64,000 nt of DNA from Marinilabiliaceae bacterium JC017 (lineage in GTDB: Bacteria > Bacteroidota > Bacteroidia > Bacteroidales > Marinilabiliaceae), in contig RHGE01000018.1 of NCBI GenBank assembly GCA_004296775.1, forward strand, positions 3 through 64,002, in the 5' to 3' direction. The translations under genes were made by a program, and so were the position numbers. How positions within the stretch are numbered: the stretch's first letter is position 1; every line of letters begins with the position of its first letter. Under the pieces are notes generated by a model. It was given only the letters and a program-made list of their open reading frames with translations. It ran no database searches and was not told where the DNA came from. This document shows, piece after piece, positions 1-64,000 of this stretch.

Positions 1-345
1 GTCCCAAACCCTACTTCATTTTTGGCATTGCCCCAAAAACGAAGCAAAAAAGTCTAGGCAAATAAATGCTTCCACCCACCTCCTTGATGAATTTTTTCCA
101 ACCCACTAGCCGGAATTCCCGCATTCATCTTCGTCGCGCCAGCACCGGCCCGCTTATTTTACACCAAACCTATTTAAGAATGACCTTGGTATAATGCCGA
201 TAGATAATTAAAGGCCAATTAAAAGCGAAGCGCATTAAGTGGGCATTTTAATTACTAATCGGTATGCCGGGCTCGCGCGCTTCCCAACATCATGGCCTGG
301 CTCATAATCTGGTGATTTGCGTTATACATACCTTGCCAAAAAACA
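1..345. repeat. Long interspersed repeat, copy 1 (cut by window start)
   Basis: Near-identical to 21823-22198 and related to 4205-4440. The two other copies begin with a TTGGGAC..GTCCCAA hairpin; here the window starts in the middle of that hairpin. This copy and the 21.8 kb copy carry an inserted segment of about 105 bp that the 4.2 kb copy lacks. No coding potential is conserved between copies, so I read it as a non-coding dispersed repeat. Confidence 0.8.
192..265. mobile_element. MITE-like short inverted-repeat element, copy 1
   Basis: A segment of about 74 bp has imperfect terminal inverted repeats, TAATGCCGAT at the left and ATCGGTAT at the right. It recurs at 22024-22097 inside the same larger repeat and independently at 19060-19134 in unrelated flanks. 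The larger repeat copy at 4.2 kb lacks it, which supports insertion. It has no ORF and would have to be moved in trans. Confidence 0.55.
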
Positions 346-528
346 CAAACATTACTCATAAGCACCTAGATTTTTCTCTATATAAAAAAGCCCTTCGGGT
401 AAAGTCACTACACCTAATGATATCCCATAGAATCCTTAAAATTTAAGAAATACATCACCAGTACGGCATTAAAATCGTTGCCTAATTATTGTTAACATGT
501 TTGTTTTAGTTACTTCTTAAGAGCCTAA
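333..528. repeat. Interspersed repeat B, copy 1
   Basis: About 195 bp running from CCAAAAAACACAAAC to AAGAGCCTAA, with a close copy at 21609-21804. Its first 33 bp or so are also the last part of the long repeat. In this locus long repeat and repeat B share that segment once. At 21.6-22.2 kb repeat B comes first and the segment occurs at both ends. Confidence 0.7.
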
Positions 529-1119
529 ACCATGTTAAATTCAATTAATGACAACATTAATACTACTCTATCATTAATGTCCAAAACAAATTGATATTAA
601 CCAATGTGCTCTAACCGCACGGGCTTTTACTTTTTTGCTACAGCCAAAAAACAAAAAAACCGCTTCCTGGCAGGAAACGGCAATTACGAAATAATAAACA
701 ATCTAAAAAACAATAACCAACCCTGAATTCTTCGTTAAGAATCAGGGTTGGCTGTTTGACTAATAAATAGTCATTCCCCAAAAGAAAACTCTTTAAATTT
801 AATTGCGATATATATAAGTAGGACTTTGCCAATTCAACTACTTAACAATACCATTAAATCTAAAACCGAACCGAAAGTATAAAATTCTAATAACTCATCT
901 AAACATTATTGATAAACGCAACATATCCCCTTACTAACAGATCGTAGCCATAGACTAAAGGAAACAGACAATATCGCTACACACAATACTGGATATTCAA
1001 TAGTTTTTCAAAACTCACAAAAAACATTAACAACCCAGACTTTATCCAAGCACTTAAAAAGGTATCTAATCATCTATTCATATAACCCTAAATACTTCTA
1101 AAACATATCTCTTTTGGCC
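529..1119. other. Gene-free AT-rich spacer
   Basis: No ORF with credible composition was found. Near 610-660 is a stretch ending in a TTTTTTGCTACAGC motif that recurs near 4640-4700 in the other repeat field. The only clear structure is the hairpin at 717-751. Confidence 0.5.
717..751. terminator. Strong isolated hairpin, terminator-like
   Basis: CCAACCCTGA and TTCTT pair with AAGAA and TCAGGGTTGG around a CGTT loop, with a single unpaired A on the left arm. T-rich sequence occurs nearby on the minus side. No gene lies next to it, so it could be the terminator of a lost gene or of a small RNA. Confidence 0.4.
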
Positions 1120-1676
1120 CTGCCTGCTTATGATTTTATCACACCAGACTATCATTTACTGAAACCTTTGAAGCATTTTGCCTTTCCAGGTTACATTCTG
1201 TTAGGCCACTGGATGATTTTATGAGGCCACAAGGTAAATATGCCAGGCCACATAGGCATTTTGCCTTGCCACCTTATGATTTTATCACACCAGACTATCA
1301 TTTAATGAGACCATTTAAGCATTTTGCCTTTCCGGGTTACATTCTGTTGGGCCACTGGATGATTTTATGAGGCCACAAGGTAAATATACCAGGCCACTTT
1401 GGCATTTTGACTTGCCACCTTATGATTATATCATACCAGGCTATCATTTAATGAGACCATTTAAGCATTTTGCCTTGCCAGGTTACATTCTATTAGGCCA
1501 GATGATGATTTTATGAGGCCAGAAGATGATTTGGTCAGGCCAGATTGTTATTTTGCCTTGCCAGCTTATGATTTTATCACACCAGAATATCATTTACTGA
1601 GACCTTTTAAGTATTTAGCCTTTCCAGATTACATTCTGTTAGGCCAGAAGATGATTTTATGAGGCCAGAAGGTAAA
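1120..1676. repeat. 21-nt repeat in 146-bp higher-order units (about 27 units)
   Basis: The basic unit is about 21 nt, close to aggCCAgnnnATgATTTTaTg. Seven units (six of 21 and one of 20) form a block of exactly 146 bp. Blocks start at 1120, 1266, 1412 and 1558, the last being partial. Positions within a block are more alike between blocks than neighbouring units are, so the block was amplified after its units diverged. The 20-nt unit breaks any reading frame, which argues against a repeat protein. There are no unique spacers, so it is not a CRISPR array. Confidence 0.85.
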
Positions 1677-1889
1677 CTGCCACTTAATAAAAGATTACAC
1701 TATTTGGGTATCAATTACTTTCAATTCTTGATTCACATATATTGAAACTTTGGCCTTTCAGCCCATGCTGCAGATAGCCACAATGGTGCGATGATGATAC
1801 TCACAACAGTACTGTGGCGTCACTCACAACAGATTTAATGTATTAATCCCTTTTCCAAAGTTTTAATCTTTGGAAAAACTACTCGGCAG

Positions 1890-2043
1890 GGTCTTTACAA
1901 ATGGTCACGGGCTCCCAAAGTGGCACCTCCCCGGCCAGGGATTGCAGTGGATACCCCACAGCGTGTGTTGGATTAGCGGGTGGGGAAAGCGAGGAGTAGG
2001 AACGGAAAGCCCGGCACCGAGCACTAGCGAGGTGGGACGCCAA
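1890..2043. other. GC-rich, possibly structured non-coding segment
   Basis: This segment is clearly richer in GC than its surroundings. It contains GGGATTGCAGTGGATA, AAGCGAGGAG and GGAAAGCCCGG. These resemble, from memory, a dispersed element of Bacteroidota genomes with the text GGATTGCAGCGGA...AGCCCGG. A possible RNA or dispersed repeat; no function can be given. Confidence 0.35.
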
Positions 2044-2095
2044 AATTTTGGGTTCGGAGTTTTGGGTTCGGGGTTTTGGGTTCTGGGTTCGGGGT
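2044..2095. repeat. Short tandem repeat, about 14 nt
   Basis: Four or so adjoining copies of TTTTGGGTTCGGGG with single-base variants directly follow the GC-rich segment. This is simple tandem duplication without coding sense. Confidence 0.7.
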
Positions 2096-2190
2096 TGAAA
2101 GAGAAACAGCCATAAATAACTATTTCGGGTTTTGAGAGAAATAATTAAATATGGCTGAATCAACACAACTTCACCAAGGTTTCATTGGGA

Positions 2191-4035
2191 TCACTCTATT
2201 CGGGCTATGATGCCTTCCATAAGGGTGACCCATATTTTATTATCGGCATCAATGGTTATTTTATTGACTTCTGAATTACCGAGTTTCTTTTTCCATCGAA
2301 TGTTTTTAGTGGCCTTGTCCAGGGCGAAGACCACGCCGTTGCGGGTGCCTCCAATGACCATATCGCCTACTTCGACCATGGGACATGGATTATGCTCGTA
2401 CCCAAAACCACAATCGGCCACCCATTTGGCGCCTTTGTCGAAATTGCGGGTTGGAAAAGCCACCAATGAATCGTTCATCAATTTGGCATATACCAGCTCT
2501 TTATCGAGCGAGAGCCCCATGGATTCCCGTACTTTATGACCGTTAGTGCGGTAGAGTTGCTTACCGGTAGCCAGGTCGATGACGGTAAAGTGACGGTCGG
2601 GGGCGACAATAAACACTTTATTGTGGGCTACCACAGGCACTACGTTACCGGGTGAGTACAATATAGCGCCATGCCCATTGGTCCATTTCCAATTAAGTTT
2701 ACCTGTCTGCTTGTTGAGACAGTAAAGGTATTTATCCCAGGCTCCGAAGATCACTTCATGATTGGTTACACAGGCTTTGGCCTGCACAAATCCGCCTACC
2801 TGATTGTATTGCCAGATGACTTTACCTGTGGCGGCTTCCATCTTGTACATGCCGCCTTTGCCACAACCCATAAAGAGGTATTCGCCATCGATAGCGCCTT
2901 CGCTGAATACGGGATAGTTAACGGTGTTTTCCCAAACCTGATCGCCGTTAATGACATTCAATGCGATCACTTTTCCCTGCGGCGTTCCAAAAATAACAAG
3001 ATCCTTATAAATAACCGGTGTGGAATAGATGTTATTTCCAACCTTTTTCTGCCACATCATTACTTTGGTTTTCTTATCAAAGGCTTTGATTTCACCGGTA
3101 GAGGTCCCCCATATCACGGCGCCTCTGTGATGAAGAGCCACGCCCCCATTAACCGATGCCACATCCTGGTAGTCCCATGAGGTGGTGATACCATATTTAT
3201 CATTCATGGAATAATCGGGTTGGGGAGATGCAACCAGGGTATCTGTAACAGAGGTATTGCTTAGCGATAGGGTGAATTTCCTTTGACTTTCCTGGCCCAG
3301 GAGTTTCTCAGACACGAAAACAGAATCGCCTTTCAAATCGATAATGTTATAGCCAATATCATCAGCCTGCCGACCAATAAGAGCGCGTCCCATTACACCG
3401 GATATGCCATCAAAATTCATCAGCTTCAGGCGGTGTCCGTGTCCGCAAAAGGAGATGTTCACATTATTTTCCTTTAATATCTTAGTGACATCGGGCCAGT
3501 TATCCAGGTTCGCATCAAGTGGATAGTGGGCCATGGAGATGGTATAACCATGCTCATTATCTAATTGCGACAAGGCGGAAGATAACCAGATCAAGTCTTG
3601 TTGTTTGACATGTCCATCGCCCATTTTCATGTATGGACCACAGTTATATCCCACAAAGTTGTAGTTCCCAAAGGAGAATTTAAACCGGTCGGCACCCCAG
3701 ATTTTCTCATAGGTGGCACCTCCACTCTCTGACCAGTTGTATTCATGGTTTCCAGGAATGATGTGGTAGGGGATGGTAAGTCCATCCAGAGCTTTTTTCA
3801 CGGCCATCAGCTCAGCATCGGAACCCATATTACTCAGGTCGCCGGTAATGGTCACAAAATCGAAATTACCATTATTGATTTCTTCTATGACCTGACACAG
3901 GGCGGTCTCATGCGCATTTCCCGGTTGCACATGAATGTCGGTTAAGAAGGCTATCCGACATTTGTCTTTTTTCTGGTGCGTACATCCCCAAAAGGTGAAT
4001 ACGGCCAGCAGTAAACTAAGGCATATGTACTTCAT
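2191..4035 (-). CDS. Lipoprotein: calcineurin-like phosphoesterase fused to PQQ-type beta-propeller
   Basis: 614 aa. The N-terminus is a lipoprotein signal with the lipobox cysteine at residue 18. Residues 26-210 form a metallophosphoesterase: D33-x-H35, G-D66, GNHE at 95-98, H170 and GHGH at 198-201, so the dinuclear metal site looks complete. From about residue 290 to the end there are repeated PQQ/Trp-docking blades of the type 'V.AL....G...W'. It would act on the periplasmic or outer-membrane surface on an unknown phosphoester; the propeller probably binds the substrate or a partner. It stands alone on the minus strand, flanked by repeat fields, with no operon partner. The phosphoesterase call is firm; the substrate is unknown. 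Confidence 0.85.
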   Translation of the reverse strand: MKYICLSLLLAVFTFWGCTHQKKDKCRIAFLTDIHVQPGNAHETALCQVIEEINNGNFDFVTITGDLSNMGSDAELMAVKKALDGLTIPYHIIPGNHEYNWSESGGATYEKIWGADRFKFSFGNYNFVGYNCGPYMKMGDGHVKQQDLIWLSSALSQLDNEHGYTISMAHYPLDANLDNWPDVTKILKENNVNISFCGHGHRLKLMNFDGISGVMGRALIGRQADDIGYNIIDLKGDSVFVSEKLLGQESQRKFTLSLSNTSVTDTLVASPQPDYSMNDKYGITTSWDYQDVASVNGGVALHHRGAVIWGTSTGEIKAFDKKTKVMMWQKKVGNNIYSTPVIYKDLVIFGTPQGKVIALNVINGDQVWENTVNYPVFSEGAIDGEYLFMGCGKGGMYKMEAATGKVIWQYNQVGGFVQAKACVTNHEVIFGAWDKYLYCLNKQTGKLNWKWTNGHGAILYSPGNVVPVVAHNKVFIVAPDRHFTVIDLATGKQLYRTNGHKVRESMGLSLDKELVYAKLMNDSLVAFPTRNFDKGAKWVADCGFGYEHNPCPMVEVGDMVIGGTRNGVVFALDKATKNIRWKKKLGNSEVNKITIDADNKIWVTLMEGIIARIE

Positions 4036-5019
4036 TTTTTCTTAGATATTTGATTAATTTAATAGACTTATAGATTATTAGATAATAGACTTATAGACAT
4101 TAGATAATAGACAGAGATGACCATTGACCATATTAACGCCAAGATAACAACTTAACAAGAGGGTTAATTGATATATAAGTTTTAGTTCTTTAGAAAAAGT
4201 TTTATTGGGACTTTGTCCCAAACCCTACTTCCTTTTTGGCATTGCCCCAAAAAGGAAGCAAAAAGGTCTAGTCAAATAAAAGCTTCCACCCACCTCCTTG
4301 ATGAATTTTTGCTAACCCACATGCCAGAATTCCCGCATTCATCTTCGTCGCGCCATCGCCGGCCCGCTTATTTGACGGGCTCCCCCACTTCCCAACATCA
4401 TGATCTGACTCGTCATTTGGCTTTTTGTGTTATAGCGTCGATATATTCAAGGGCGACGTCGCGTTTGCCCCTGCTAGCATTGATTTGCAATCGGTACCTT
4501 GATATATGATAGACTAATACATGAGAAACTATTAGACTAATAGAAAAGAGACCTATAGATGATAGATTGATTTACATCTTCTATATTTCTTCATGTTGTT
4601 TTACGATTATAAATTAGTATTGTCCAAAATAAATTAGTATTACCATTGTGCTCAAGCCGCATTCCCGATGCATCGGGATTACTTTTTTGCTACAGCGAAA
4701 AAAAGTAAACAAAAAAACGATCCCGATTATAGCTTTGTAAGCTTTTGATGCAAAAGCAACAAAAACTTATTCGGGACTCTCAATAAATAACTAAAATTTA
4801 ACTCCTTTCCACTAAAAGAAAATAACTCGCTTCGCTCAAACAGATTTTCTTTCTTAACGTTCCAATCCATTAAATTTCTTTACGTTATTTCTTGAAGGCG
4901 GGATGTTCAATCAATTCTCTATCTTCCAAAAAACATCTTTAATCCACTGTAACTATTAACTTTATTCGTTTTAACCAATAATTATTTAAGCCACTAACGA
5001 TTATAAATACTAACCGGCC
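4036..5019. other. Gene-free repeat field between phosphoesterase and oxidoreductase
   Basis: It contains short 'ttagataatagac' type repeats at 4050-4115, the short copy of the long repeat at 4205-4440, more 'atagactaata' text at 4500-4580, and a GCTACAGC motif near 4690 followed by a degraded-looking stretch. I see no gene and no clear terminator for the oxidoreductase here. Confidence 0.6.
4205..4440. repeat. Long interspersed repeat, copy 3 (lacks the 105-bp insert)
   Basis: It starts with the TTGGGAC..GTCCCAA hairpin and follows copies 1 and 2 through CGCCGGCCCGCTTATTT. It then continues directly with ACGGGCTCCCCC, skipping the MITE-containing segment. This looks like the pre-insertion form. 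Confidence 0.75.
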
Positions 5020-7869
5020 TTAGTTTGCGTCTCCGCTTTTAGGCTTTGTGGCTCTATCGACTAAATAAAGAATGGATTTATACGACAATCCACTGTTCTT
5101 TGTCAGCCCAATTTCGCAGGTACGGCTGGTACTATAACCTCCTGCGGCTCTATCCGGAATTTCTTCTTTCAGATAACGCAAGGCACTTTTATTGAGCTCA
5201 GGCATATTAAATCCTTTATCGCCGGCCCAACCACAACAGCCTGTTTTCTCGGGTCTGATGACTTTTTGGGCACACATACCGGCTAACTTCACCAGGTGAT
5301 CGCCCAGTCCCATTTTAGTGTTACTACACGTGCTGTGTACCATAACTGTTTCGGGTAATTTTTCAAAAACCAGCTTATCGGTCAGATAGGTCAGGGTAAA
5401 CTCAACGGGTTCATACAGCTTGAGCCGCTTGTCCATTAATTCCTTCATGCGTAACAAGCACGGACTCATATCACACAATACCGGTAACTGTCCATTGTTG
5501 GATGCCTTCAACAGGGCTGCTTCCAATTCATGCAGTTTATCCATTCCCTGGGCACGATATCCCTTACTATCGAAAGCCATACCACAGCATAAATCATTGA
5601 TGTTTTCAGGATAAATAATTGAATAGCCGGCTTTTCCCAGCAGCGACTTGGTTTTATTGATCAGGGCTACTTTTTCATCGTAATCCAGTGATACCCCAAA
5701 CATCCTGTTGATACAAGCGGGGAAATAAACGACTTGTAAAAGTCCTGTGCCTGGCATTTCATCAGTTGACTTCACCTTTGGAGCGGCGGTTGGCAAACAG
5801 GTATTCCAAACAGGAGTATTGCGGCCGGAGAGGTAATGAAGCCCCAACGCCACCTTCTCAATAATAATTTCGGGAATCACCTTTCGAATCAGAGCGACCG
5901 AACGCAACAGTCCCCGTGCCATCTGGGTACACCGCCCGAAGTTACGTGCGATCAGGTTGGCAATGCGATCACTGAAGGTTCCTATTTTATCGAAACGTAA
6001 CTCCTTAATGAGTTTACCGGTATTGATGCCCACGGGGCAATTAAGCGCACATAAGCCATCGGTGGCACAACTGTCTGTCCCTTTAAATTGAAAGGCTTTG
6101 GCCAGCTGCCTTAATTCCTTTGTTTGACCGGCTGCCCGCAGACGGGTCAATTCCCTGTAAACCACAATGCGTTGGCGGGCTGCCAAAGTAAAGTCTCGTG
6201 ACGGACAATTGCTTTCACAAAAACCACATTCAATACAGGCATCAACAATGGGATTGGCCTCGGGTAATGGTTTGATATTTTTGGCAAATATTTCCTTATC
6301 GTCATTGATTAACACCCCCGGATTTAAGAGCCCTTTAGGATCCAACACAGCCTTCACCTCTTTCATCAAGGCATATATTTCGCTTCCCCATTCATCCTCC
6401 ACAAATGGCGCCATATTACGTCCGGTCCCGTGCTCGGCTTTCAAGCTTCCATTATACCTATTGACAACCAAATCGGCCAGGTCGTGCATGAACTGCTTGT
6501 AATTATCCATCTGCCAACTCTCGGTAAAATCAGGCATGATCAGAAAGTGGATATTCCCATCCAGCAGGTGGCCCCACATTACCGATCCGGAGTAGTGATG
6601 TTCCTCTTGTAATTTTTTCAAATCCATTAAGGCATCTCCCAACACTTCGCCCGGAAAGGCTACATCTTCAATGATACAAGCTGTTCCTTTGGGACGTACT
6701 GCAGCGGCCGAGGTGAATAACCCCTTGCGTACCTTCCAGTAGGTGTTGTAATCTTTTGCATTGTCAGTGAAAGTGATGGGAAACAAGGTATCTATGCCCG
6801 ACAGCTTCTCTTTTATGGTCTCCATCTGCTGGCTCAGCAACTCTGCCGTTGGCGCAGAGGTCTCAATAAGCAGGGCGGCTGCTTCATCGTCGAGGTCCTT
6901 CAACAGGGCAGGCATCCCTTCCACATCCTGAACCGCACGCAAGGCATTTCGATCCATCAATTCGGCCGCACTCACTTCGCACTGGCGTAATGGAATAACC
7001 GCGGCTGCCGCATCCCTGATATTACGTAAGAATAGCAAGGCGCATGTTTTATACGGATGATTCGCCACCGTCTCAAACGTGACATCGGAGATAAACCCCA
7101 GCGTTCCTTCAGAGCCTACCATCAGGTGTTGAATGATATCAATAGGATCGGTATAATCCACAAAGGTATTCATGCCATAACCGGTGGTGTTTTTCAACTG
7201 GTACTTAGCCTTTATCTTGTCAGCGACACGCGGATTCTCGCGTACCCGGTCGCGTATGGAGGTTACTTTGCGTAATAACTCATTCTGTGTCCGTTCAAAA
7301 TCCCTGCGACTTTGATCACTCATGGTATCCAGAAGGGTGCCATCGGCTAAGACCAGGCGCATGCCCCTGATAGTGTTGTAGCTGTTGGTAGTAATCCCAT
7401 AACTGGAACCACTGGCATTGTTGGCTACGATACCGCCTATCTTGGCTGCATTGATGGAAGCCGGGCTGGGTCCTATCTTACGGCCATACTTAGCCAGCTG
7501 CTGGTTGGCAAAACCACCCCTTACTCCCGGCTGAAAAGAGGCCATACGCCCCTCATCGGTGATCTTAATGGCGGAAAATTCGGATCCCACTTCAATCAAT
7601 ACCGAATCGGTGATCGTTTGCCCACTCAGACTGGTTCCTGCGGCTTTAAAAGTAACGGGAACATCTGCTTCACCACAACACTTCAACACCGTTTGTACTT
7701 CCTGTTCACTATTCACCTGAACCACCAATTCGGGTATCAGGCGGTAAAACCCGGCATCTGTTCCTTTGGCCAGGCGATCAATTTTGTTGGAGAATAATTG
7801 TCGTGAGGCAATACCATTTCGAATAATCTCTTTTTTTAATCTTCGGATTTTTTCAGCACCTATCTTCAT
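5020..7869 (-). CDS. FAD-linked oxidase / 4Fe-4S / CCG-domain oxidoreductase (probable D-lactate or D-2-hydroxyacid dehydrogenase)
   Basis: 949 aa with no signal peptide. The order is an FAD-binding PCMH domain (about 45-220, with GTSLSGQ and GGIVANNASG), an FAD-oxidase C-terminal domain (to about 510, with KAEHGTGRNMAPF), two ferredoxin-like clusters (CIECGFCESNCP and CATDGLCALNCP), then a C-terminal pair of CCG modules (NDLCCGMAFDSKG and TGCCGWAGDKG). This matches the large GlcD/Dld plus GlpC-type fusions that oxidise D-lactate or D-2-hydroxyglutarate and pass electrons to quinone at the inner membrane. MurQ, encoded in this window, releases D-lactate, so D-lactate is the favoured substrate by context (inference). 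The sus terminator separates it from susD, so it should have its own promoter. Confidence 0.85.
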   Translation of the reverse strand: MKIGAEKIRRLKKEIIRNGIASRQLFSNKIDRLAKGTDAGFYRLIPELVVQVNSEQEVQTVLKCCGEADVPVTFKAAGTSLSGQTITDSVLIEVGSEFSAIKITDEGRMASFQPGVRGGFANQQLAKYGRKIGPSPASINAAKIGGIVANNASGSSYGITTNSYNTIRGMRLVLADGTLLDTMSDQSRRDFERTQNELLRKVTSIRDRVRENPRVADKIKAKYQLKNTTGYGMNTFVDYTDPIDIIQHLMVGSEGTLGFISDVTFETVANHPYKTCALLFLRNIRDAAAAVIPLRQCEVSAAELMDRNALRAVQDVEGMPALLKDLDDEAAALLIETSAPTAELLSQQMETIKEKLSGIDTLFPITFTDNAKDYNTYWKVRKGLFTSAAAVRPKGTACIIEDVAFPGEVLGDALMDLKKLQEEHHYSGSVMWGHLLDGNIHFLIMPDFTESWQMDNYKQFMHDLADLVVNRYNGSLKAEHGTGRNMAPFVEDEWGSEIYALMKEVKAVLDPKGLLNPGVLINDDKEIFAKNIKPLPEANPIVDACIECGFCESNCPSRDFTLAARQRIVVYRELTRLRAAGQTKELRQLAKAFQFKGTDSCATDGLCALNCPVGINTGKLIKELRFDKIGTFSDRIANLIARNFGRCTQMARGLLRSVALIRKVIPEIIIEKVALGLHYLSGRNTPVWNTCLPTAAPKVKSTDEMPGTGLLQVVYFPACINRMFGVSLDYDEKVALINKTKSLLGKAGYSIIYPENINDLCCGMAFDSKGYRAQGMDKLHELEAALLKASNNGQLPVLCDMSPCLLRMKELMDKRLKLYEPVEFTLTYLTDKLVFEKLPETVMVHSTCSNTKMGLGDHLVKLAGMCAQKVIRPEKTGCCGWAGDKGFNMPELNKSALRYLKEEIPDRAAGGYSTSRTCEIGLTKNSGLSYKSILYLVDRATKPKSGDAN

Positions 7870-7973
7870 ACTATTCTTATTCTATACTCAAACTAACATT
7901 ACCAATCATCACAAGCAATGCACATTATAGACACATGACACGCAATAAATCAGACATAATCATCGCATATACA

Positions 7974-8013
7974 AAAAGGGCTATTACATACCAGAAACGT
8001 AATAGCCCTTTTC
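7974..8013 (-). terminator. Terminator after susD
   Basis: AAAAGGGCTATTAC pairs with GTAATAGCCCTTTT around an 11-base loop. On the minus strand it follows susD and ends in a T run, separating susCD from the oxidoreductase gene. Confidence 0.85.
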
Positions 8014-8089
8014 GTTTATAACAATTACTTAAGCGAAATGGTATGCTTTATTTCACTTTCAATAATTTGAATCCATTCATATTATGTCC

Positions 8090-9805
8090 TTATTCGAGTC
8101 CTTCCCAGCCAGGATTCTGCTCTAAGGAATAACCATTATCTTTATATAGTTTTAACTGATCTAATGCAATCGGATACAGATAAACTCTTTCATTATTGAA
8201 TAACCGTTGCGACTCATCTGTCCAGGCAGGAACGATATAACCCTCCTCGGCATCACCTTCCAAAACAATATCTTTAATTTCCGGATGATCTGCTTTTCGA
8301 ATGTATGCTCCTCTGTTGATGGTTGAATTCTTTTTTGTATCAGTATACTCAAGTTTTTTCCATCGTTTCAGGTCATTAAGTCTGAACCCTTCAAACACCA
8401 ACTCATTTCTACGTTCGCGACGGATTTCCCAGATCAGTGAAGATACTGAAGGATCCCTGTTTGGATCATCATAAACCACACCATTAACAGCTGGTTGTCC
8501 ACCTACTACTTCCAAATTAGGTAAGTTAATTCCCTTCCTTTGGCGCAAAACATTAATTGACTGATTTAAATCTGCTTGAGTGATTTCACCCAATTCAGCA
8601 CAAGCTTCAGCATAGTTTAATAACACTTCGCCATACCTGATAACAGGAGCATCTGTGGGATTTCCATTACTCTTACCAATAGGCAGGTCTTTAATCTCGT
8701 CACTCAAAAATTTATGACAAGAATAGCCGGTTGAAGATGAGTAAGTAATCTCACCACTCAATCTTAACTCCTGCACATAAGTTTCATGCATTCTTGGATC
8801 TCTATCCTTCATTACATTCTCAATGCCATCATCACCGGCATAAAAAGGAGATAGTTTAATTGGTAATCCATCCTTACACAGATAGGAATCAATCAGGTTT
8901 TTAGAGCCACCGGTTTGAGATTCAATATTATTATAGGTAGAAAGGCAATGAGTAACCATTCCTTCTTCATAACCTCTATAAAGAATCATTTCAGGATTAC
9001 CTTTTAAACTCATTGATGAAAACAAGCCACGGTAACTTTCTCCCATACTGTATTTGCCAGCTGTAATAATCTCATTTGCTGACCATTTTGCAGCTTCCAG
9101 ATAAGTTTTAGCACGTCCCTGATCCACATCGTGATATTTCAACCAGGTCCCTTCAAACAAAAACGCCTGCGACATAAAAGCCAATACCACATCTTTATTG
9201 ACAGTTAAGCCAGCTTCGCCATCACTTGCCCGCACATGCTCCGCAGCATACTGAAAGTCTTTCAGTACATTATCCATTACTACCGTACGCGGATCACGAG
9301 GTTTATACAAATACGCAGGATCTTCAACAACCGGTACTTGATCCATCCAAGGTACATCACCATATTGCTGCACTAAGCGATAATAGGCCATACCTCTGAA
9401 AAAACGAGCCACACCAGTCCAATGTGCAACAGCATCTTCCTCCATAGGTACATCTTTCACCCGGTCAATCATCAGGTTTGCTCTTCTGACATAACCTAAC
9501 AAATAATCCCAATTAGTCTTACTGGCCGAAACCGTAACATTTTTAAGGAATTGAGTTGGTTGAGACGGACCGAAATCATCATTCAGGCTTTGCCCTGTGA
9601 AATATTTACCCCATGTCCAAAAAGATCCGTATCCATCAAAAAACTTCTCATAGAATCCCCATGAATACAACCTTACATTCTCTTCATTTGTCCAGTAAGT
9701 ATCATCTGTAGCTTCGTCAATGGGAAACTTCTCCAAATAATCATCGTTACAGCCGGGGGCAATTAAGATAATCGCCACCATCCAAATAAATATATTTTTC
9801 ATCAT
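8090..9805 (-). CDS. susD: SusD/RagB-family outer-membrane lipoprotein
   Basis: 571 aa. It has a lipoprotein signal (two adjacent Met codons; lipobox ending in PGC, Cys 19) and the family's early text EKFPIDEATDDTYWTNEENV. The C-terminal RagB region has IRRERRNELVFEGFRLNDLKRW in the usual position. SusD proteins are surface lids that capture glycans or peptides for the SusC channel. It follows susC by 20 bp and is followed by a clear terminator, so the two form the end of a transcription unit. The neighbours suggest a muropeptide or peptidoglycan-derived ligand, but the ligand cannot be read from the sequence. Confidence 0.93.
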   Translation of the reverse strand: MMKNIFIWMVAIILIAPGCNDDYLEKFPIDEATDDTYWTNEENVRLYSWGFYEKFFDGYGSFWTWGKYFTGQSLNDDFGPSQPTQFLKNVTVSASKTNWDYLLGYVRRANLMIDRVKDVPMEEDAVAHWTGVARFFRGMAYYRLVQQYGDVPWMDQVPVVEDPAYLYKPRDPRTVVMDNVLKDFQYAAEHVRASDGEAGLTVNKDVVLAFMSQAFLFEGTWLKYHDVDQGRAKTYLEAAKWSANEIITAGKYSMGESYRGLFSSMSLKGNPEMILYRGYEEGMVTHCLSTYNNIESQTGGSKNLIDSYLCKDGLPIKLSPFYAGDDGIENVMKDRDPRMHETYVQELRLSGEITYSSSTGYSCHKFLSDEIKDLPIGKSNGNPTDAPVIRYGEVLLNYAEACAELGEITQADLNQSINVLRQRKGINLPNLEVVGGQPAVNGVVYDDPNRDPSVSSLIWEIRRERRNELVFEGFRLNDLKRWKKLEYTDTKKNSTINRGAYIRKADHPEIKDIVLEGDAEEGYIVPAWTDESQRLFNNERVYLYPIALDQLKLYKDNGYSLEQNPGWEGLE

Positions 9806-9825
9806 TTTTTCTAAGAATTAGAGGT

Positions 9826-12800
9826 TTACAAAGACAACTGAAGACCAAAAGAAACAGTTCGACGATATGGATAAGAACGGCCAAATGCAAAGCCATAAGC
9901 ATCACCTCGTTCTCCTGTCTCCGGGTCAATTGGTAATTTCAGATTAGTAAATTCAAAAAGATTCTCTCCACTGAAGTAAACTCTCAACTTTTCAACTCCA
10001 ACTTTGCTAACCAGATTTTTAGGAAGTGTATATCCAAAAGTAAGGTTCTTACATCTCAAATAAGACATATTTAAAAGATACTTGGACTGACGCAGGAAGT
10101 TACGAGCATTATTCGTCCAGTCATGACTGGTTGGTCGTGGATAGAATGCATTTGGATTTTCCGGTGTCCAATAGTCCTGCTGGTGCTCATACCAACCTTC
10201 TCCAGGTCTGTAACCAGGGATAAAAACTGGTCCGTTAGCCCAATAATCACGTTTTCCTACACCATGGAAAAAGAGATCAAGGTCAAAGCCTTTCCAATCG
10301 GCTCCAATCCTAAAGCTATACTGATAGCGAGGTGTAGAGTTACCAATCACTTTTAAGTCGCCATGATCATCAGTTGCTTTGGCACCATAATCAATAACAC
10401 CATTACCATCTAAATCTTTATACTTAACATCACCAGGCCCATAGAAAAACCATCCATTTTCATGAGCTTCCTGAGATGGAATACCTTCTTTCATCACGTA
10501 ATGCCCATTTTCATCTACAATTAGATTTCCGCTGGCATCCGATTTAAAATCACTTTTAGCAAAAAAACGATCTGTTTCATATCCCCAGATCTCTCCTAAT
10601 TTTTTACCCTCGTAATTTCCATATATCCCTTTGGATTCAGAATCAAACTTAGTAATCTCTTCCTGGAAGTCAAACACAGTCGCTGTTACATTCAAATTTA
10701 ACCCATTTATAAAGCGATGGTTCCAATCCAGTGATACTTCCCATCCTGTGGTTGTTAATTCACCGCAATTCTTTTTTGGTGCAGATGCACCAAAAGATTC
10801 AGGTAATTTAGCACCAATAGTCACCATATCACTAGTAGTTCTTTGATACCAATCAAAGACAACTCCAAATTTATTATCGAACATGCGCGCATCTAAACCA
10901 AAATCAAGCGTAGTTACAGTCTCCCATGTTAATGATTCAGGTACCACACGAGGCATACCCATAGTAAGCATATTATTCCCTCCTACAAGCCAATCAGACT
11001 CATTAGATGCCATGGTTGCCAAAAATAAATTTCTATGCTTTCTATCTATATTATGATTACCAATAGAACCCCATGAACCTCTGAATTTAAGCGAGGACAA
11101 ATAATCTTCAGCAAACTGCATAAATGGTTCTTCACTAATACGGTAACCTACTGATGCTGATGGAAAAAATGCCCACCGATCATTACTCGGGAATCGTGAA
11201 GATCCGTCATAACGGCCATTAAACTCAACCAGGTATTTGTCTTTAAACGCATAGTTAATCCGACCAAAATAACCCATCGTAGCCCACTGGCTGCGTCCAC
11301 CTCCAACAAATTGTTCACCAGTAGCTAGCTTCAATTCTGGCTTTTCTTTAAAGATTAAATCTCTACGCTGCGAATTATGCTTCCAATACTCATAATCTTC
11401 CACGTCCGTACCAGCCATAAATTTAAATGAATGACTATCAATATCTTTCACATAAGTAGCAAAAGCCTTAAATGTATTAATCTCATCCCAATTGGATACA
11501 TAATTTACCATGTCCTTGCTGGAGCTGGTATATCTCATGAAAGTATTGTCAACACCATTACCTCCCCAGAAATTATAAGCTTCAGCATAACCTCCCGGCT
11601 GATGCTCATGAATATTATTTTCGGTATAAGTATAATCCGCATCAAGCGTTAATCCTTTTGCCAAAGTAAAAGTAGACCCTACATTAATACGATTGAAACT
11701 TTCCGTTTTTTTATTCATTCCGGCCTGTTCCATTTCACTAATCGCACTTCGAAATGGTTTTCCCTCATAGGTTCCATAAGGATAATATTTTGGCCAACGC
11801 AACAAGTAATACCATGCATCTGCCTTATAGCCACTATATGAGTATGGCGTCTTCAAATTACTCTTAGACATCATCCCTTTAGCACGGAACTCCATCCAAT
11901 CTTTCAATTTGGAACGAATGCTGATGGTAGCATTATAACGGGCATATTCATCAGGTTTTGCCTTTAAGGAACCAGATTGCCCAAGATACCCCAAAGAGAC
12001 ATTGTAACTGTTTTTGTCGTTTCCCCCATTTACATTGATATTATGATTTTGCTGAGGGGTCCATTCTTTCAAAAACAGATCTTTCACATCCCATGGACGG
12101 TAGTAAAACATCTTTCCGTCACGTTTTTCAAAATCACGGCCCATTACCATTTCGGATCCCAGGTCTTTTCCAGAGTAATTATCACGCCACTCCTGCATCT
12201 TCTGAATAGCCACTTCATCCACATTCATTCCTAAACAACTAATAATGGTTTTATTAGGATTACTTCTTCTGGCGGACAGAAATGCCATTTCTGCCCCCTC
12301 CACTGTTCCTGCCATATTTGGGATTTCAGTAGGGGTACTCCATGAGAAATTGTTGGAATAAGTAACATGGTTTTTCCCTTCAGTAGATCCTGATTTTGTC
12401 TTGATCAAAATCACACCCCAGGCACCACGTGATCCATAAATAGAAGATGCTGCAGCATCTTTTAATACAGAAACAGATTCCACATCATCCGGGTTAATCA
12501 TCATCAGATTGGGTACCTCCACATTATCCACTAAAATAAGAGGATTAGAGTCTGTATTTAAAGATCCATTCATACCCCTAAGCTGGATATTAGGATTTGC
12601 TCCCAAATCACCAGTATTAGTTGTAATGGTTAATCCTGATGTTGTCCCTTGTAAACCGCGCGCCACATCTGTTACAGGCCTGGCTTCAAGGTTCTTTTCA
12701 ACATCAATTGAGGCAACAGAGCCTGTTAGATTAGCTTTTTTCTGACTACCGTAACCAACTGCGATCACTTCATCCAACCCAAAATACTCATCTTCCATAG

Positions 12801-13077
12801 TCGGATCAATGGAATTTTTAGCCCCAACAACAACCTCTTGTGTTTTCATTCCTACAAATTGGAAAACAATGGTTGTTTCGTTGGTTACCTGCAGTGAGTA
12901 TTTACCATCTATAGATGTAATGGTTCCATGTGTTGGATCAGTCTTCCAAAACACATTTACTCCGGGGATAGGTTCCCCGCTCTTGTCTTTTACCAGCCCT
13001 GAAATCATACGCGTCTGCGACCAGCCAAGCTGAACAAACGCCATTGTGAGCATCACAAGAAGAATTAGCTTTTTCAT
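9826..13077 (-). CDS. susC: SusC/RagA-family TonB-dependent outer-membrane transporter
   Basis: 1083 aa. A signal peptide (about 20 residues, ending LGWSQ) is followed by a carboxypeptidase-regulatory-like domain (VKDKSGEPIPGVNVFWK), the SusC signature AVGYGSQKKANLTGSV, a plug (about 115-230) and a 22-strand-type barrel ending in an aromatic-rich strand (RRTVSFGLQLSL). It would import the SusD ligand in a TonB-dependent way. Upstream, in the same direction, lie the dipeptide epimerase and NlpC/P60 genes, so the pair may be fed by the murein-peptide operon or by its own promoter in the 225-bp gap, which holds a strong hairpin. No HTCS, SusR or anti-sigma partner is nearby. Confidence 0.95.
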   Translation of the reverse strand: MKKLILLVMLTMAFVQLGWSQTRMISGLVKDKSGEPIPGVNVFWKTDPTHGTITSIDGKYSLQVTNETTIVFQFVGMKTQEVVVGAKNSIDPTMEDEYFGLDEVIAVGYGSQKKANLTGSVASIDVEKNLEARPVTDVARGLQGTTSGLTITTNTGDLGANPNIQLRGMNGSLNTDSNPLILVDNVEVPNLMMINPDDVESVSVLKDAAASSIYGSRGAWGVILIKTKSGSTEGKNHVTYSNNFSWSTPTEIPNMAGTVEGAEMAFLSARRSNPNKTIISCLGMNVDEVAIQKMQEWRDNYSGKDLGSEMVMGRDFEKRDGKMFYYRPWDVKDLFLKEWTPQQNHNINVNGGNDKNSYNVSLGYLGQSGSLKAKPDEYARYNATISIRSKLKDWMEFRAKGMMSKSNLKTPYSYSGYKADAWYYLLRWPKYYPYGTYEGKPFRSAISEMEQAGMNKKTESFNRINVGSTFTLAKGLTLDADYTYTENNIHEHQPGGYAEAYNFWGGNGVDNTFMRYTSSSKDMVNYVSNWDEINTFKAFATYVKDIDSHSFKFMAGTDVEDYEYWKHNSQRRDLIFKEKPELKLATGEQFVGGGRSQWATMGYFGRINYAFKDKYLVEFNGRYDGSSRFPSNDRWAFFPSASVGYRISEEPFMQFAEDYLSSLKFRGSWGSIGNHNIDRKHRNLFLATMASNESDWLVGGNNMLTMGMPRVVPESLTWETVTTLDFGLDARMFDNKFGVVFDWYQRTTSDMVTIGAKLPESFGASAPKKNCGELTTTGWEVSLDWNHRFINGLNLNVTATVFDFQEEITKFDSESKGIYGNYEGKKLGEIWGYETDRFFAKSDFKSDASGNLIVDENGHYVMKEGIPSQEAHENGWFFYGPGDVKYKDLDGNGVIDYGAKATDDHGDLKVIGNSTPRYQYSFRIGADWKGFDLDLFFHGVGKRDYWANGPVFIPGYRPGEGWYEHQQDYWTPENPNAFYPRPTSHDWTNNARNFLRQSKYLLNMSYLRCKNLTFGYTLPKNLVSKVGVEKLRVYFSGENLFEFTNLKLPIDPETGERGDAYGFAFGRSYPYRRTVSFGLQLSL

Positions 13078-13138
13078 AAAAATTTGACTTAAATATTAAA
13101 CTGAGAATCTAATAATCTTAAAAACACAAACACCTCTC

Positions 13139-13157
13139 CGGGTAATAACATTACCCG
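13139..13157 (-). promoter_or_regulatory. Perfect hairpin between epimerase and susC (terminator or leader attenuator)
   Basis: CGGGTAAT and ATTACCCG pair perfectly around AAC. It sits 62 bp upstream of the susC start and 146 bp after the epimerase stop. On the minus strand it is followed by a moderately T-rich stretch, so it may be a leaky terminator of the epimerase operon or a control hairpin in the susC leader. Confidence 0.5.
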
Positions 13158-13302
13158 ACAGCAAAATCTGATTTCATCCGATTCCTATAGTCTGCCTTGG
13201 TTGAAAGGTGAAAATACTAGCTACTCAAAATAACGGTAGCGTACACTGTAAGCAATCAAGTTATTATATTCATACGCATAAATTAAGATGTTGGATTTAT
13301 TA

Positions 13303-14430
13303 CTATATCTTCGAAATCCCGATACCGGGCTTATCATTTAATGTCACTTTTCCGGATTCAATGGTTACCCCTTGGAACACATCATTCGATATCAACAGGT
13401 TCCCATCCAAATCAGCCCAATCAACCAATGGAGACAATTGAGCAGCTGCTGATACAGCACAAGACGTCTCGGTCATGCACCCGATCATTACTTTCATGCC
13501 CATTATTCTGGCCATGTTAGCCATTTTGTGGGCAGCACTTAATCCGCCGCATTTCATGAGTTTTATATTAATTCCTGAATAAACTCCTTTCAAAGGCAGC
13601 ACATCCTTGACTGTTTGCAACGCTTCATCTGCAATAGTAGGTAACGGACTATTTTCCGTTAACCATGCCATGTCATCAATGGCATATTTACTCATGGGTT
13701 GTTCCACAAAAACAATTCCCTGCTCCCGCAGCCAATGGATCATATCCAAAGCCATCTGCTTATCTTTCCATCCCTGATTAACATCCACACACAAGGGTTT
13801 ATCTGTCACCGACCGGATGGTGTTGATCATCTCTTTATCATTACCACGCCCTAGCTTTACCTTAAGAATATTGTATGGCGCTGCTTCTCTCACTTTATCT
13901 TTAACTACTTCAGGTGTATCAATACCAATGGTATAACTGGTTTCGGGTGTTTTATTCCGATTCAGTCCCCACATTTTAAACCAGGGTTGACCAATCAATT
14001 TTCCTACTAAATCATGCAAAGCGATATCTACTGATGCTTTAGCTGCATAATTTCCAGGAGCACTATTCTCTACATAGGCCAGGATATCGTCCATTAAAAA
14101 AGGGTCAGTGAACTGATGCAGGTTTAAGCCAGAAAGAAATTTTGTTGCCGTCTCATGTGATTCACCCAGATAAGGAGGCATTGAGGCTTCTCCATATCCG
14201 ATTACACCATCATATTCTAATTCTATCAACATGACTGGCGTCGTTGTTCTGGAACTAGATGCCAAAGTAAAAACATGCTTTAACTTCAGATCATAAGGTT
14301 CAAACCTTAATGTCAAACCCTTTGAAGAAGCACGACCACCTCCATTTCCACAGGCTGTTAGCGATTTAGACACTAACACTCCTCCTGCTAACAGTCCGCT
14401 ATATTTTAAAAAATCTCGTCGATTGCTCAT
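13303..14430 (-). CDS. Exported dipeptide epimerase (L-Ala-D/L-Glu epimerase-like, enolase superfamily)
   Basis: I place the start at the second Met (14430), because it begins a Tat-like signal MSNRRDFLKYSG with a following lipobox-like TAC. An upstream in-frame ATG at 14460 would add 10 residues and overlap nlpC by 14 bp. Enolase-superfamily landmarks, numbered from the longer start: K200-x-K202, D226 in CVDVNQ, E253 in FVEQP, D278 in ADEA, K300 and K303. These fit the two-lysine muconate-lactonizing subgroup to which dipeptide epimerases belong. Expected role: L-Ala-D-Glu to L-Ala-L-Glu from murein peptides. An export signal is unusual for this activity but is often annotated in Bacteroidota. 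Its pairing with NlpC/P60 mirrors YkfB-YkfC in Bacillus. Confidence 0.85.
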   Translation of the reverse strand: MSNRRDFLKYSGLLAGGVLVSKSLTACGNGGGRASSKGLTLRFEPYDLKLKHVFTLASSSRTTTPVMLIELEYDGVIGYGEASMPPYLGESHETATKFLSGLNLHQFTDPFLMDDILAYVENSAPGNYAAKASVDIALHDLVGKLIGQPWFKMWGLNRNKTPETSYTIGIDTPEVVKDKVREAAPYNILKVKLGRGNDKEMINTIRSVTDKPLCVDVNQGWKDKQMALDMIHWLREQGIVFVEQPMSKYAIDDMAWLTENSPLPTIADEALQTVKDVLPLKGVYSGINIKLMKCGGLSAAHKMANMARIMGMKVMIGCMTETSCAVSAAAQLSPLVDWADLDGNLLISNDVFQGVTIESGKVTLNDKPGIGISKI

Positions 14431-14446
14431 GATTTGAATTTTTCGG

Positions 14447-15607
14447 TTAATACCATTCATGGTTTGTCACTGTCACCAATCCCTTCTGAGAAGCCTGACC
14501 TATAATTCGCCTGGCGCCTAACAAGGAAATGGTTCGGTAATGACTGAAATTTGCCCGGGTAGAATCCAGACTATTGATTTTAACCCTGCCCGCTTCATGA
14601 ATAAATTCAGAATCACCGATATACATACCGACATGGGTTACTTTCAAAGGTGATTGTTGTCCAAAATAGAGCAGATCACCCTTTTGCAACAAATCATAAC
14701 CATTTGAAATATCGATCTTTTCTCCGTGCCTGAACTGCAACGAAGCATCCCTGGCTAATATGGTTCCATTCAAATAATAAACGGTCTTTACAAAGCCACT
14801 ACAATCCAATGCTTTTGACGAAGTACCACCCCATTGATAAGGTAATCCCATAAAACGGCTGGCATCATGACATAATTGCGCCTGATTCAGATTAACTTCC
14901 TGCTGCCACACACTGAAGTCCTTCACCTCTCCTTTTGCTATGTATCCGCTACGATTATCCGGAAGCTGAACTTTGCAACATTCCCCTTCACTGCCTAATA
15001 CCTCAAGGATACTTCCGGCAACCAAATCACAAACAACTTCCTTTCTCTGTTTCGTTTTAAAAACATAGCCTGCATTGGACAAAAAGATGACTCTATCGGA
15101 TTGTTTCCATGATTCATACGCTGCACGGCTGAATGCTTGCACAGCACTTTCATTCGTCCATGCTATATACGAATCAGGCGTTTGGATTAAATACCAACTA
15201 CCCTTTTTCTTTAATATCCTAACAGGTGTTCCCATGATGGTCTGTGACAACATCTCGGAAGAATGCCGGGGAGTTCGTCGCATATTAGCAATGCTTAGTG
15301 TTACTACTCCCCAATTCTTAGAATTGACTAAAGTATCAGGTAAGACAACGATACTATCTACTACTTCATACCCTTTTTCTTTTATTGACACAATGATCTC
15401 CTGGCGGGCTTCATTATATATGGTCTCTCCCTTTAATATAACTTTGCCTTGTTTTCCGGAATAAGCCAATACATTACAAATACCTTCCCGATTGTCAGGT
15501 ACCCATTGAGATGAAATAGTATCTATCTCTTGTTGAACTGTTTTAATAACAGATGGCTGGCATCCTATTACCAACAGTAACAACCAAACTAAATACAGAT
15601 TTTTCAT
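14447..15607 (-). CDS. NlpC/P60 endopeptidase lipoprotein with SH3 domains (YkfC-like)
   Basis: 386 aa with a lipobox cysteine at residue 16. Two bacterial SH3-like regions (about 100-155 and 175-230) precede the NlpC/P60 catalytic domain, where C269 (ALDCSGFVKT), H325 (THVGMYIGD) and H337 form the active site. YkfC-type enzymes cut the gamma-D-Glu-diamino-acid bond in murein peptides that have a free L-Ala N-terminus, giving the L-Ala-D-Glu dipeptide that the adjacent epimerase uses. Its 3' end reaches the epimerase start region, so the pair is translationally linked. A good -33/-7 promoter with an operator-like 17-mer lies directly upstream. Confidence 0.9.
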   Translation of the reverse strand: MKNLYLVWLLLLVIGCQPSVIKTVQQEIDTISSQWVPDNREGICNVLAYSGKQGKVILKGETIYNEARQEIIVSIKEKGYEVVDSIVVLPDTLVNSKNWGVVTLSIANMRRTPRHSSEMLSQTIMGTPVRILKKKGSWYLIQTPDSYIAWTNESAVQAFSRAAYESWKQSDRVIFLSNAGYVFKTKQRKEVVCDLVAGSILEVLGSEGECCKVQLPDNRSGYIAKGEVKDFSVWQQEVNLNQAQLCHDASRFMGLPYQWGGTSSKALDCSGFVKTVYYLNGTILARDASLQFRHGEKIDISNGYDLLQKGDLLYFGQQSPLKVTHVGMYIGDSEFIHEAGRVKINSLDSTRANFSHYRTISLLGARRIIGQASQKGLVTVTNHEWY

Positions 15608-15631
15608 TTTGACCGGATTTTGGTTAGTATG

Positions 15632-15648
15632 TTGTATTACATCTTACA
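15632..15648 (-). promoter_or_regulatory. Putative operator TTGTATTACATCTTACA (site 1)
   Basis: An exact 17-nt match to site 2 at 17416-17432. It begins just downstream of the nlpC -7 box and covers the expected transcription start, a typical repressor position. The core TTGTnnTACAT resembles the GT-N3-AC layout of FadR-type GntR operators. Confidence 0.6.
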
Positions 15649-15653
15649 GATGC

Positions 15654-15683
15654 CAAATATAGCAATTGAATTTCTAGCTGCAA
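15654..15683 (-). promoter_or_regulatory. Promoter of nlpC-epimerase operon
   Basis: On the minus strand, TTG (15683-15681), a 19-nt spacer, then TATATTTG (15661-15654) matches the Bacteroidota -33/-7 consensus. The start codon is about 47 bp further on, and the 17-mer operator lies between. Confidence 0.65.
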
Positions 15684-15840
15684 GGGTTCAAACAATGTTT
15701 TATAGCATATGAGATATAATACACTTTGGCACAGTAATAATAAATACTTGATTTTTTAGGTGCCTTATTCTACCTACATCCCTTTGTTTATAAAGGAAAC
15801 CTAAAATTTTCAAATTACCAATAAAGATATCGTATACATT

Positions 15841-17322
15841 TTAATCAAGACGGATACCTTCCTGATATTCAACGTCCATATGATAATGCCACTGGTTAAA
15901 ATAAACATTGCCTCCATCCCACTCTACCTCTCCTCTTTGAAAATCCCAGGGCTCACTTCTAAAGAATTGCTTGGATGGAGAGAACGCTGCACCAATATTA
16001 TCGTTCACCACCAATCGATAGGCATCAAGTCCGGATACATAAAACTCTTTCACCTTTTTGTTATCTGATTTCTGCAAACCAAAAGACATATCAAGCGGCA
16101 CCCATCCAATTCCCTCATAATACACTTCGCACCAATCGTGCAAATTCACATTACCAGGATGCATCATCCAGCCACTTTGCCACTTCACCGGAATCCCCTT
16201 ATATCTTGCCATGGTCATAAACAGCAACGTCTGCATGCCACAATCTCCTTTTTGGTTCGTTAGTACATATTCGGGGATATTAGGAATAATACTGTATTCC
16301 AAAGCACCGGCCCATGGAATGTGTTTATCAATCCAATAGTAAATTAAACGCACCTGTTCACGAGGATCGGTCTCCCCTCGTGTAAGACTATCGGTAAGAT
16401 TCCTGATATCATCGGAAAAAACAATATGCGGCGGATATGTTGAAGTATACCTTTTATATAAGGCAGCCTGTGTATCGTATGGAGCAATTGCCAAATCATA
16501 CACATTACAATAGTATCCCTTATAAACGTATTCAAACTGGTATTGAAAAATCGCAGGCTTCCCCTTTTGAGCTATTTGTTCCATATAAATAGATCGCTGC
16601 CCTACCGAGTCGGGTGCAATTTGATAATTCTCAGCTGAAACATTTAAGAGCTTCACGGCGCCCTGCCGGTCACACGACTCCTTGGGCCAAGGCATCCAAC
16701 AACGAATAACCTCACCGGCTCGTACTACATCAGGATCCACCGTTACCTGGTAGCTGACTTTCATCTTTACGGGATTAACCGGTCTTCTCTCTTTGGCAGA
16801 TTCCTTTATCACACCCTTGCTTTGAGCCTTACAGAATTCCGCCAAGTCCTCATTAATTAATCCGGCCGATTTCACCAAATTATCACCCTGATGATGCGCC
16901 AAAAGAAGAACCAGATTAGAAACAGCCCTTTTAAAATAGCGTTTCTCCCCATTAATCATCCGCCCCTCCAACAAATTATTCCCCTCCCACAATTGTTTGT
17001 CTGATTGACTATACTCGCCTATCTTTTGTCGCAACTGTTTATTCACCTCCTGCTCGTCCAATGAAAAATCCAATGCCACCCGTCTGGCTATCTGTTCCAA
17101 TGAATCTGCTATATAATAATCCTTGCTACCAAGGGTGAACCCCTTTTTCAAATGATCGGTAATTTGCTCCACCAATCGCAATTCCCCCTTATCTAAAAAC
17201 TCCTCGATACGATCCCAATCTGTAACTGTCTTGGTGTTGGTTTGACATGATGAAGCAGAAAACATTACAATAAATAAAAGGCTAAAGCACCCGTACTGAA
17301 CTTTCTTCCTGCATGCAGCCAT
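15841..17322 (-). CDS. Transglutaminase-like cysteine protease lipoprotein
   Basis: The longest frame starts with TTG at 17385; I prefer ATG at 17322 because it gives a normal lipoprotein signal ending in SASSC. In long-form numbering the transglutaminase-core triad is C382 (KGDCGMQ), H416 (NLHDW) and D432 (PLDMSFG). About 300 residues of helical and beta-rich N-terminal region precede it; the family usually has such an extension. Bacterial members act as peptidases or amidases on surface or murein peptides, and its shared operator with nlpC and namZ supports a murein-peptide role (inference). It is divergent from namZ, with facing promoters. Confidence 0.82.
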   Translation of the reverse strand: MAACRKKVQYGCFSLLFIVMFSASSCQTNTKTVTDWDRIEEFLDKGELRLVEQITDHLKKGFTLGSKDYYIADSLEQIARRVALDFSLDEQEVNKQLRQKIGEYSQSDKQLWEGNNLLEGRMINGEKRYFKRAVSNLVLLLAHHQGDNLVKSAGLINEDLAEFCKAQSKGVIKESAKERRPVNPVKMKVSYQVTVDPDVVRAGEVIRCWMPWPKESCDRQGAVKLLNVSAENYQIAPDSVGQRSIYMEQIAQKGKPAIFQYQFEYVYKGYYCNVYDLAIAPYDTQAALYKRYTSTYPPHIVFSDDIRNLTDSLTRGETDPREQVRLIYYWIDKHIPWAGALEYSIIPNIPEYVLTNQKGDCGMQTLLFMTMARYKGIPVKWQSGWMMHPGNVNLHDWCEVYYEGIGWVPLDMSFGLQKSDNKKVKEFYVSGLDAYRLVVNDNIGAAFSPSKQFFRSEPWDFQRGEVEWDGGNVYFNQWHYHMDVEYQEGIRLD

Positions 17323-17402
17323 ATTTGCTGTTAGGTAATTATATATATACATAGGGATTAATAAATTTATCCGTTTTGATTTCAATTAAATGACAAATCT
17401 TA

Positions 17403-17438
17403 TATATTTGTCCATTTGTATTACATCTTACAAATATA
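17403..17438. promoter_or_regulatory. Facing -7 boxes and operator between transglutaminase gene and namZ (site 2)
   Basis: TATATTTG at 17403-17410 reads toward namZ, and its minus-strand equivalent at 17438-17431 reads toward the transglutaminase gene. The 17-mer TTGTATTACATCTTACA (17416-17432) lies between and overlaps the second box. A protein bound here could block both start sites. The -33 elements are less convincing than at nlpC. Confidence 0.55.
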
Positions 17439-17480
17439 AAACAGCTACCAGAAAATAAAAACATTTTAACAAATCAAATC

Positions 17481-18716
17481 ATGAAGCATGTAAGTATATT
17501 TATAACAATTTGCCTCCTTCAAGTCGCGTGCTTGAAGGCACAAACTGTCAAAACAGGACTTGAAGTCCTTCAGCAAAAACATTTTGAATGTTTAATAGGA
17601 AAAAAAGTGGGACTTATCACTAACCCCACCGGCGTAGACCACTATTTACATTCAACCGTTGACATTCTTTTCCATGCCCCGGAGGTTAACCTGGTTGCAC
17701 TCTACGGTCCGGAACACGGGGTTCGCGGTGACTATTCCGCCGGTGAAAAAGTAACCACCTTCAATGATCCCGCAACCGGCTTGCCCGTTTACAGTTTATA
17801 TGGAAAGACCAGAAAGCCCACGCCGGAAATGCTGAAAGGGATCGACGTGCTGGTTTACGATATTCAGGACATCGGATCTCGTTCCTACACCTTTATCAGT
17901 ACACTTGGCCTTGCCATGGAAGCAGCCGCTGAAAACAACATTGAGTTGGTTGTTTTGGATCGCCCCAATCCATTGGGAGGCATAAAGATGGAAGGAACGG
18001 TTACCAAACCGGAATTTATTTCATTTGTAAGCCAATTCCCCATTCCTTATGTACATGGATTAACGGTAGGAGAATTAGCTCAATTCCTTAACGGGGAAGG
18101 TTTGCTGGCAGGAGAAAAGAAATGCAACCTGAAAGTGATTAAAATGAAAGGTTGGCACCGGAAAATGAAATTTGAAGACACTCAACTACCATGGGTTCCT
18201 TCTTCTCCGCATATTCCTCACCCTTACTCTTCATACTTCTATCCAATCTCAGGAATTTTGGGCGAACTGTACGTATTTAATATCGGAGTAGGATACACAC
18301 TCCCCTTCCAGATCATGGCCGCTAAATGGATCGATGCCGACAGCCTGGCAACAAATATGAATAACCTGAAATTACCGGGTCTCATTTTCCGTCCGATACA
18401 CTACAAACCTTACTACAGTGTATCTAAAGGGGAAATGGTACATGGCGTGCAAGTGCATATTATGGATTACGAACAGGCTCCTTTATCATTGATTCAATTT
18501 TACATCTTGCAAGAGTGTCATAAATTATGGCCCGACCAAAATGTTTTTGAATTATGCAAGCAGTCTCGTTTAAGCATGTTTGACAAAGTATGCGGCAGCG
18601 ACAAGGTACGTAAAGCTTTTACAAAGCGCTTTATGGTGGAAGATATGCTCGACCTTTGGACACGTGACATTGCTTCATTCCGGCAAAAAGCAAAACCATA
18701 CTTTTTATATAAATAA
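17481..18716 (+). CDS. namZ: Exo-beta-N-acetylmuramidase, DUF1343 (NamZ, GH171)
   Basis: 411 aa. A signal peptide (about 20 residues, ending CLKAQ) is followed by the DUF1343 signature: GKKVGLITNPTGVD, YGPEHGVRGD (E78 and H79), GKTRKPTPEML, YDIQDIGSRSYTF and VLDRPNPLGG. Characterised members release terminal MurNAc from peptidoglycan fragments. Here it would supply free MurNAc in the periplasm for the MurT-like importer and MurK/MurQ. It is transcribed away from the transglutaminase gene over an operator shared with nlpC, and it ends in a terminator. Confidence 0.93.
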   Translation: MKHVSIFITICLLQVACLKAQTVKTGLEVLQQKHFECLIGKKVGLITNPTGVDHYLHSTVDILFHAPEVNLVALYGPEHGVRGDYSAGEKVTTFNDPATGLPVYSLYGKTRKPTPEMLKGIDVLVYDIQDIGSRSYTFISTLGLAMEAAAENNIELVVLDRPNPLGGIKMEGTVTKPEFISFVSQFPIPYVHGLTVGELAQFLNGEGLLAGEKKCNLKVIKMKGWHRKMKFEDTQLPWVPSSPHIPHPYSSYFYPISGILGELYVFNIGVGYTLPFQIMAAKWIDADSLATNMNNLKLPGLIFRPIHYKPYYSVSKGEMVHGVQVHIMDYEQAPLSLIQFYILQECHKLWPDQNVFELCKQSRLSMFDKVCGSDKVRKAFTKRFMVEDMLDLWTRDIASFRQKAKPYFLYK

Positions 18717-18747
18717 ACTAGATTATTACCTTCTAATTTTCCAGATT

Positions 18748-18779
18748 CCGTCGCATCAGTATTGGTGCGGCGGTTTTTT
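18748..18779 (+). terminator. namZ terminator
   Basis: CCGTCGCA pairs with TGCGGCGG (one G-T pair), followed by six T. It lies 30 bp after the namZ stop. Confidence 0.85.
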
Positions 18780-19238
18780 ATTTGCTTTATTATTTTCATT
18801 CAAAACGAACATCAACACTTCTTGAAGCCACAAGTAATCACTCAAACAGGACCGATACCATTCATTTTTCTTAACATACCGTTTCGTGATTAATGCCATT
18901 CAAGATTTAAAAATTATTGATTCGCAATAAGTTTATATGACAGTATTAACAAGATTTACATGATAGAGAAGAGGTATTGTATTCATCCGAATTGCGATGC
19001 TTTCAGGAAGCCCTTGATTCACATTACACCAGGTAACATATTTCAAAATAACACAGGCATAATGCCGATAGATAACTAAAGACCGATTAAAAGCATAACG
19101 CATTAAGTAGTCAATTAAATCACTAATCGGTATTACTAATAAAAATGTAATTTTTTTGAGCCTACTTAACAAATATGGAGAATATAACTTCATAAATTTT
19201 TTAGTACCCTTGCAGTAACCTAAATAAATCATCAGATA
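18780..19238. other. Gene-free spacer before phosphatase
   Basis: Apart from the MITE-like element at 19060-19134 there is only AT-rich sequence. A possible promoter for the phosphatase is the TACCCTTGCA text near 19206, an imperfect -7 box. Confidence 0.5.
19060..19134. mobile_element. MITE-like element, independent copy
   Basis: TAATGCCGAT at the left and ATCGGTATTA at the right form a 10-bp terminal inverted repeat with one mismatch. The interior (GCATTAAGT, CGATTAAAAGC) is about 80% like the copies at 192-265 and 22024-22097, but the flanks are unrelated. This gives the best definition of the element's ends. Confidence 0.6.
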
Positions 19239-20642
19239 ATGAAACGCAGAGATTTTATCAACACCGGTATGCTAGCTGCATTAGGAGGAGCCTTTGCTTC
19301 AACCGGATGTGACATTAACAATCAAACCAATGGCAGTAAATTCAGAGGAACTGCTAAAAATATAATTTTCCTGGTAAGTGATGGAATGAGTATTGGGACA
19401 CCTACAATGACCGATTTGTTATTACAACGAAAAACAGGAAAAGGCAGTCAATGGATGAATTTGTACCGGGAAAACAAAGTAAGACATGCCCTGATGGATA
19501 CTGCTTCGGCAGATTCACTGGTTACCGATTCGGCGGCTGCCAGCTCATCCTGGGGAGGCGGCGTACGCGTTAAAAATGGCGCCTTGAACGTGGGAGCTAA
19601 TGGCGAAGCCTACAAGCCAATTTTGCAAAAATTTAAAGATGCCGGAAAAGCTGTTGGGTGTGTTACCACAGTACCTATTACCCATGCCACTCCGGCCGGT
19701 TTTTGCGTCAACATGAAACACCGCAACCAACAGGATAAAATTGCAGATAAGTATTTAGAATTGCGCTTTGATGTAATGATGGGCGGAGGAAGAGAGTATT
19801 TTGACGGAACTAAAAGGGAAGACAAAAAGAATATTTTTGATGATTTTAAAAATCAAGGATTCAATTTGGTTCAGACTAAAAGCCAAATGGAATTGGTTGA
19901 GAGTGGAAATCCAACTTTAGGTGTATTTTCTGAAAGTGGTTTACCCTATATCCTCGACCAAAATTCTGACAAGGAACTTCAAGAGAATATTCCTACACTT
20001 GCCGATATGACAACCAAAGCCATTTCATTAATGAAAGACAACAGCAATGGTTTTGTATTACAAGTAGAAGGAGGAAAAGTGGACTGGGCCGCTCATGGTA
20101 ATGATGCCGGGGCATTATTAAATGAACAAATGGCATTTGATAAAGCTATTGAAGTGGCCATTAATTTTGCCGAGAACCGAAATGACACCCTGGTAATTAT
20201 TACAGCCGACCATGGAAATTCTAATCCAGGATTAATCAAAAGCCATAAGGTGAATAAGAAGTTTGACCTGTTACAAAACTTTAAACACACCAATGAATGG
20301 GTTTTAAATAATATTAAAAAGACGGATTCACCGGCCAATGTCATTGAAAGAATAAACTTTGCACAAGGCTATACCATCACCAAAGAGGAGGCCAAAACCA
20401 TTTTAAAAGCATACAGTTCATTTGATAACGATGGCCTTTATAATGCTTACAAGTTACCATTCCGTCAATTGGCCGAAATGCAGGAAAACTATATTTCCAT
20501 TTACTGGTCGGGCATGAACCATTCAGCCGACTTTGTTGCTTTGTCGATGTTTGGCGTACAAACGGAAGCACTGCCTCCATTAGTTAAAAACACCGACCTT
20601 CATAATTATATGCTAAAAGCCGCAGGTGTTAAAATCGGATAA
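19239..20642 (+). CDS. Alkaline phosphatase (PhoA superfamily)
   Basis: 467 aa. It starts with a Tat-like KRRDFINTG and a lipobox (STGC, Cys 24). The metal and nucleophile motifs of alkaline phosphatase are present: FLVSDGM (D48), TDSAAA with nucleophile S98, HATPAG, the EGGKVDWAAHGND metal ligands and ADHGN. It would remove phosphate from monoesters outside the cytoplasm. It is monocistronic: the upstream gene namZ is terminated and a very strong terminator follows. No Pho-box call is attempted. A role in muropeptide salvage is not evident; phosphate supply is as likely. Confidence 0.9.
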   Translation: MKRRDFINTGMLAALGGAFASTGCDINNQTNGSKFRGTAKNIIFLVSDGMSIGTPTMTDLLLQRKTGKGSQWMNLYRENKVRHALMDTASADSLVTDSAAASSSWGGGVRVKNGALNVGANGEAYKPILQKFKDAGKAVGCVTTVPITHATPAGFCVNMKHRNQQDKIADKYLELRFDVMMGGGREYFDGTKREDKKNIFDDFKNQGFNLVQTKSQMELVESGNPTLGVFSESGLPYILDQNSDKELQENIPTLADMTTKAISLMKDNSNGFVLQVEGGKVDWAAHGNDAGALLNEQMAFDKAIEVAINFAENRNDTLVIITADHGNSNPGLIKSHKVNKKFDLLQNFKHTNEWVLNNIKKTDSPANVIERINFAQGYTITKEEAKTILKAYSSFDNDGLYNAYKLPFRQLAEMQENYISIYWSGMNHSADFVALSMFGVQTEALPPLVKNTDLHNYMLKAAGVKIG

Positions 20643-20666
20643 TCGACAATAATACCATTACTCTAT

Positions 20667-20701
20667 AAAACAAAGCAGACCATAAGGTCTGCTTTGTTTT
20701 A
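20667..20701 (+). terminator. Alkaline phosphatase terminator
   Basis: AAAACAAAGCAGACC pairs perfectly with GGTCTGCTTTGTTTT around ATAA. The 15-bp stem has A and T tails on both sides, so it may work in both directions. Confidence 0.92.
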
Positions 20702-20727
20702 TCGTTACAAATGAAAAAAATTCTGTA

Positions 20728-20766
20728 AACCCTGGCGTCTTCGCGCCTTTGCGAGACACCAGGGTT
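20728..20766 (-). terminator. Long hairpin after DUF6266 gene
   Basis: AACCCTGG and GTCTTCGC pair with GCGAGAC and CCAGGGTT. On the minus strand it follows the DUF6266 stop and ends in a T-rich tract. Its core (CTTCGCGCCTTTGCGAGA) also looks like a decayed dispersed repeat, so it may be a repeat that was co-opted. Confidence 0.6.
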
Positions 20767-20800
20767 CTCTCTATAACGGCACAAAGCCCAAAATCAATCA

Positions 20801-21421
20801 TTACACCTTCACATGCCGACTGTCGCTCATCAAGGTCTCTTCACGGTTACGGAAGGCCAACCACACCTCCAGTTCATCCCCGGATTGGCTCAAGGGTGTA
20901 TTCCACAAACAGTTGCCTGTATTGCGGTGAATACCGGTAAAGCGGTAATCCATTTGTAAGGTCAGGGGATTAAAGGCCATCACCAGCAAGGTGTCTGATG
21001 CAGCAGAATCACCTAGATTTTTCTCCCACTCAAAAAGGAGTCCTCCGGATTGGCGCGTCACTTTTATTTCCTGTGGCAGGTTTAACGGCCCATAGCTCAA
21101 CAGGGCTTTGTCGGAGTCAATAGCCTGGTGAGGATATTCACCACACAGGCCGTGTTTCAGGTTATAGGATTTGGCCGCATGGTAGGCGGTGCGTCCTTGT
21201 GCTTCGCTGGCAAAGGTGATGCGCAAAAGTTCCTTAAAGGGCCGCAGAAAAGTGGTTACCAGCTGCATCTTCTGGCGTTGGGCCAGCTGTGCCGGTGATT
21301 TACGGTCGCGGTATTTTCCGGGCCGGGTACGTACATAGGTGTTGCCAAACATCTGGTAAACAACTAACAAATCGAGCTTTCCTGAGCTATCTGCAAGTAA
21401 CTTATTGTTTAATCGTGCCAT
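20801..21421 (-). CDS. DUF6266-like protein of unknown function
   Basis: 206 aa with no signal peptide or membrane segment. The N-terminal text MARLNNKLLADSSGKLDLLV..., the YVRTRPGKYRDRKSPAQLAQRQKM motif positions and a C-terminal beta-rich half match my memory of the DUF6266 family, which is frequent in Bacteroidota and has no known function. It is an isolated gene between repeats, with a terminator downstream. Its base composition is higher in GC than the surrounding spacers, as expected for a real gene. Confidence 0.7.
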   Translation of the reverse strand: MARLNNKLLADSSGKLDLLVVYQMFGNTYVRTRPGKYRDRKSPAQLAQRQKMQLVTTFLRPFKELLRITFASEAQGRTAYHAAKSYNLKHGLCGEYPHQAIDSDKALLSYGPLNLPQEIKVTRQSGGLLFEWEKNLGDSAASDTLLVMAFNPLTLQMDYRFTGIHRNTGNCLWNTPLSQSGDELEVWLAFRNREETLMSDSRHVKV

Positions 21422-21467
21422 GGTATTAATTGATTTGAGGTTATTAAAACGGTCCTTTTCTTCTTAA

Positions 21468-21544
21468 TAGTTCGTTGATCTTTTGTAAGTAATTGAACAA
21501 CAGCTTACATCTATCCAATAGATAAAATTATTAATGACCTAACC
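21468..21544 (+). repeat. R4 repeat, left half of an interrupted copy
   Basis: TTCGTTGATCTTTTGTAAGT to TTAATGACCTAA matches the left half of the intact copy at 53327-53457. The right half resumes at 22199, so about 650 bp of other repeats lie inside it. Confidence 0.65.
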
Positions 21545-21604
21545 TGGACAAGCCATAAAAGTATCAAGTACAGAGTATCAAGATGATTTACTGCTCGTCA
21601 AAAA
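21534..21604 (+). repeat. R5 repeat, copy 1
   Basis: CCTGGACAAGCC...AGTATCAAGATGATTTACTGC is found in inverted orientation at 25192-25266. Confidence 0.65.
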
Positions 21605-21608
21605 TATT

Positions 21609-21804
21609 TTGCCAAAAAACACAAACATTACTCATAAGCACCTAGATTTTTATCTATAGGAAAAAGCCCTTCGGGTAAAGTCACAACACCTAATGATATT
21701 CCATAGAATCCTTAAAATTAAAGAAATACATCACCAATACGGCATTAAAATCCTTGCTAATTATCGTTAACGATGTTTGTATTAGTTACTTCTTAAGAGC
21801 CTAA
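21609..21804. repeat. Interspersed repeat B, copy 2
   Basis: About 93% like 333-528 by eye. Here it precedes the long repeat instead of following it. Confidence 0.75.
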
Positions 21805-21822
21805 CGACTTCGTTTTTTACTA

Positions 21823-22198
21823 TTGGGACGTTGTCCCAAACCCTACTTCATTTTTGGCATTACCCCAAAAACGAAGCAAAAAAGTCTAGGCAAATAAATG
21901 CTTCCTCCCACCTCCTTGATGAATTTTTTCCAACCCACTAGCCAGAATTCCCGCATTCATCTTCGTCGCGCCAGCACCGGCCCGCTTATTTTACACCAAA
22001 CCTATTTAAGAATGACCTTGGTGTAATGCCGATAGATAATTAAAGGCCAATTAAAAGCGAAGCGCATTAAGTGGGCATTTTAATTACTAATCGGTATGCC
22101 GGGCTCCCCCGCTTCCCAACATCATGGCCTGACTCATAATCTGGTGATTTGCGTTATACATACCTTGCCAAAAAAACACAACCATTACTCATAAGCTC
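21823..22198. repeat. Long interspersed repeat, copy 2 (with MITE-like insert at 22024-22097)
   Basis: Nearly identical to 1-345, including the inserted MITE-like segment. Its last 30 bp or so (CCTTGCCAAAAAAACACAACC...) repeat the start of repeat B at 21609, so the B plus long-repeat unit is bounded by direct repeats. Confidence 0.8.
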
Positions 22199-22262
22199 TT
22201 AAATGTGAGAATAATGTAAGCCAGCCTAATGTCTATTATCTAAAATCTAACAATCTATTGTT
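22199..22262 (+). repeat. R4 repeat, right half of the interrupted copy
   Basis: AAATGTGAGAATAATGTAAG to AACAATCTATT continues the R4 sequence that stops at 21544. Confidence 0.65.
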
Positions 22263-22447
22263 TCTATTGATCCCGGATAATGGTAAGGGGGTGCCTCTAT
22301 ATCAATCTCAACTTCAAGTTATTTTAAAGTCATTAAAAAGTCAACTTAAAGTCGTCTAAAATTGAATTTGTGTTGAGTATAGGTTGAAATTGAGTTGAAT
22401 TTACATTGAGTTTACTTTAGTACCACTCTATTACCATTCCCTTATCA

Positions 22448-22562
22448 TGGATGTTGGGACGTGGGGATGTTCGATGTGAGGACGTGGGGATGTTCGATGT
22501 TGGGACGTGGGGATGTTCGATGTTGGGACGTGGGGATGTTGGGATGTTCGATGTTGGGACGT
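22448..22562. repeat. 23-nt tandem repeat
   Basis: About five copies of GGGATGTTCGATGTTGGGACGTG, one shortened. An inverted single unit occurs near 54283-54305, so this text is dispersed in the genome. Confidence 0.8.
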
Positions 22563-23028
22563 AAATCAAAGACTTCTCTGCGGAACTTGATGTTTCCTCT
22601 GTGGATCTCTGTGTTACAATTTACAAGTTTAGGGTTCTGTGTTCGTGATTAATGGTTTATTATATTACCTGAATCTTTCGTTGAGATGCCAGAGGTATTC
22701 AATGTTTATAGCAGTTCTATTTGAAAAAACATTCGACTACGGCCGGAGTCGTACCTTAAATCTTTTTCAGGTCTACAAACATGTCATCCCGCCGGGATGT
22801 AAACTATGGATTAAAGACCAGTAAAAAATTTGAAATTCTATGCGGCTTGGCGAGAAACTAAAAGGTTCAAGGTGTAAGGTTCACGGCGTCTCTGCAGATC
22901 TTTGCGTTACAAATTATGGGTACTGAAGCGGTTTACAGGCCGGATAAATCTTTGGGATTCTTGGCAGCTTTCACGGCTTGGCGAGAAACTAAATTAAAAG
23001 CTTTATTCGCAAGACATTTCAAAGCATA

Positions 23029-23060
23029 AAAAAACCGCTCCTACTACAGAGCGGTTTTCC
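23029..23060 (-). terminator. Terminator after SGNH esterase gene
   Basis: AAAACCGCTC and GAGCGGTTTT form a 10-bp stem with a short loop. A/T tails lie on both sides; it is 51 bp after the stop on the minus strand. Confidence 0.85.
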
Positions 23061-23110
23061 ATTTTTGAAGCCCATAGGCGCAGACTTCGTTTTCTGGTTT
23101 TAGATTTTCA

Positions 23111-23665
23111 TTATATATCGTTCTGCTTAAAAAAGCTTTCTAACTTTTCCTGCCACAACTCATACCCGTTGTCATTCAGGTGCAGCCCATCTTTTGTTAC
23201 TGTTTCATTGAGCATTTCGGCATGGTCAACAAACAAGGGATAGAGGTCGATGAAGGATAACATCTTCATTTCAGAAAAACGCCTCAATTCCTTATTCACG
23301 TTTAGTATCTTTTCAGCAGTCACCCGCGGATTGCAAAACAGATTTGTATTTACTGGCAAAAGGCTTTGAACGACCACTTGGGTGTTGGGCAGTGCGTTTT
23401 CTACCTGCTCAACTAAAGCCTTCCAATTAGTCATTATATCATCCACAGCCAGGCCATCTCCCAGATCATTGATCCCCATCATCATAAAAAGGACATCTGG
23501 CTCTAATAAAATGGCGTCATCCAACCGCTCAATGATCTGGCTGGTCTTTTCGCCACAAACCCCGAAATTATGAATCCGATAGTCGGGAAACCATTGCTGC
23601 CAACTACCTCCCCAGGTGAGACTATCGCCCATAAAAATCACATTCTTTATATTTTCCTTTACCAT
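23111..23665 (-). CDS. SGNH/GDSL-family esterase, cytoplasmic
   Basis: 184 aa, starting directly with the catalytic block FMGDSLTWGG (S15). It continues with MMGINDLGDG (block III Asn) and KDGLHLNDNGY (Asp and His of the triad), so all SGNH blocks are present. No signal peptide is seen, which suggests a cytoplasmic acyl or acetyl esterase. Given the neighbours, an O-acetyl esterase for imported acetylated muropeptide sugars is possible, but this is inference only. It lies in the same direction as the MurT-like gene, 305 bp downstream, across an R4 repeat, so co-transcription is doubtful. Confidence 0.82.
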   Translation of the reverse strand: MVKENIKNVIFMGDSLTWGGSWQQWFPDYRIHNFGVCGEKTSQIIERLDDAILLEPDVLFMMMGINDLGDGLAVDDIMTNWKALVEQVENALPNTQVVVQSLLPVNTNLFCNPRVTAEKILNVNKELRRFSEMKMLSFIDLYPLFVDHAEMLNETVTKDGLHLNDNGYELWQEKLESFFKQNDI

Positions 23666-23970
23666 GATTTATTCATTGTGAATGATCATTTATACTTCTT
23701 ATCCGTCAGCTAAAACTGACGCCAATAAATTATAGAAGGGATTATGGATGAAAGATTAATAAAATCTCCCATCCGTATAGTCTTTGGCATAACTATTATT
23801 GAAAATCCCTTCTTCTTACAATAGATCGTTAGATTTTAGATAATAGACATTAGACTGATTTACATTACCCCCATTTTCAGACCATTAACGATTTTGCCTA
23901 TTGAAAAAATTGAAGTTGTTTTTCAATAACTTACAAAAGTTTAACGAACTATTGTCTTAAACACTACAAG
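23666..23970. other. Spacer with small hairpin and R4 repeat
   Basis: GTCAG..CTGAC near 23706 is a small hairpin; the rest after 23819 is an R4 copy. No gene is seen. Confidence 0.5.
23819..23957 (-). repeat. R4 repeat, copy 2 (inverted)
   Basis: ATAGATCGTTAGATTTTAGA to AAGTTTAACGAACTATT is the reverse of the intact copy at 53327-53457 with scattered changes. Confidence 0.7.
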
Positions 23971-25083
23971 TTATACCTTAATGAAAATGCGGTTTTTATA
24001 GAGCAACCAGCCGATAAACCAATACATGGCAATGTGGGACAAGGCAAATAGTAAGGATCCGTTTAACTCACCGGCCAACGGCACAAAAACGGTTTGATAA
24101 AGGCCGGAATAGCCATTTAATACTTTTCCGTCAGCACCGGTGATGTGAATAAAGCGAAACAGACTCTTCACCCAAAACACAGAAAGGGCAAAAATAAACA
24201 GTGGATTCATTCCGAAAACCACGAAAAATGAGGTCCACTTTTTATAGCCTTTAATGTCGATGATCCAAACCAATATGGCCAGCAAGGTGGTGCCTAAACC
24301 GGCGGTATAAACCACATAGGAGCTGGTCCAAAGGGGTTTGTTAATAGGGAAAACCAATCCCCACAACCAACCTACAACAATACCGGCAGCACCAAAAGCA
24401 ATTAATTTCAACGGCACCTTCTCTTTAGTGGTATTCTTGATGAGATACCCAACTAAATAACCTAGTAACACAGTTACGATAGCAGGGATGGTACTAAGCA
24501 AACCTTCCGGATCGAATGAGATTCCAAAGCCATGATACATATGGCTTTCTCCCAGGACAAAACGGTCGATGGCAATGGTGGCATTGTGCTCCAGACTAAA
24601 TGGATCGGCGCCGCCCAACATGGCCAACAGGCCCCAATAGGCCAATAAGATGACTGCTCCAATAATGGGCACATACTTTGGACGCGCTGCTAAAACAATT
24701 AGCGAGGCAAACAGATAACAAATGGCGATGCGTTGCAAAACACCTAAGATTCGCAAGGAGCTAAAATCGCACATCCACTGCGGGAAAGAGTTCAGGAACA
24801 AACCAATTCCAAAAATTAATACCGAACGCTTTCCCACCTTAAGCAATGATGCCTTGTTGAGGGAATTATTGTATTTAGAAAATGAAAAGAACATGGAAAC
24901 TCCCATCACAAAAAGGAAAAAGGGAAAAACCAGGTCTGTTGGTGTACACCCATGCCAGGCCGAATGCTTCAACGGTGCATAGATATGCGCCCAGCTACCG
25001 GGTGTATTTACTGTTATCATTCCGGCTATAGTGATGCCCCGCAAGACATCAAGTGCCAGATAACGTTGACTTTTACTACTCAT
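23971..25083 (-). CDS. murT: DUF5009/HGSNAT-like membrane protein (NagX/MurT type)
   Basis: 370 aa with about ten membrane segments. It starts with YLALDVLRGITIAGMITVN and contains HGCTPTDLVFPFFLFVMG, the signature of heparan-alpha-glucosaminide acetyltransferase-like proteins (COG4299, DUF5009). As I recall, the Tannerella forsythia MurNAc inner-membrane transporter MurT belongs to this group and sits with MurK and MurQ. NagX proteins accompany GlcNAc catabolism genes elsewhere. Here the presence of murK-murQ and namZ in the window makes MurNAc uptake the best guess. The symbol is tentative because transport rather than acetyl transfer is inferred from relatives. Confidence 0.72.
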   Translation of the reverse strand: MSSKSQRYLALDVLRGITIAGMITVNTPGSWAHIYAPLKHSAWHGCTPTDLVFPFFLFVMGVSMFFSFSKYNNSLNKASLLKVGKRSVLIFGIGLFLNSFPQWMCDFSSLRILGVLQRIAICYLFASLIVLAARPKYVPIIGAVILLAYWGLLAMLGGADPFSLEHNATIAIDRFVLGESHMYHGFGISFDPEGLLSTIPAIVTVLLGYLVGYLIKNTTKEKVPLKLIAFGAAGIVVGWLWGLVFPINKPLWTSSYVVYTAGLGTTLLAILVWIIDIKGYKKWTSFFVVFGMNPLFIFALSVFWVKSLFRFIHITGADGKVLNGYSGLYQTVFVPLAGELNGSLLFALSHIAMYWFIGWLLYKNRIFIKV

Positions 25084-25362
25084 TTTATATTATTTGAACA
25101 TTAACAATTAATGTCAGATTATTAGGATGTTAGGTCTATAGGTTATTAGTGTCTTACGAGTGATATTGGTGTATTTATTGGCATAATATATTGGCAAGCA
25201 GTAAATCATCTTGATACTTTGTACTTGATACTTTTTACTTTTCTGGCTTGTCCAGGTTAGGTCATTAGATCGTTAGGTGGTTAGAGGGTAAGATCATTTG
25301 ATCCTAAACCTCTAAACCTTATACCTTACCTCAAATCCTAAACTGATTTGTCACTTTTAGTA
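25084..25362. other. Spacer with R5 repeat in inverse orientation
   Basis: 25192-25266 is the reverse complement of 21534-21604. Around it are short 'ttaggt' and 'ccttaa' texts. No gene or clear promoter is seen. Confidence 0.55.
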
Positions 25363-27207
25363 TTATTTTTCCGCTTTTTTAATACCGAAGGTTGGATCTA
25401 TTTTCAGGAATTTAACCACAAAGAAACCTGGAATAGTACAGATCATCACCCAAATGAAGAAATTCTGATAACCTAGAATTTCCTGTAACCAACCCGATAT
25501 CATGCCCGGCACCATCATACCCAATGCCATAAAACCGGTACAGATGGCAAAGTGAGCGGTTTTACTCTTACCCTCAGCAAAGTAAATCATATAAAGCATG
25601 TAAGCGGTAAATCCAAACCCATAACCAAATTGCTCAATGGCCACACTGGTGGAAATAATCCACATACTAGAGGGCGTATAGAACGAAAGGAATACGTATG
25701 TAAGGTTTGGCAGGTTCATGGAAAGGGTCATCCACCAGATCCAATATTTCAATCCTTTGTTGGAAGCAACCCAGCCGCCTAAAAGACCACCCAGCGTTAG
25801 AAAAACAATACCTATAGTACCATAAATTAACCCCACATCACTGGTTGTTAATCCCAAACCTCCCGCTTCACGGTTATCCAGCAAAAAGGGAGAAGCCAAT
25901 TTCACCAGCTGACTCTCGCCCAACCTGAAAAACAGGAAGAAAGACAAGGCCACTCCCACATTCTCTTTCTTAAAGAACGATAAAAAGGTATTACCGAACT
26001 CTTGCAGCATGTTTTTCCCTTCCGAAACGGCAGCATCCAAAGCAGGACGAGGTAATGCAAACCTATGATATAGAAAGAAAACAAAAAACAGACCGGCCAG
26101 AATCACAAAGGTCATCGACCAGGCATATGGAATATTACCTGACAAGCCTTCGAATGAAGCACTGGTTTTTTGATCCAATTTAGGATCGGTTTGAACCAAT
26201 ACCCAGGCATTTTTATTCCAGTTATCACCATTGAAACTGAGACGTTCGCCGGCAACCAGCTTCAGGTCTTTATCTCCCTTTTTACGGTTCACATTTAACA
26301 CCACTGTTTCTCCCTCTTTGGGAGCAGAAGAGAGATGAATACCAATTACCCCTACATTGCCTTCAACGCCATCGAACTGGGTAACGGCTTGTTTCTTGCC
26401 CCATTGTTCTTTCAGCGTCTCCTTAAGAGGATCTGAGACATGTGAAGTCCACCAGGAATCTTCCTCAGCAACCACCGCTTTTTCTTTGGGAACAAAACCA
26501 TTTTCCAGGTTATTGTCAGCCACCCACTGCTTTATTTCATTGGCTTTTTCGGGTGTGATTTTCTCCAACCCTATTACCATCTTCTCTTCGCTTAACACAA
26601 AATGCCGATCCCCATCCATGGCCTGATAAGTCACAGCCTGCTCCGGAAGGATTAATTCTGAGGCCGCAGATTGGGTTACCACCTCAAAATGCAATGGTTC
26701 CATCCCCGTACTGGACTCAAAAAATCCGGCCAGAATGATCAACAGTCCCTGCCCGGTAATCATGGCCAACCGATAAAAGGTACTTCTGATTCCAATAAAA
26801 TAAGCCTGTTTATGCTCCTCCAGTCCCAGCATATAAAATCCATCGGCCGCAATATCATGAGTAGCAGAACTAAATGCCAGCAACCAGAAGAACGCCAACG
26901 TATATCTAAAAAAACCGGGAACAGGAATGGTTAAGGCGACACCAGCCAGGCCGGCACCAACCAATAATTGCATCACAATGATCCACCATCTTTTGGTTTT
27001 AAGCAAATCCACTACCGGACTCCAAAATGGCTTAATCACCCAAGGCAGATAGAGCCAACTGGTGTATAACGCAATATCAGAATTAGATATCCCCATCCGC
27101 TTATACATGATAACCGATACGGTCATCACCACGACATAGGGTATTCCTTCAGCAAAATAGAGAGATGGGATCCATGCCCATGGTGATCTTTTTTTCCCCT
27201 GTTCCAT
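25363..27207 (-). CDS. AmpG-like MFS permease with large extracytoplasmic insert
   Basis: 614 aa. The N-terminal half (WIPSLYFAEGIPYVVV, KPFWSPVVDLLKT, SSATHDIAADGFYM) is typical of the peptide-acetyl-CoA/AmpG transporter family, which imports GlcNAc-anhMurNAc muropeptides. After about five membrane helices there is a hydrophilic stretch from about residue 175 to 365. It is unlike a normal AmpG and should face the periplasm. The remaining helices follow to the C-terminus, with FRLGESQLVKLASPFLL. Expected cargo is muropeptide or a disaccharide. It lies 146 bp downstream of the GH9-CE4 gene in the same direction, so the hydrolase and permease may be one unit. Confidence 0.85.
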   Translation of the reverse strand: MEQGKKRSPWAWIPSLYFAEGIPYVVVMTVSVIMYKRMGISNSDIALYTSWLYLPWVIKPFWSPVVDLLKTKRWWIIVMQLLVGAGLAGVALTIPVPGFFRYTLAFFWLLAFSSATHDIAADGFYMLGLEEHKQAYFIGIRSTFYRLAMITGQGLLIILAGFFESSTGMEPLHFEVVTQSAASELILPEQAVTYQAMDGDRHFVLSEEKMVIGLEKITPEKANEIKQWVADNNLENGFVPKEKAVVAEEDSWWTSHVSDPLKETLKEQWGKKQAVTQFDGVEGNVGVIGIHLSSAPKEGETVVLNVNRKKGDKDLKLVAGERLSFNGDNWNKNAWVLVQTDPKLDQKTSASFEGLSGNIPYAWSMTFVILAGLFFVFFLYHRFALPRPALDAAVSEGKNMLQEFGNTFLSFFKKENVGVALSFFLFFRLGESQLVKLASPFLLDNREAGGLGLTTSDVGLIYGTIGIVFLTLGGLLGGWVASNKGLKYWIWWMTLSMNLPNLTYVFLSFYTPSSMWIISTSVAIEQFGYGFGFTAYMLYMIYFAEGKSKTAHFAICTGFMALGMMVPGMISGWLQEILGYQNFFIWVMICTIPGFFVVKFLKIDPTFGIKKAEK

Positions 27208-27230
27208 AGTAAATTAATTAAATATCAACG

Positions 27231-27275
27231 GTGAGCCTTTCAGCTTCAAACAGACCCTTGAAGGCGTAGGCTCAC
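27231..27275 (-). promoter_or_regulatory. Hairpin in the leader of the AmpG-like gene
   Basis: GTGAGCCT and AGGCTCAC pair perfectly across a 29-nt loop between the GH9-CE4 stop and the permease start. No T run follows, so it is more likely an mRNA-stability or leader structure than a terminator. Confidence 0.35.
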
Positions 27276-27352
27276 AATATTCATCTTTCCTTTATCTAAA
27301 CCGCTGTAAACTGCAACACCTCTCCTATCAGGTGTCGCTTATTTTATAATAC

Positions 27353-29839
27353 TTACAACTCTTTATTGTCAAACTTTTTAAACCGGTACCCCTTCTCAGC
27401 GAAAGTATCGATGATCTCACTTAATTTGAAATAAAACTTATCTTTTCTATCAGGGTGCGTACCCAGATGAATCAATACGATCGCCCCGTTCAAACCATTT
27501 TCATGATTCGCTTCATAGGCTGCCATCCGCTTAAGAAGCTCATCCGATGTTTTATAATTTTTCATGGATGGAATGGTATAATCCGCATTGGTGCCCACTC
27601 CTGAAGTGAAATTCACGAGGGTTATGCCCCTATTCTTACTCCAGTTGGTAATGGCCCGGTTATGCCACTCATAAGGTGGTAAAAACCACCGAGCCTCTTC
27701 CTGTTTCACATTAAAACCAGCTAATTCCCTGTAATTAGCTTTTATATCTTCGTCAAACTCTTTTTGTGACACCAGCAAGGAGTCGCGCTTCTCCCACGGC
27801 GCATACAACAGGTGCCTGTCGGAATGGGGCCCCACATAATGCTTTTGGTTCACCATGCGCTTAATATATCTGGCATTTTCTTTTTCTCTCAGGAAATTCC
27901 CGGTGAGAAAAAAAGAGACTTTCACCTTTTTCTTTTTAAGCACATCCAGGATATAATCAGCTCCGTCGCCATGTTCATCGGCCGAAAAGACCAGGTATAT
28001 ATTTTTTGCATCAGGTGTCACCCGAATGACAGCACCTTGCCTGTCGATATGGGGCTTTGCTTTAGAAACCTGCTGTTTCAATCCTTCCTTTTCCATGGAT
28101 GACAGGTAATAGCTCAGACTGGCCGTTCCATCCATGGTAGGCTCATTGGTACTGTAATCCCCCATATCGTCATGATAGACGGCCTTACCGTGCTGAAAAG
28201 GCGCATACATATCGTCCCTCATCAGATGAATACCGCGCAATCCTTCATAAATTTTCCGGTAAACGGGTCCGTCAACCAGGCCGCCATAAGTGGTTTCATC
28301 CATTATAAAAGTGATGGCTGAATGCGGATAACGGGGATAATCACCACCCGCCGGCAAACCACACACCATGGTCGTTCCCCAGGGATTACAACCAAACAGC
28401 CAATCTCTCAATGCTGCTTCCATCTCCATATAAGATGAATCTTGTGTTGCTTCATAATAAAGCCTGGCCTGGGTAATGGCTGCTGCATTTAAATTATTGG
28501 AACACCAGATGAAAGGTATTCCATTAAGGAAAGGATCCTCCTTGGCTCGTTGCCAAATGGCTTCCAACCCGTCTTTCAAAAATTCGTTATAACGTGAACT
28601 ATTCTCTCCGGCCAAAATAGCCTGTTGGGCATGACCAAGGTTAACAAACGGATAATATTGGTAGTGCCGGGCCGTTCCTTTTTGCATCCACGGAGTAACC
28701 GGTTCCAGTTGGCCCCAATAATCGGCTTGCTTTAAATATTTTTGGTCCCCGGAGACATGAAACAGCTCCCAGGCAGCCAACTCCAGGTCATCGGTGTAGT
28801 TGTTTTCCTCATAAAAATAAGGCGACACATTACAGGCGGTTTGTGTTTCCCCCAGATCGGTGAGCGCAAAATCAAAGGCATCCTGTGCCTTCCCTTTTAG
28901 TTTATCCGCAAATGCGGGATCAATATCTTTAAATATGGCGGCTCCCATAGCAAAAGAGGAGCAATATTTTCCGGCAGTGGAAGACACCCCGGTGGTTCGG
29001 TTTTTATGCTTGGCCAAACCCTGAGGTTTACCGGTTACAAAGTAAACAGGGCGATAGAGGCCATTGCCGTAAGAAACAGAATCTTTATTGGGCAGGCGGT
29101 AACCCCGGTGATCACGGTCATCAGCAATTTGATTAAACATGACACCGCTATCGGGATTCATTTTCACCATCCACTCCAATCCCCAGCGAACCTCATCCAG
29201 AATATCGGCAATGCCATTACTTCCTTTATGGCCTTTGGCATCGTAATGATCCTGATAAACACCGGGATTCATTTTATAGGCAAACATCATTTGATAAATG
29301 GCATTGGCCGAGGTGGTAAGGTATTGCAGATAATCAGAAGCATCATGCCATCCGCCGGTCACATCAATCTTTTCGCCGGTACGGGTGGGATGATCCACAA
29401 TAAAACCATCATGCGTATGGCAGGAATCTTTCAGGAAAGGATTATAACCACACCGCTGTTGCCGCATATAGTTTAGCACAAAATCGGCGGTTCCTTTATA
29501 TACTGCGGCATCAATTTGAAAAACGGGTGAATGCGTGTCACCTACTTTCACATAGTAGCCTCCCGGCGTCTCTAAAGAAGAAAAATTCAGCCTGGCAGCT
29601 GCTTTCATTCCCCAATTATCTCCTTTAAACACCTGGCATTGGCCGGAAAAAACTACACGATCAGTAAGCGCATGACACACTTCAAATGTTTTGTCGTTAA
29701 GGGTATCGGTTGAAAGCCAAACCGCCACCTTTACCGAGCGTGGCAGATAACCCAATTGGTTAACACGTATCCAGGAAGCTGCCTGCAACTGAAACAGCGT
29801 CCCCAGACAAAACAGAACAATGCAGATTTTTTTTACCAT
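27353..29839 (-). CDS. GH9 glycoside hydrolase fused to NodB-type (CE4) polysaccharide deacetylase
   Basis: I use the Met at 29839 because it gives a clean signal peptide (MVKKICIVLFCLGTLFQLQA); the longer frame to 29941 adds an unlikely extension. 828 aa. An N-terminal Ig-like CelD domain (about 22-115) is followed by a GH9 (alpha/alpha)6 domain with the nucleophile-activating motif GWHDASDY (D166, D169) and the acid region STNEPTMDGTASLSYY. From about residue 590 comes a NodB fold (VFSADEHGDGADYIL, HSDRH, LPPYEWHN, IVLIHLGTH). Its first motif has DE where CE4 enzymes have DD. Some GH9 enzymes are exo-glucosaminidases, so coupled deacetylation and trimming of amino-sugar chains is plausible but unproven. 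Confidence 0.85.
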   Translation of the reverse strand: MVKKICIVLFCLGTLFQLQAASWIRVNQLGYLPRSVKVAVWLSTDTLNDKTFEVCHALTDRVVFSGQCQVFKGDNWGMKAAARLNFSSLETPGGYYVKVGDTHSPVFQIDAAVYKGTADFVLNYMRQQRCGYNPFLKDSCHTHDGFIVDHPTRTGEKIDVTGGWHDASDYLQYLTTSANAIYQMMFAYKMNPGVYQDHYDAKGHKGSNGIADILDEVRWGLEWMVKMNPDSGVMFNQIADDRDHRGYRLPNKDSVSYGNGLYRPVYFVTGKPQGLAKHKNRTTGVSSTAGKYCSSFAMGAAIFKDIDPAFADKLKGKAQDAFDFALTDLGETQTACNVSPYFYEENNYTDDLELAAWELFHVSGDQKYLKQADYWGQLEPVTPWMQKGTARHYQYYPFVNLGHAQQAILAGENSSRYNEFLKDGLEAIWQRAKEDPFLNGIPFIWCSNNLNAAAITQARLYYEATQDSSYMEMEAALRDWLFGCNPWGTTMVCGLPAGGDYPRYPHSAITFIMDETTYGGLVDGPVYRKIYEGLRGIHLMRDDMYAPFQHGKAVYHDDMGDYSTNEPTMDGTASLSYYLSSMEKEGLKQQVSKAKPHIDRQGAVIRVTPDAKNIYLVFSADEHGDGADYILDVLKKKKVKVSFFLTGNFLREKENARYIKRMVNQKHYVGPHSDRHLLYAPWEKRDSLLVSQKEFDEDIKANYRELAGFNVKQEEARWFLPPYEWHNRAITNWSKNRGITLVNFTSGVGTNADYTIPSMKNYKTSDELLKRMAAYEANHENGLNGAIVLIHLGTHPDRKDKFYFKLSEIIDTFAEKGYRFKKFDNKEL

Positions 29840-30415
29840 AATCGTAAATTCTTTGTTTTTGAATTCATCATAACAAAAACATAAAAGGAGGGAAAATGCA
29901 GAAAAGATTTTTAAATCTACACACCATTTTCTTTTCCACATTTTCCTTCTCCCTCACTAACATCAAACTATTAACAATAACAAATTCGACCTTAAATTAT
30001 ATACAATAGACAAAGATGGCCGTTGTCCATATTGTCTTCATGATAACATTGAAAACTTGTTGAATAATTAAAATAAATAGGAATCACTATCCCCTTTGGA
30101 AATAAACCAAATACCAAATGAACCAACCGCAGTAAGCTATTCTTTCTCCTATTAAGGATGAAGTGTTAACAGGCTGGGCAGATGCTTACTATAATCCACC
30201 TCACCCCGGCCCTCTCCTTAGGCGAGGGAGACTGCAAACCTGATGTTTATGCTCATATTGATTAGGTATAGCGAAATCTTGTTATATAATAGACATTAGA
30301 CTGACATTTTGACCATCAACAGTTTTGTCTATTAGATATAAATTATTATTCAATTACTTACAAAAATTTAACAAACTATTGAAATAATTACACATACCCT
30401 TCTCTTATCCTGGGA
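29840..30415. other. Spacer with repeats
   Basis: It contains 'atacaatagacaaagatggcc' text related to 4100-4130, a CCGGCCCTCTCC...GGCGAGGG hairpin near 30209-30231 that looks like a dispersed palindrome, and an R4 copy at 30276-30387. No gene is seen. Confidence 0.5.
30276..30387 (-). repeat. R4 repeat, copy 3 (inverted, shorter)
   Basis: AATAGACATTAGACTGACAT to AATTTAACAAACTATT aligns with the 23.8 kb copy but lacks part of its left end. Confidence 0.65.
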
Positions 30416-31753
30416 TTAGTAGCGCTTATCCAGGCTGGCACCCCTGAAATAATGCATTAATATTTCTTTATAGCTATAACCTTTAGCCCCCATAACAGCG
30501 GCCCCGATCTGACACAACCCTACGCCATGTCCCCATCCTGCTCCATGTAGCACAAACCGCACCTCTTCACCGGTAGTGATTTTTTCAACCACAAAAGCAG
30601 AACTATACAGGTGGGATTCGGATAATGCTTTCCGTATCACGAGCTCTTTACCAATGGTAAGCGTCTTTTTCTCGCCTACTATTTTTAATTTAATCAAACG
30701 ACCGGAAGTACCCCGTTCCACCGGAATAAGATCACTCACCAATCCAAAATCAATGTCTGTCCGCTTCTTCACTAATTCACTCAGCTCTTGCTGTGTATAC
30801 GCCACTTTCCACCGGTAAAAATCCTGTGTTTCCTGGTCATAATCATTCAACACCTGGGAAAGCACTTGCTGATCGGTGGTATTACAAAATGCCTCCGGGC
30901 TACCAAGAATCCACTTATTTGCCGCTTCTTCCTTCTCCAGATCCATACTATACCCTTCAGGGTTCACATCATTGTCGGCGAACTTCTGCAGATAAGGGTG
31001 ATTTACCGGTTCCCACACATTTTCAAACACCTCGGTAACACCCCCGCAACATTTGGAGAAACGAGCATCACAAATAGCTTCGCCATTGGCCAGAATCTCA
31101 CCCCAGGTCTCTTTCACCGCTTCTTCAACCAAAGGGGTTGAGGAACGTGTGATTCCTTGGTAACGCTGGCAATGATCATCGGCACACACATCAAAATTAA
31201 TGTGATCTTCCCGGTCATACCACCTTATCAGTTCTTCATCACTCTCAAATACCGACTCATATTTCTCCTTACTATCCTGTAAAGCTTTATTCTTTTCTAT
31301 CTGTGCCAAAAGCCAGCTACGCGAAATCACCGCATGAGCCTTCAGTAACTCTTTTGAGGAAGTGGCACTCATCTCCGATGAAATTACACTCATCAGGTAA
31401 TCTTCCACAGATAATATATTTATAGCTGTAATTTTTTCATTTTCAATCAACAGCTTTAATCCTCCCTTAAAAACCTGGTCTTCATCCCGCTCCCAATGGA
31501 AATTTATTCCAATGGTAACATCATGTAAGGTGAAGGGGCCTGCTGTTTCTCCGCAAGGAAAGAATGTCACACCGTTTGGCACAACCAACACTTCACCCTC
31601 TTTTTCCAAACGAATTTTTTCTCCCTGAATGGATGCTTGCCAGGTTCCATCAAGCACATTTTCTTTTTGCTCATCAGAAAATTTACCTGACAACGTGAAG
31701 CTAAACTCCTTCTTGAACAGAATTCCTACTTTTATTTCCGGGGTCTTTTTCAT
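30416..31753 (-). CDS. SpoIID/LytB-domain protein without visible signal peptide
   Basis: I start at ATG 31753 (MKKTPEIKVGIL); the longer frame begins with TTG. 445 aa. The SpoIID core is clear: INILSVEDYLMSVISSEMSAT and KAHAVISRSWLLA with the conserved Glu of the SSEM segment, CQRYQGI, and GWGHGVGLCQIGA near the C-terminus. SpoIID enzymes are lytic transglycosylases that cut denuded glycan strands. The lack of a signal peptide suggests work on imported fragments in the cytoplasm, or secretion by an unseen route. It ends a run of same-strand genes (GT2, DUF4922, GNAT, SpoIID). Confidence 0.85.
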   Translation of the reverse strand: MKKTPEIKVGILFKKEFSFTLSGKFSDEQKENVLDGTWQASIQGEKIRLEKEGEVLVVPNGVTFFPCGETAGPFTLHDVTIGINFHWERDEDQVFKGGLKLLIENEKITAINILSVEDYLMSVISSEMSATSSKELLKAHAVISRSWLLAQIEKNKALQDSKEKYESVFESDEELIRWYDREDHINFDVCADDHCQRYQGITRSSTPLVEEAVKETWGEILANGEAICDARFSKCCGGVTEVFENVWEPVNHPYLQKFADNDVNPEGYSMDLEKEEAANKWILGSPEAFCNTTDQQVLSQVLNDYDQETQDFYRWKVAYTQQELSELVKKRTDIDFGLVSDLIPVERGTSGRLIKLKIVGEKKTLTIGKELVIRKALSESHLYSSAFVVEKITTGEEVRFVLHGAGWGHGVGLCQIGAAVMGAKGYSYKEILMHYFRGASLDKRY

Positions 31754-31927
31754 TTTCTTGTCATTCAAATCGCCATAAAAAGATCAGTTACTCGTCTCCA
31801 ATCACTCCCTCATGGCTGGTTTCACTCAGTTTATAATCACACTAGTATACTAATACAGACAAAACATGACACGCTTAAAACCAATTCTCTTATCACTTGG
31901 CACATCACATCGCGTTCAGCTTCATCT

Positions 31928-32842
31928 TTAAGGTTTCAATATCTTTTCAAAACGCCAAAACACCCTATCCACGCGGGCATTGGCATAATGCGAATAAAAA
32001 TCAATGGGACCTACCCATGGTATCACCGAACAAGCCAGGTGCATCTCTTTCATATCCTGTAAACAACGCTTTAATAATATGCCGCCAATACCTTTCCCTC
32101 TCAAATCGGGATGGGTACCCATGGGGCCAAACCAACCGGTTCCTTTATTATTGGCATCATGGGCAGAAAAACCTTTCACTTTACCATCCAATAAGGCAAT
32201 ATGCAAAGTAACGGGTGTATTCTTAAATGCCATCTCCACCTCATTGCCCCATAAAGCCCATTCATCCTGAATAAACTCCAAAACAGCCTGTTTGTCTCCA
32301 GGTAATGCCCTACGAACCTCAATGGCATGTTGCTTCAACTGCTCTTCCTCGGCATCAGTCGACCAATTCTTTCCTTGCAAATTCACCAGCAAATTGGAGG
32401 TATCGCCAAAACGTTTAAAACCATTGCGCATGGCGAAACAAAGGGCTGGCGTATAACGCGGATCAATACCCGGCATCCAATAGTTTAAAGGCACATCGTA
32501 TATCCTCACCACATCAACCTCCCTGGCATTGAAACGTTCCTCCAACAGATTATATAAGGTGGAAGCCACTTTTTGACGTCTGTAATCTTGATGAACCGCC
32601 ATCAGCTTTATATAACCATAACGTGTTCCTCTGATATCACGGATTACGCCCTGCATAAAACCGATAATCTGGTCGCTGTCATGCATAAGAAAAGTCATTT
32701 CAGGCTCCCAATCAGGATCGCCCATGAGTTTTTCTTCCAACAACTCACTGGTAATGGCATCATATTCCCAGCTGCGATTAAGAAAACCGGTTAGTTCCTC
32801 CAGATCACTTTCAGAAAAATTGGTAACAGGGTATTTAAGCAT
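31928..32842 (-). CDS. Tandem GNAT acetyltransferase
   Basis: I start at ATG 32842, because the longer frame begins with TTG. About 304 aa with two GNAT folds. The first has the acetyl-CoA loop VHQDYRRQKVASTL; the second has THPDLRGKGIGGILL followed by an aromatic C-terminal strand (DFYSHYANA). It is a soluble cytoplasmic protein. Position between SpoIID and DUF4922 suggests an amino-sugar or peptide amine as acceptor, but nothing in the sequence fixes the substrate. The second domain looks catalytically intact; the first may be structural. Confidence 0.8.
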   Translation of the reverse strand: MLKYPVTNFSESDLEELTGFLNRSWEYDAITSELLEEKLMGDPDWEPEMTFLMHDSDQIIGFMQGVIRDIRGTRYGYIKLMAVHQDYRRQKVASTLYNLLEERFNAREVDVVRIYDVPLNYWMPGIDPRYTPALCFAMRNGFKRFGDTSNLLVNLQGKNWSTDAEEEQLKQHAIEVRRALPGDKQAVLEFIQDEWALWGNEVEMAFKNTPVTLHIALLDGKVKGFSAHDANNKGTGWFGPMGTHPDLRGKGIGGILLKRCLQDMKEMHLACSVIPWVGPIDFYSHYANARVDRVFWRFEKILKP

Positions 32843-32954
32843 CTCTTTAAAATTTAATGTCAAAATTCAGAGACACACGACATTGGTTATCTTGTTTTTT
32901 TCAAAACATTAATAGCTACGCCACTGTGCCCCTGTAATTTCCTCCATACAATAT

Positions 32955-33893
32955 TTATAATGACGATCGTATCAACTCCATTACTACGGCATCATCATAG
33001 CACACCTGGTTAAAGATATCCTGTATAACCTCCGCATCAATTTTGTTGAAATCTTCCTCTCGCGGCGTGATAAATACACCTCCCATATCCACTGAAGCAG
33101 GACTAATCGTGAACTGTGCCTCTCCCTCAGCAAAGAATTGCGACGGACGATGTTGCTTTCTGGGGAAAACATGGACCACATACGTTCCATCTTCCATTGA
33201 AGCGAGAATATTTAGCATGGGCTCGAGCTCTTCTGACTGCATCTTTTCCAGACTATCATACAGCTTGTAAAAAAGCTTCGCCAAACTAGCCTTATTCTTG
33301 CTCTTCAGCGTAATAACCCCTCTTAGGTATTTTTCCCAATGAAAAACAGATACCTCATCTACACATCCAACCTCCTTGCAATGATTCCCATTTTTAAATT
33401 CATTCTCGATGGGTAGAAATCCTTTTATCCCGGCTTGAAAATGAAAATGGTCAGGCGCAGAAGCACCACATTTCGGGCCATTATAAAAAACAGTGAAATC
33501 ATCCAATTCTTTTGCCAAATCCAGCATGGCCTCAAAATGGCCACGAATACGCTGATCATTATGGGCATTTTTTGGAATAGTCAAATGTTCAGGAAAAATA
33601 GGAAACGGATTAACCAAAACGGTATAATCACTCCCGAACTCCAATCCCCTTTGCTGAGCCGGCAAATTTTTCGCACAAAGAAAACAAGGCCTTGCCTCAA
33701 TTGATTTAGCATCTACCTTAGCCGCTGACGAGCGAATACGCTCCGGGTTAAACTGTACTAAAATCTCATGCCCGTTAAAAGCTAACGCTTTTACCTTTAC
33801 CTTCTTTAACCCTTTATAGTTATTTGCAGCCAGATCCCACTCTGAGATCTGGCCTTTTATTAATTCTCTTGCTTCCTTAGAAAATATCGTCAT
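32955..33893 (-). CDS. DUF4922 HIT-like nucleotidyltransferase/phosphorylase
   Basis: The start at 33893 (MTIFSKEARELIKG) leaves 14 bp to the GT2 stop; the longer frame would overlap that gene. About 312 aa. It shows a CxxC near residue 70 (RPCFLCAKNLP), LVNPFPIFPEHLTI and the active-site text SAPDHFHFQAG. This is a His-x-His-x-Gln arrangement as in GalT/Ap4A phosphorylase branches of the HIT superfamily. It probably transfers or phosphorolyses a nucleotidyl group, perhaps on a sugar phosphate. DUF4922 is how I remember the family; its function is not established. The tight spacing with GT2 indicates a shared transcript. Confidence 0.78.
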   Translation of the reverse strand: MTIFSKEARELIKGQISEWDLAANNYKGLKKVKVKALAFNGHEILVQFNPERIRSSAAKVDAKSIEARPCFLCAKNLPAQQRGLEFGSDYTVLVNPFPIFPEHLTIPKNAHNDQRIRGHFEAMLDLAKELDDFTVFYNGPKCGASAPDHFHFQAGIKGFLPIENEFKNGNHCKEVGCVDEVSVFHWEKYLRGVITLKSKNKASLAKLFYKLYDSLEKMQSEELEPMLNILASMEDGTYVVHVFPRKQHRPSQFFAEGEAQFTISPASVDMGGVFITPREEDFNKIDAEVIQDIFNQVCYDDAVVMELIRSSL

Positions 33894-33907
33894 AACAATT
33901 AGTCTCT

Positions 33908-35386
33908 TTATACTAGCTGACCGTTTTTCACATACTGTTGACGTGCCCAAAATTCAAGTGTACGTATCTTATCCTTGTAGAAATTATGGGCATTCTCCTT
34001 ATTTATATCTAATGAAGCATCGGAGTTGTCATCCCATCGGCGACATAAATACAATGGATCATAAATCCGTCCGATCTGGTAATGGCGACTAATATTCAAG
34101 CCCAATGCATAGTCTTCACCGTAACTGGTATTAGGAACTTTTACATCTCGCAATACGGGAGTATAAAAAGCCCGTGGAGCCCCAAGACCGTTAATCCGCA
34201 AGGCATTGTTACGGCCATTATCCGGGGTCCATTCCTTATGATCGATCAGTCCCGGAGGAATTACATCAAGTTTAAAGTCTACCATTTGGTAAGAACCCAC
34301 CACCATGGCACAGTTCTGTTCATAGAAGGCTTTTACAATTCGCTCAACCACATTATCATCAATGTAGAGGTCATCACTATCCAATTGAATAGCAAACTTA
34401 CCACACTTTGAACTCGCTACTGCTTCATTCCAGCATCCTCCGATTCCAAGATCCTTACGCTCCGGAATAATATGTATCACTCGCTCATCTTTTTCTGCAA
34501 AAGACCGAATCAAATCGGTTGTTCCATCAGTGGAGTAATTATCCACAACAATCAAGTTGAAAGGGAAAGATGTTTTCTGTTCCAATACCGACTTAATGGC
34601 ATCAGCAATTGTTTTTGCCCGATTACGCACCGGAATAACAACCGATGCTTCCACCGGAAAATCAGAAGCTGAAAATTCAATTTTCTTGAAACGTGGCTCC
34701 AGGTAAGCACCAACCTTCTTCAAGTGATCGGTACATACCTGCTCCATTTCTATTTGCACCTCTCTATTGCGTGGATCTACATAATCAAACATTTTTTCTC
34801 CCGACTTACGGGTATCTAGCTCCACTTCAGTATAAAGCAACTCGGGCATATGTAATAATCTCTGGCCCTGCGAGATTTTAAGGCGTAAATCATACAATGC
34901 CGCAAACTTATACTGTTGATCCATTTGCGCAATAGCTTCCTTCAATGCGGCCGTTTTATAAACTATTAGCGACCCGAAATTAAAGTCATTCCGGAGACTG
35001 CCTTCCTGATATTCTACCACCGGATGTGCATTAAGCTTACCTTCTTTCATTTCGTAATAAGCACTGTAAACCAATCCTGCTCCGGCATCCTCACAAGCTT
35101 GCATCATACGTTGAAGAGCACTCTGTCCCAAATTCAACGGCTGTGTTTTTGTATAAAAAGCGGTGAATTCGGTATTTGCTTTGGCTGCAACTTCTTTGAG
35201 CGTGTCGGTAGACACTAAATCTCCCGTCAACCATTCTACGCCCCCAACTTCAATATCTGATGGTTCTTTTGCGACTAAAAAAATATCCTCCACACACTCT
35301 GCCTTTTGAAGTGATTCAACAGTAAGCGTCACTTCTTCCTTACTGGCATAAGGCAAAAAAAAGGTAATCAACTTTTCCATATTCAT
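33908..35386 (-). CDS. Glycosyltransferase family 2, double-domain
   Basis: 492 aa, soluble. The C-terminal half (about 240-440) is a canonical GT-A family 2 domain: ASVVIPVRNRAKTI, IVVDNYSTDGTTDLI, GGCWNEAVASSKCGKFAIQLDSDDLY with its metal-binding DSDD, and a later GEDYALGL. The N-terminal half (MEKLITFFLPYASKE...) resembles a second, degenerate GT2 fold without an obvious DxD. No membrane anchor is seen, unlike cell-wall GTs. It is the first gene of the GT2-DUF4922-GNAT-SpoIID run. Donor and acceptor are unknown. Confidence 0.83.
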   Translation of the reverse strand: MNMEKLITFFLPYASKEEVTLTVESLQKAECVEDIFLVAKEPSDIEVGGVEWLTGDLVSTDTLKEVAAKANTEFTAFYTKTQPLNLGQSALQRMMQACEDAGAGLVYSAYYEMKEGKLNAHPVVEYQEGSLRNDFNFGSLIVYKTAALKEAIAQMDQQYKFAALYDLRLKISQGQRLLHMPELLYTEVELDTRKSGEKMFDYVDPRNREVQIEMEQVCTDHLKKVGAYLEPRFKKIEFSASDFPVEASVVIPVRNRAKTIADAIKSVLEQKTSFPFNLIVVDNYSTDGTTDLIRSFAEKDERVIHIIPERKDLGIGGCWNEAVASSKCGKFAIQLDSDDLYIDDNVVERIVKAFYEQNCAMVVGSYQMVDFKLDVIPPGLIDHKEWTPDNGRNNALRINGLGAPRAFYTPVLRDVKVPNTSYGEDYALGLNISRHYQIGRIYDPLYLCRRWDDNSDASLDINKENAHNFYKDKIRTLEFWARQQYVKNGQLV

Positions 35387-35518
35387 AATAATTTAAATTT
35401 GAGAACTCTGATAAAAGGCAACAGGTGAATTTACATTATTATCCTTCACCCTACCCATCCCAATCTGTCAAGACCGATCATTCTTCCCAATCATGAATGG
35501 TTTATATTTTAAATTTAT

Positions 35519-38500
35519 TTATTCAAAAAAACTCAGAATTTGTGCCATTAACGTCACTCGTTGACTTTCTTTCTTAATGGCTTCAAATGGAAATCCAAGA
35601 ATCACCGTACGGTAATCTCCATTATACGCCACCCCGGCACTACTATTATTCTCTCCATATCTAAACGCAGTAATTGCCTGCTTTCCAAACGGCTCAATAG
35701 CATCTGGTGCTTCAACCTGATAAATAACCGGATCATAGGTTGTATTAAAAGAGAACTCTTCGTTAAAATATTCATTTCCATAATCTGAAGAATAAACACT
35801 TCCAGACTTTACTACATGGTTAGTACGCCACTTGAAATGTAATATTTCATTGGCAAACTTAGCAGCAATGGTATCATTATTAAGCACGTAATCAGATCCC
35901 ACATAAGCACCTGAAATGAACATATTTACACCCATCCGACTCAAGACAGTTAACTTATCCATGAAAGCAGGAGTATAAATCTGATAATCTGTTTTGGCTT
36001 TATCGATAAACTGAGGAGTTGTTTTCTCCTCACCCAAAATAATATCTACCATAGCATAATTCTCTGCCCCGTAACCCTTCTCACAAAATGCTTCATCACT
36101 CACCGATACAAAAGAATACCCGGCAGCCATAATTGCCTGACCATGAATAAAAGGAAAATCAAAACTGTTACCTGGAATGATCTTACCTTCCATATCTCCA
36201 TAACTGGCTCCCCATCCGGGATTATCATCATCTAACCAAGCCGAATTTTTATCAAAATCATATTGATACCCGGTAAAACCAATTTTACATTTATCAGCTA
36301 CTCCTTGATCATCCCACCAGGCAACACCGGCAAATCCGTCCTTATCCACAAAAGCAGGGCCACTTATGCGATCAAAACCATTCACCACCAACACATCCCC
36401 TTTAGCATTACTTTTCACACCTAAAGACAACACTTCGCTGGCAAAACTCTCGCCTCCATCATTCAGGGCTGTAACTTTAAAACCATAAATTTCATCCAAC
36501 TGATCAATGGATACTTCAAAGGATGTACCGCTTACTATTGTTCCATTATCAAAACCATTATCACCCAAACGACGGTATACTTTATACTTTGTAGGAACAG
36601 CAGATGCTTCCAAGGGGTCCATCACCGGTTGCCAGGTCAATAGAAAAGTATTTTCACCTTTTGAAGTAATTGAAAAATGGTCTACCGGAAGCGGTTGCAC
36701 CACATACTCACGCCCTTCCTGAAATGCCTGAAACTTCAGAATCCCCTTATATATGGCACGACTAACAGCAAAGCGGAATCGAGGATCAAGACCAAATTTT
36801 ATATCAGACATATTCTGATGGGATAACAATTCCAATAACATGGTTGGAACATTTGGTCGCCAGGCTTCGGAATACTGCTTATCCCACATACCTCTTCGTG
36901 TCCAATCTTCACGATAAAGCTTTCTTACATCATTAACTACCTGGGATTGTATCAAATCTGTCAAATCCCGGCTGGCAAGTTTAGACTGTCCATTGGGGAA
37001 AACTCCATTATCCCTGACAGAACTATATATTCCAAGTGTTCCGATAATCGAATCGTTTGGAGTTACACCAGCATCCGTATGGAAAGCAAAAGCCAGATCA
37101 ATCGGAATATTTAATCCTTCCACCTCCCTATTTTTTGTAGGACCATTGGGCGCACCCATTAAGTAATTCACCCATTCCCCACGAGACTGATAGTCATCGT
37201 TATAATCATTCTTTTCATCATTCAAACTAAACACCAAAGTGTCGGGCATACCAGCATATTGCAAATAATATCTCGCTGCCTCCAAATAGCGAGGCTTACC
37301 GCTAAGCTTCCATTTGAATTGCTCAGGATCAACAGATATAACATCATCATCCTTGCTGGAATTTGCGTTCAAGGACCATTTATTTGGGGCTAATTCCCTG
37401 GACGGACGTCTTGCCACATTTCCCATTCCACCGCCAAACTTAACCGCATCCAACGAAACATCTCCATCAACAGACACCACATCAACAGCACCTTTCAAAG
37501 GGTTTTTCCCAGCATCAAAGATGAATTTACCCAGGTAAATCCAGGTTCCGCCTCCCATCTTTTGATTTACAAGAAACGAAGTTGCTCCTCCCGTATGATG
37601 CACCACATATTTCACCTTCGCAGTCGATGCATCATCCCTACCATATGAAACATAAACAGCATATTCCCCCTTTTCAGGAATTTCAGGAATATATTCAGCA
37701 ACTTTACCACCATTCTCTTTATTCACAAGATAGGAAGTCCCCATCTTAAAGGGATTTTCACCCACATACAATGTATCCTTAACAGCAAATCCATTGAATT
37801 TTTTCTTTATTTGCACTCCATCAGACAATTCAAAACCCAAAGCTTTACCAAGCTCATCATTATCCACGATCACCTCATTAATTTGAACATCCCGCTCTCT
37901 GGGTAAGAAAACATTGGCACCGGCATTTTCAAGCATTGGCACTAAATAAGGCAACACATATTCCATAGGAGAAACATCCTCTACGGCTCCATATAAACGT
38001 GCACGCTGCCACTCCCATCGATCTAACTTTGACTCATAATACCACCCATGACTATGCCAAAGCGCTATATAATTATTATATAATCCATCCGTTGACTTAT
38101 AAGCATCCTGCTTACAAATAAAAGGATCCTTTTTTATTCCACCTTGATCAAGACGTGCTGTATCGATCCCTAAATCAGATCGCAAAGCATTCGGCACTAA
38201 AAAACTTATTTCCTTATCATCAGTAAATACTTTAATGGAATAATTCTGAAATTTTCTCCCCAAAGCACTATAAATCTGATTTTTCAAGATGTCAATCTCA
38301 TTTTCTCTAAAAGGCATATAAGATAATGGCTTGGAAAAATACAACTGGATTGTTTTTGATTCTCTGGATACATTTAAAGAATCAATCTTCATCTTTCCAA
38401 GGTGCCCCCACTCAGAGAAAACGTCATCCAGTTTCTCTAATCTATTCTCAGCTCTCCTCGTAAACTTAGGGTCTTTTTCTTCCTGTGCTCTGGTATAAAA

Positions 38501-38551
38501 TCCACACAGAAGCCCTGCTATTATTGACAAACAAGTGATTTTTAAGGTCAT
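35519..38551 (-). CDS. N-acetylmuramoyl-L-alanine amidase (Amidase_3) with golvesin-like and FnIII modules
   Basis: 1010 aa. A signal peptide (to about residue 22, TRAQ) precedes a split Amidase_3 domain. The first zinc-ligand region is NYIALWHSHGWYY (H166/H168), the second is LAFAFHTDAG (H491) and the catalytic glutamate is E574 (MLLELLSHQNM). A golvesin/xanthan-lyase C-terminal-like module (about 225-375) is inserted between them. An FnIII domain (about 640-720) and a C-terminal domain of unknown type follow. It should cleave the MurNAc-L-Ala bond outside the cytoplasm. It is divergent from murK across a shared control region. Confidence 0.85.
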   Translation of the reverse strand: MTLKITCLSIIAGLLCGFYTRAQEEKDPKFTRRAENRLEKLDDVFSEWGHLGKMKIDSLNVSRESKTIQLYFSKPLSYMPFRENEIDILKNQIYSALGRKFQNYSIKVFTDDKEISFLVPNALRSDLGIDTARLDQGGIKKDPFICKQDAYKSTDGLYNNYIALWHSHGWYYESKLDRWEWQRARLYGAVEDVSPMEYVLPYLVPMLENAGANVFLPRERDVQINEVIVDNDELGKALGFELSDGVQIKKKFNGFAVKDTLYVGENPFKMGTSYLVNKENGGKVAEYIPEIPEKGEYAVYVSYGRDDASTAKVKYVVHHTGGATSFLVNQKMGGGTWIYLGKFIFDAGKNPLKGAVDVVSVDGDVSLDAVKFGGGMGNVARRPSRELAPNKWSLNANSSKDDDVISVDPEQFKWKLSGKPRYLEAARYYLQYAGMPDTLVFSLNDEKNDYNDDYQSRGEWVNYLMGAPNGPTKNREVEGLNIPIDLAFAFHTDAGVTPNDSIIGTLGIYSSVRDNGVFPNGQSKLASRDLTDLIQSQVVNDVRKLYREDWTRRGMWDKQYSEAWRPNVPTMLLELLSHQNMSDIKFGLDPRFRFAVSRAIYKGILKFQAFQEGREYVVQPLPVDHFSITSKGENTFLLTWQPVMDPLEASAVPTKYKVYRRLGDNGFDNGTIVSGTSFEVSIDQLDEIYGFKVTALNDGGESFASEVLSLGVKSNAKGDVLVVNGFDRISGPAFVDKDGFAGVAWWDDQGVADKCKIGFTGYQYDFDKNSAWLDDDNPGWGASYGDMEGKIIPGNSFDFPFIHGQAIMAAGYSFVSVSDEAFCEKGYGAENYAMVDIILGEEKTTPQFIDKAKTDYQIYTPAFMDKLTVLSRMGVNMFISGAYVGSDYVLNNDTIAAKFANEILHFKWRTNHVVKSGSVYSSDYGNEYFNEEFSFNTTYDPVIYQVEAPDAIEPFGKQAITAFRYGENNSSAGVAYNGDYRTVILGFPFEAIKKESQRVTLMAQILSFFE

Positions 38552-38608
38552 ATTTACCGCCTTTCTTTATTGCTCTTTTTTTAAAAGATACTGATATTAA
38601 TATGGTGT

Positions 38609-38638
38609 CAAAAATAAAAACTCTTTTCGAAGAAACAA
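38609..38638 (-). promoter_or_regulatory. Promoter of the amidase gene
   Basis: Minus-strand TTG (38638-38636), a 19-nt spacer and TATTTTTG (38616-38609) match the Bacteroidota -33/-7 pattern. Confidence 0.55.
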
Positions 38639-38642
38639 ATAC

Positions 38643-38659
38643 TTGTCATACATGTTATA
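38643..38659. promoter_or_regulatory. Putative operator between amidase and murK promoters (site 3)
   Basis: TTGTCATACATGTTATA matches the 17-mer of sites 1 and 2 at 13 of 17 positions, keeping TTGT..TACAT.TTA.A. It lies between the two outward-facing -33 boxes, a position suited to control of both directions. The GntR gene 2 kb away is the obvious candidate binder. Confidence 0.5.
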
Positions 38660-38666
38660 TAATACC

Positions 38667-38696
38667 TTTGAAGGATTGATTTTATTCGTATCTTTG
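38667..38696 (+). promoter_or_regulatory. Promoter of murK-murQ
   Basis: TTTG (38667-38670), an 18-nt spacer and TATCTTTG (38689-38696) followed by CA is a textbook Bacteroidota promoter. It gives a leader of about 110 nt. Confidence 0.7.
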
Positions 38697-38715
38697 CACC
38701 CTAATAGATAAATTT

Positions 38716-38759
38716 AAATGCTTTTACAAAATACATAACACAAAAATACAAAAGCATTT
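38716..38759 (+). promoter_or_regulatory. Inverted repeat in the murK leader
   Basis: AAATGCTTTT and AAAAGCATTT are perfect inverted repeats 24 nt apart, inside the transcribed leader. It may be a second operator or an mRNA hairpin. Confidence 0.45.
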
Positions 38760-38814
38760 TAATACACAAAACAGATATTTTGGGCATTTCATAACACATA
38801 TCATATTACACAAA

Positions 38815-39657
38815 ATGATTCTAATAGCAGACAGTGGTTCTACGAAAACAGAATGGAATTTGATGACGAACGAAAAAATAGTAAAATCATTTTTCACTTC
38901 TGGAATTAATCCCTTTTATCAGGATTCCGATGCCATCTACCAGAGCATTCAAAAAGAATATCCTGACATCCAAACAATAACTCCTGAATACATCTATTTT
39001 TATGGCGCTGGATGTGCTAATGAAGAAAAACAACAAGTGGTAAAAACAGCTCTTGAAAAAATCTTCAACACATCCAAAATAGAAATAGGCAGTGACCTTT
39101 TGGCAGCAGCTAGATCGTTATGTCAAACAGAATCAGGTATCGCTTGTATATTAGGAACCGGATCAAACTCCTGTTACTACAATGGCCAATCAATAGAATC
39201 AAATGTTTCCCCTTTGGGATTTATCCTGGGTGACGAAGGTAGTGGTGCTATTTTAGGTAAAAAACTAATTTCTGACATATTAAAAAAACAACTACCCGAA
39301 CCTATCATAAAACGGTTCTATGAGACTTACCCAGTCACACCAACAGAAATACTTGACAGAGTCTATAAACAACCTTTTCCAAACAGGTACCTTGCCCAAT
39401 ACACAAAATTCATATCAGGCAACATACAAGAAAAGGAATTAGAAAAGCTTGTTTCTGATGGATTCAAGGAATTCATCATTCGCAATATCTTACAATATCC
39501 ACAAGCTTCAAAAGTAAAAATACATGTAACTGGCAGTATCGCTTTCCACTTTAAAGACCAACTAATTGACAGCTTAAACTATTTCAATTTACAAATCGGA
39601 AGAATAAGCCAGGCTCCCATGGAAAACCTAATTGAATATCACAAAGAACAACACTAA
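38815..39657 (+). CDS. murK: BadF/BadG-family amino-sugar kinase (MurNAc/GlcNAc kinase, MurK-like)
   Basis: 280 aa, an ASKHA-fold kinase. The phosphate-1 motif is LIADSGSTKTEWN at the N-terminus; GTGSNSCYYNG and LGDEGSGAILGKKL mark phosphate-2 and the sugar-binding region; HVTGSIAFHFK is the adenosine motif. The best-known relatives next to murQ phosphorylate MurNAc at O-6. GlcNAc kinase activity is a common second activity. The stop lies 8 bp before the murQ ATG, so the two are co-translated. It acts in the cytoplasm on sugar delivered by a MurT-type importer without phosphorylation, in contrast to the PTS route of E. coli. Confidence 0.87.
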   Translation: MILIADSGSTKTEWNLMTNEKIVKSFFTSGINPFYQDSDAIYQSIQKEYPDIQTITPEYIYFYGAGCANEEKQQVVKTALEKIFNTSKIEIGSDLLAAARSLCQTESGIACILGTGSNSCYYNGQSIESNVSPLGFILGDEGSGAILGKKLISDILKKQLPEPIIKRFYETYPVTPTEILDRVYKQPFPNRYLAQYTKFISGNIQEKELEKLVSDGFKEFIIRNILQYPQASKVKIHVTGSIAFHFKDQLIDSLNYFNLQIGRISQAPMENLIEYHKEQH

Positions 39658-39667
39658 ATACAACATA

Positions 39668-40501
39668 ATGAGTAATTCCAATAAACAAACAAATAAATCC
39701 AGCATAACCGAAGCCCCATCTCACTTTGATAATCTCGAAAAGATGACGGTACTGGAGCTATTAACTAACATCAACAAAGAAGACGCAAAGGTCCACCAGG
39801 CAGTAGAGAAAGCTGTTCCCCAAATCCAACAATTAGTTGAACGAATCGTTGAACGAATGCAGAAAGGCGGCCGTGTTTTTTACCTGGGAGCAGGAACTAG
39901 TGGCCGATTAGGAGTGCTGGATGCCTCTGAGTTACCACCCACATTCGGCGTACCGGATAACATGGTAATCGGACTTATAGCAGGCGGTGACGTAGCCTTG
40001 AGAAAAGCGGTTGAAGCCGCCGAAGATGATCCGGAGAAAGCATGGGCTGAACTTCAACAATACAAACCAACCCCAAGAGATACAATTATTGGTATCGCTG
40101 CCTCCGGCACCACACCATATGTTATTGGCGGGATTAATAAAGGCCGGGAAAACGGTTTGCTCACAGGTTGCATCACCTGTAATCCATACAGTAAAATTGC
40201 AGAAGCTACAGAATTCCCGATTGAAGCTATTGTAGGACCGGAATTCGTCACTGGCAGCACTCGTCTTAAAGCTGGTACTGCGCAAAAAATGATCCTGAAC
40301 ATGATAACAACTACCATCATGATTAAACTAGGACGCGTAAAAGGCAATAAAATGGTAAACATGCAATTGACTAACAAAAAACTGGTAGAACGTGGCACTC
40401 AAATGATTATGGATGAACTAAAAATTCAACATGACGAAGCTAAACGACTGCTCCTATTGCATGGATCAGTAAAAGAAGCCATCGAATCATTCAACAAATA
40501 A
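39668..40501 (+). CDS. murQ: N-acetylmuramic acid 6-phosphate etherase
   Basis: I start at 39668 (MSNSNKQTNK), 8 bp after murK; the longer frame overlaps murK. 277 aa. An SIS domain contains YLGAGTSGRLGVLDASELPPTF, with E88 matching the catalytic Glu83 of E. coli MurQ, and GGDVALRKAVEAAEDD, with E119 matching the second conserved Glu. Further motifs are GIAASGTTPYVIGGI and the C-terminal LLLLHGSVKEAI. It cleaves the lactyl ether of MurNAc-6-P to give GlcNAc-6-P and D-lactate in the cytoplasm. NagA and NagB for the next steps are not in the window; the D-lactate may go to the FAD/Fe-S enzyme at 5020-7869. Confidence 0.96.
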   Translation: MSNSNKQTNKSSITEAPSHFDNLEKMTVLELLTNINKEDAKVHQAVEKAVPQIQQLVERIVERMQKGGRVFYLGAGTSGRLGVLDASELPPTFGVPDNMVIGLIAGGDVALRKAVEAAEDDPEKAWAELQQYKPTPRDTIIGIAASGTTPYVIGGINKGRENGLLTGCITCNPYSKIAEATEFPIEAIVGPEFVTGSTRLKAGTAQKMILNMITTTIMIKLGRVKGNKMVNMQLTNKKLVERGTQMIMDELKIQHDEAKRLLLLHGSVKEAIESFNK

Positions 40502-40525
40502 CATCACCTACACATACACACAAAC

Positions 40526-40560
40526 AAAAAGCCTGTCATTAAAATATGACAGGCTTTTTG
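40526..40560. terminator. Bidirectional terminator between murQ and gntR
   Basis: AAAAAGCCTGTCAT and ATGACAGGCTTTTT form a 14-bp stem with A and T flanks, placed between two convergent stops. Confidence 0.93.
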
Positions 40561-40576
40561 TTTATTCAATTTCTTT

Positions 40577-41305
40577 TTACTTTACACTACCCTTAAGGAA
40601 TCTATCATAAATTTCCTGATTTCTCTCCAAAAGCTCAACAGAAAATTCATATGCCTTTTGCTCCTCCTGTAATTCTACTGCTTCAAAAATTTCCTTTTGC
40701 AATCTGAAAGTATACTCTTTTTCTCCTTCAATATTGGCATAAATTAAATTTCTCATACGTGGCAACAAAGAATATATCGGCTCCATGCTAATTATAGCAA
40801 TAGGATTACCTGTTGATTTTGCCATGTACATATGAAACCTATTTATAACATCAACCTCTAACTGCGTATTATCAGGATCACACTTCTCTAACTCATCAAG
40901 ATTATCCCTCAATATTTTCAAATCATTCGCAGTTCTGTTACGAGCGGCCATCCTGGCTATTTCAGGCTCAAAAAGACGCCTAACTTCAATGATTTGACCG
41001 ATCAGATTAGAGTCAAATTTCAAATCATAATACAGATTCAAAGACTTAATAGCATCTTCTATCCGTATTTCTGACACATACATGCCACTACCTTTTTTTA
41101 TCTCAATCAAACCTCGTGCACTCAACCTCCTTAGAGCCTCTCTTAAAGCGGTACGACTAACAGCAAAGCTTTCGCAAAGTTCTTTCTCTGAAGGAAGTTT
41201 GTTTCCGGGAATGAGTTTTTTTTGTCTTATCGCCTCCTCAATCTTTCGCTCTATCTTTTGACTCAAAGTCTGACTGGTTCCTATTTTACCAAAAATATCA
41301 TCCAT
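40577..41305 (-). CDS. GntR-family regulator, FadR/FCD subfamily
   Basis: 242 aa. An N-terminal winged helix (about 8-75, KLIPGNKLPSEKELCESFAVSRTALREALRRL, SGMYVSE) is followed by an all-helical FCD ligand domain (about 90-225) with the usual RRLFEPEIARMAA start and Asp/His residues in NRFHMYMAKSTGNP. FCD regulators often sense small acids or sugar acids. It converges on murQ and is separated from it by a shared terminator. The 17-mer sites upstream of nlpC, transglutaminase/namZ and murK fit the TnGT-N3-ACna type of FadR operator, so I propose it as the local regulator, perhaps sensing MurNAc-6-P or lactate (inference). Confidence 0.88.
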   Translation of the reverse strand: MDDIFGKIGTSQTLSQKIERKIEEAIRQKKLIPGNKLPSEKELCESFAVSRTALREALRRLSARGLIEIKKGSGMYVSEIRIEDAIKSLNLYYDLKFDSNLIGQIIEVRRLFEPEIARMAARNRTANDLKILRDNLDELEKCDPDNTQLEVDVINRFHMYMAKSTGNPIAIISMEPIYSLLPRMRNLIYANIEGEKEYTFRLQKEIFEAVELQEEQKAYEFSVELLERNQEIYDRFLKGSVK

Positions 41306-41406
41306 TAATCAAATATTTTCCAAAAAATTCATTCAAAATTACACTCTTTTTTCAGAAAGAAAAGGAATCCTTCTTAAAATTATAAAATACAATTACAAAA
41401 TCAAGC

Positions 41407-41437
41407 AAAAAAAAGGTTGCAAAATTCACAACCCTTT
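41407..41437 (-). terminator. trxB terminator
   Basis: On the minus strand AAAGGGTTG pairs with CAACCTTT (one bulged base), followed by a run of T. Confidence 0.75.
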
Positions 41438-41462
41438 AAATTCTATTTCCTAATATTTAATG

Positions 41463-42458
41463 CTAATTCTCTGCCAACCACCGCTCAGCATCAATAGCTG
41501 CCATACAACCAGAACCAGCAGCAGTGACTGCCTGCCGATATGTTGAATCCTGAACATCTCCACAAGCAAATACCCCGGCGACATTAGTCTTAGAAGATCC
41601 GCACTGAGTCCTAATATAGCCAACCTCATCCGTATCAATATACGGCTTAAAAATATCTGAATTCGGCTTATGCCCAATTGCCAAAAAGAAACCATCAATA
41701 TTTATCTTAACCTCTTCTTCTTCCGTAGTCCCTTTCTTTTTAACCAACACTGCACCTTCAACCACACCATCTCCAAACAATCCCTTTGTTTGATGCTCCC
41801 ATAAAACCTCTATATTCTCTGCACTAAATACCCTGTCCTGCATCACTTTTGAAGCTCTAAGAACATTTCGTCGCACGATCATATATACTTTTTTCGCAAG
41901 ACCAGCCAAATAAAGAGCCTCTTCACAAGCAGTATCTCCCCCACCTACAACAGCAATATCTCTACCTCTGTAAAAAAAACCATCACATGTAGCACAAGCA
42001 GACACACCAGAACCAGCATACTTGGCTTCATCTTCTAATCCAAGATATTTAGCAGTCGCACCAGTAGCAATAATCAATGATTCTGCTTCAATTATTTTAG
42101 TATCATCAATAGTAATTCTAAATGGTCGTTGTGATAAATCAGATTTTGTTGCTAAACCAAAACGAATATCTGTACCAAACCGTTCAGCCTGTTTTTTCAA
42201 ATCCTCCATCATCTCGGGACCGGTTATACCGGAAGGATAACCAGGAAAATTCTCCACATCAGTAGTAGTAGTTAACTGTCCGCCAGGCTGCAATCCTTCA
42301 TAAAGAACCGGATTTAAATTCGCTCTTGCGGCATATATTGCAGCAGTATAACCAGCAGGACCAGAACCAATCACTAACACTTTTACATTCTCAACGTCTT
42401 TAATATCTTTGTTTTCAGGGGTTGAATCATTCAGATTCATTTTTTCAAAAAGCGCCAT
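41463..42458 (-). CDS. trxB: Thioredoxin reductase
   Basis: I start at ATG 42458 (MALFEKMNLND), because the longer frame begins with TTG; 331 aa. An N-terminal FAD site (VIGSGPAGYTAAIYAARANL), GGQLTTTTDVENFPG, the redox pair CATC in SACATCDGFFYRG, an NADPH site (VVGGGDTACEEALYLA) and a C-terminal FAD motif (GVFACGDVQDSTYRQ) identify it. It reduces thioredoxin with NADPH in the cytoplasm. This is a housekeeping gene, terminated independently and not evidently part of the muropeptide locus. Confidence 0.96.
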   Translation of the reverse strand: MALFEKMNLNDSTPENKDIKDVENVKVLVIGSGPAGYTAAIYAARANLNPVLYEGLQPGGQLTTTTDVENFPGYPSGITGPEMMEDLKKQAERFGTDIRFGLATKSDLSQRPFRITIDDTKIIEAESLIIATGATAKYLGLEDEAKYAGSGVSACATCDGFFYRGRDIAVVGGGDTACEEALYLAGLAKKVYMIVRRNVLRASKVMQDRVFSAENIEVLWEHQTKGLFGDGVVEGAVLVKKKGTTEEEEVKINIDGFFLAIGHKPNSDIFKPYIDTDEVGYIRTQCGSSKTNVAGVFACGDVQDSTYRQAVTAAGSGCMAAIDAERWLAEN

Positions 42459-42644
42459 AATATGCAAATATTAACATTTCTAAATACACCGTAAAACTAA
42501 TAATTTTCATCTGCTCAATCAAAAATTATACCTCGAATAAACTCATGACAAATCTTAAGTTTTGAAAATCATTTTGAAATACCACATACACATACATGCC
42601 TAGGCAATTATATATCATGACACTATATCACAAAACCAGATAAT

Positions 42645-43592
42645 TCACTTAGTATTTAACGGTTTAAAAATGATTGAATCGTTAGAAAAAGACAAACCCG
42701 TTACCAATCCTATTCCATTATTAACATTAGAATGAATCTTAACCGGTTCAAAAACTGGCATATCAGTATTAAAATCAGCTAACACTTTGGTCCGGATATA
42801 ATCATAGTAATCTTCAGTGATGTGATATAAATAAACAGACAACTTAATCTTCTTATCATACCAAAATAATTGATAACAACTACGTGGAATACGAAATTTC
42901 AACTCATAAGTCTTTCCGTTTATCAAATAATCATTAAACAATCCTTCAAAATCTGCTCCTTCGAGCAGACTACCATCTTGACCCCTTTGATAAAAGACCG
43001 GATCTTCAGAAATAAAATCAACTGATTTTTGATAATACGTCACGCAACCACTCACATCTTCCCATCGCTCCTGCACCACGACCAATTGATAAAAATCCTT
43101 CTCATTAACAGGATCAGAAAATACCAACTTACAATCAAGACCCTTTTCATAAATACCATCAGACGTAAGTGCAACACTAGAAATAGTATCAAATTTTTCC
43201 ATCGCTACAACTCGAGGTATTACGGTAGCCACATTAGCAGTATCGTTAAAATGATCTGTAGCTTCCAAATATACAGTATCACCTTCATGAAACTTTAAAT
43301 AATCCCACTTTCCCCAAATCGTATCTTTAGGAAAGAAATAAGTACCTTGCACTTGATCATTCTTATATATTGAAAACCAACCATCTTCAACCTTTTTGTA
43401 ATTTTCTAAAGAAAGAATACCAATACTCTTACTCATATGAAAAGAAAATGAACTATCCGGAAAAATAAATGAATACAACACTAATTTACCATCTACATCC
43501 TCTATATCGAGAGAAATATCTTTCTCACACCCTACAAACAGAATCAATAGAGTGACACAAAATATCAATATATTTTTCAACCGAACTTTCAT
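42645..43592 (-). CDS. DUF4249-family lipoprotein
   Basis: About 315 aa from ATG 43592; a GTG one codon upstream overlaps the receptor stop. The lipoprotein signal ends LFVGC. The following EKDISLDIEDVDGKLVLYSFI, SFSFHMSKS and later GLDCKLVFSDP regions match DUF4249, beta-rich lipoproteins that accompany STN-containing TonB receptors in Bacteroidota. It is probably a surface partner of the upstream receptor, though no ligand is known. Its start codon lies 2 bp after the receptor stop, so the two are translationally coupled. Confidence 0.82.
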   Translation of the reverse strand: MKVRLKNILIFCVTLLILFVGCEKDISLDIEDVDGKLVLYSFIFPDSSFSFHMSKSIGILSLENYKKVEDGWFSIYKNDQVQGTYFFPKDTIWGKWDYLKFHEGDTVYLEATDHFNDTANVATVIPRVVAMEKFDTISSVALTSDGIYEKGLDCKLVFSDPVNEKDFYQLVVVQERWEDVSGCVTYYQKSVDFISEDPVFYQRGQDGSLLEGADFEGLFNDYLINGKTYELKFRIPRSCYQLFWYDKKIKLSVYLYHITEDYYDYIRTKVLADFNTDMPVFEPVKIHSNVNNGIGLVTGLSFSNDSIIFKPLNTK

Positions 43593-43594
43593 CA

Positions 43595-46240
43595 CTAAAA
43601 CTTTATCGTATACCTCACATAAGGAATAGGAAATGGAAATAAACTAAACTGCTTCAACGATCGATATTCCTCTTCGGTTTCATCATTAACAGAATCTGCA
43701 AAATACAAGAAAAACGGATTCTGACGACCATATGCATTTATCATTCCCAAACTCCATATCCGTTCACCCCACTTCTTTTGCTTCTTAAAATTAAAACCAA
43801 AATCTAACCGATGAAAATTAGGCATTCTATATCCATTGTATTCATTTATATACTCATTATACTTATAATCTGATCTGGTTGTAGGCAATTCAGGTGCATA
43901 ATACTTACCAGAGGGTAACGTAACCGGACTTCCCGTTCCAAACATCCAAGTAAAACCACCATCTATTCGATCATTAAATCGATAAGACATAAACAAGGAA
44001 GCATCATGACGTCTATCTGCAAAAGAAGGAAATTCCCTTCCGTCATTCAGCCCATCAAATTTGTTGAAAGATTTAGAATAAGTATAACCCAACCACCCCG
44101 TAAGCTTTCCTATTCTTTTATGCAAAAGAAATTCTGTACCATAAGATGTTCCCTTTCCTGAAATAAGTTTATCCTCCCAACCAATTGTAAAATCAAAGAA
44201 ACTTCCATCTTCTTTATAGGAAAGCAAATTCTCAAACTTCTTATAATATCCTTCCACAGATAAATTAAACCCTTTACTTATTTCCCATTCAAATCCTAAC
44301 GAAGACTGACTTGCTCTCATTGGCTTAATTTCATCCGAAACTGGCAACCACATATCCGTTGGCAAAGAAACTGTTGCTGTTCTTAACAAATGCACATATT
44401 GGGTCATTTTTGAATAAGCTCCCTTTAAAGACAAATAATCACTAAGTAAATAGCGAAGAGATATCCGAGGCTCAACAGAATGATAAAAATCATTTTGAGT
44501 TAAAAACAATGAAAAATGAACCCCAAGATTCATTTTTAATCGATCGCTCACATTAAAATCATCTTCTAAATATCCATGAAATTCTGGTCGATACATACTA
44601 TCTCCACCAATAGTAGTATCGACTTGCGCCTCATTTGCTATCTCATTTTTTAACAAATCTATACCAGGATAAAAATTGTGATACACATAACTTCCTCCAA
44701 ATCTAAAATAATGATTAGGCGAAGCAACAAAATCAAAATCTATCTTAGTATTAAAATCCCTAATACCGCTAAAGTATTTTTTCTCAACCGCACTCCACGC
44801 CTCCTTGTAGTATAAATTCTGAATTTGCCCAATATAAAACCGATAATCACTAAAAGTAGCCGTCAGATTAGAAAACAACTTATCTCCAAAAATATGGTTC
44901 CAACGCATGGCAGCAACCACATTGCCCCAACCCGAGCTACTCTCATCATTTAACGTTACAGACTGATAAATATCTACACGCTCACCTATTTCAAGATCAA
45001 TATTCTGGTCATTATAACGTGAATAAAATTCATCCTTTCCCCAATAAGCACTAACAAACAATCGGTCTGTATCTGAAAATTTATAGTTTACTTTTCCATT
45101 AAGATCAAAAAAGTAGTAATTACTTTTTTCTATTTCTTTTCTCTGAAAAGGAGCAGTGACTAAATCCAGGTATGTCCTTCTAAAAGACAATGAAAAAGTT
45201 GCTTTATCCTTTTTTATTGGCCCATTCAATGCTACTCTCGATGACAACAAACCGATACTCGCTGAACCATTTATTCGTTCATTACTACCTTCATACATCC
45301 TAACATCAACAACAGAAGAAAGACGCCCTCCATAACGAGCAGGAAAGCCACCTTTGACTACCGATACTTTATTTATTGCATCAGCATTAAAAACAGAAAA
45401 GAAACCTAACAAATGCCCTACATTATAAACAGGCACATCATCAAGAATAATTAAATTCTGATCCGGCCCTCCTCCCCTGACGTATAAACCAGAAAAACCT
45501 TCTCGCCCACTTTGCACACCAGGCAATAATTGAATACCCTTAACAACATCTTGCTCTCCAAGAAACACAGGAACATTACGAATTTGTTCAATAGGCAAAT
45601 CAATCGTTCCAGTCCGTGTACTTTTTACTTTAGCAGGAACCCGCGATCCAACAACTGATACCTCATTCAATTCTAATTTTGGAGTCAAATTTATATAGAC
45701 AGTAGTATCACCAGACAAATAAAGAGACTGTTCTATACCTTTATATCCCACATAGGAACTTTTCAAAACAGTATATCCTTTAGGAAGCGTAACACTAAAG
45801 AATCCAAAATTATTACTAACCGTTCCCAATAACAGGTCGGGTTCATAAATATTTGCTCCAATAAGTGATTCCCCTGTTTTTCCATCTCTCACAAATCCAG
45901 ATATGGTAAATTTTGGCGGAGGTAATTCCAACGGTTCAATAATAATCTTTTTTCCCCGAACCAGGTACGACGAGGGACAATCATCAAAAAGCCGATTTAA
46001 AAAATCCTTCACATACCCTTCGGTAAATGAAAAATTAACATTGTCTTTAAAACAAAGCTTATTACTATAACTAAATACGTACCCTGTAGAATCTTGCAAT
46101 TGTTGCAAATAATAATATGTACTCCCTTTTTCCTTAGGAACGGAAACCCATTTTGTAAGTACATTCTGGGCAAAAACAAGACGGGGTAAGAATAATCCTA
46201 CCCCGATAAATATCATTATTTTGACGTACTTTTCGAGCAT
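43595..46240 (-). CDS. TonB-dependent receptor with STN signalling domain (FecA-like)
   Basis: 881 aa. It has a signal peptide (ending RLVFAQ), an STN domain (about 35-110) that contacts FecR, a carboxypeptidase-like domain (FTISGFVRDGKTGESLIGANIY), a plug (about 200-320, with VRGGGPDQNLIILDDVPVY) and a barrel ending in YVRYTIKF. The order sigma-sORF-FecR-receptor-DUF4249 is a cell-surface-signalling locus in which ligand import activates the ECF factor. The ligand is unknown; nothing links it directly to muropeptides. Confidence 0.92.
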   Translation of the reverse strand: MLEKYVKIMIFIGVGLFLPRLVFAQNVLTKWVSVPKEKGSTYYYLQQLQDSTGYVFSYSNKLCFKDNVNFSFTEGYVKDFLNRLFDDCPSSYLVRGKKIIIEPLELPPPKFTISGFVRDGKTGESLIGANIYEPDLLLGTVSNNFGFFSVTLPKGYTVLKSSYVGYKGIEQSLYLSGDTTVYINLTPKLELNEVSVVGSRVPAKVKSTRTGTIDLPIEQIRNVPVFLGEQDVVKGIQLLPGVQSGREGFSGLYVRGGGPDQNLIILDDVPVYNVGHLLGFFSVFNADAINKVSVVKGGFPARYGGRLSSVVDVRMYEGSNERINGSASIGLLSSRVALNGPIKKDKATFSLSFRRTYLDLVTAPFQRKEIEKSNYYFFDLNGKVNYKFSDTDRLFVSAYWGKDEFYSRYNDQNIDLEIGERVDIYQSVTLNDESSSGWGNVVAAMRWNHIFGDKLFSNLTATFSDYRFYIGQIQNLYYKEAWSAVEKKYFSGIRDFNTKIDFDFVASPNHYFRFGGSYVYHNFYPGIDLLKNEIANEAQVDTTIGGDSMYRPEFHGYLEDDFNVSDRLKMNLGVHFSLFLTQNDFYHSVEPRISLRYLLSDYLSLKGAYSKMTQYVHLLRTATVSLPTDMWLPVSDEIKPMRASQSSLGFEWEISKGFNLSVEGYYKKFENLLSYKEDGSFFDFTIGWEDKLISGKGTSYGTEFLLHKRIGKLTGWLGYTYSKSFNKFDGLNDGREFPSFADRRHDASLFMSYRFNDRIDGGFTWMFGTGSPVTLPSGKYYAPELPTTRSDYKYNEYINEYNGYRMPNFHRLDFGFNFKKQKKWGERIWSLGMINAYGRQNPFFLYFADSVNDETEEEYRSLKQFSLFPFPIPYVRYTIKF

Positions 46241-46269
46241 TTACAATTAGAATAAAATCTGCCCGAAAT

Positions 46270-47250
46270 TTAGTCAGAGATGATTAATATGCCGTCAACA
46301 ATACTGATTTTTTTTCCAAAATGAATTTGAAGCTCTTCAATCACTTCTTCTAACGGTTGCTTATTAAAGATAGTTGTCACTTTAATCGTACTCCTCTTTG
46401 ATCGATTATCGACACTCTGTATTTCAATAAAATGATCATCTAAAGCAGAAACTATCTCATCTAATCCTGCATTTTCAAATTTTAATACTCCACTACGCCA
46501 AGACTGAAAATGATCATTCTCAATTTTTCCTTTGATCAAATTCCCTTCCGCGAGAACACCTACATCCCCTTTTACCAAAATAACTTCCTGATTATCCGAT
46601 GAAAACCGCACACGCCCTTCAACTACATGAATTCTAACCCTATTCCCACTTTCGGACGTTTCAAGATTAAACTCAGTTCCCAATACTTCTACCTTAGCGT
46701 TTCCGGCCTGAATAACAAATGGTCTTTCAGGATTTTTTGCCACCTTAAAATAACCCTCACCAGCAAGTCTCACTTCTCTTCTTTTTCCAGACAGATTCCT
46801 CTGAAAAATCAACTTACTATTTTCATTCAAAATAACCTGAGACTTATCTGGCAATACCAACGAATCTTTTTGAAAATCTGTATCAAAAGAAGCCAAATAA
46901 CCAAGGCCTGGCACATTAAAATATGAAACAACAGAAGCTCCGACAATAAAAGCAAGGATCAAAACAGCCGCAATTCTCCTAAATACATTAAGAGTAATAC
47001 TCTTTCCCTTTTTATTCTGCTTACAAAAAGTCACTCGTTGTTTTACCTTTTGCCAATCATCCCTGGCACAGATTTCCCTGAACGCCTTCACTCCTTCACT
47101 TTTCTCCCAAGTGGATAAAAAAGAATCAAAGTATGCTTTATGGTCTGGATCTTCTTCCACCCATTTCCTCAGCATCACCTCCTCTCCGGCGTCAAGCGAT
47201 TGAGTCAACCACTTTACAATGACTATATCTAACTCTGAATACTTTTCCAT
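46270..47250 (-). CDS. FecR-type anti-sigma factor
   Basis: 326 aa. A cytoplasmic N-terminal DUF4880-like segment (about 1-75), a single membrane helix (about 91-108, RIAAVLILAFIVGASVV), the FecR domain (about 125-215, DKSQVILNENSKLIFQ, VRLAGEGYFKVAKNPERPFVI) and a C-terminal STN-like DUF4974 domain (NKQPLEEVIEELQIHFG) are in the usual order. It holds the ECF sigma factor until the TonB receptor signals. Only 29 bp separate it from the receptor start. Confidence 0.92.
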   Translation of the reverse strand: MEKYSELDIVIVKWLTQSLDAGEEVMLRKWVEEDPDHKAYFDSFLSTWEKSEGVKAFREICARDDWQKVKQRVTFCKQNKKGKSITLNVFRRIAAVLILAFIVGASVVSYFNVPGLGYLASFDTDFQKDSLVLPDKSQVILNENSKLIFQRNLSGKRREVRLAGEGYFKVAKNPERPFVIQAGNAKVEVLGTEFNLETSESGNRVRIHVVEGRVRFSSDNQEVILVKGDVGVLAEGNLIKGKIENDHFQSWRSGVLKFENAGLDEIVSALDDHFIEIQSVDNRSKRSTIKVTTIFNKQPLEEVIEELQIHFGKKISIVDGILIISD

Positions 47251-47258
47251 CTTACTAA

Positions 47259-47432
47259 TTAATGAAATTCCATCATTCTAAAAAGATTCGGCTCCCCTTC
47301 CATCTCCACTACCTCTTCTTTCGCAATTGCTTTTTCATTTTCTTCAACGATAACCTGTCTTGCTTCTACATGATTTTTTTCTTCATCAGATGAAACAAAT
47401 AATTGTGCAAGTAATTGAAAGATAAATTCCAT
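47259..47432 (-). CDS. Small acidic ORF (57 aa) between sigma factor and FecR
   Basis: It starts MEFIFQLLAQLF and ends NLFRMMEFH, with a Glu-rich centre. It uses ATG, ends 8 bp before the FecR start codon and runs in the operon direction, which is the arrangement expected of a translated gene. It has a short hydrophobic N-terminus followed by a charged stretch (EE, EENEKA, KEEVVEMEGE). No family is recognised. It may be a small regulator or just a leader peptide coupled to fecR. Confidence 0.5.
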   Translation of the reverse strand: MEFIFQLLAQLFVSSDEEKNHVEARQVIVEENEKAIAKEEVVEMEGEPNLFRMMEFH

Positions 47433-47543
47433 TTTGAACCGTTTAATATTTCTTTTCTACTTATTTTTTCTCTAACTCATCCTTTAGACAAACAACCTTC
47501 CTTACACACGTATCCTTTCCCAATTTTTTTTCAACCAAATTCC

Positions 47544-48128
47544 CTACTTCATCCAATAAAGTACTAACAAAACCACAACAGCGATATATTCTTTCAGATT
47601 TGCACGCATCACTTTTAACGCTTTACTAATTTGTGTTTCTACAGTACGCTTGGAAAGTGATAATTTATCGGCAATTTCCTGATTCGTGATGCCATCAAAT
47701 CGACTCATCTCAAATATCCGCCGACATTGATCAGGCAAAGAGTGTACAATGGCAAAAATCTTTGCCTCCAATTCTGTCTCCTGCAACTTATCTTCAACAA
47801 AAGCCTCATCATTTTTTTTATCATCAAATATATTAGCATGATGATCTCGCCTAATCTGATTGCGTTTAATCTGATTCAGACATCTGTTTTTAACAGACTG
47901 ATACAAATGGGATCTAAGAGAGGAATGTATATTCAATTTCTCCCGTTTCTCATAAAACATTACAAAAACATCCTGCACAGTTTCTTTCGCCAAATCTTCA
48001 TCCACCAGAATTTTTTGAGCAAAAACCACTAAAGGAGTATAGTATTTCATAAAAAGCGTCTCAAAGGCCTCTTCTTTCCCCTCTTCAATTCCTTTGATCA
48101 ACCAGTTGTCATCATTAAATTGTGCCAT
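47544..48128 (-). CDS. ECF sigma factor (FecI-like) with hydrophobic C-terminal tail
   Basis: 194 aa. Region 2 (about 22-90, EAFETLFMKYYTPLVVFA, KETVQDVFVMFYEKR, LRSHLYQSVKNRCLNQIKR) and region 4 (about 125-175, LPDQCRRIFEMSRFDGITNQEIADKL...TVETQISKAL) are intact. The last 13 or so residues (IAVVVLLVLYWMK) are strongly hydrophobic and could hold the protein near the membrane or FecR. It heads the signalling operon with the downstream small ORF, FecR, receptor and DUF4249. Confidence 0.93.
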   Translation of the reverse strand: MAQFNDDNWLIKGIEEGKEEAFETLFMKYYTPLVVFAQKILVDEDLAKETVQDVFVMFYEKREKLNIHSSLRSHLYQSVKNRCLNQIKRNQIRRDHHANIFDDKKNDEAFVEDKLQETELEAKIFAIVHSLPDQCRRIFEMSRFDGITNQEIADKLSLSKRTVETQISKALKVMRANLKEYIAVVVLLVLYWMK

Positions 48129-48292
48129 GTGTATTTATCAGGGTATACGGCCACAAAAATAAAAATTACAAAATATAATACCGTCCAATAAACGAATATT
48201 TTGCACCCTTTCATCAAATTAAAAACCAACCATCAAATCAACAATATATTATACATCCCTCGACAAATCTTTTAATTTTTCCTCGACAATAG

Positions 48293-48322
48293 TTGTCAAA
48301 ATGCCCATTTTACTTATCTTTG
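48293..48322 (+). promoter_or_regulatory. tRNA-Pro promoter
   Basis: TTG (48293-48295), a 19-nt spacer and TATCTTTG (48315-48322) followed by CA match the Bacteroidota consensus. The box lies 30 bp before the tRNA. Confidence 0.7.
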
Positions 48323-48352
48323 CAGCGTCTTTAAAAAAGGACAATAACATTT

Positions 48353-48427
48353 CGGGATGTAGCTCAGTCCGGTTAGAGTACTCGTCTGGGGGGCGAGGGG
48401 TCGCTAGTTCGAATCTAGTCATCCCGA
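48353..48427 (+). tRNA. tRNA-Pro (anticodon GGG)
   Basis: The acceptor arm CGGGATG pairs with CATCCCG; a D-arm (GCTCAGTCCGGTTAGAGT), an anticodon arm CTCGT-CTGGGGG-GCGAG with GGG at 34-36 and a T-arm CTAGTTCGAATCTAG complete the cloverleaf. The discriminator is A and CCA is not encoded. The mobile element starts just downstream, so this gene is the likely integration target. Confidence 0.96.
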
Positions 48428-48450
48428 CAAAATGGATTTTAAAGAAAATC

Positions 48451-48490
48451 AAAAGCCTGTAAATCGTATGATTTACAGGCTTTTCTGTTT
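48451..48490 (+). terminator. tRNA-Pro terminator
   Basis: AAAAGCCTGTAAATC and GATTTACAGGCTTTT pair over 15 bp around GTAT, with T-rich sequence after. It lies 23 bp past the tRNA. Confidence 0.9.
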
Positions 48491-48728
48491 TTTAGTGAAT
48501 CAAGTCAAACCAGTTTAAACCGTATTTCTGGTGTGACATTCGGGAGTCAATTTTAATTCTTAAATTGTCTCACTGGAAACACTGTAGGAATCTATAAGAC
48601 TGCCACTTATAATTTCATAATTCCATTTATACCACCGTTTATTGATTGATTTTGATTGTGTTTAGACTCATTTCCAGTGAGTCATTGGGGAGTTTTTTAC
48701 CATAACCACACAATTAAAACCAACAGCC
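48491..48728. other. Likely attachment and integrase-binding region
   Basis: It lies between the tRNA terminator and the integrase start. CTCACTGGAAA (48569-48579) and its inverse TTTCCAGTGAG (48671-48681) form an 11-bp inverted repeat that could be arm-type binding sites for the integrase. The exact att core cannot be set because the other end of the element lies outside the window. Confidence 0.4.
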
Positions 48729-49982
48729 ATGACCACACAAACATTTAGCGTTCAGTTCCTGGTTAGACCAGTGAGAAAGGACAAAGAAAGAGGAACCATA
48801 TACGTGCGAATCACCGCCAGCGGCCAGCGTACGGAATTCTCTCTCAAGACAAAGGTTCAAATCGAGGCTTGGAATAATAACAAAGAAAGACTTGTAGCCA
48901 GATCAGGTCAGTCTCAAAAAATGAACCACTTCCTCGACAATGTAAAAGGCCAATTGTTAGCCATTTACAGGGAGTTAGTTCTCAAAAAACAACTCATCAC
49001 GCCGGAAATCATTAAAAACCATTTTCATGGCTTTACCAATGAGGAGTATACCCTGATGAACCTGGTTGACTACCATGCTAAATCCCAAAAGAATATCCTT
49101 AGTTGGGGCACCTTGAAAAACTACAACACCACCGCCAGGTACCTCTCCGAATTTCTTTTAGAAAACAAAAAGACCTCTGACATCTACCTGCAGCAATTAA
49201 GCTATCGGTTCATCACCGAATTTGAATCCTTCCTTCGAACCTATCATCCTGTCGACCACCAACGCCCCCTCTCTAACAATGGTGTAATGAAACACCTGGA
49301 ACGATTGCGAAAGTTGGTAAATATGGCCGTTAAACTGGAATGGCTCGAAAAAAATCCCTTTGAAAAATACCGGCTGTCCTTTAAAAAAACAGAACGTCAT
49401 TACCTGTCTCAGGAAGAATTAAACCTCATCCAGGAGAAAGACTTTTCAATTGAACGCCTTCAATTTGCCAAAGACCTGTTCGTTTTCTCCTGTTACACCG
49501 GATTAGCCTACATTGATGTATCCACCCTAACCCCCGACAACCTGGTTTTAGGGATCGATGGCTACCAGTGGATCCATACCAAAAGAAAGAAAACAGACAT
49601 ACCGGTTCACATACCCCTTCTACCGGTTGCATTGGAAATTATAGAAAAGTACAAGGAACACCCCAGGGCCCTGCATAAGGGCACCCTCCTCCCCATCGTT
49701 TCCAATCAAAAACTCAATAGCTACCTGAAAGAAATTGCCGATTTGTGCAACATCACTAAAAACCTGACCTTTCATGTAGCCCGGCACACCTTTGCCACCA
49801 CTGTCACACTGAGCAATGGAGTACCCATGGAAACCGTCAGTAAAATACTCGGTCACTCCAAACTGGCAACCACCCAAATATACGCCAGGGTACTGGAAAA
49901 CAAGATCAGCGTCGACATGGCTGATTTACGCAATAAACTGACACCTCAAAATCAACAGAATTTAAAAACCAACAATTATTAA
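48729..49982 (+). CDS. int: Tyrosine-type integrase of a Bacteroidota mobile element
   Basis: 417 aa. An N-terminal Arm-DNA-binding region (FLVRPVRKDKERGTIYVRIT) and a SAM-like core-binding domain (about 105-205) precede the catalytic domain. There HVARHTFATT provides His and Arg II and LGHSKLATTQIYARVL provides the His and nucleophile Tyr. The first-Arg position lies in FSCYTGLAYIDV with Ala instead of Arg, as in IntDOT-type relatives. It would integrate the element at or beside the tRNA-Pro gene. A strong palindrome follows its stop. Confidence 0.93.
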   Translation: MTTQTFSVQFLVRPVRKDKERGTIYVRITASGQRTEFSLKTKVQIEAWNNNKERLVARSGQSQKMNHFLDNVKGQLLAIYRELVLKKQLITPEIIKNHFHGFTNEEYTLMNLVDYHAKSQKNILSWGTLKNYNTTARYLSEFLLENKKTSDIYLQQLSYRFITEFESFLRTYHPVDHQRPLSNNGVMKHLERLRKLVNMAVKLEWLEKNPFEKYRLSFKKTERHYLSQEELNLIQEKDFSIERLQFAKDLFVFSCYTGLAYIDVSTLTPDNLVLGIDGYQWIHTKRKKTDIPVHIPLLPVALEIIEKYKEHPRALHKGTLLPIVSNQKLNSYLKEIADLCNITKNLTFHVARHTFATTVTLSNGVPMETVSKILGHSKLATTQIYARVLENKISVDMADLRNKLTPQNQQNLKTNNY

Positions 49983-50296
49983 CCAGTTTGCATCCTCAAA
50001 AAATCAAACACACATAACCTCATCAGCAAACAATGATTTAATCGCTACTCATTTCCGCCCATGTGGGCGGAAATGAGTGCAATAATAATTAAGCCCACCT
50101 GACGTTTTTAAAAATAAAAGCTCATCATCAGGGAGCCAGACAAGACATAGATACCCGCGCCTTCCTCCCGCTTTGTTCAAGATATTCAAACAGGTGTATT
50201 CTGTATTAAGAAACCCTTAACGCAAAAAAGGCATTTGTTTTGGAGGTAATTGGGTGTAAATGATATTGTCATAAAACACTTAAACAACCTGAATAC
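49983..50296. other. Spacer after integrase
   Basis: It holds the long palindrome at 50047-50078 and otherwise AT-rich sequence leading to the RteC-like gene. No gene is seen. Confidence 0.5.
50047..50078 (+). terminator. Perfect 15-bp-stem palindrome after integrase
   Basis: ACTCATTTCCGCCCA and TGGGCGGAAATGAGT pair perfectly around TG. No T run follows, so it is a terminator of atypical form or a DNA-processing site of the element. Confidence 0.55.
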
Positions 50297-51478
50297 ATGG
50301 AAAACCTCCTGAAACAATTAGAGAAGGTGGTGAGTCAGGTCCAACACCTTCCCTCAGATCATCAGTGTGACGATCGTACACCTGGCAGTAAAAACGGTAT
50401 TTTAAATCCACATTACACCATCCTAACCAGTCATAAAGGATACCTTTTAAGCATCGCCGTTTTTTACCAATCAAAAGAAAAACTAAAGTACTGTATTCGG
50501 CTCTACCAATCTACGCTCACCCGGCTTTTGGACAAACTGCACCAGTTAAAGGATCATTGCTCCCGGGAATATTCTAAGATCAACTGTCTCAAGCAGTCTG
50601 CCATTCAAATGCTCTCCGAATTACTTTCCTTTTTACGAAAACAGTTTCCTGCTTACTTCGACTGCAACCTGAAGGTACCGGAAGTACGCTACTTGCACCA
50701 CCGGTTAAAATTCGGTCAGATACAAAAAGAAATTGAACACAAACTTATTCTCAAAAACATCAATCCAGCGCTTTTAGCTACAATCACACACCCCTTTGCA
50801 GACTTTCAGCAAAAAAAAAAAAGATACTACACCTTCCGGGATATCAGCTACCTGTACGGATGGGCAGAAAAACTGGATGTCATTGCCCGCCAACCACATG
50901 TTGAACGCGACTTGGATAAGGAAGTGAGCTGTTCAGCCATTGGTTACAACCTTAACTCCGAAACCTGCATCCGCTATTTTCTCCAATTCATTGGTAAAAG
51001 CTATCGAAGTAAAACCAGCAGTAGTGACCAGCTTCAAAAGCTACACTTCTATACCAAGTGTGTAAAACAGGTATTCATTACCTCTCCGGAAGGCTACAAT
51101 CCCAAGTATGAATCACTGCATATCATCCTGTCCAGGTGGCTCAAGCAGGAGATTAAATACACCCGCAAAAGCAGCCGGGACAACCACTCTTTATCCGGTA
51201 TAACAGCTACACCGCAGGAATCTCCTGGCAAACAGAAAACCTCCATGTCCGTCTCCCAGCTGGCCTGTTTTGTCAAGAACCTGATCGACACTGGGCTTAT
51301 TGCGACCAACAACAAGGAAGAAACACTTCGTTTCTTCTCCAACCATTTCTCTACCCAAAACACAGAAAACATATCAATCTTCAGCCTGCGTTCCAAATTT
51401 TTCAAACCCGACAACAACTCCATCTCAACCACAAAAGAGAATATTTTGAAACTGCTTAATTCGATTCAAAAAAACTAA
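50297..51478 (+). CDS. RteC-like regulatory protein of the mobile element (tentative)
   Basis: 393 aa, soluble and basic. The middle part (LSELLSFLRKQFPAYFDCN, EIEHKLILKNINPALLATITHPFADFQQKKKRYYTFRDISYLYGWAEKL) resembles RteC proteins that sit beside integrases in Bacteroides conjugative and mobilizable elements and control excision. The match is by recollection and by position. A run of 12 A at 50811-50822 encodes part of QQKKKR, a possible slippage site. What it regulates here is unknown. Confidence 0.55.
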   Translation: MENLLKQLEKVVSQVQHLPSDHQCDDRTPGSKNGILNPHYTILTSHKGYLLSIAVFYQSKEKLKYCIRLYQSTLTRLLDKLHQLKDHCSREYSKINCLKQSAIQMLSELLSFLRKQFPAYFDCNLKVPEVRYLHHRLKFGQIQKEIEHKLILKNINPALLATITHPFADFQQKKKRYYTFRDISYLYGWAEKLDVIARQPHVERDLDKEVSCSAIGYNLNSETCIRYFLQFIGKSYRSKTSSSDQLQKLHFYTKCVKQVFITSPEGYNPKYESLHIILSRWLKQEIKYTRKSSRDNHSLSGITATPQESPGKQKTSMSVSQLACFVKNLIDTGLIATNNKEETLRFFSNHFSTQNTENISIFSLRSKFFKPDNNSISTTKENILKLLNSIQKN

Positions 51479-51526
51479 TATACAATTTTTTTTATGGCGT
51501 AACTCTCTGAATAACAGGTGGGGTTA

Positions 51527-51547
51527 CTGGGGGTACCGGTACCCCAG
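51527..51547. promoter_or_regulatory. Palindrome upstream of HTH gene
   Basis: GGGGTACCGGTACCCC is a perfect 16-bp palindrome (51530-51545) that extends to CTG..CAG with one bulged G. It could be an operator for the HTH protein or a processing site. Confidence 0.4.
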
Positions 51548-51653
51548 GGACTGGTTTAGTATTTCCTGATGTTCTTCCTTTGTATCACATCAAAATCAAT
51601 CAAATGCGATGGCAGCCGCATTCAAGTAATTTATTCATTTTAAAATAGAAATT

Positions 51654-51926
51654 ATGGCAGCAGAAATTATCACAACCGACGACTTAAGAGAGTTTAAAAT
51701 GGACCTGCTTTCAGAAATTGAGAAACTACTGAAAAGCCATGCCGGTAACCAAACCAAGAAATGGCTCAAATCCTACGAGGTACGCAAACTGCTTAACATC
51801 TCACCGGGCACCTTACAAAACCTGAGAGTCAATGGCACGTTGCCTTTTACTAAAATTGGCGGTGTCATTTACTACGATTACGCCGACATTCATGACATGA
51901 TTGAAAGCAACAAAATCAAGCTTTAA
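51654..51926 (+). CDS. Excisionase-like helix-turn-helix protein
   Basis: 90 aa. A short N-terminal helix region is followed by a MerR/HTH_17-type winged helix (about 38-88): WLKSYEVRKLLNISPGTLQNLRVNGTLPFTKIGGVIYYDYADI. Such proteins in integrative elements act as recombination directionality factors or transcription regulators of the excision genes. It lies between the RteC-like gene and the replication-like genes, as is common in Bacteroidota elements. Confidence 0.82.
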   Translation: MAAEIITTDDLREFKMDLLSEIEKLLKSHAGNQTKKWLKSYEVRKLLNISPGTLQNLRVNGTLPFTKIGGVIYYDYADIHDMIESNKIKL

Positions 51927-52054
51927 CCGCATCAGGTCCCGGTGCTTTGCGGCTCTCCTGTGAGACACAAAAAAACAACAGAAAAGGCTCACCGCTAATC
52001 ACTGCTGAGTATCCGGGATCATTAAAACAAATTATCAATGAAATCTAGAGCCCC

Positions 52055-52756
52055 ATGAACTACATCCATCATCAGCTAATCGTATTTACTAAGATGGACC
52101 AGATTCCAGAGTTTAAAGCCTTTCACCTGACACTCTACATGGCACTCTTCAGACTCTGGAATCAAAACCGGTTTGAGAACCCCATCTTAGTAGTCCGCAA
52201 AGAACTGATGCAGATGGCCAGGATAGGTTCCAAAACCACCTATTTCAAAACATTGAAAGACCTGGAGAAACACAATTTCATCCGCTACTGCCCATCATTC
52301 GATCCCATGGTAGCCAGCCAGGTTCACCTGACCATCTATTGGACAGGTACCTGTCCACGACCTGTCCCAAAAATGGACCGTATATATAAACATACAAACA
52401 ATATACACTCTATAAGGGAACTTGAAGAATATGTTAATCAGAAAGAAAAATTTAAGGATCACAATAAGCAAACTGACATGAAAAAGAAAAGTAAATTCAC
52501 ACCCCCGCCACTGGAACACATCCAAATCTATTTCCAGCAAAAAAACTTTTCCATAACCGAAGCCGAACGCTTTTTCAACTACTACGAATCCAACGGCTGG
52601 CTGGTAGGCGGCCGCTCCCCCATGAAAGACTGGAAAGCCGCTGCTCGCAATTGGATGCTCAACATTCCCAAATTCAGCGCCGAAAAAAGCAAACCCGCCA
52701 AAAATCCACATCCCGGCACCAAAAAATCAACCCCCAATTACAATGAGCCCCTCTAA
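52055..52756 (+). CDS. Replication-initiation-like protein of the mobile element
   Basis: 233 aa. The N-terminal half (about 20-110) looks like a winged-helix DNA-binding domain (FHLTLYMALFRLWNQNRF, KELMQMARIGSKTTYFKTLKDLEKHNFI). The C-terminal block FFNYYESNGWLVGGR...MKDWKAAARNWM resembles the conserved tail of DnaD/primosome-type proteins in Bacteroidota elements. It lies upstream of the DnaC-like ATPase, and the two probably load helicase at the element's origin. The family name is not certain. Confidence 0.6.
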   Translation: MNYIHHQLIVFTKMDQIPEFKAFHLTLYMALFRLWNQNRFENPILVVRKELMQMARIGSKTTYFKTLKDLEKHNFIRYCPSFDPMVASQVHLTIYWTGTCPRPVPKMDRIYKHTNNIHSIRELEEYVNQKEKFKDHNKQTDMKKKSKFTPPPLEHIQIYFQQKNFSITEAERFFNYYESNGWLVGGRSPMKDWKAAARNWMLNIPKFSAEKSKPAKNPHPGTKKSTPNYNEPL

Positions 52757-52763
52757 TCCGTAC

Positions 52764-52783
52764 GGACGTAGCAAGCTACGTCC
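52764..52783. repeat. GTAGCAAGCTAC hairpin, copy 1
   Basis: GGACGTAGC and GCTACGTCC pair around AA. A relative is at 54135-54152, on the far side of the DnaC-like gene. Confidence 0.55.
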
Positions 52784-52838
52784 CAATCTCCAATTCTCAT
52801 TTTTTAAGCTTTCACAAAAAAATCAAACCCAATTACCC

Positions 52839-53195
52839 ATGAAAAACCCACTATACAACAAACTAAAATGTCTTTTCAACATTAACGACTTCGATCAAAT
52901 CTTTGACAAAATCGACAGCCTTCCGGATAAATTCTTCGAGCAAAACCTGTTCATTGATAAATATTCCTACATCTGCGAAATCATCGATCTGCATGACAGG
53001 ATTCAATTCGTTTGCCATCATTTATCGGGTAAAACATACAGCTTCGTTTTTGACCCGCCCTACAATCCTTTCAGTAAAGAAGAATGCATTGTGCACTACT
53101 ATTCCAACATTCATACTTTCGTCAAACACATGGCTTTCTTTTTCCAATTCGTCGCTTATCCGGGAATTATTCAAAATGAATATTCACTCAATTAA
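52839..53195 (+). CDS. Hypothetical protein
   Basis: I start at ATG 52839 (MKNPLYNKLK); the longer frame to 52743 would read through the hairpin. 118 aa, soluble, rich in Asp, Phe and Tyr (FDQIFDKIDSLPDKFFEQN, VKHMAFFFQFVAYPG). No family is recognised. It has gene-like codon use and sits between the two replication-like genes, so it is probably a real element gene of unknown role. Confidence 0.5.
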   Translation: MKNPLYNKLKCLFNINDFDQIFDKIDSLPDKFFEQNLFIDKYSYICEIIDLHDRIQFVCHHLSGKTYSFVFDPPYNPFSKEECIVHYYSNIHTFVKHMAFFFQFVAYPGIIQNEYSLN

Positions 53196-53480
53196 TCATT
53201 ACTCCCCCAAGCGAGTAGAGATCCCGGCTTACCGACAGAGGGGTACAATTGCTTCCCTAAGCTAGAGGAAATGCCGCTGATAGAGGGGTAAAGGGTACTC
53301 AATCACTGATGACTGCTAACTGCAATAGTTCGTTAAACTTCTGTAAGTAATTGAAAAACAGTTTGTATTTATCTAGTAGACAAACCTATTAATGATCTAA
53401 AAATGAGAGTAATGTAAATCAATCTCATGTCTATTATCTAAAATCTAATGATCTATTTTAAACTGCTAACTGAAAAAATC
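53196..53480. other. Spacer with R4 repeat
   Basis: It carries near-duplicate 'tagag..ccg..agaggggta' texts at 53214-53292 and then the most complete R4 copy. No gene is seen. Confidence 0.5.
53327..53457 (+). repeat. R4 repeat, most complete copy
   Basis: AATAGTTCGTTAAACTTCTG to TCTAATGATCTATTT. Copies at 23.8 and 30.3 kb are inverted, and the copy at 21.5 kb is split by other repeats. Presence both in the core and inside the island suggests genome-wide dispersal. Confidence 0.7.
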
Positions 53481-54128
53481 ATGCACTACCAAATAATCAA
53501 CAACACCATCGTCTACGATTTTCAAAAAGGTATCGATTTTATCGCTCAAAAAGGAAAACAGATACATGGGCCCCACTTTAATCTTTTAGATGAAGATATG
53601 GGTATTATTCGTAAGCTTTTCGCGTATACGATTGGCGATCATGACATCATACTTCAGTGCGGTCTCGATCCGCGGAAAGGAATCATGCTCTGTGGCCCCA
53701 TTGGGTGCGGTAAAACATCCCTGATGCAGCTGATGCAGTTTTTGGTGCCACCCCAATACCGTTTCCCGGTGAAGCCCTGCCGTGATGTCAGCTTCGAATT
53801 TCAAAAAGACGGCTTCGATGTCATCCACCGCTACAGCAAACGCAGCTTCACCATCAAGCCCGGGATCAAGACACCCAAAACCATCTGCTTCGACGACCTG
53901 GGTGCCGAACAAAACCTCAAGCACTTCGGCAGCGAGTGTAACGTCATGGCCGAGATCCTCCTCAGTCGCTACGAACTCTTCACCTCTGATAAGCTCATAA
54001 CTCACATCACCACCAACCTCAACGCCACAGAAATTGAAGAGCTCTATGACAAACGCGTTCGCAGCCGACTCCGTGAAATGGTTAATGTGATATCCTTTCC
54101 AGAAGAAGCAGCAGATAAACGAAAATAA
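53481..54128 (+). CDS. DnaC/IstB-like AAA+ ATPase
   Basis: I start at ATG 53481 (MHYQIINN), beyond the repeat. About 215 aa. Walker A GPIGCGKTS, Walker B ICFDDLG, sensor text ITTNLNATEIEELY and the arginine-rich DKRVRSRLREM match the DnaC/IstB helicase-loader group. It probably works with the upstream replication-like protein when the element is excised. It is followed by the second GTAGCAAGCTAC hairpin. Confidence 0.8.
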   Translation: MHYQIINNTIVYDFQKGIDFIAQKGKQIHGPHFNLLDEDMGIIRKLFAYTIGDHDIILQCGLDPRKGIMLCGPIGCGKTSLMQLMQFLVPPQYRFPVKPCRDVSFEFQKDGFDVIHRYSKRSFTIKPGIKTPKTICFDDLGAEQNLKHFGSECNVMAEILLSRYELFTSDKLITHITTNLNATEIEELYDKRVRSRLREMVNVISFPEEAADKRK

Positions 54129-54134
54129 AGCAAG

Positions 54135-54152
54135 GCCGTAGCAAGCTACGGC
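54135..54152 (+). terminator. GTAGCAAGCTAC hairpin, copy 2 (terminator-like)
   Basis: GCCGTAGC and GCTACGGC pair around AA just after the ATPase stop, followed by TTCATTT. It may mark the end of the backbone genes before the defence cargo. Confidence 0.5.
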
Positions 54153-54377
54153 TTCATTTACGCATGGTAAATCATACGTACATCAATTTGTTTCAATGAA
54201 TTTCCATCATATTTCCTTTCATACATCCAATAACCCAAACCTCCAATCATCAAATATCTAACATCTGGATTCTAGCCTCTATCTCCCAACATCGAACATC
54301 CCAAATATTTTTCCATATTGTTCGAACCGCCCGTAGCACATATTTACTATATTAGCACTTCCAAAATCTACAACACA

Positions 54378-55283
54378 ATGCCCATTCCCGATTATCAATC
54401 CATCATGCTTCCCTTGCTAAAGGTGGTGGCCGATGGTAAAGAATATCGAATCAGAGAATTAGTAAAATTATTATCTGTTAAATTCAAACTGTCACCCGAA
54501 GAAAACCGCGAATTACTTCCAAGTGGTAACCAACCTCTCTTCGACAATCGCGTCAACTGGGCCAATACCTACCTGAAAAAAGCAGGCCTTTTACAATCTG
54601 AAAAACGAGGACATGTACAAATCACCCAATCCGGACTGGAGGTATTAAAGTCCAATCCGGAGACGATCAACGTAGTCTATCTTCGCCAGTTCGAATCCTT
54701 TAGAGACTTTGTAAACAACTCCAACAATGTAAGTATTCAGGAAACAAGCCAGCCGGAACAATCTGCACAAACACCCGAAGAAGAATTAGAAGGAGCCTGG
54801 AAAAGTCTCAACAAAACCCTCGCCTCCGACTTACTCCAAAAGATAAAAACAATGGATCCCGGTAAATTTGAGAAACTGGTCGTTGATTTATTACTCGCCA
54901 TGGGCTATGGTGGTTCCCGGCAGGAAGCCGGGAACATCGTTGGTAAATCAGGCGACGGCGGCATCGATGGCATCATCAACGAAGACCGTCTGGGGCTGGA
55001 TAAAATATACATACAAGCCAAACGCTGGGAAAACACCGTGCCCATTAAAGAAATAAGAGACTTTGCCGGTGCCCTATTGGCTCAAAAAGCCCGGAAAGGT
55101 ATCTTCATCTCCACATCTGACTACCCTAAATCAGCCCATGAGTATGTGCAAAACATCGACCGCACCATCGTACTCATCAATGGGTTTCGCCTGGCCGAAC
55201 TAATGATTGAATTCAAAATGGGAGTGTCGGTAAAAGAAACTTACCAGGTGAAGGAAATTGATTCGGATTATTTCGATAACTAA
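54378..55283 (+). CDS. mrr: Mrr-type restriction endonuclease (probable type IV)
   Basis: I start at ATG 54378 (MPIPDYQSIM), because residues before it look like upstream sequence. About 301 aa. The N-terminal Mrr_N winged helix (about 1-90, RVNWANTYLKKAGLL) is followed by an Mrr-cat PD-(D/E)xK domain: MDPGKFEKLVVDLLLAMGYGG, SGDGGIDGII with D197, and IQAK with Q213 and K215. Such enzymes cut methylated DNA. It stands at the head of the defence cargo; because a type I methylase follows, its target must differ from the HsdM mark or be avoided by regulation. Confidence 0.92.
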   Translation: MPIPDYQSIMLPLLKVVADGKEYRIRELVKLLSVKFKLSPEENRELLPSGNQPLFDNRVNWANTYLKKAGLLQSEKRGHVQITQSGLEVLKSNPETINVVYLRQFESFRDFVNNSNNVSIQETSQPEQSAQTPEEELEGAWKSLNKTLASDLLQKIKTMDPGKFEKLVVDLLLAMGYGGSRQEAGNIVGKSGDGGIDGIINEDRLGLDKIYIQAKRWENTVPIKEIRDFAGALLAQKARKGIFISTSDYPKSAHEYVQNIDRTIVLINGFRLAELMIEFKMGVSVKETYQVKEIDSDYFDN

Positions 55284-55321
55284 TTCATCATATAAACAAT
55301 AGACATTTAATTTTAGTGATC

Positions 55322-55789
55322 ATGGACATCAAAGCATTAGGAAAACAATTAAACAAACAATATTCTGAAGCAGAGGAAAATGAGATGGTGGCTCAAATTC
55401 ATTTGTTTGGTATAAAGTATGGCAAGCTAATAAAGGGAAAAGGGTATAACCTGAATGACATTATCCAAATTGCTGAGATAAAAGATTCCTATATCACAGA
55501 ATTAAGAAAAGGTATAAAGCTATCCGCTTATGTTCATTTTACAGAAGAACAGTCTGATGTAGAGGTGTTGGCAGAAATTCTAAAAGACAGATACAACAAT
55601 ACCGTGAACAACGATTCGGTAGCACAAATCCATTTGTTCGGTATAAAATATGGACCATTAATCCGTCGTGAAAATATTTCGGTAGCAAAGTTGATTGAAT
55701 TATCAGGTCTAAATGACTCTTATGTAACCGAACTGAATAAGGGCATAAGATTATCCAAGTATGTTTCAGAGTCCACAATTAAGATATAA
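55322..55789 (+). CDS. Internally duplicated HTH-like protein
   Basis: I start at ATG 55322; a GTG two codons earlier is possible. About 155 aa, made of two copies of a domain of about 70 aa. AQIHLFGIKYG..., LI and then DSYITELRKGIKLS in copy 1 return as AQIHLFGIKYG, LI and DSYVTELNKGIRLS in copy 2. Each ends in a short helix-turn-helix-like segment. Single-copy relatives, as I recall, occur beside restriction systems as 'HTH-like domain' proteins. It lies 33 bp before hsdR. A control-protein role is plausible but not shown. Confidence 0.7.
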   Translation: MDIKALGKQLNKQYSEAEENEMVAQIHLFGIKYGKLIKGKGYNLNDIIQIAEIKDSYITELRKGIKLSAYVHFTEEQSDVEVLAEILKDRYNNTVNNDSVAQIHLFGIKYGPLIRRENISVAKLIELSGLNDSYVTELNKGIRLSKYVSESTIKI

Positions 55790-55822
55790 TGTAAGCGTCT
55801 AATCTTTTGGTGAATCATTGTT

Positions 55823-58800
55823 ATGAACAGCAATTTCAATTTCCTCAATCCAACATTCCCCGACCTGGCCAAACTAGGTCACTTGGCAGAACGTAACTTA
55901 TACGATGATCCTCAAACTACCATGGGCAAGCTGAGGCTCATGTGTGAATTTATTGTGTCCGACATTTGTCAAATAGAATCTGTTAATATCAAATCAGATA
56001 GACAAGTGGATCGGCTCAATGAGTTAGATAAAGAAGGAATCATGCCATTGAGAGTGAAAGAACACTTCCATTCGATTCGCATTTCTGGAAATAAAGCTGT
56101 TCACAATAACCAGGGAAATGAAGCCGAGGCGTTATTGCGTTTAAAGCAAGCACGCAACATCTGTGTTTGGTATTATCAAACGTATGCAGATCAATTGGAT
56201 TTTATGCCTGGTGATTTCACAAAACCTCTTTCACAGAAATCATTACAGGATACAACCAAGCTGCTTGAATCAGAAATTGAAAAATTAAGGTTGGAGAATG
56301 AACAACTGCTGATTGATAAACAAAAAGCGATTCTGGCAGAATCTCAAGCTGAAAAAGCAAACCGCAGGGAACGGGCCATAAAATCATCTGATAAGCTAGA
56401 TATCTCCGAGGAAGAAGCCAGGCTAATTGTTGATGAGGCACTCAAGAAGAATGGTTGGGCAATAATCAGATACAATAAACAACTGGATCCATCTTCATTA
56501 ATCAACCACGCGGTTGAAGAATACCCAACCGAAACTGGTCCGGTAGACTATGCATTTTTCGTTGAAGGAAAACTGCTAGGTATGTTGGAAGCCAAAAGAC
56601 CAGCCGTGAATCCTCGTAATGTATTAGATCAACAAACCAAAAGATACGCTAAATCGGCCATGAATGGTGTTGGTAATTGGAAGGGCTATAAAGTACCTTT
56701 TCTGTATGCTTCCAACAGTGAACAAATTTTTCATCTGGACGTCCGAAACAGCACGAATACCGACAGGGAGATTTTTGGTTATCATTCTCCGGCAGCGCTT
56801 AAGGAAAAATTTGAACGCGATGAAGCCTCTGCTGAAGAATGGTTGGTCAAGAAAAAAATTCAACACCCGTGGATCAGGGATTACCAGGAAAGAGCCATTA
56901 AAGCCATTGAAGACAATATCATTAGAGGTAAGTACAAAATGATGCTGGCCATGGCCACTGGTACCGGAAAAACCTTTACGGCAGCAAACATCATCTATCG
57001 ACTATTAAAATCGAAGAAGGCCAAGCGTATACTCTTTCTGGTTGATCGTAAATCATTAGCCTCTCAAACAGTGAGAAGTTTCTCCTCATTTGATACCCCT
57101 CGTGGAAATAAGCTACACAAAGAATATGAAATCTACAGTCAAAAATTCCAAAAGAAAGAATTTGAAGAAGATGGTTTTGATAATGAGATATTACCCAATG
57201 AATACCTGACCGATCCCGACGAATCAATAACTTTCGTTTATGTGGCTACCATTCAGCGAATGTCCATCAACCTGTTCGGTAAAGCCGGTAAATTCTCAAA
57301 CAGCAATGATTTTGATAAGGAAGAGGATGAAAATGCCATCAATATTCCCATTCATGCGTTTGATGTTATTATTGCCGATGAGTGCCACAGAGGTTATACC
57401 TCAAAAGAAACCAACCTTTGGCGAAGTGTCCTGAACCATTTTGATGCCATAAAAATTGGTTTAACAGCCACTCCAGCTGCGCATACCGTAGCATTCTTTG
57501 GTATGCCGGTGTATGAATACCCCTTTGAGCAAGCTGTTCTTGACGGATACCTATGTGATTACGATCCCATTCCAATACATTCAAATGTAAAAATAAATGG
57601 TGCTTTTCTAAAAGAAGGCGAGCTGGTGGGGCAAATTGATACCAAATCTGGCAAAGAGCAAATGCATAACCTCGAAGCTGAACGAGAATATAATTCCAGT
57701 GATATTGAAGTAAAAATAACAGTCCCCGACACAAACCGTAAGATATTACTAGAGCTTAAAAAACACTGTGAAGAATTTGAAAAAGAGCACAGCCGCTTTC
57801 CTAAAACACTCATCTTTGCTGTAAATGACATCAATCACCGGTCACATGCCGATGAATTGGTGAACATGGCCAAAGAGATATTTGGCAGAGGAAACGATTT
57901 TGTGAAGAAGATAACAGGCAATAAGAATGTGGACAGACCACTGCAAAGGATAAAAGAATTTAGAAACAGACAAGAACCCAAAATGGTGGTGACCGTCGAC
58001 ATGTTAAGTACAGGAGTTGACATTCCACCTTTAGAATTTATTGTATTTTTGCGCCCGGTTAAATCACGTATTCTTTGGGAGCAAATGCTGGGACGAGGCA
58101 CAAGGAAAGCGGATGATTTCAATATTGATAAAGATCGGTTTTATGTGTTCGATTGTTTTGGTGGTGATTTATTCCGTTACTTTAAGAATGCCAGTAAGAT
58201 GTCGGAGAAGATAAAACCCGATACCGTTCCACTTAAAGAAGTGATCGAACGAATATTCAGAAATGAGGAAAGAGAGTATAACCAAAAAAGACTGATAAAA
58301 CGCTTGCGCCGTATTGAAAAAAGCATGAGTGGTGAAGCCTACGAGCAATTTGAACCATTTATAACCAACGGAAATATTGGGAAATTTGCAGACGAATTAC
58401 CAAATAAAATCAAAAACGATTTTATCACCACCATGAAATTGTTGAGAAACGAGCAATTTCAATACCTGCTTCAAAACTACAAAAGACCTAAGAAATCCTT
58501 TGTAAAAGCATATGAAGTGCAAGATGAGGTGCATTCCGAACGTCTTTTTAAGGTAAACGACCTGGCGGATCTTTTAAAACCGGAAGATTACCTGTCACAG
58601 TTCCGAACCTATATAGAAACCAATCAACAGGAAGTGGAAGCCTTGAAAATCATTTTGGAACGTCCTGGCGCTTGGAACACCAGTGCACTGAAAGAATTGC
58701 GATCAAACCTGGCTACCAATGGGTATCCGGTAACGCAATTACGTGATGCACACAAATTGATCTATGATAAAGAGTTGGTCGACGTTATTTCCATGGTAAA

Positions 58801-59077
58801 ACATGCTGTAAGTGAGGAAGAGCCTCTTCTTTCCATTGAAGAAAGGGTAATCAGGGGTGTGAACCGGATCTTTATTGATATGGAGCTAACGGAAGAACAA
58901 GAAAAATGGGTCGAATACATTAAACAACACCTCATTGAAAACCTGACTATTGAAGAGGATGATTTCAGAGACATGCCCGTTTTTACATCACATGGTGGAT
59001 GGCGTAAATTCAAAAAGCTCTTTGGTCAGGACTGTAAAACGATAGTAAAAGAATTAAACAGAGCAATAGCTATTTAA
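55823..59077 (+). CDS. hsdR: Type I restriction enzyme, R subunit with DUF4145 N-terminus
   Basis: 1084 aa. A DUF4145-like domain (about 15-125) and a coiled coil (about 140-185) precede the HsdR nuclease domain: D242 (PVDYAFF), E256 and K258 (LEAKRP). Two helicase domains follow with GTGKT at 380-384, DECH at 519-522 and GLTATP near 550, then a C-terminal EcoEI_R_C-like region. It translocates and cuts DNA lacking the HsdM mark. It is the first gene of the five-gene defence unit, before hsdM in order. Confidence 0.95.
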   Translation: MNSNFNFLNPTFPDLAKLGHLAERNLYDDPQTTMGKLRLMCEFIVSDICQIESVNIKSDRQVDRLNELDKEGIMPLRVKEHFHSIRISGNKAVHNNQGNEAEALLRLKQARNICVWYYQTYADQLDFMPGDFTKPLSQKSLQDTTKLLESEIEKLRLENEQLLIDKQKAILAESQAEKANRRERAIKSSDKLDISEEEARLIVDEALKKNGWAIIRYNKQLDPSSLINHAVEEYPTETGPVDYAFFVEGKLLGMLEAKRPAVNPRNVLDQQTKRYAKSAMNGVGNWKGYKVPFLYASNSEQIFHLDVRNSTNTDREIFGYHSPAALKEKFERDEASAEEWLVKKKIQHPWIRDYQERAIKAIEDNIIRGKYKMMLAMATGTGKTFTAANIIYRLLKSKKAKRILFLVDRKSLASQTVRSFSSFDTPRGNKLHKEYEIYSQKFQKKEFEEDGFDNEILPNEYLTDPDESITFVYVATIQRMSINLFGKAGKFSNSNDFDKEEDENAINIPIHAFDVIIADECHRGYTSKETNLWRSVLNHFDAIKIGLTATPAAHTVAFFGMPVYEYPFEQAVLDGYLCDYDPIPIHSNVKINGAFLKEGELVGQIDTKSGKEQMHNLEAEREYNSSDIEVKITVPDTNRKILLELKKHCEEFEKEHSRFPKTLIFAVNDINHRSHADELVNMAKEIFGRGNDFVKKITGNKNVDRPLQRIKEFRNRQEPKMVVTVDMLSTGVDIPPLEFIVFLRPVKSRILWEQMLGRGTRKADDFNIDKDRFYVFDCFGGDLFRYFKNASKMSEKIKPDTVPLKEVIERIFRNEEREYNQKRLIKRLRRIEKSMSGEAYEQFEPFITNGNIGKFADELPNKIKNDFITTMKLLRNEQFQYLLQNYKRPKKSFVKAYEVQDEVHSERLFKVNDLADLLKPEDYLSQFRTYIETNQQEVEALKIILERPGAWNTSALKELRSNLATNGYPVTQLRDAHKLIYDKELVDVISMVKHAVSEEEPLLSIEERVIRGVNRIFIDMELTEEQEKWVEYIKQHLIENLTIEEDDFRDMPVFTSHGGWRKFKKLFGQDCKTIVKELNRAIAI

Positions 59078-59086
59078 GAGCAATAC

Positions 59087-60520
59087 ATGAACAATCTGGC
59101 GAATAAATTGTGGGGATTTTGCAACACACTACGGCACGATGGTGTGGACTATGGTGATTACATTGAACAGCTTACATACTTGCTGTTCTTTAAAATGGCA
59201 GAAGAAAAAGAAATTGATTTGCCGGCCATCGATAATTACAAGACAGAAGAGGGGACAGAACTTGCCAATCAACCCACCAATTGGGGGGAGCTGAAAAAGC
59301 AAAGTGGTACAGAGCTAACGCATCTCTATGGTGAAATGCTTCGCCATTTACGAAGGCAGGATGGGATTATCGGGGACATGTATTTCCAGGCCATGCCCAG
59401 GTTAAATAACCCGGTGAACCTGAAAAAGCTGATTAACCTGATTGATGAAGACGATTGGACGGAGATGGAGGTGGACGTAAAAGGTGAGGCCTTTGAGGGG
59501 CTTTTGGAGAAATCAGCATCTGAAGGTAAAAAAGGAGCTGGCCAATACTTTACCCCGCGTCCATTGATTGATTGTATGGTGCGATTAACTAAACCGGATC
59601 CACGGAGTAAAAAAGACTTTAAAATATACGACCCTTCTTGTGGTACTGGAGGTTTCCTGGTACGTGCCTATGAATGGCTTTTGAAAGAATGTGGTGGTGC
59701 TTTCGAGCGGGATGATGTAAAACGCATTCAAAAAGAGACTTTTTATGGTCAGGAGTTGGTGCCACGCCCACGCCGGTTGGCATTGATGAACTTGTACCTT
59801 CATGGAGTAGAACCCCAGATTTACCTGGGCGACACCATATATGAAGCACCTAAACCCGAACGCTTCGATGTGATATTGGCCAATCCGCCATTTGGAACCA
59901 AAGGAGCCAGTGATATACCGCAACGAGAAGACTTTACGGTTGAAACAACCAACAAACAGCTCAATTTCCTGCAACACATCATAACCGTATTGAAGCCAGG
60001 AGGTAGAGCGGCGGTGGTATTGCCCGACAATTGTCTGTTTGAAGATAAAGCAGGGGATGTCTTCAAAATTCTAATGGAGGATTGCAACTTGCACACCATC
60101 TTGCGCTTACCCAATGGTACCTTTGTACCTTATGCCAATGCCAAAGCAAACGTGATCTTCTTTGAAAAAGGTAAACGAACCGAAAATGTGTGGATATACG
60201 ACAATCGAACCAACATAGAAAACCTCACCAAGAAGGACCGGCCTTTAGGGCAGCAACACTTTTGGGATTTTGAAGAAGAATTTGGTAAAAACATCTTTGG
60301 CGATGCGCCTCGAAAAGAATCCGAACGTTTCCGTTCCTTCCATATTTCTGAAATAGAAAAAAGAGGTTATAAATTAGATATCACCTGGATGAAAGAAGAG
60401 AATGGAGAAAATGGAAACGGTTATAAAGATCCAAGTAAGCTAGTAAAAGATATTAAGACTGAGCTTGAGGAAGTAATAACCGATTTGGAGAACCTTTTTA
60501 ATTTGTTGAAGAATGAATAA
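59087..60520 (+). CDS. hsdM: Type I DNA methyltransferase, M subunit
   Basis: 477 aa. HsdM_N (about 5-130, LWGFCNTLRHDGVDYGDYIEQLTYLLFFKM) precedes the N6-adenine methylase domain with motif I YDPSCGTGGFL (182-191) and motif IV ILANPPFG (NPPF at 266-269). It modifies adenine in the site chosen by HsdS and protects the host. It starts 9 bp after hsdR and overlaps hsdS by 8 bp, a coupled arrangement. Confidence 0.97.
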   Translation: MNNLANKLWGFCNTLRHDGVDYGDYIEQLTYLLFFKMAEEKEIDLPAIDNYKTEEGTELANQPTNWGELKKQSGTELTHLYGEMLRHLRRQDGIIGDMYFQAMPRLNNPVNLKKLINLIDEDDWTEMEVDVKGEAFEGLLEKSASEGKKGAGQYFTPRPLIDCMVRLTKPDPRSKKDFKIYDPSCGTGGFLVRAYEWLLKECGGAFERDDVKRIQKETFYGQELVPRPRRLALMNLYLHGVEPQIYLGDTIYEAPKPERFDVILANPPFGTKGASDIPQREDFTVETTNKQLNFLQHIITVLKPGGRAAVVLPDNCLFEDKAGDVFKILMEDCNLHTILRLPNGTFVPYANAKANVIFFEKGKRTENVWIYDNRTNIENLTKKDRPLGQQHFWDFEEEFGKNIFGDAPRKESERFRSFHISEIEKRGYKLDITWMKEENGENGNGYKDPSKLVKDIKTELEEVITDLENLFNLLKNE

Positions 60521-61805
60521 AGTTTTTCCTGAAAATTGGTTGACTGTAAAACTTGGAGATATTACGACTAAACCTCAATATGGCTGGACAACAAAATCAG
60601 CTACAAATGGTCAGATTAAATATGTACGAACAACAGACCTTAGTAAAGGGGATATTGAGTGGGATAAAGTTCCATTTTGTATTGATGCTCCTGGTGAAAT
60701 AGAAAAATACAAACTATATGAGAATGATATATTAATTTCTCGAGCAGGTTCTGTAGGTCTAAGCTATCGTGTGACCAATGTAATAGAGAATGCTGTTTTT
60801 GCATCATATTTAATTAGGTTTAGAAGTATTCTTAATGAACCGCGGTATATTGAATATTTCTTAAATTCACCTCTTTATTGGAGGTTTGTTAATAGCAATT
60901 CAGCTGGGATTGCTGTTCAAAATATAAACGCCACTAAGCTATCACAAATTCCAATCCCTCTCCCTCCCCTCAACGAACAAAAACGAATAGCCGATAAATT
61001 AGATCAAGCCTTTGAATACATTGACTCCGTTAAAGCTCGCATGGATAAAATACCAGAACTGCTAAAGGAGTTACGTGAAAAAAACATTCAACTAGCTGTT
61101 AATGATTCAGGTATTTCCAAGTGGATAACTTTAGGAGACATAGACATAAAAATACAAACTGGACCATTTGGTAGTGCTTTGCACAAGCATGATTATATAG
61201 AAAATGGCATTGGTATCGTTAATCCTATACATATTAAAGGAGGTAAAATCTATCCTTCCAAAGATGTTTCAATTTCTAAAGAAAAGTACGATGAGTTGTC
61301 AAAGTACAGTTTGCAAATTGGAGATGTTATATTAGGCCGGAGAGGTGAAATGGGAAGAGCTGCTAATGTTGAAAGTGAAGGTATGATATGTGGAACAGGT
61401 TGTCTTGTTCTAAGGAGAAATAATAGCTTTGACTCAAAATATTTAACATACGTTCTTCGTAGTTCACAAAGTGTTGATCACTTAACTAATAATTCTGTAG
61501 GCTCAACAATGGTGAACTTAAATCAGAAGATACTTAAGTCCCTAAAAGTTCCACAACTTGATATTAAAACTCAGCAAAGAATTGTTCAAAAAATTGAGTC
61601 ATTCATTACTTATATAGATTCAGTCGAAAAGAAACTTAAAAGCTTAAAAGAAAAGCTGGATGATTTACCACAGCAGCTTCTAACCAAAGCCTTCAGAGGT
61701 GATTTAGTCCCTCAAGATCCCAATGATGAACCAGCTGAAGTGTTATTGGAAGAAATAAAGGCTGAAATTGAAAACCTCAAACCCACCAAACGTAAGCCAA
61801 AATGA
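60513..61805 (+). CDS. hsdS: Type I specificity subunit
   Basis: 430 aa with two target-recognition domains. TRD1 is about 1-145 (NWLTVKLGDITTKPQYGW) and TRD2 about 205-360 (WITLGDIDIKIQTGPFGSALH). Each is followed by a conserved helical spacer with LPPLNEQKRIADKLDQAF and VPQLDIKTQQRIVQKIESF. The TRDs set the two halves of the DNA site. It overlaps hsdM by 8 bp and the next ATPase by 4 bp (ATGA). The TRD coding part is AT-richer than hsdM, as usual for swapped TRDs. Confidence 0.96.
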   Translation: MNKVFPENWLTVKLGDITTKPQYGWTTKSATNGQIKYVRTTDLSKGDIEWDKVPFCIDAPGEIEKYKLYENDILISRAGSVGLSYRVTNVIENAVFASYLIRFRSILNEPRYIEYFLNSPLYWRFVNSNSAGIAVQNINATKLSQIPIPLPPLNEQKRIADKLDQAFEYIDSVKARMDKIPELLKELREKNIQLAVNDSGISKWITLGDIDIKIQTGPFGSALHKHDYIENGIGIVNPIHIKGGKIYPSKDVSISKEKYDELSKYSLQIGDVILGRRGEMGRAANVESEGMICGTGCLVLRRNNSFDSKYLTYVLRSSQSVDHLTNNSVGSTMVNLNQKILKSLKVPQLDIKTQQRIVQKIESFITYIDSVEKKLKSLKEKLDDLPQQLLTKAFRGDLVPQDPNDEPAEVLLEEIKAEIENLKPTKRKPK

Positions 61806-63295
61806 AAATCAAATCCCTTTACATCAAGAAGTACAAAATACTGAAAGAATTTGACATCAATTTTGATGAAGGCATCAATACTCACGTCATCATTGGTAAA
61901 AATGGCTCTGGTAAAACAACTTTATTCGAGGCGATCATACATATTTTTCTTGGTCCAACTATAGCTAGTTATAAAAAGGTATTATCTAACTATTATTTAG
62001 AGAACAAGTTGGAGTTTACAATTGAATATGAATGTAATAAAGCGAATGTCAGATTTAGTAATATTGACGGCTTATCGTTTGTTGTTGAGGGGAATGATAT
62101 ACTAACAAATGAAAACTTGTTTTCATTCCGTGAGTTTGTTGATGATGCTTCACTTGAGCCCAAAGGAATAGCAAAATATCTGCCAGACCATATTGTCACC
62201 TATTACTCCGGGGAAAGTAAAAGGGTTACTTCACTCTTTAAGGATGAACTGTCAAAGGCATCTAAGTATTTACAACAAGGGAAAAACATTCCCTTGCGTC
62301 AATTTATTAACATCAATACGAATGATATTCAAAATGTCTTATTATCTCTTCTTCCATTTAACAACAGTAATGAAATATTACAATTAGATCAGATTCACAC
62401 CTTTGATGTTCATTTTAAAAAGCCTATATGGTTTACAGGGGCAAGAAAAAGGTTTAATAAACTTGAAAAAGAAAATTCCGAAGAGGCCATTAAACAATAT
62501 AATCAAAGCTTCTATTATGCAGAAGGTGATATTGGTCGATTTTTGGAAACATTAAGGGAAGTTGCATATACTGGTGATTTTGATCACGAGACAGATAATG
62601 ATGAATTGCAAATATCATCTTTATATGTAAAAAATGAAGATTACCGTATGTTAACTAGCAATTTATCATTTAAGAAGAATTCAACTCCTTTGGATCTTTT
62701 TAAATTTTTTGACCATACCGGTCATTCGGATTTAATTGATAAAATAGTATTAAATATCAAAGAGGAAAATGAAAGCAAGCTGATTGAATTTGAAAACCTT
62801 AGTGAAGGTGAGCATCAGATCAGATTAATCACCGGACTCAAAGAACTGTTCAAAAATACAGAAACTCTCTTCCTTTTCGATGAACCAGATACCTACCTAC
62901 ACCCGGAATGGCAGATTAAGTTGATGGAAGAATTAGCTAAGCCAACCGAAACTAACATCATTGCCACAACTCACTCAACGGTAGCATTAACTGCTATTCA
63001 CAGCAATTACATTAGCAGAATGGTGGATGGTGATATTAAAACAATTGATCACTATAAAACTTTTGCGGCTGACATCGAAGTGGTATTAAACAACATCCAA
63101 AATGTAGTTAATCCAATTCTGAAATTCCTGGAGCCGAATATTAATGAAATAAGAACAAGTATAAGTAATAAGGATTTCGAAAAAGCTTATTTGCTCATTG
63201 ATAAATTAGAAGAAGAGAATAATATTGATCCAATCTCTTCCCTGATTTCTGATCTTAAAATGGAAGTTAAAAAGAAAAAAATATTTGGCCGATGA
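61802..63295 (+). CDS. Septu PtuA-like ABC/SMC-type ATPase
   Basis: 497 aa. A Walker A motif (GKNGSGKTT, 32-40) follows a short N-terminal strand pair (IKSLYIKKYKILKEFDINF). The LSEGE signature starts at residue 333, Walker B FLFDEPD holds D360 and E361, and the switch His is H391 (TTHSTVAL). No TOPRIM domain is seen, so it is not an OLD nuclease, and no long coiled coil is seen. Together with the downstream HNH gene this is the PtuA-PtuB pattern of Septu anti-phage systems. Both junctions are 4-bp ATGA overlaps, so hsdS, ptuA-like and ptuB-like genes are translationally chained. Confidence 0.85.
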   Translation: MKIKSLYIKKYKILKEFDINFDEGINTHVIIGKNGSGKTTLFEAIIHIFLGPTIASYKKVLSNYYLENKLEFTIEYECNKANVRFSNIDGLSFVVEGNDILTNENLFSFREFVDDASLEPKGIAKYLPDHIVTYYSGESKRVTSLFKDELSKASKYLQQGKNIPLRQFININTNDIQNVLLSLLPFNNSNEILQLDQIHTFDVHFKKPIWFTGARKRFNKLEKENSEEAIKQYNQSFYYAEGDIGRFLETLREVAYTGDFDHETDNDELQISSLYVKNEDYRMLTSNLSFKKNSTPLDLFKFFDHTGHSDLIDKIVLNIKEENESKLIEFENLSEGEHQIRLITGLKELFKNTETLFLFDEPDTYLHPEWQIKLMEELAKPTETNIIATTHSTVALTAIHSNYISRMVDGDIKTIDHYKTFAADIEVVLNNIQNVVNPILKFLEPNINEIRTSISNKDFEKAYLLIDKLEEENNIDPISSLISDLKMEVKKKKIFGR

Positions 63296-64000
63296 TATAT
63301 ATTAAGAAATCAACCGAACCTCAATCTTATCGTGCTTTCCTTAATGATAACAGAAAATTAATTAAGACTAAAATAAATAATCATCGTCAGACAGGAGTTA
63401 AAATTTGGAATTGGTTTAAACAAAGAGCTAATGGAGTTTTGGATGATCTTAGGTTAAAACTTCTTGAAGACCAAGGTTACGTGTGTTGTTATTGTGGTGA
63501 AAAAATTACTAATTCATCAATGGCAATAGAACATCTCGAGCCAAAGAATATAAAAAGCAATATATTTCCTTTTTCTAATCTTTATGCATCATGCATAGGA
63601 GGCAAGGAGAAAACACACAATATTGGTCGAAATGAAAGTTTGGCAACTTTAAGTACAAGGTTCAATATTTCTATATCCAAATTACAAAAGTTAAATCCAG
63701 GAAAAAGTTTTGTTCATAAGGATTGCATAAAAATATATAAATCTGATACCAACGGAAGTCACTGTGATAACAAAAAAAATGGTGATTTTCTCATAAATAA
63801 GCCAGATCAACTTGATATCTTTGATAAGATTAAGTATCAATTTGATGCCAGTAAAAAAGAAGTAAGTGTATTACCTGTTAATCTTTTGGATATTGACCTT
63901 GAAAATGACATTAATACAGTGCTTCAGTTAAATCAAAAAACACTTAAAAAACGAAGAGCAATTGTTCTTAATCAGGTAAATTCCATACTAGATGATATTA
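63292..64000 (+). CDS. PtuB-like HNH endonuclease (partial, runs off window end)
   Basis: Open from ATG 63292 to the end (236 codons so far), overlapping the ATPase stop by 4 bp. It begins MIYIKKSTEPQSYRAF and has a zinc-type HNH core: C65-x2-C68 (CCYCGEK), E80-H81 in AIEHLEPK, N96 in FSNLYASC, and a later HCDNKKNGDF (H157, C158, N160) that fits the Cys/Asn-Lys end of the TIGR02646/PtuB group. It would be the toxic or DNA-cutting effector that the ATPase controls. The C-terminus is not visible. Confidence 0.8.
   Translation, partial: MIYIKKSTEPQSYRAFLNDNRKLIKTKINNHRQTGVKIWNWFKQRANGVLDDLRLKLLEDQGYVCCYCGEKITNSSMAIEHLEPKNIKSNIFPFSNLYASCIGGKEKTHNIGRNESLATLSTRFNISISKLQKLNPGKSFVHKDCIKIYKSDTNGSHCDNKKNGDFLINKPDQLDIFDKIKYQFDASKKEVSVLPVNLLDIDLENDINTVLQLNQKTLKKRRAIVLNQVNSILDDI

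Follow-up and report, generated by a model that had tools for sequence, protein, structure and literature searches.

A co-inherited GT2, DUF4922 and SpoIID trio in peptidoglycan-salvage clusters of Bacteroidota probably processes imported cell-wall sugars

Which pathway is served by neighbouring genes for a glycosyltransferase, a HIT-type protein, an acetyltransferase and a SpoIID-family protein that lacks an export signal? This question is raised by a 64,000-nucleotide stretch of the Marinilabiliaceae bacterium JC017 genome (contig RHGE01000018.1; hereafter the window), where a sequence-only reading had flagged four such genes as an undescribed module, perhaps for re-using imported muropeptide sugars. 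A check of the open reading frames confirmed all four between 30416 and 35386 on the minus strand, in the following setting:

23971–25083, minus strand: NagX-like transmembrane protein (glucosamine N-acetyltransferase family; profile match below the curated cut-off)
25363–27207, minus strand: AmpG-family muropeptide MFS transporter
27353–29941, minus strand: secreted GH9 and polysaccharide-deacetylase fusion
30416–31768, minus strand: SpoIID-family glycan-cleaving enzyme without an export signal, 450 aa when read from a TTG (PF08486, TIGR02669)
31928–32863, minus strand: tandem GNAT protein, 311 aa, with two GNAT stretches
32955–33893, minus strand: DUF4922 protein, 312 aa (PF16269, 5e-65)
~33435–33449, minus strand: HxHxQ motif of the DUF4922 protein
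~33675–33686, minus strand: CxxC motif of the DUF4922 protein
33908–35386, minus strand: GT2 protein, 492 aa (Glycos_transf_2, 7e-24)
~34112–34120, minus strand: GED motif of the GT2 C-terminal, active-type domain, which also carries CRRW
~34370–34381, minus strand: LDSDD motif of the same domain
35519–38551, minus strand: secreted golvesin/fn3/Amidase_3-like protein, 1010 aa
38815–39657, plus strand: MurK/NagK-like amino-sugar kinase, transcribed away from the minus-strand genes
39632–40501, plus strand: MurQ, MurNAc-6-phosphate etherase (TIGR00274, above cut-off)

The flagged genes are thus embedded in a peptidoglycan-salvage cluster comprising amidase, AmpG, NagX, MurK and MurQ, and the amidase-like gene at 35519–38551 heads the likely operon. 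As in the known AmpG/MurTKQ clusters, an AmpG-family importer is adjacent, here with a mid-protein insertion of about 190 additional residues, and so are a MurK-like kinase and a MurQ etherase. No NamZ (YbbC) or MurT-type symporter label was found beside the window's genes; these occur in 39/101 and 17/101 related loci, respectively, and the clusters of relatives add NamZ, MurT-like and D-lactate-dehydrogenase-like genes. The GH9-deacetylase gene lies between SpoIID and AmpG in the window and in several relatives. The assignment of the cluster to peptidoglycan salvage is strong, while its exact reactions we infer; re-use of imported muropeptide sugars, as suggested beforehand, is well supported for the cluster by AmpG in 41/41 genomes carrying the genes described below and by the MurK, MurQ, NamZ, amidase and NagX neighbours. 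The module is nevertheless not undescribed: the operon was published for Tannerella forsythia in 2017 as ampG/murTKQ, with no function given to three of its genes (PMC5388701).

What is new here is that these three genes, GT2, DUF4922 and SpoIID, form an almost perfectly co-inherited trio. Among 296 Bacteroidota genomes scored for presence or absence, all three occurred together in 39 and two of them in 2, with no genome holding a single one (totals: strong DUF4922 matches in 41, GT2 orthologues in 40 and SpoIID orthologues in 40). The pattern holds also where the genes are unlinked. Each pair gives a Fisher p-value of about 1e-48, which does not yet allow for phylogeny and overstates independence, because presence or absence of the trio is largely fixed by family. 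Wherever both members of a pair share a locus they are co-oriented (80/80 loci for GT2/DUF4922, 64/64 for DUF4922/SpoIID), at median gaps of 11.5 and 5 bases and with 22 overlaps for each pair. Natural fusions join GT2 to DUF4922 (locus L032) and DUF4922 to SpoIID (loci L057 and L127), which ties the trio proteins together and places SpoIID in the cytosol; two further apparent fusions at locus L128 were rejected, their additional residues being out-of-frame sequence. In genomes where SpoIID was missing locally, or present only in a fused or broken frame, a genome search recovered it in 11/12.

A lack of conserved co-occurrence of the four flagged genes had been named beforehand as the refuting outcome; when examined, co-occurrence was far above chance for the trio, whereas the GNAT gene was not conserved. 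This gene does encode two GNAT stretches, as described, and where present it occupies the slot after DUF4922; however, it is found in only 4/101 loci. Acetylation by GNAT is therefore dropped from the core pathway, and the gene is an optional accessory passenger.

The distribution of the trio is linked to that of known recycling genes. In a comparison of 41 trio-positive with 39 trio-negative Bacteroidota genomes, AmpG was present in 41/41 against 7/39 and AnmK in 18/41 against 33/39, whereas MurQ showed no association (33/41 against 30/39). No AmpG-positive genome in this sample lacked both AnmK and the trio. AnmK is absent from 23 of the trio genomes; MurQ is found in 15 of these, and each of the remaining 8 carries a MurU-like gene (E 1e-33 to 1e-42). 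Since 18 genomes, the window's own among them, carry both AnmK and the trio, the trio is not just a substitute for AnmK. Nor is a substitution for AmgK-MurU supported, since MurU-like genes co-occur with the trio. Were the AmpG of these genomes to import chiefly GlcNAc-MurNAc, the dispensability of AnmK would have a different cause.

The GT2 protein was described as double, and two GT-A folds are indeed predicted, yet it has one canonical active site. The Glycos_transf_2 match covers residues 248–380, and D336, D338, D339, E424 and D425 are invariant across 74 sequences, giving the C-terminal GT-A domain its DXD and (E)D base. The N-terminal half is modelled as a second GT-A fold (AF2, mean pLDDT 91.8) with the two-domain chondroitin polymerase 2z86/2z87 as best PDB match; it is degenerate, however, with no conserved DXD and no conserved acidic pair in residues 74–90 in the same comparison, which rules out the bifunctional alternating polymerase that this match (K4CP) would suggest.

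The DUF4922 protein starts at an ATG (an in-frame TTG at 33950 would overlap GT2) and contains the HIT-type motifs reported for it, C70xxC73 and H149-x-H151-x-Q153, with H149 and H151 invariant and Q153 nearly so. Its AF2 model shows a two-domain fold nearest to yeast Apa2 (E 2e-10, at about 16–19% identity), which places it, as modelled, in the Ap4A-phosphorylase/GalT branch of the HIT superfamily. By analogy with this fold and its HxHxQ motif, nucleotidyl transfer is plausible, either as activation or as phosphorolysis.

SpoIID matches PF08486 (6e-23) and TIGR02669 (1e-48), both above cut-offs; its likely start is an ATG at 31753. The catalytic-type Glu132 (~31373–31375) is invariant and aligns with the Glu of 4rwr. 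The claim that it is signal-less extends well beyond the window, as a hydrophobic N-terminus is absent from this protein and from 98% of 66 orthologues. A SpoIID domain that has no export signal and is fused in relatives is no classical wall-cutting SpoIID. SpoIID enzymes cleave the MurNAc-GlcNAc bond of polymers; we know of no documented ring opening by them.

Taken together, the trio in Bacteroidota probably processes imported cell-wall sugars by a route not yet worked out. Our preferred reading, to which we give a probability of about 0.5, is that a conserved cytosolic trio downstream of AmpG takes the place of AnmK and converts the imported disaccharide to ordinary sugars by way of a nucleotide-linked step. 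The data show the folds and motifs, the missing export signals, the clustering, fusions and co-inheritance of the genes, their dependence on AmpG and the dispensability of AnmK; we infer substrates, direction and order of steps as follows. Outside the membrane, amidase and NamZ-type enzymes would release peptide-free glycan fragments, and AmpG would carry disaccharides into the cell, where the trio would turn them into non-anhydro MurNAc and a GlcNAc product. SpoIID may act at the MurNAc C1/anhydro position, by hydrolysis or ring opening rather than wall cutting. GT2 and DUF4922 would share a nucleotide-sugar intermediate, which GT2 makes or consumes and DUF4922 interconverts with sugar-1-phosphate via a nucleotidyl-histidine. 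Free MurNAc would then enter MurK-MurQ or AmgK-MurU, making AnmK dispensable. Against it, the scheme does not account for the need of a GT2 and a nucleotidyl enzyme in ring opening, and we found no biochemistry on any of the three proteins.

A specific version of this preferred reading, not a separate model, is an energy-saving split phosphorylase, which we regard as quite unlikely. Here SpoIID would first trim or open the (anhydro)MurNAc end, a reversed GT2 would move GlcNAc from GlcNAc-MurNAc to NDP, and DUF4922 would phosphorolyse NDP-GlcNAc to GlcNAc-1-phosphate and NDP. The nearest fold being that of a phosphorylase (Apa2), the GT2-DUF4922 fusion that suggests a common NDP-sugar, and the NDP-sugar phosphorylases among HxHxQ enzymes (plant GGP) all speak for it; however, reversing a GT2 on ordinary beta-glycosides is thermodynamically uphill, and the substrates are putative. 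A new AnmK-independent recycling route along these lines would have cytosolic SpoIID open the 1,6-anhydro ring of imported GlcNAc-anhMurNAc (or hydrolyse it to GlcNAc-MurNAc) and GT2-DUF4922 cleave the disaccharide via a nucleotide carrier to GlcNAc-1-phosphate and MurNAc with the bond energy saved, a proposal about which we are equally doubtful.

Synthesis in the forward direction is unlikely: DUF4922 would activate a salvaged sugar-1-phosphate to an NDP-sugar, GT2 would then load the sugar onto a lipid or an intracellular acceptor for protein or wall glycosylation, and SpoIID would recover it. The canonical DXD of the GT2 C-domain, nearest to synthetic enzymes (K4CP, TarS/TarP), and the description of the operon as glycosylation-related in the T. 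forsythia papers fit such a role, but AmpG in every trio genome suggests catabolic input, and acceptor, flippase or polymer genes are not consistently near in related loci. SpoIID might instead destroy MurNAc oligomers leaking in through AmpG while DUF4922 and GT2 remove or repair aberrant NDP-sugars, as animal GDP-glucose phosphorylase does. Such clean-up requires no fixed downstream route and matches the repair-type NDP-hexose phosphorylases in the DUF4922 superfamily, yet it seems very unlikely for a trio that is operonic with the main pathway and unusually conserved (mean column identity 63% for GT2, 60% for SpoIID). SpoIID might also be exported through a pathway not yet recognised and cut the wall glycan in the ordinary way, with no direct link to GT2 or DUF4922. 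This would agree with characterised SpoIID proteins, which work outside the cytoplasm (PMC6635528); the general lack of export signals, the two natural fusions in which SpoIID follows the C-terminus of a nucleotide-transfer enzyme and the near-perfect co-inheritance make it highly improbable.

T. forsythia and over half of the sampled trio genomes use AmpG without AnmK, the known enzyme for anhydro-MurNAc, and for T. forsythia this was raised as an open question (PMC7670621). The trio offers three named, co-inherited candidate genes for handling anhydro-MurNAc without AnmK, and since it occurs also in Bacteroides the question is directly testable. If the preferred reading is true, DUF4922 gains a pathway and the SpoIID fold, to our knowledge, its first role in the cytosol.

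The closest known system, and the one from which the salvage cluster itself was already known, is the T. forsythia ampG-ybbC-murTKQ operon (Tanf_08345-08385), which is under GppX control and includes "gtf, gtf, lytB" with no assigned function. Import of GlcNAc-(anh)MurNAc by its AmpG has been demonstrated (PMC5388701, PMC7670621), and the organism lacks AnmK (PMC7670621). The gene order is shared: a secreted 'xanthan lyase' (Tanf_08345, whose position the window's 1010-aa amidase-like gene holds), gtf, gtf, lytB (SpoIID) and ampG, then NamZ/MurT/MurK/MurQ; the gtf in the DUF4922 position is matched through the annotation in the 2017 figure legend, not by sequence. The window differs by its inserted GNAT and GH9-deacetylase genes, by NamZ/MurT not being adjacent, by its divergent MurK-MurQ and by an AnmK encoded elsewhere in the genome. 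The E. coli AmpG-NagZ-AnmK-MurQ route has AmpG import and the MurQ exit to GlcNAc-6-P in common with the trio genomes, although 23/41 of these lack AnmK; we know of no trio in that pathway. AmgK-like and MurU-like genes of the Pseudomonas-type anabolic route occur in many trio genomes, MurU-like ones in 8/8 of those without both AnmK and MurQ, but that route requires no DUF4922, GT2 or SpoIID, and MurU has an unrelated nucleotidyltransferase fold. DUF4922 shares its fold and HxHxQ motif with yeast Apa2 and GalT, and the motif with plant GGP (VTC2); unlike these, it is bacterial and operonic with GT2 and SpoIID. Finally, the trio SpoIID shares the SpoIID domain, catalytic Glu and GHGVG motif region with the proteins of sporulating clostridia and bacilli and of Chlamydiae, whereas those serve engulfment or septation and the trio protein, which has no export signal and in two relatives is joined to an enzyme of cytosolic type, belongs to a salvage operon.

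All four genes that the sequence-only reading had grouped are present as claimed, on one strand (profile matches from Pfam/NCBIfam):

33908-35386, minus strand, GT2 gene (Glycos_transf_2, 7e-24)
32955-33893, minus strand, DUF4922 gene with an ATG start (DUF4922, 5e-65)
31928-32863, minus strand, tandem GNAT gene (two GNAT stretches)
30416-31768, minus strand, SpoIID gene (SpoIID, 6e-23; TIGR02669, 1e-48)

An in-frame TTG for the DUF4922 gene, at 33950, overlaps GT2. On the same strand, a secreted golvesin/fn3/Amidase_3-like protein of 1010 residues is encoded upstream of GT2, and a GH9-deacetylase fusion, an AmpG-family transporter and a NagX-like protein downstream of SpoIID; genes for a MurK/NagK-like kinase and MurQ are divergent from these minus-strand genes. 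The window cluster is a peptidoglycan-salvage cluster. The fusion (27353-29941) joins a GH9 cellulase-type domain to a polysaccharide deacetylase that most resembles PdaA, a delta-lactam de-N-acetylase; a GH9 enzyme is unusual within a peptidoglycan cluster, and relatives sit at this position in some 14 loci. The AmpG homologue (25363-27207) carries about 190 additional residues between its two halves, missing from many relatives (430-450 aa).

We compared 101 DUF4922 loci: 80 named GTDB contigs (Bacteroidales, Cytophagales, Ignavibacteria/Melioribacter), 20 sampled genomes and the window. Near DUF4922 were found GT2 in 84 loci, SpoIID in 68, AmpG in 64, MurK-like genes in 47, amidase in 41, NamZ in 39, MurQ in 37, NagX in 26, a FAD/Fe-S 2-hydroxyacid (D-lactate-type) dehydrogenase in 23, an SSF symporter in 17 and GH9 in 14. 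GNAT was near in only four (L071, L073, L121 and the window), each time immediately after DUF4922. GT2 and DUF4922 share a strand in all 80 loci having both, and in 67 follow one another in that order no more than 150 bases apart (overlapping in 22); DUF4922 and SpoIID share a strand in 64/64, with 49 in that order at the same spacing (overlapping in 22). The dehydrogenase (970 aa; locus L095, 14972-17884, and 22 other loci) adjoins AmpG-NamZ-MurK-MurQ, which fits oxidation of the D-lactate that MurQ releases as a by-product. A secreted metallophosphoesterase plus PQQ-type beta-propeller protein (locus L121, 10630-12492, and 20 other loci) recurs directly ahead of GT2 in Bacteroides.

The GT2, DUF4922 and SpoIID genes (hereafter the trio) are also inherited together. 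Of 296 genomes sampled across the phylum Bacteroidota, 41 had a strong DUF4922 match, orthologues of SpoIID and of GT2 were each present in 40, and 39 carried the complete trio; genome G223 lacks SpoIID, G156 lacks GT2, and none of the 296 carries just one trio gene. The pattern spans nine families and about 34 genera, and persists where the genes lie apart, as in G070, with SpoIID on a separate contig. Genome searches recovered SpoIID in 11 of 12 named genomes in which it was absent, fused or broken at the neighbourhood, the exception being a 2.9-Mb MAG. The Fisher value for co-occurrence (~1e-48) overstates independence because trio presence is mostly fixed within families.

Fusions link the same genes in operon order: GT2-DUF4922 as a single 826-residue frame (locus L032, genome G230), and DUF4922-SpoIID in Carboxylicivirga linearis (L057, 758 aa) and a Bacteroidales MAG (L127, 755 aa). 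G230 has two GT2 copies, one adjoining SpoIID-AmpG without DUF4922 (contig C1, 171990-173447), the other fused to the genome's sole DUF4922 (C9, 83182-85125). An N-terminal hydrophobic segment above threshold was found in 2% of SpoIID orthologues and in 92-100% of amidase, NamZ and GH9 proteins. A SpoIID placed behind a signal-less nucleotide-transfer domain has no usual route to the wall, which supports a cytosolic location.

The DUF4922 AF2 model (mean pLDDT 94.6) matched yeast Ap4A phosphorylase Apa2 best in the PDB (2e-10, 16-19% identity), followed by DUF4931, GalT-like and GalT proteins; the profile recovers Apa2 by sequence as well (8e-6). Its motif takes the transferase/phosphorylase form HxHxQ, which GalT and the GDP-L-galactose phosphorylase of plants also have, rather than HxHxH, the form seen in hydrolases. 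The GT2 model (mean pLDDT 91.8) has two GT-A domains and matches chondroitin polymerase K4CP best. LDSDD, GED and RRW are invariant in its C-domain; the N-domain has no acidic pair at the DXD position, and its invariant set (P122, Q127, G129, S130, R132, Y165, R168) could bind a ligand. Searching with the SpoIID profile gave 4rwr, 5i1t and 5txu; the catalytic-type Glu lines up and is invariant. One chlamydial SpoIID is a hydrolytic muramidase acting on denuded glycans (PMC6635528), a precedent for a non-anhydro product.

Co-inheritance, fusions and absent signals strongly support joint action of the trio in the cytosol on AmpG cargo. We propose that AmpG would import peptide-free disaccharides, as others demonstrated in T. 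forsythia; that DUF4922, from its fold and motif, would interconvert an NDP-sugar and a sugar-1-phosphate; that GT2, given fusion and gene order, would share this NDP-sugar; and that SpoIID, as its family suggests, would target MurNAc C1. We give this salvage model bypassing AnmK, the known opener of anhydro-MurNAc, a probability of roughly 0.5; more broadly, it is quite probable that the trio is part of AmpG-dependent salvage.

In a pathway-gene sample of 80 genomes, AmpG occurred in 41/41 with the trio versus 7/39 without, and AnmK in 18/41 (one a fragment at a contig end) versus 33/39. All seven AmpG-carrying genomes without the trio have AnmK, so that none of the 80 has AmpG while lacking both (Fisher 0.01 within AmpG-carrying genomes). 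MurQ is present in 15 of the 23 genomes with the trio and without AnmK; a MurU-like gene, scoring below the curated cut-off at 1e-33 to 1e-42, is present in each of the other eight (G009, G019, G031, G116, G124, G140, G188, G294), in several cases adjoining an AmgK-like gene. Free MurNAc is the precursor common to the MurQ route (via MurK) and the MurU route (via AmgK). On the simplest reading, the trio yields ordinary MurNAc from AmpG cargo, possibly with the help of a NagZ-type enzyme. Alternatively, AmpG in these lineages may bring in mainly non-anhydro disaccharide, on which the trio would act otherwise. The T. forsythia cargo comprises both peptide-free GlcNAc-MurNAc and GlcNAc-anhMurNAc (PMC7670621).

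In the window's own genome an AmgK-like kinase is fused to a RapZ-type C-terminal domain (locus L150, 1327-2769; genome G000, contig C139), with a MurU-like gene about 7 kb beyond; the fusion recurs in L141 and L148. In E. coli, RapZ is an RNase adapter sensing glucosamine-6-P.

The module had been thought undescribed; this does not hold, as the cluster itself is already known from T. forsythia, where three of its genes have no assigned role, the literature found on the operon giving none for the gtf and lytB genes. In the literature found there is no description of a trio that spans the phylum, depends on AmpG, dispenses with AnmK and includes a cytosolic SpoIID. T. forsythia requires AmpG for growth on peptidoglycan and is without AnmK, the fate of the anhydro sugar having been left for later study (PMC7670621). 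Its operon Tanf_08345-08385 is a single, GppX-activated transcription unit in the order xanthan lyase, gtf, gtf, lytB, ampG, ybbC, murT-murK-murQ (PMC5388701). The gene order of the window cluster matches this operon, and from its position we infer that the second gtf is the DUF4922 gene.
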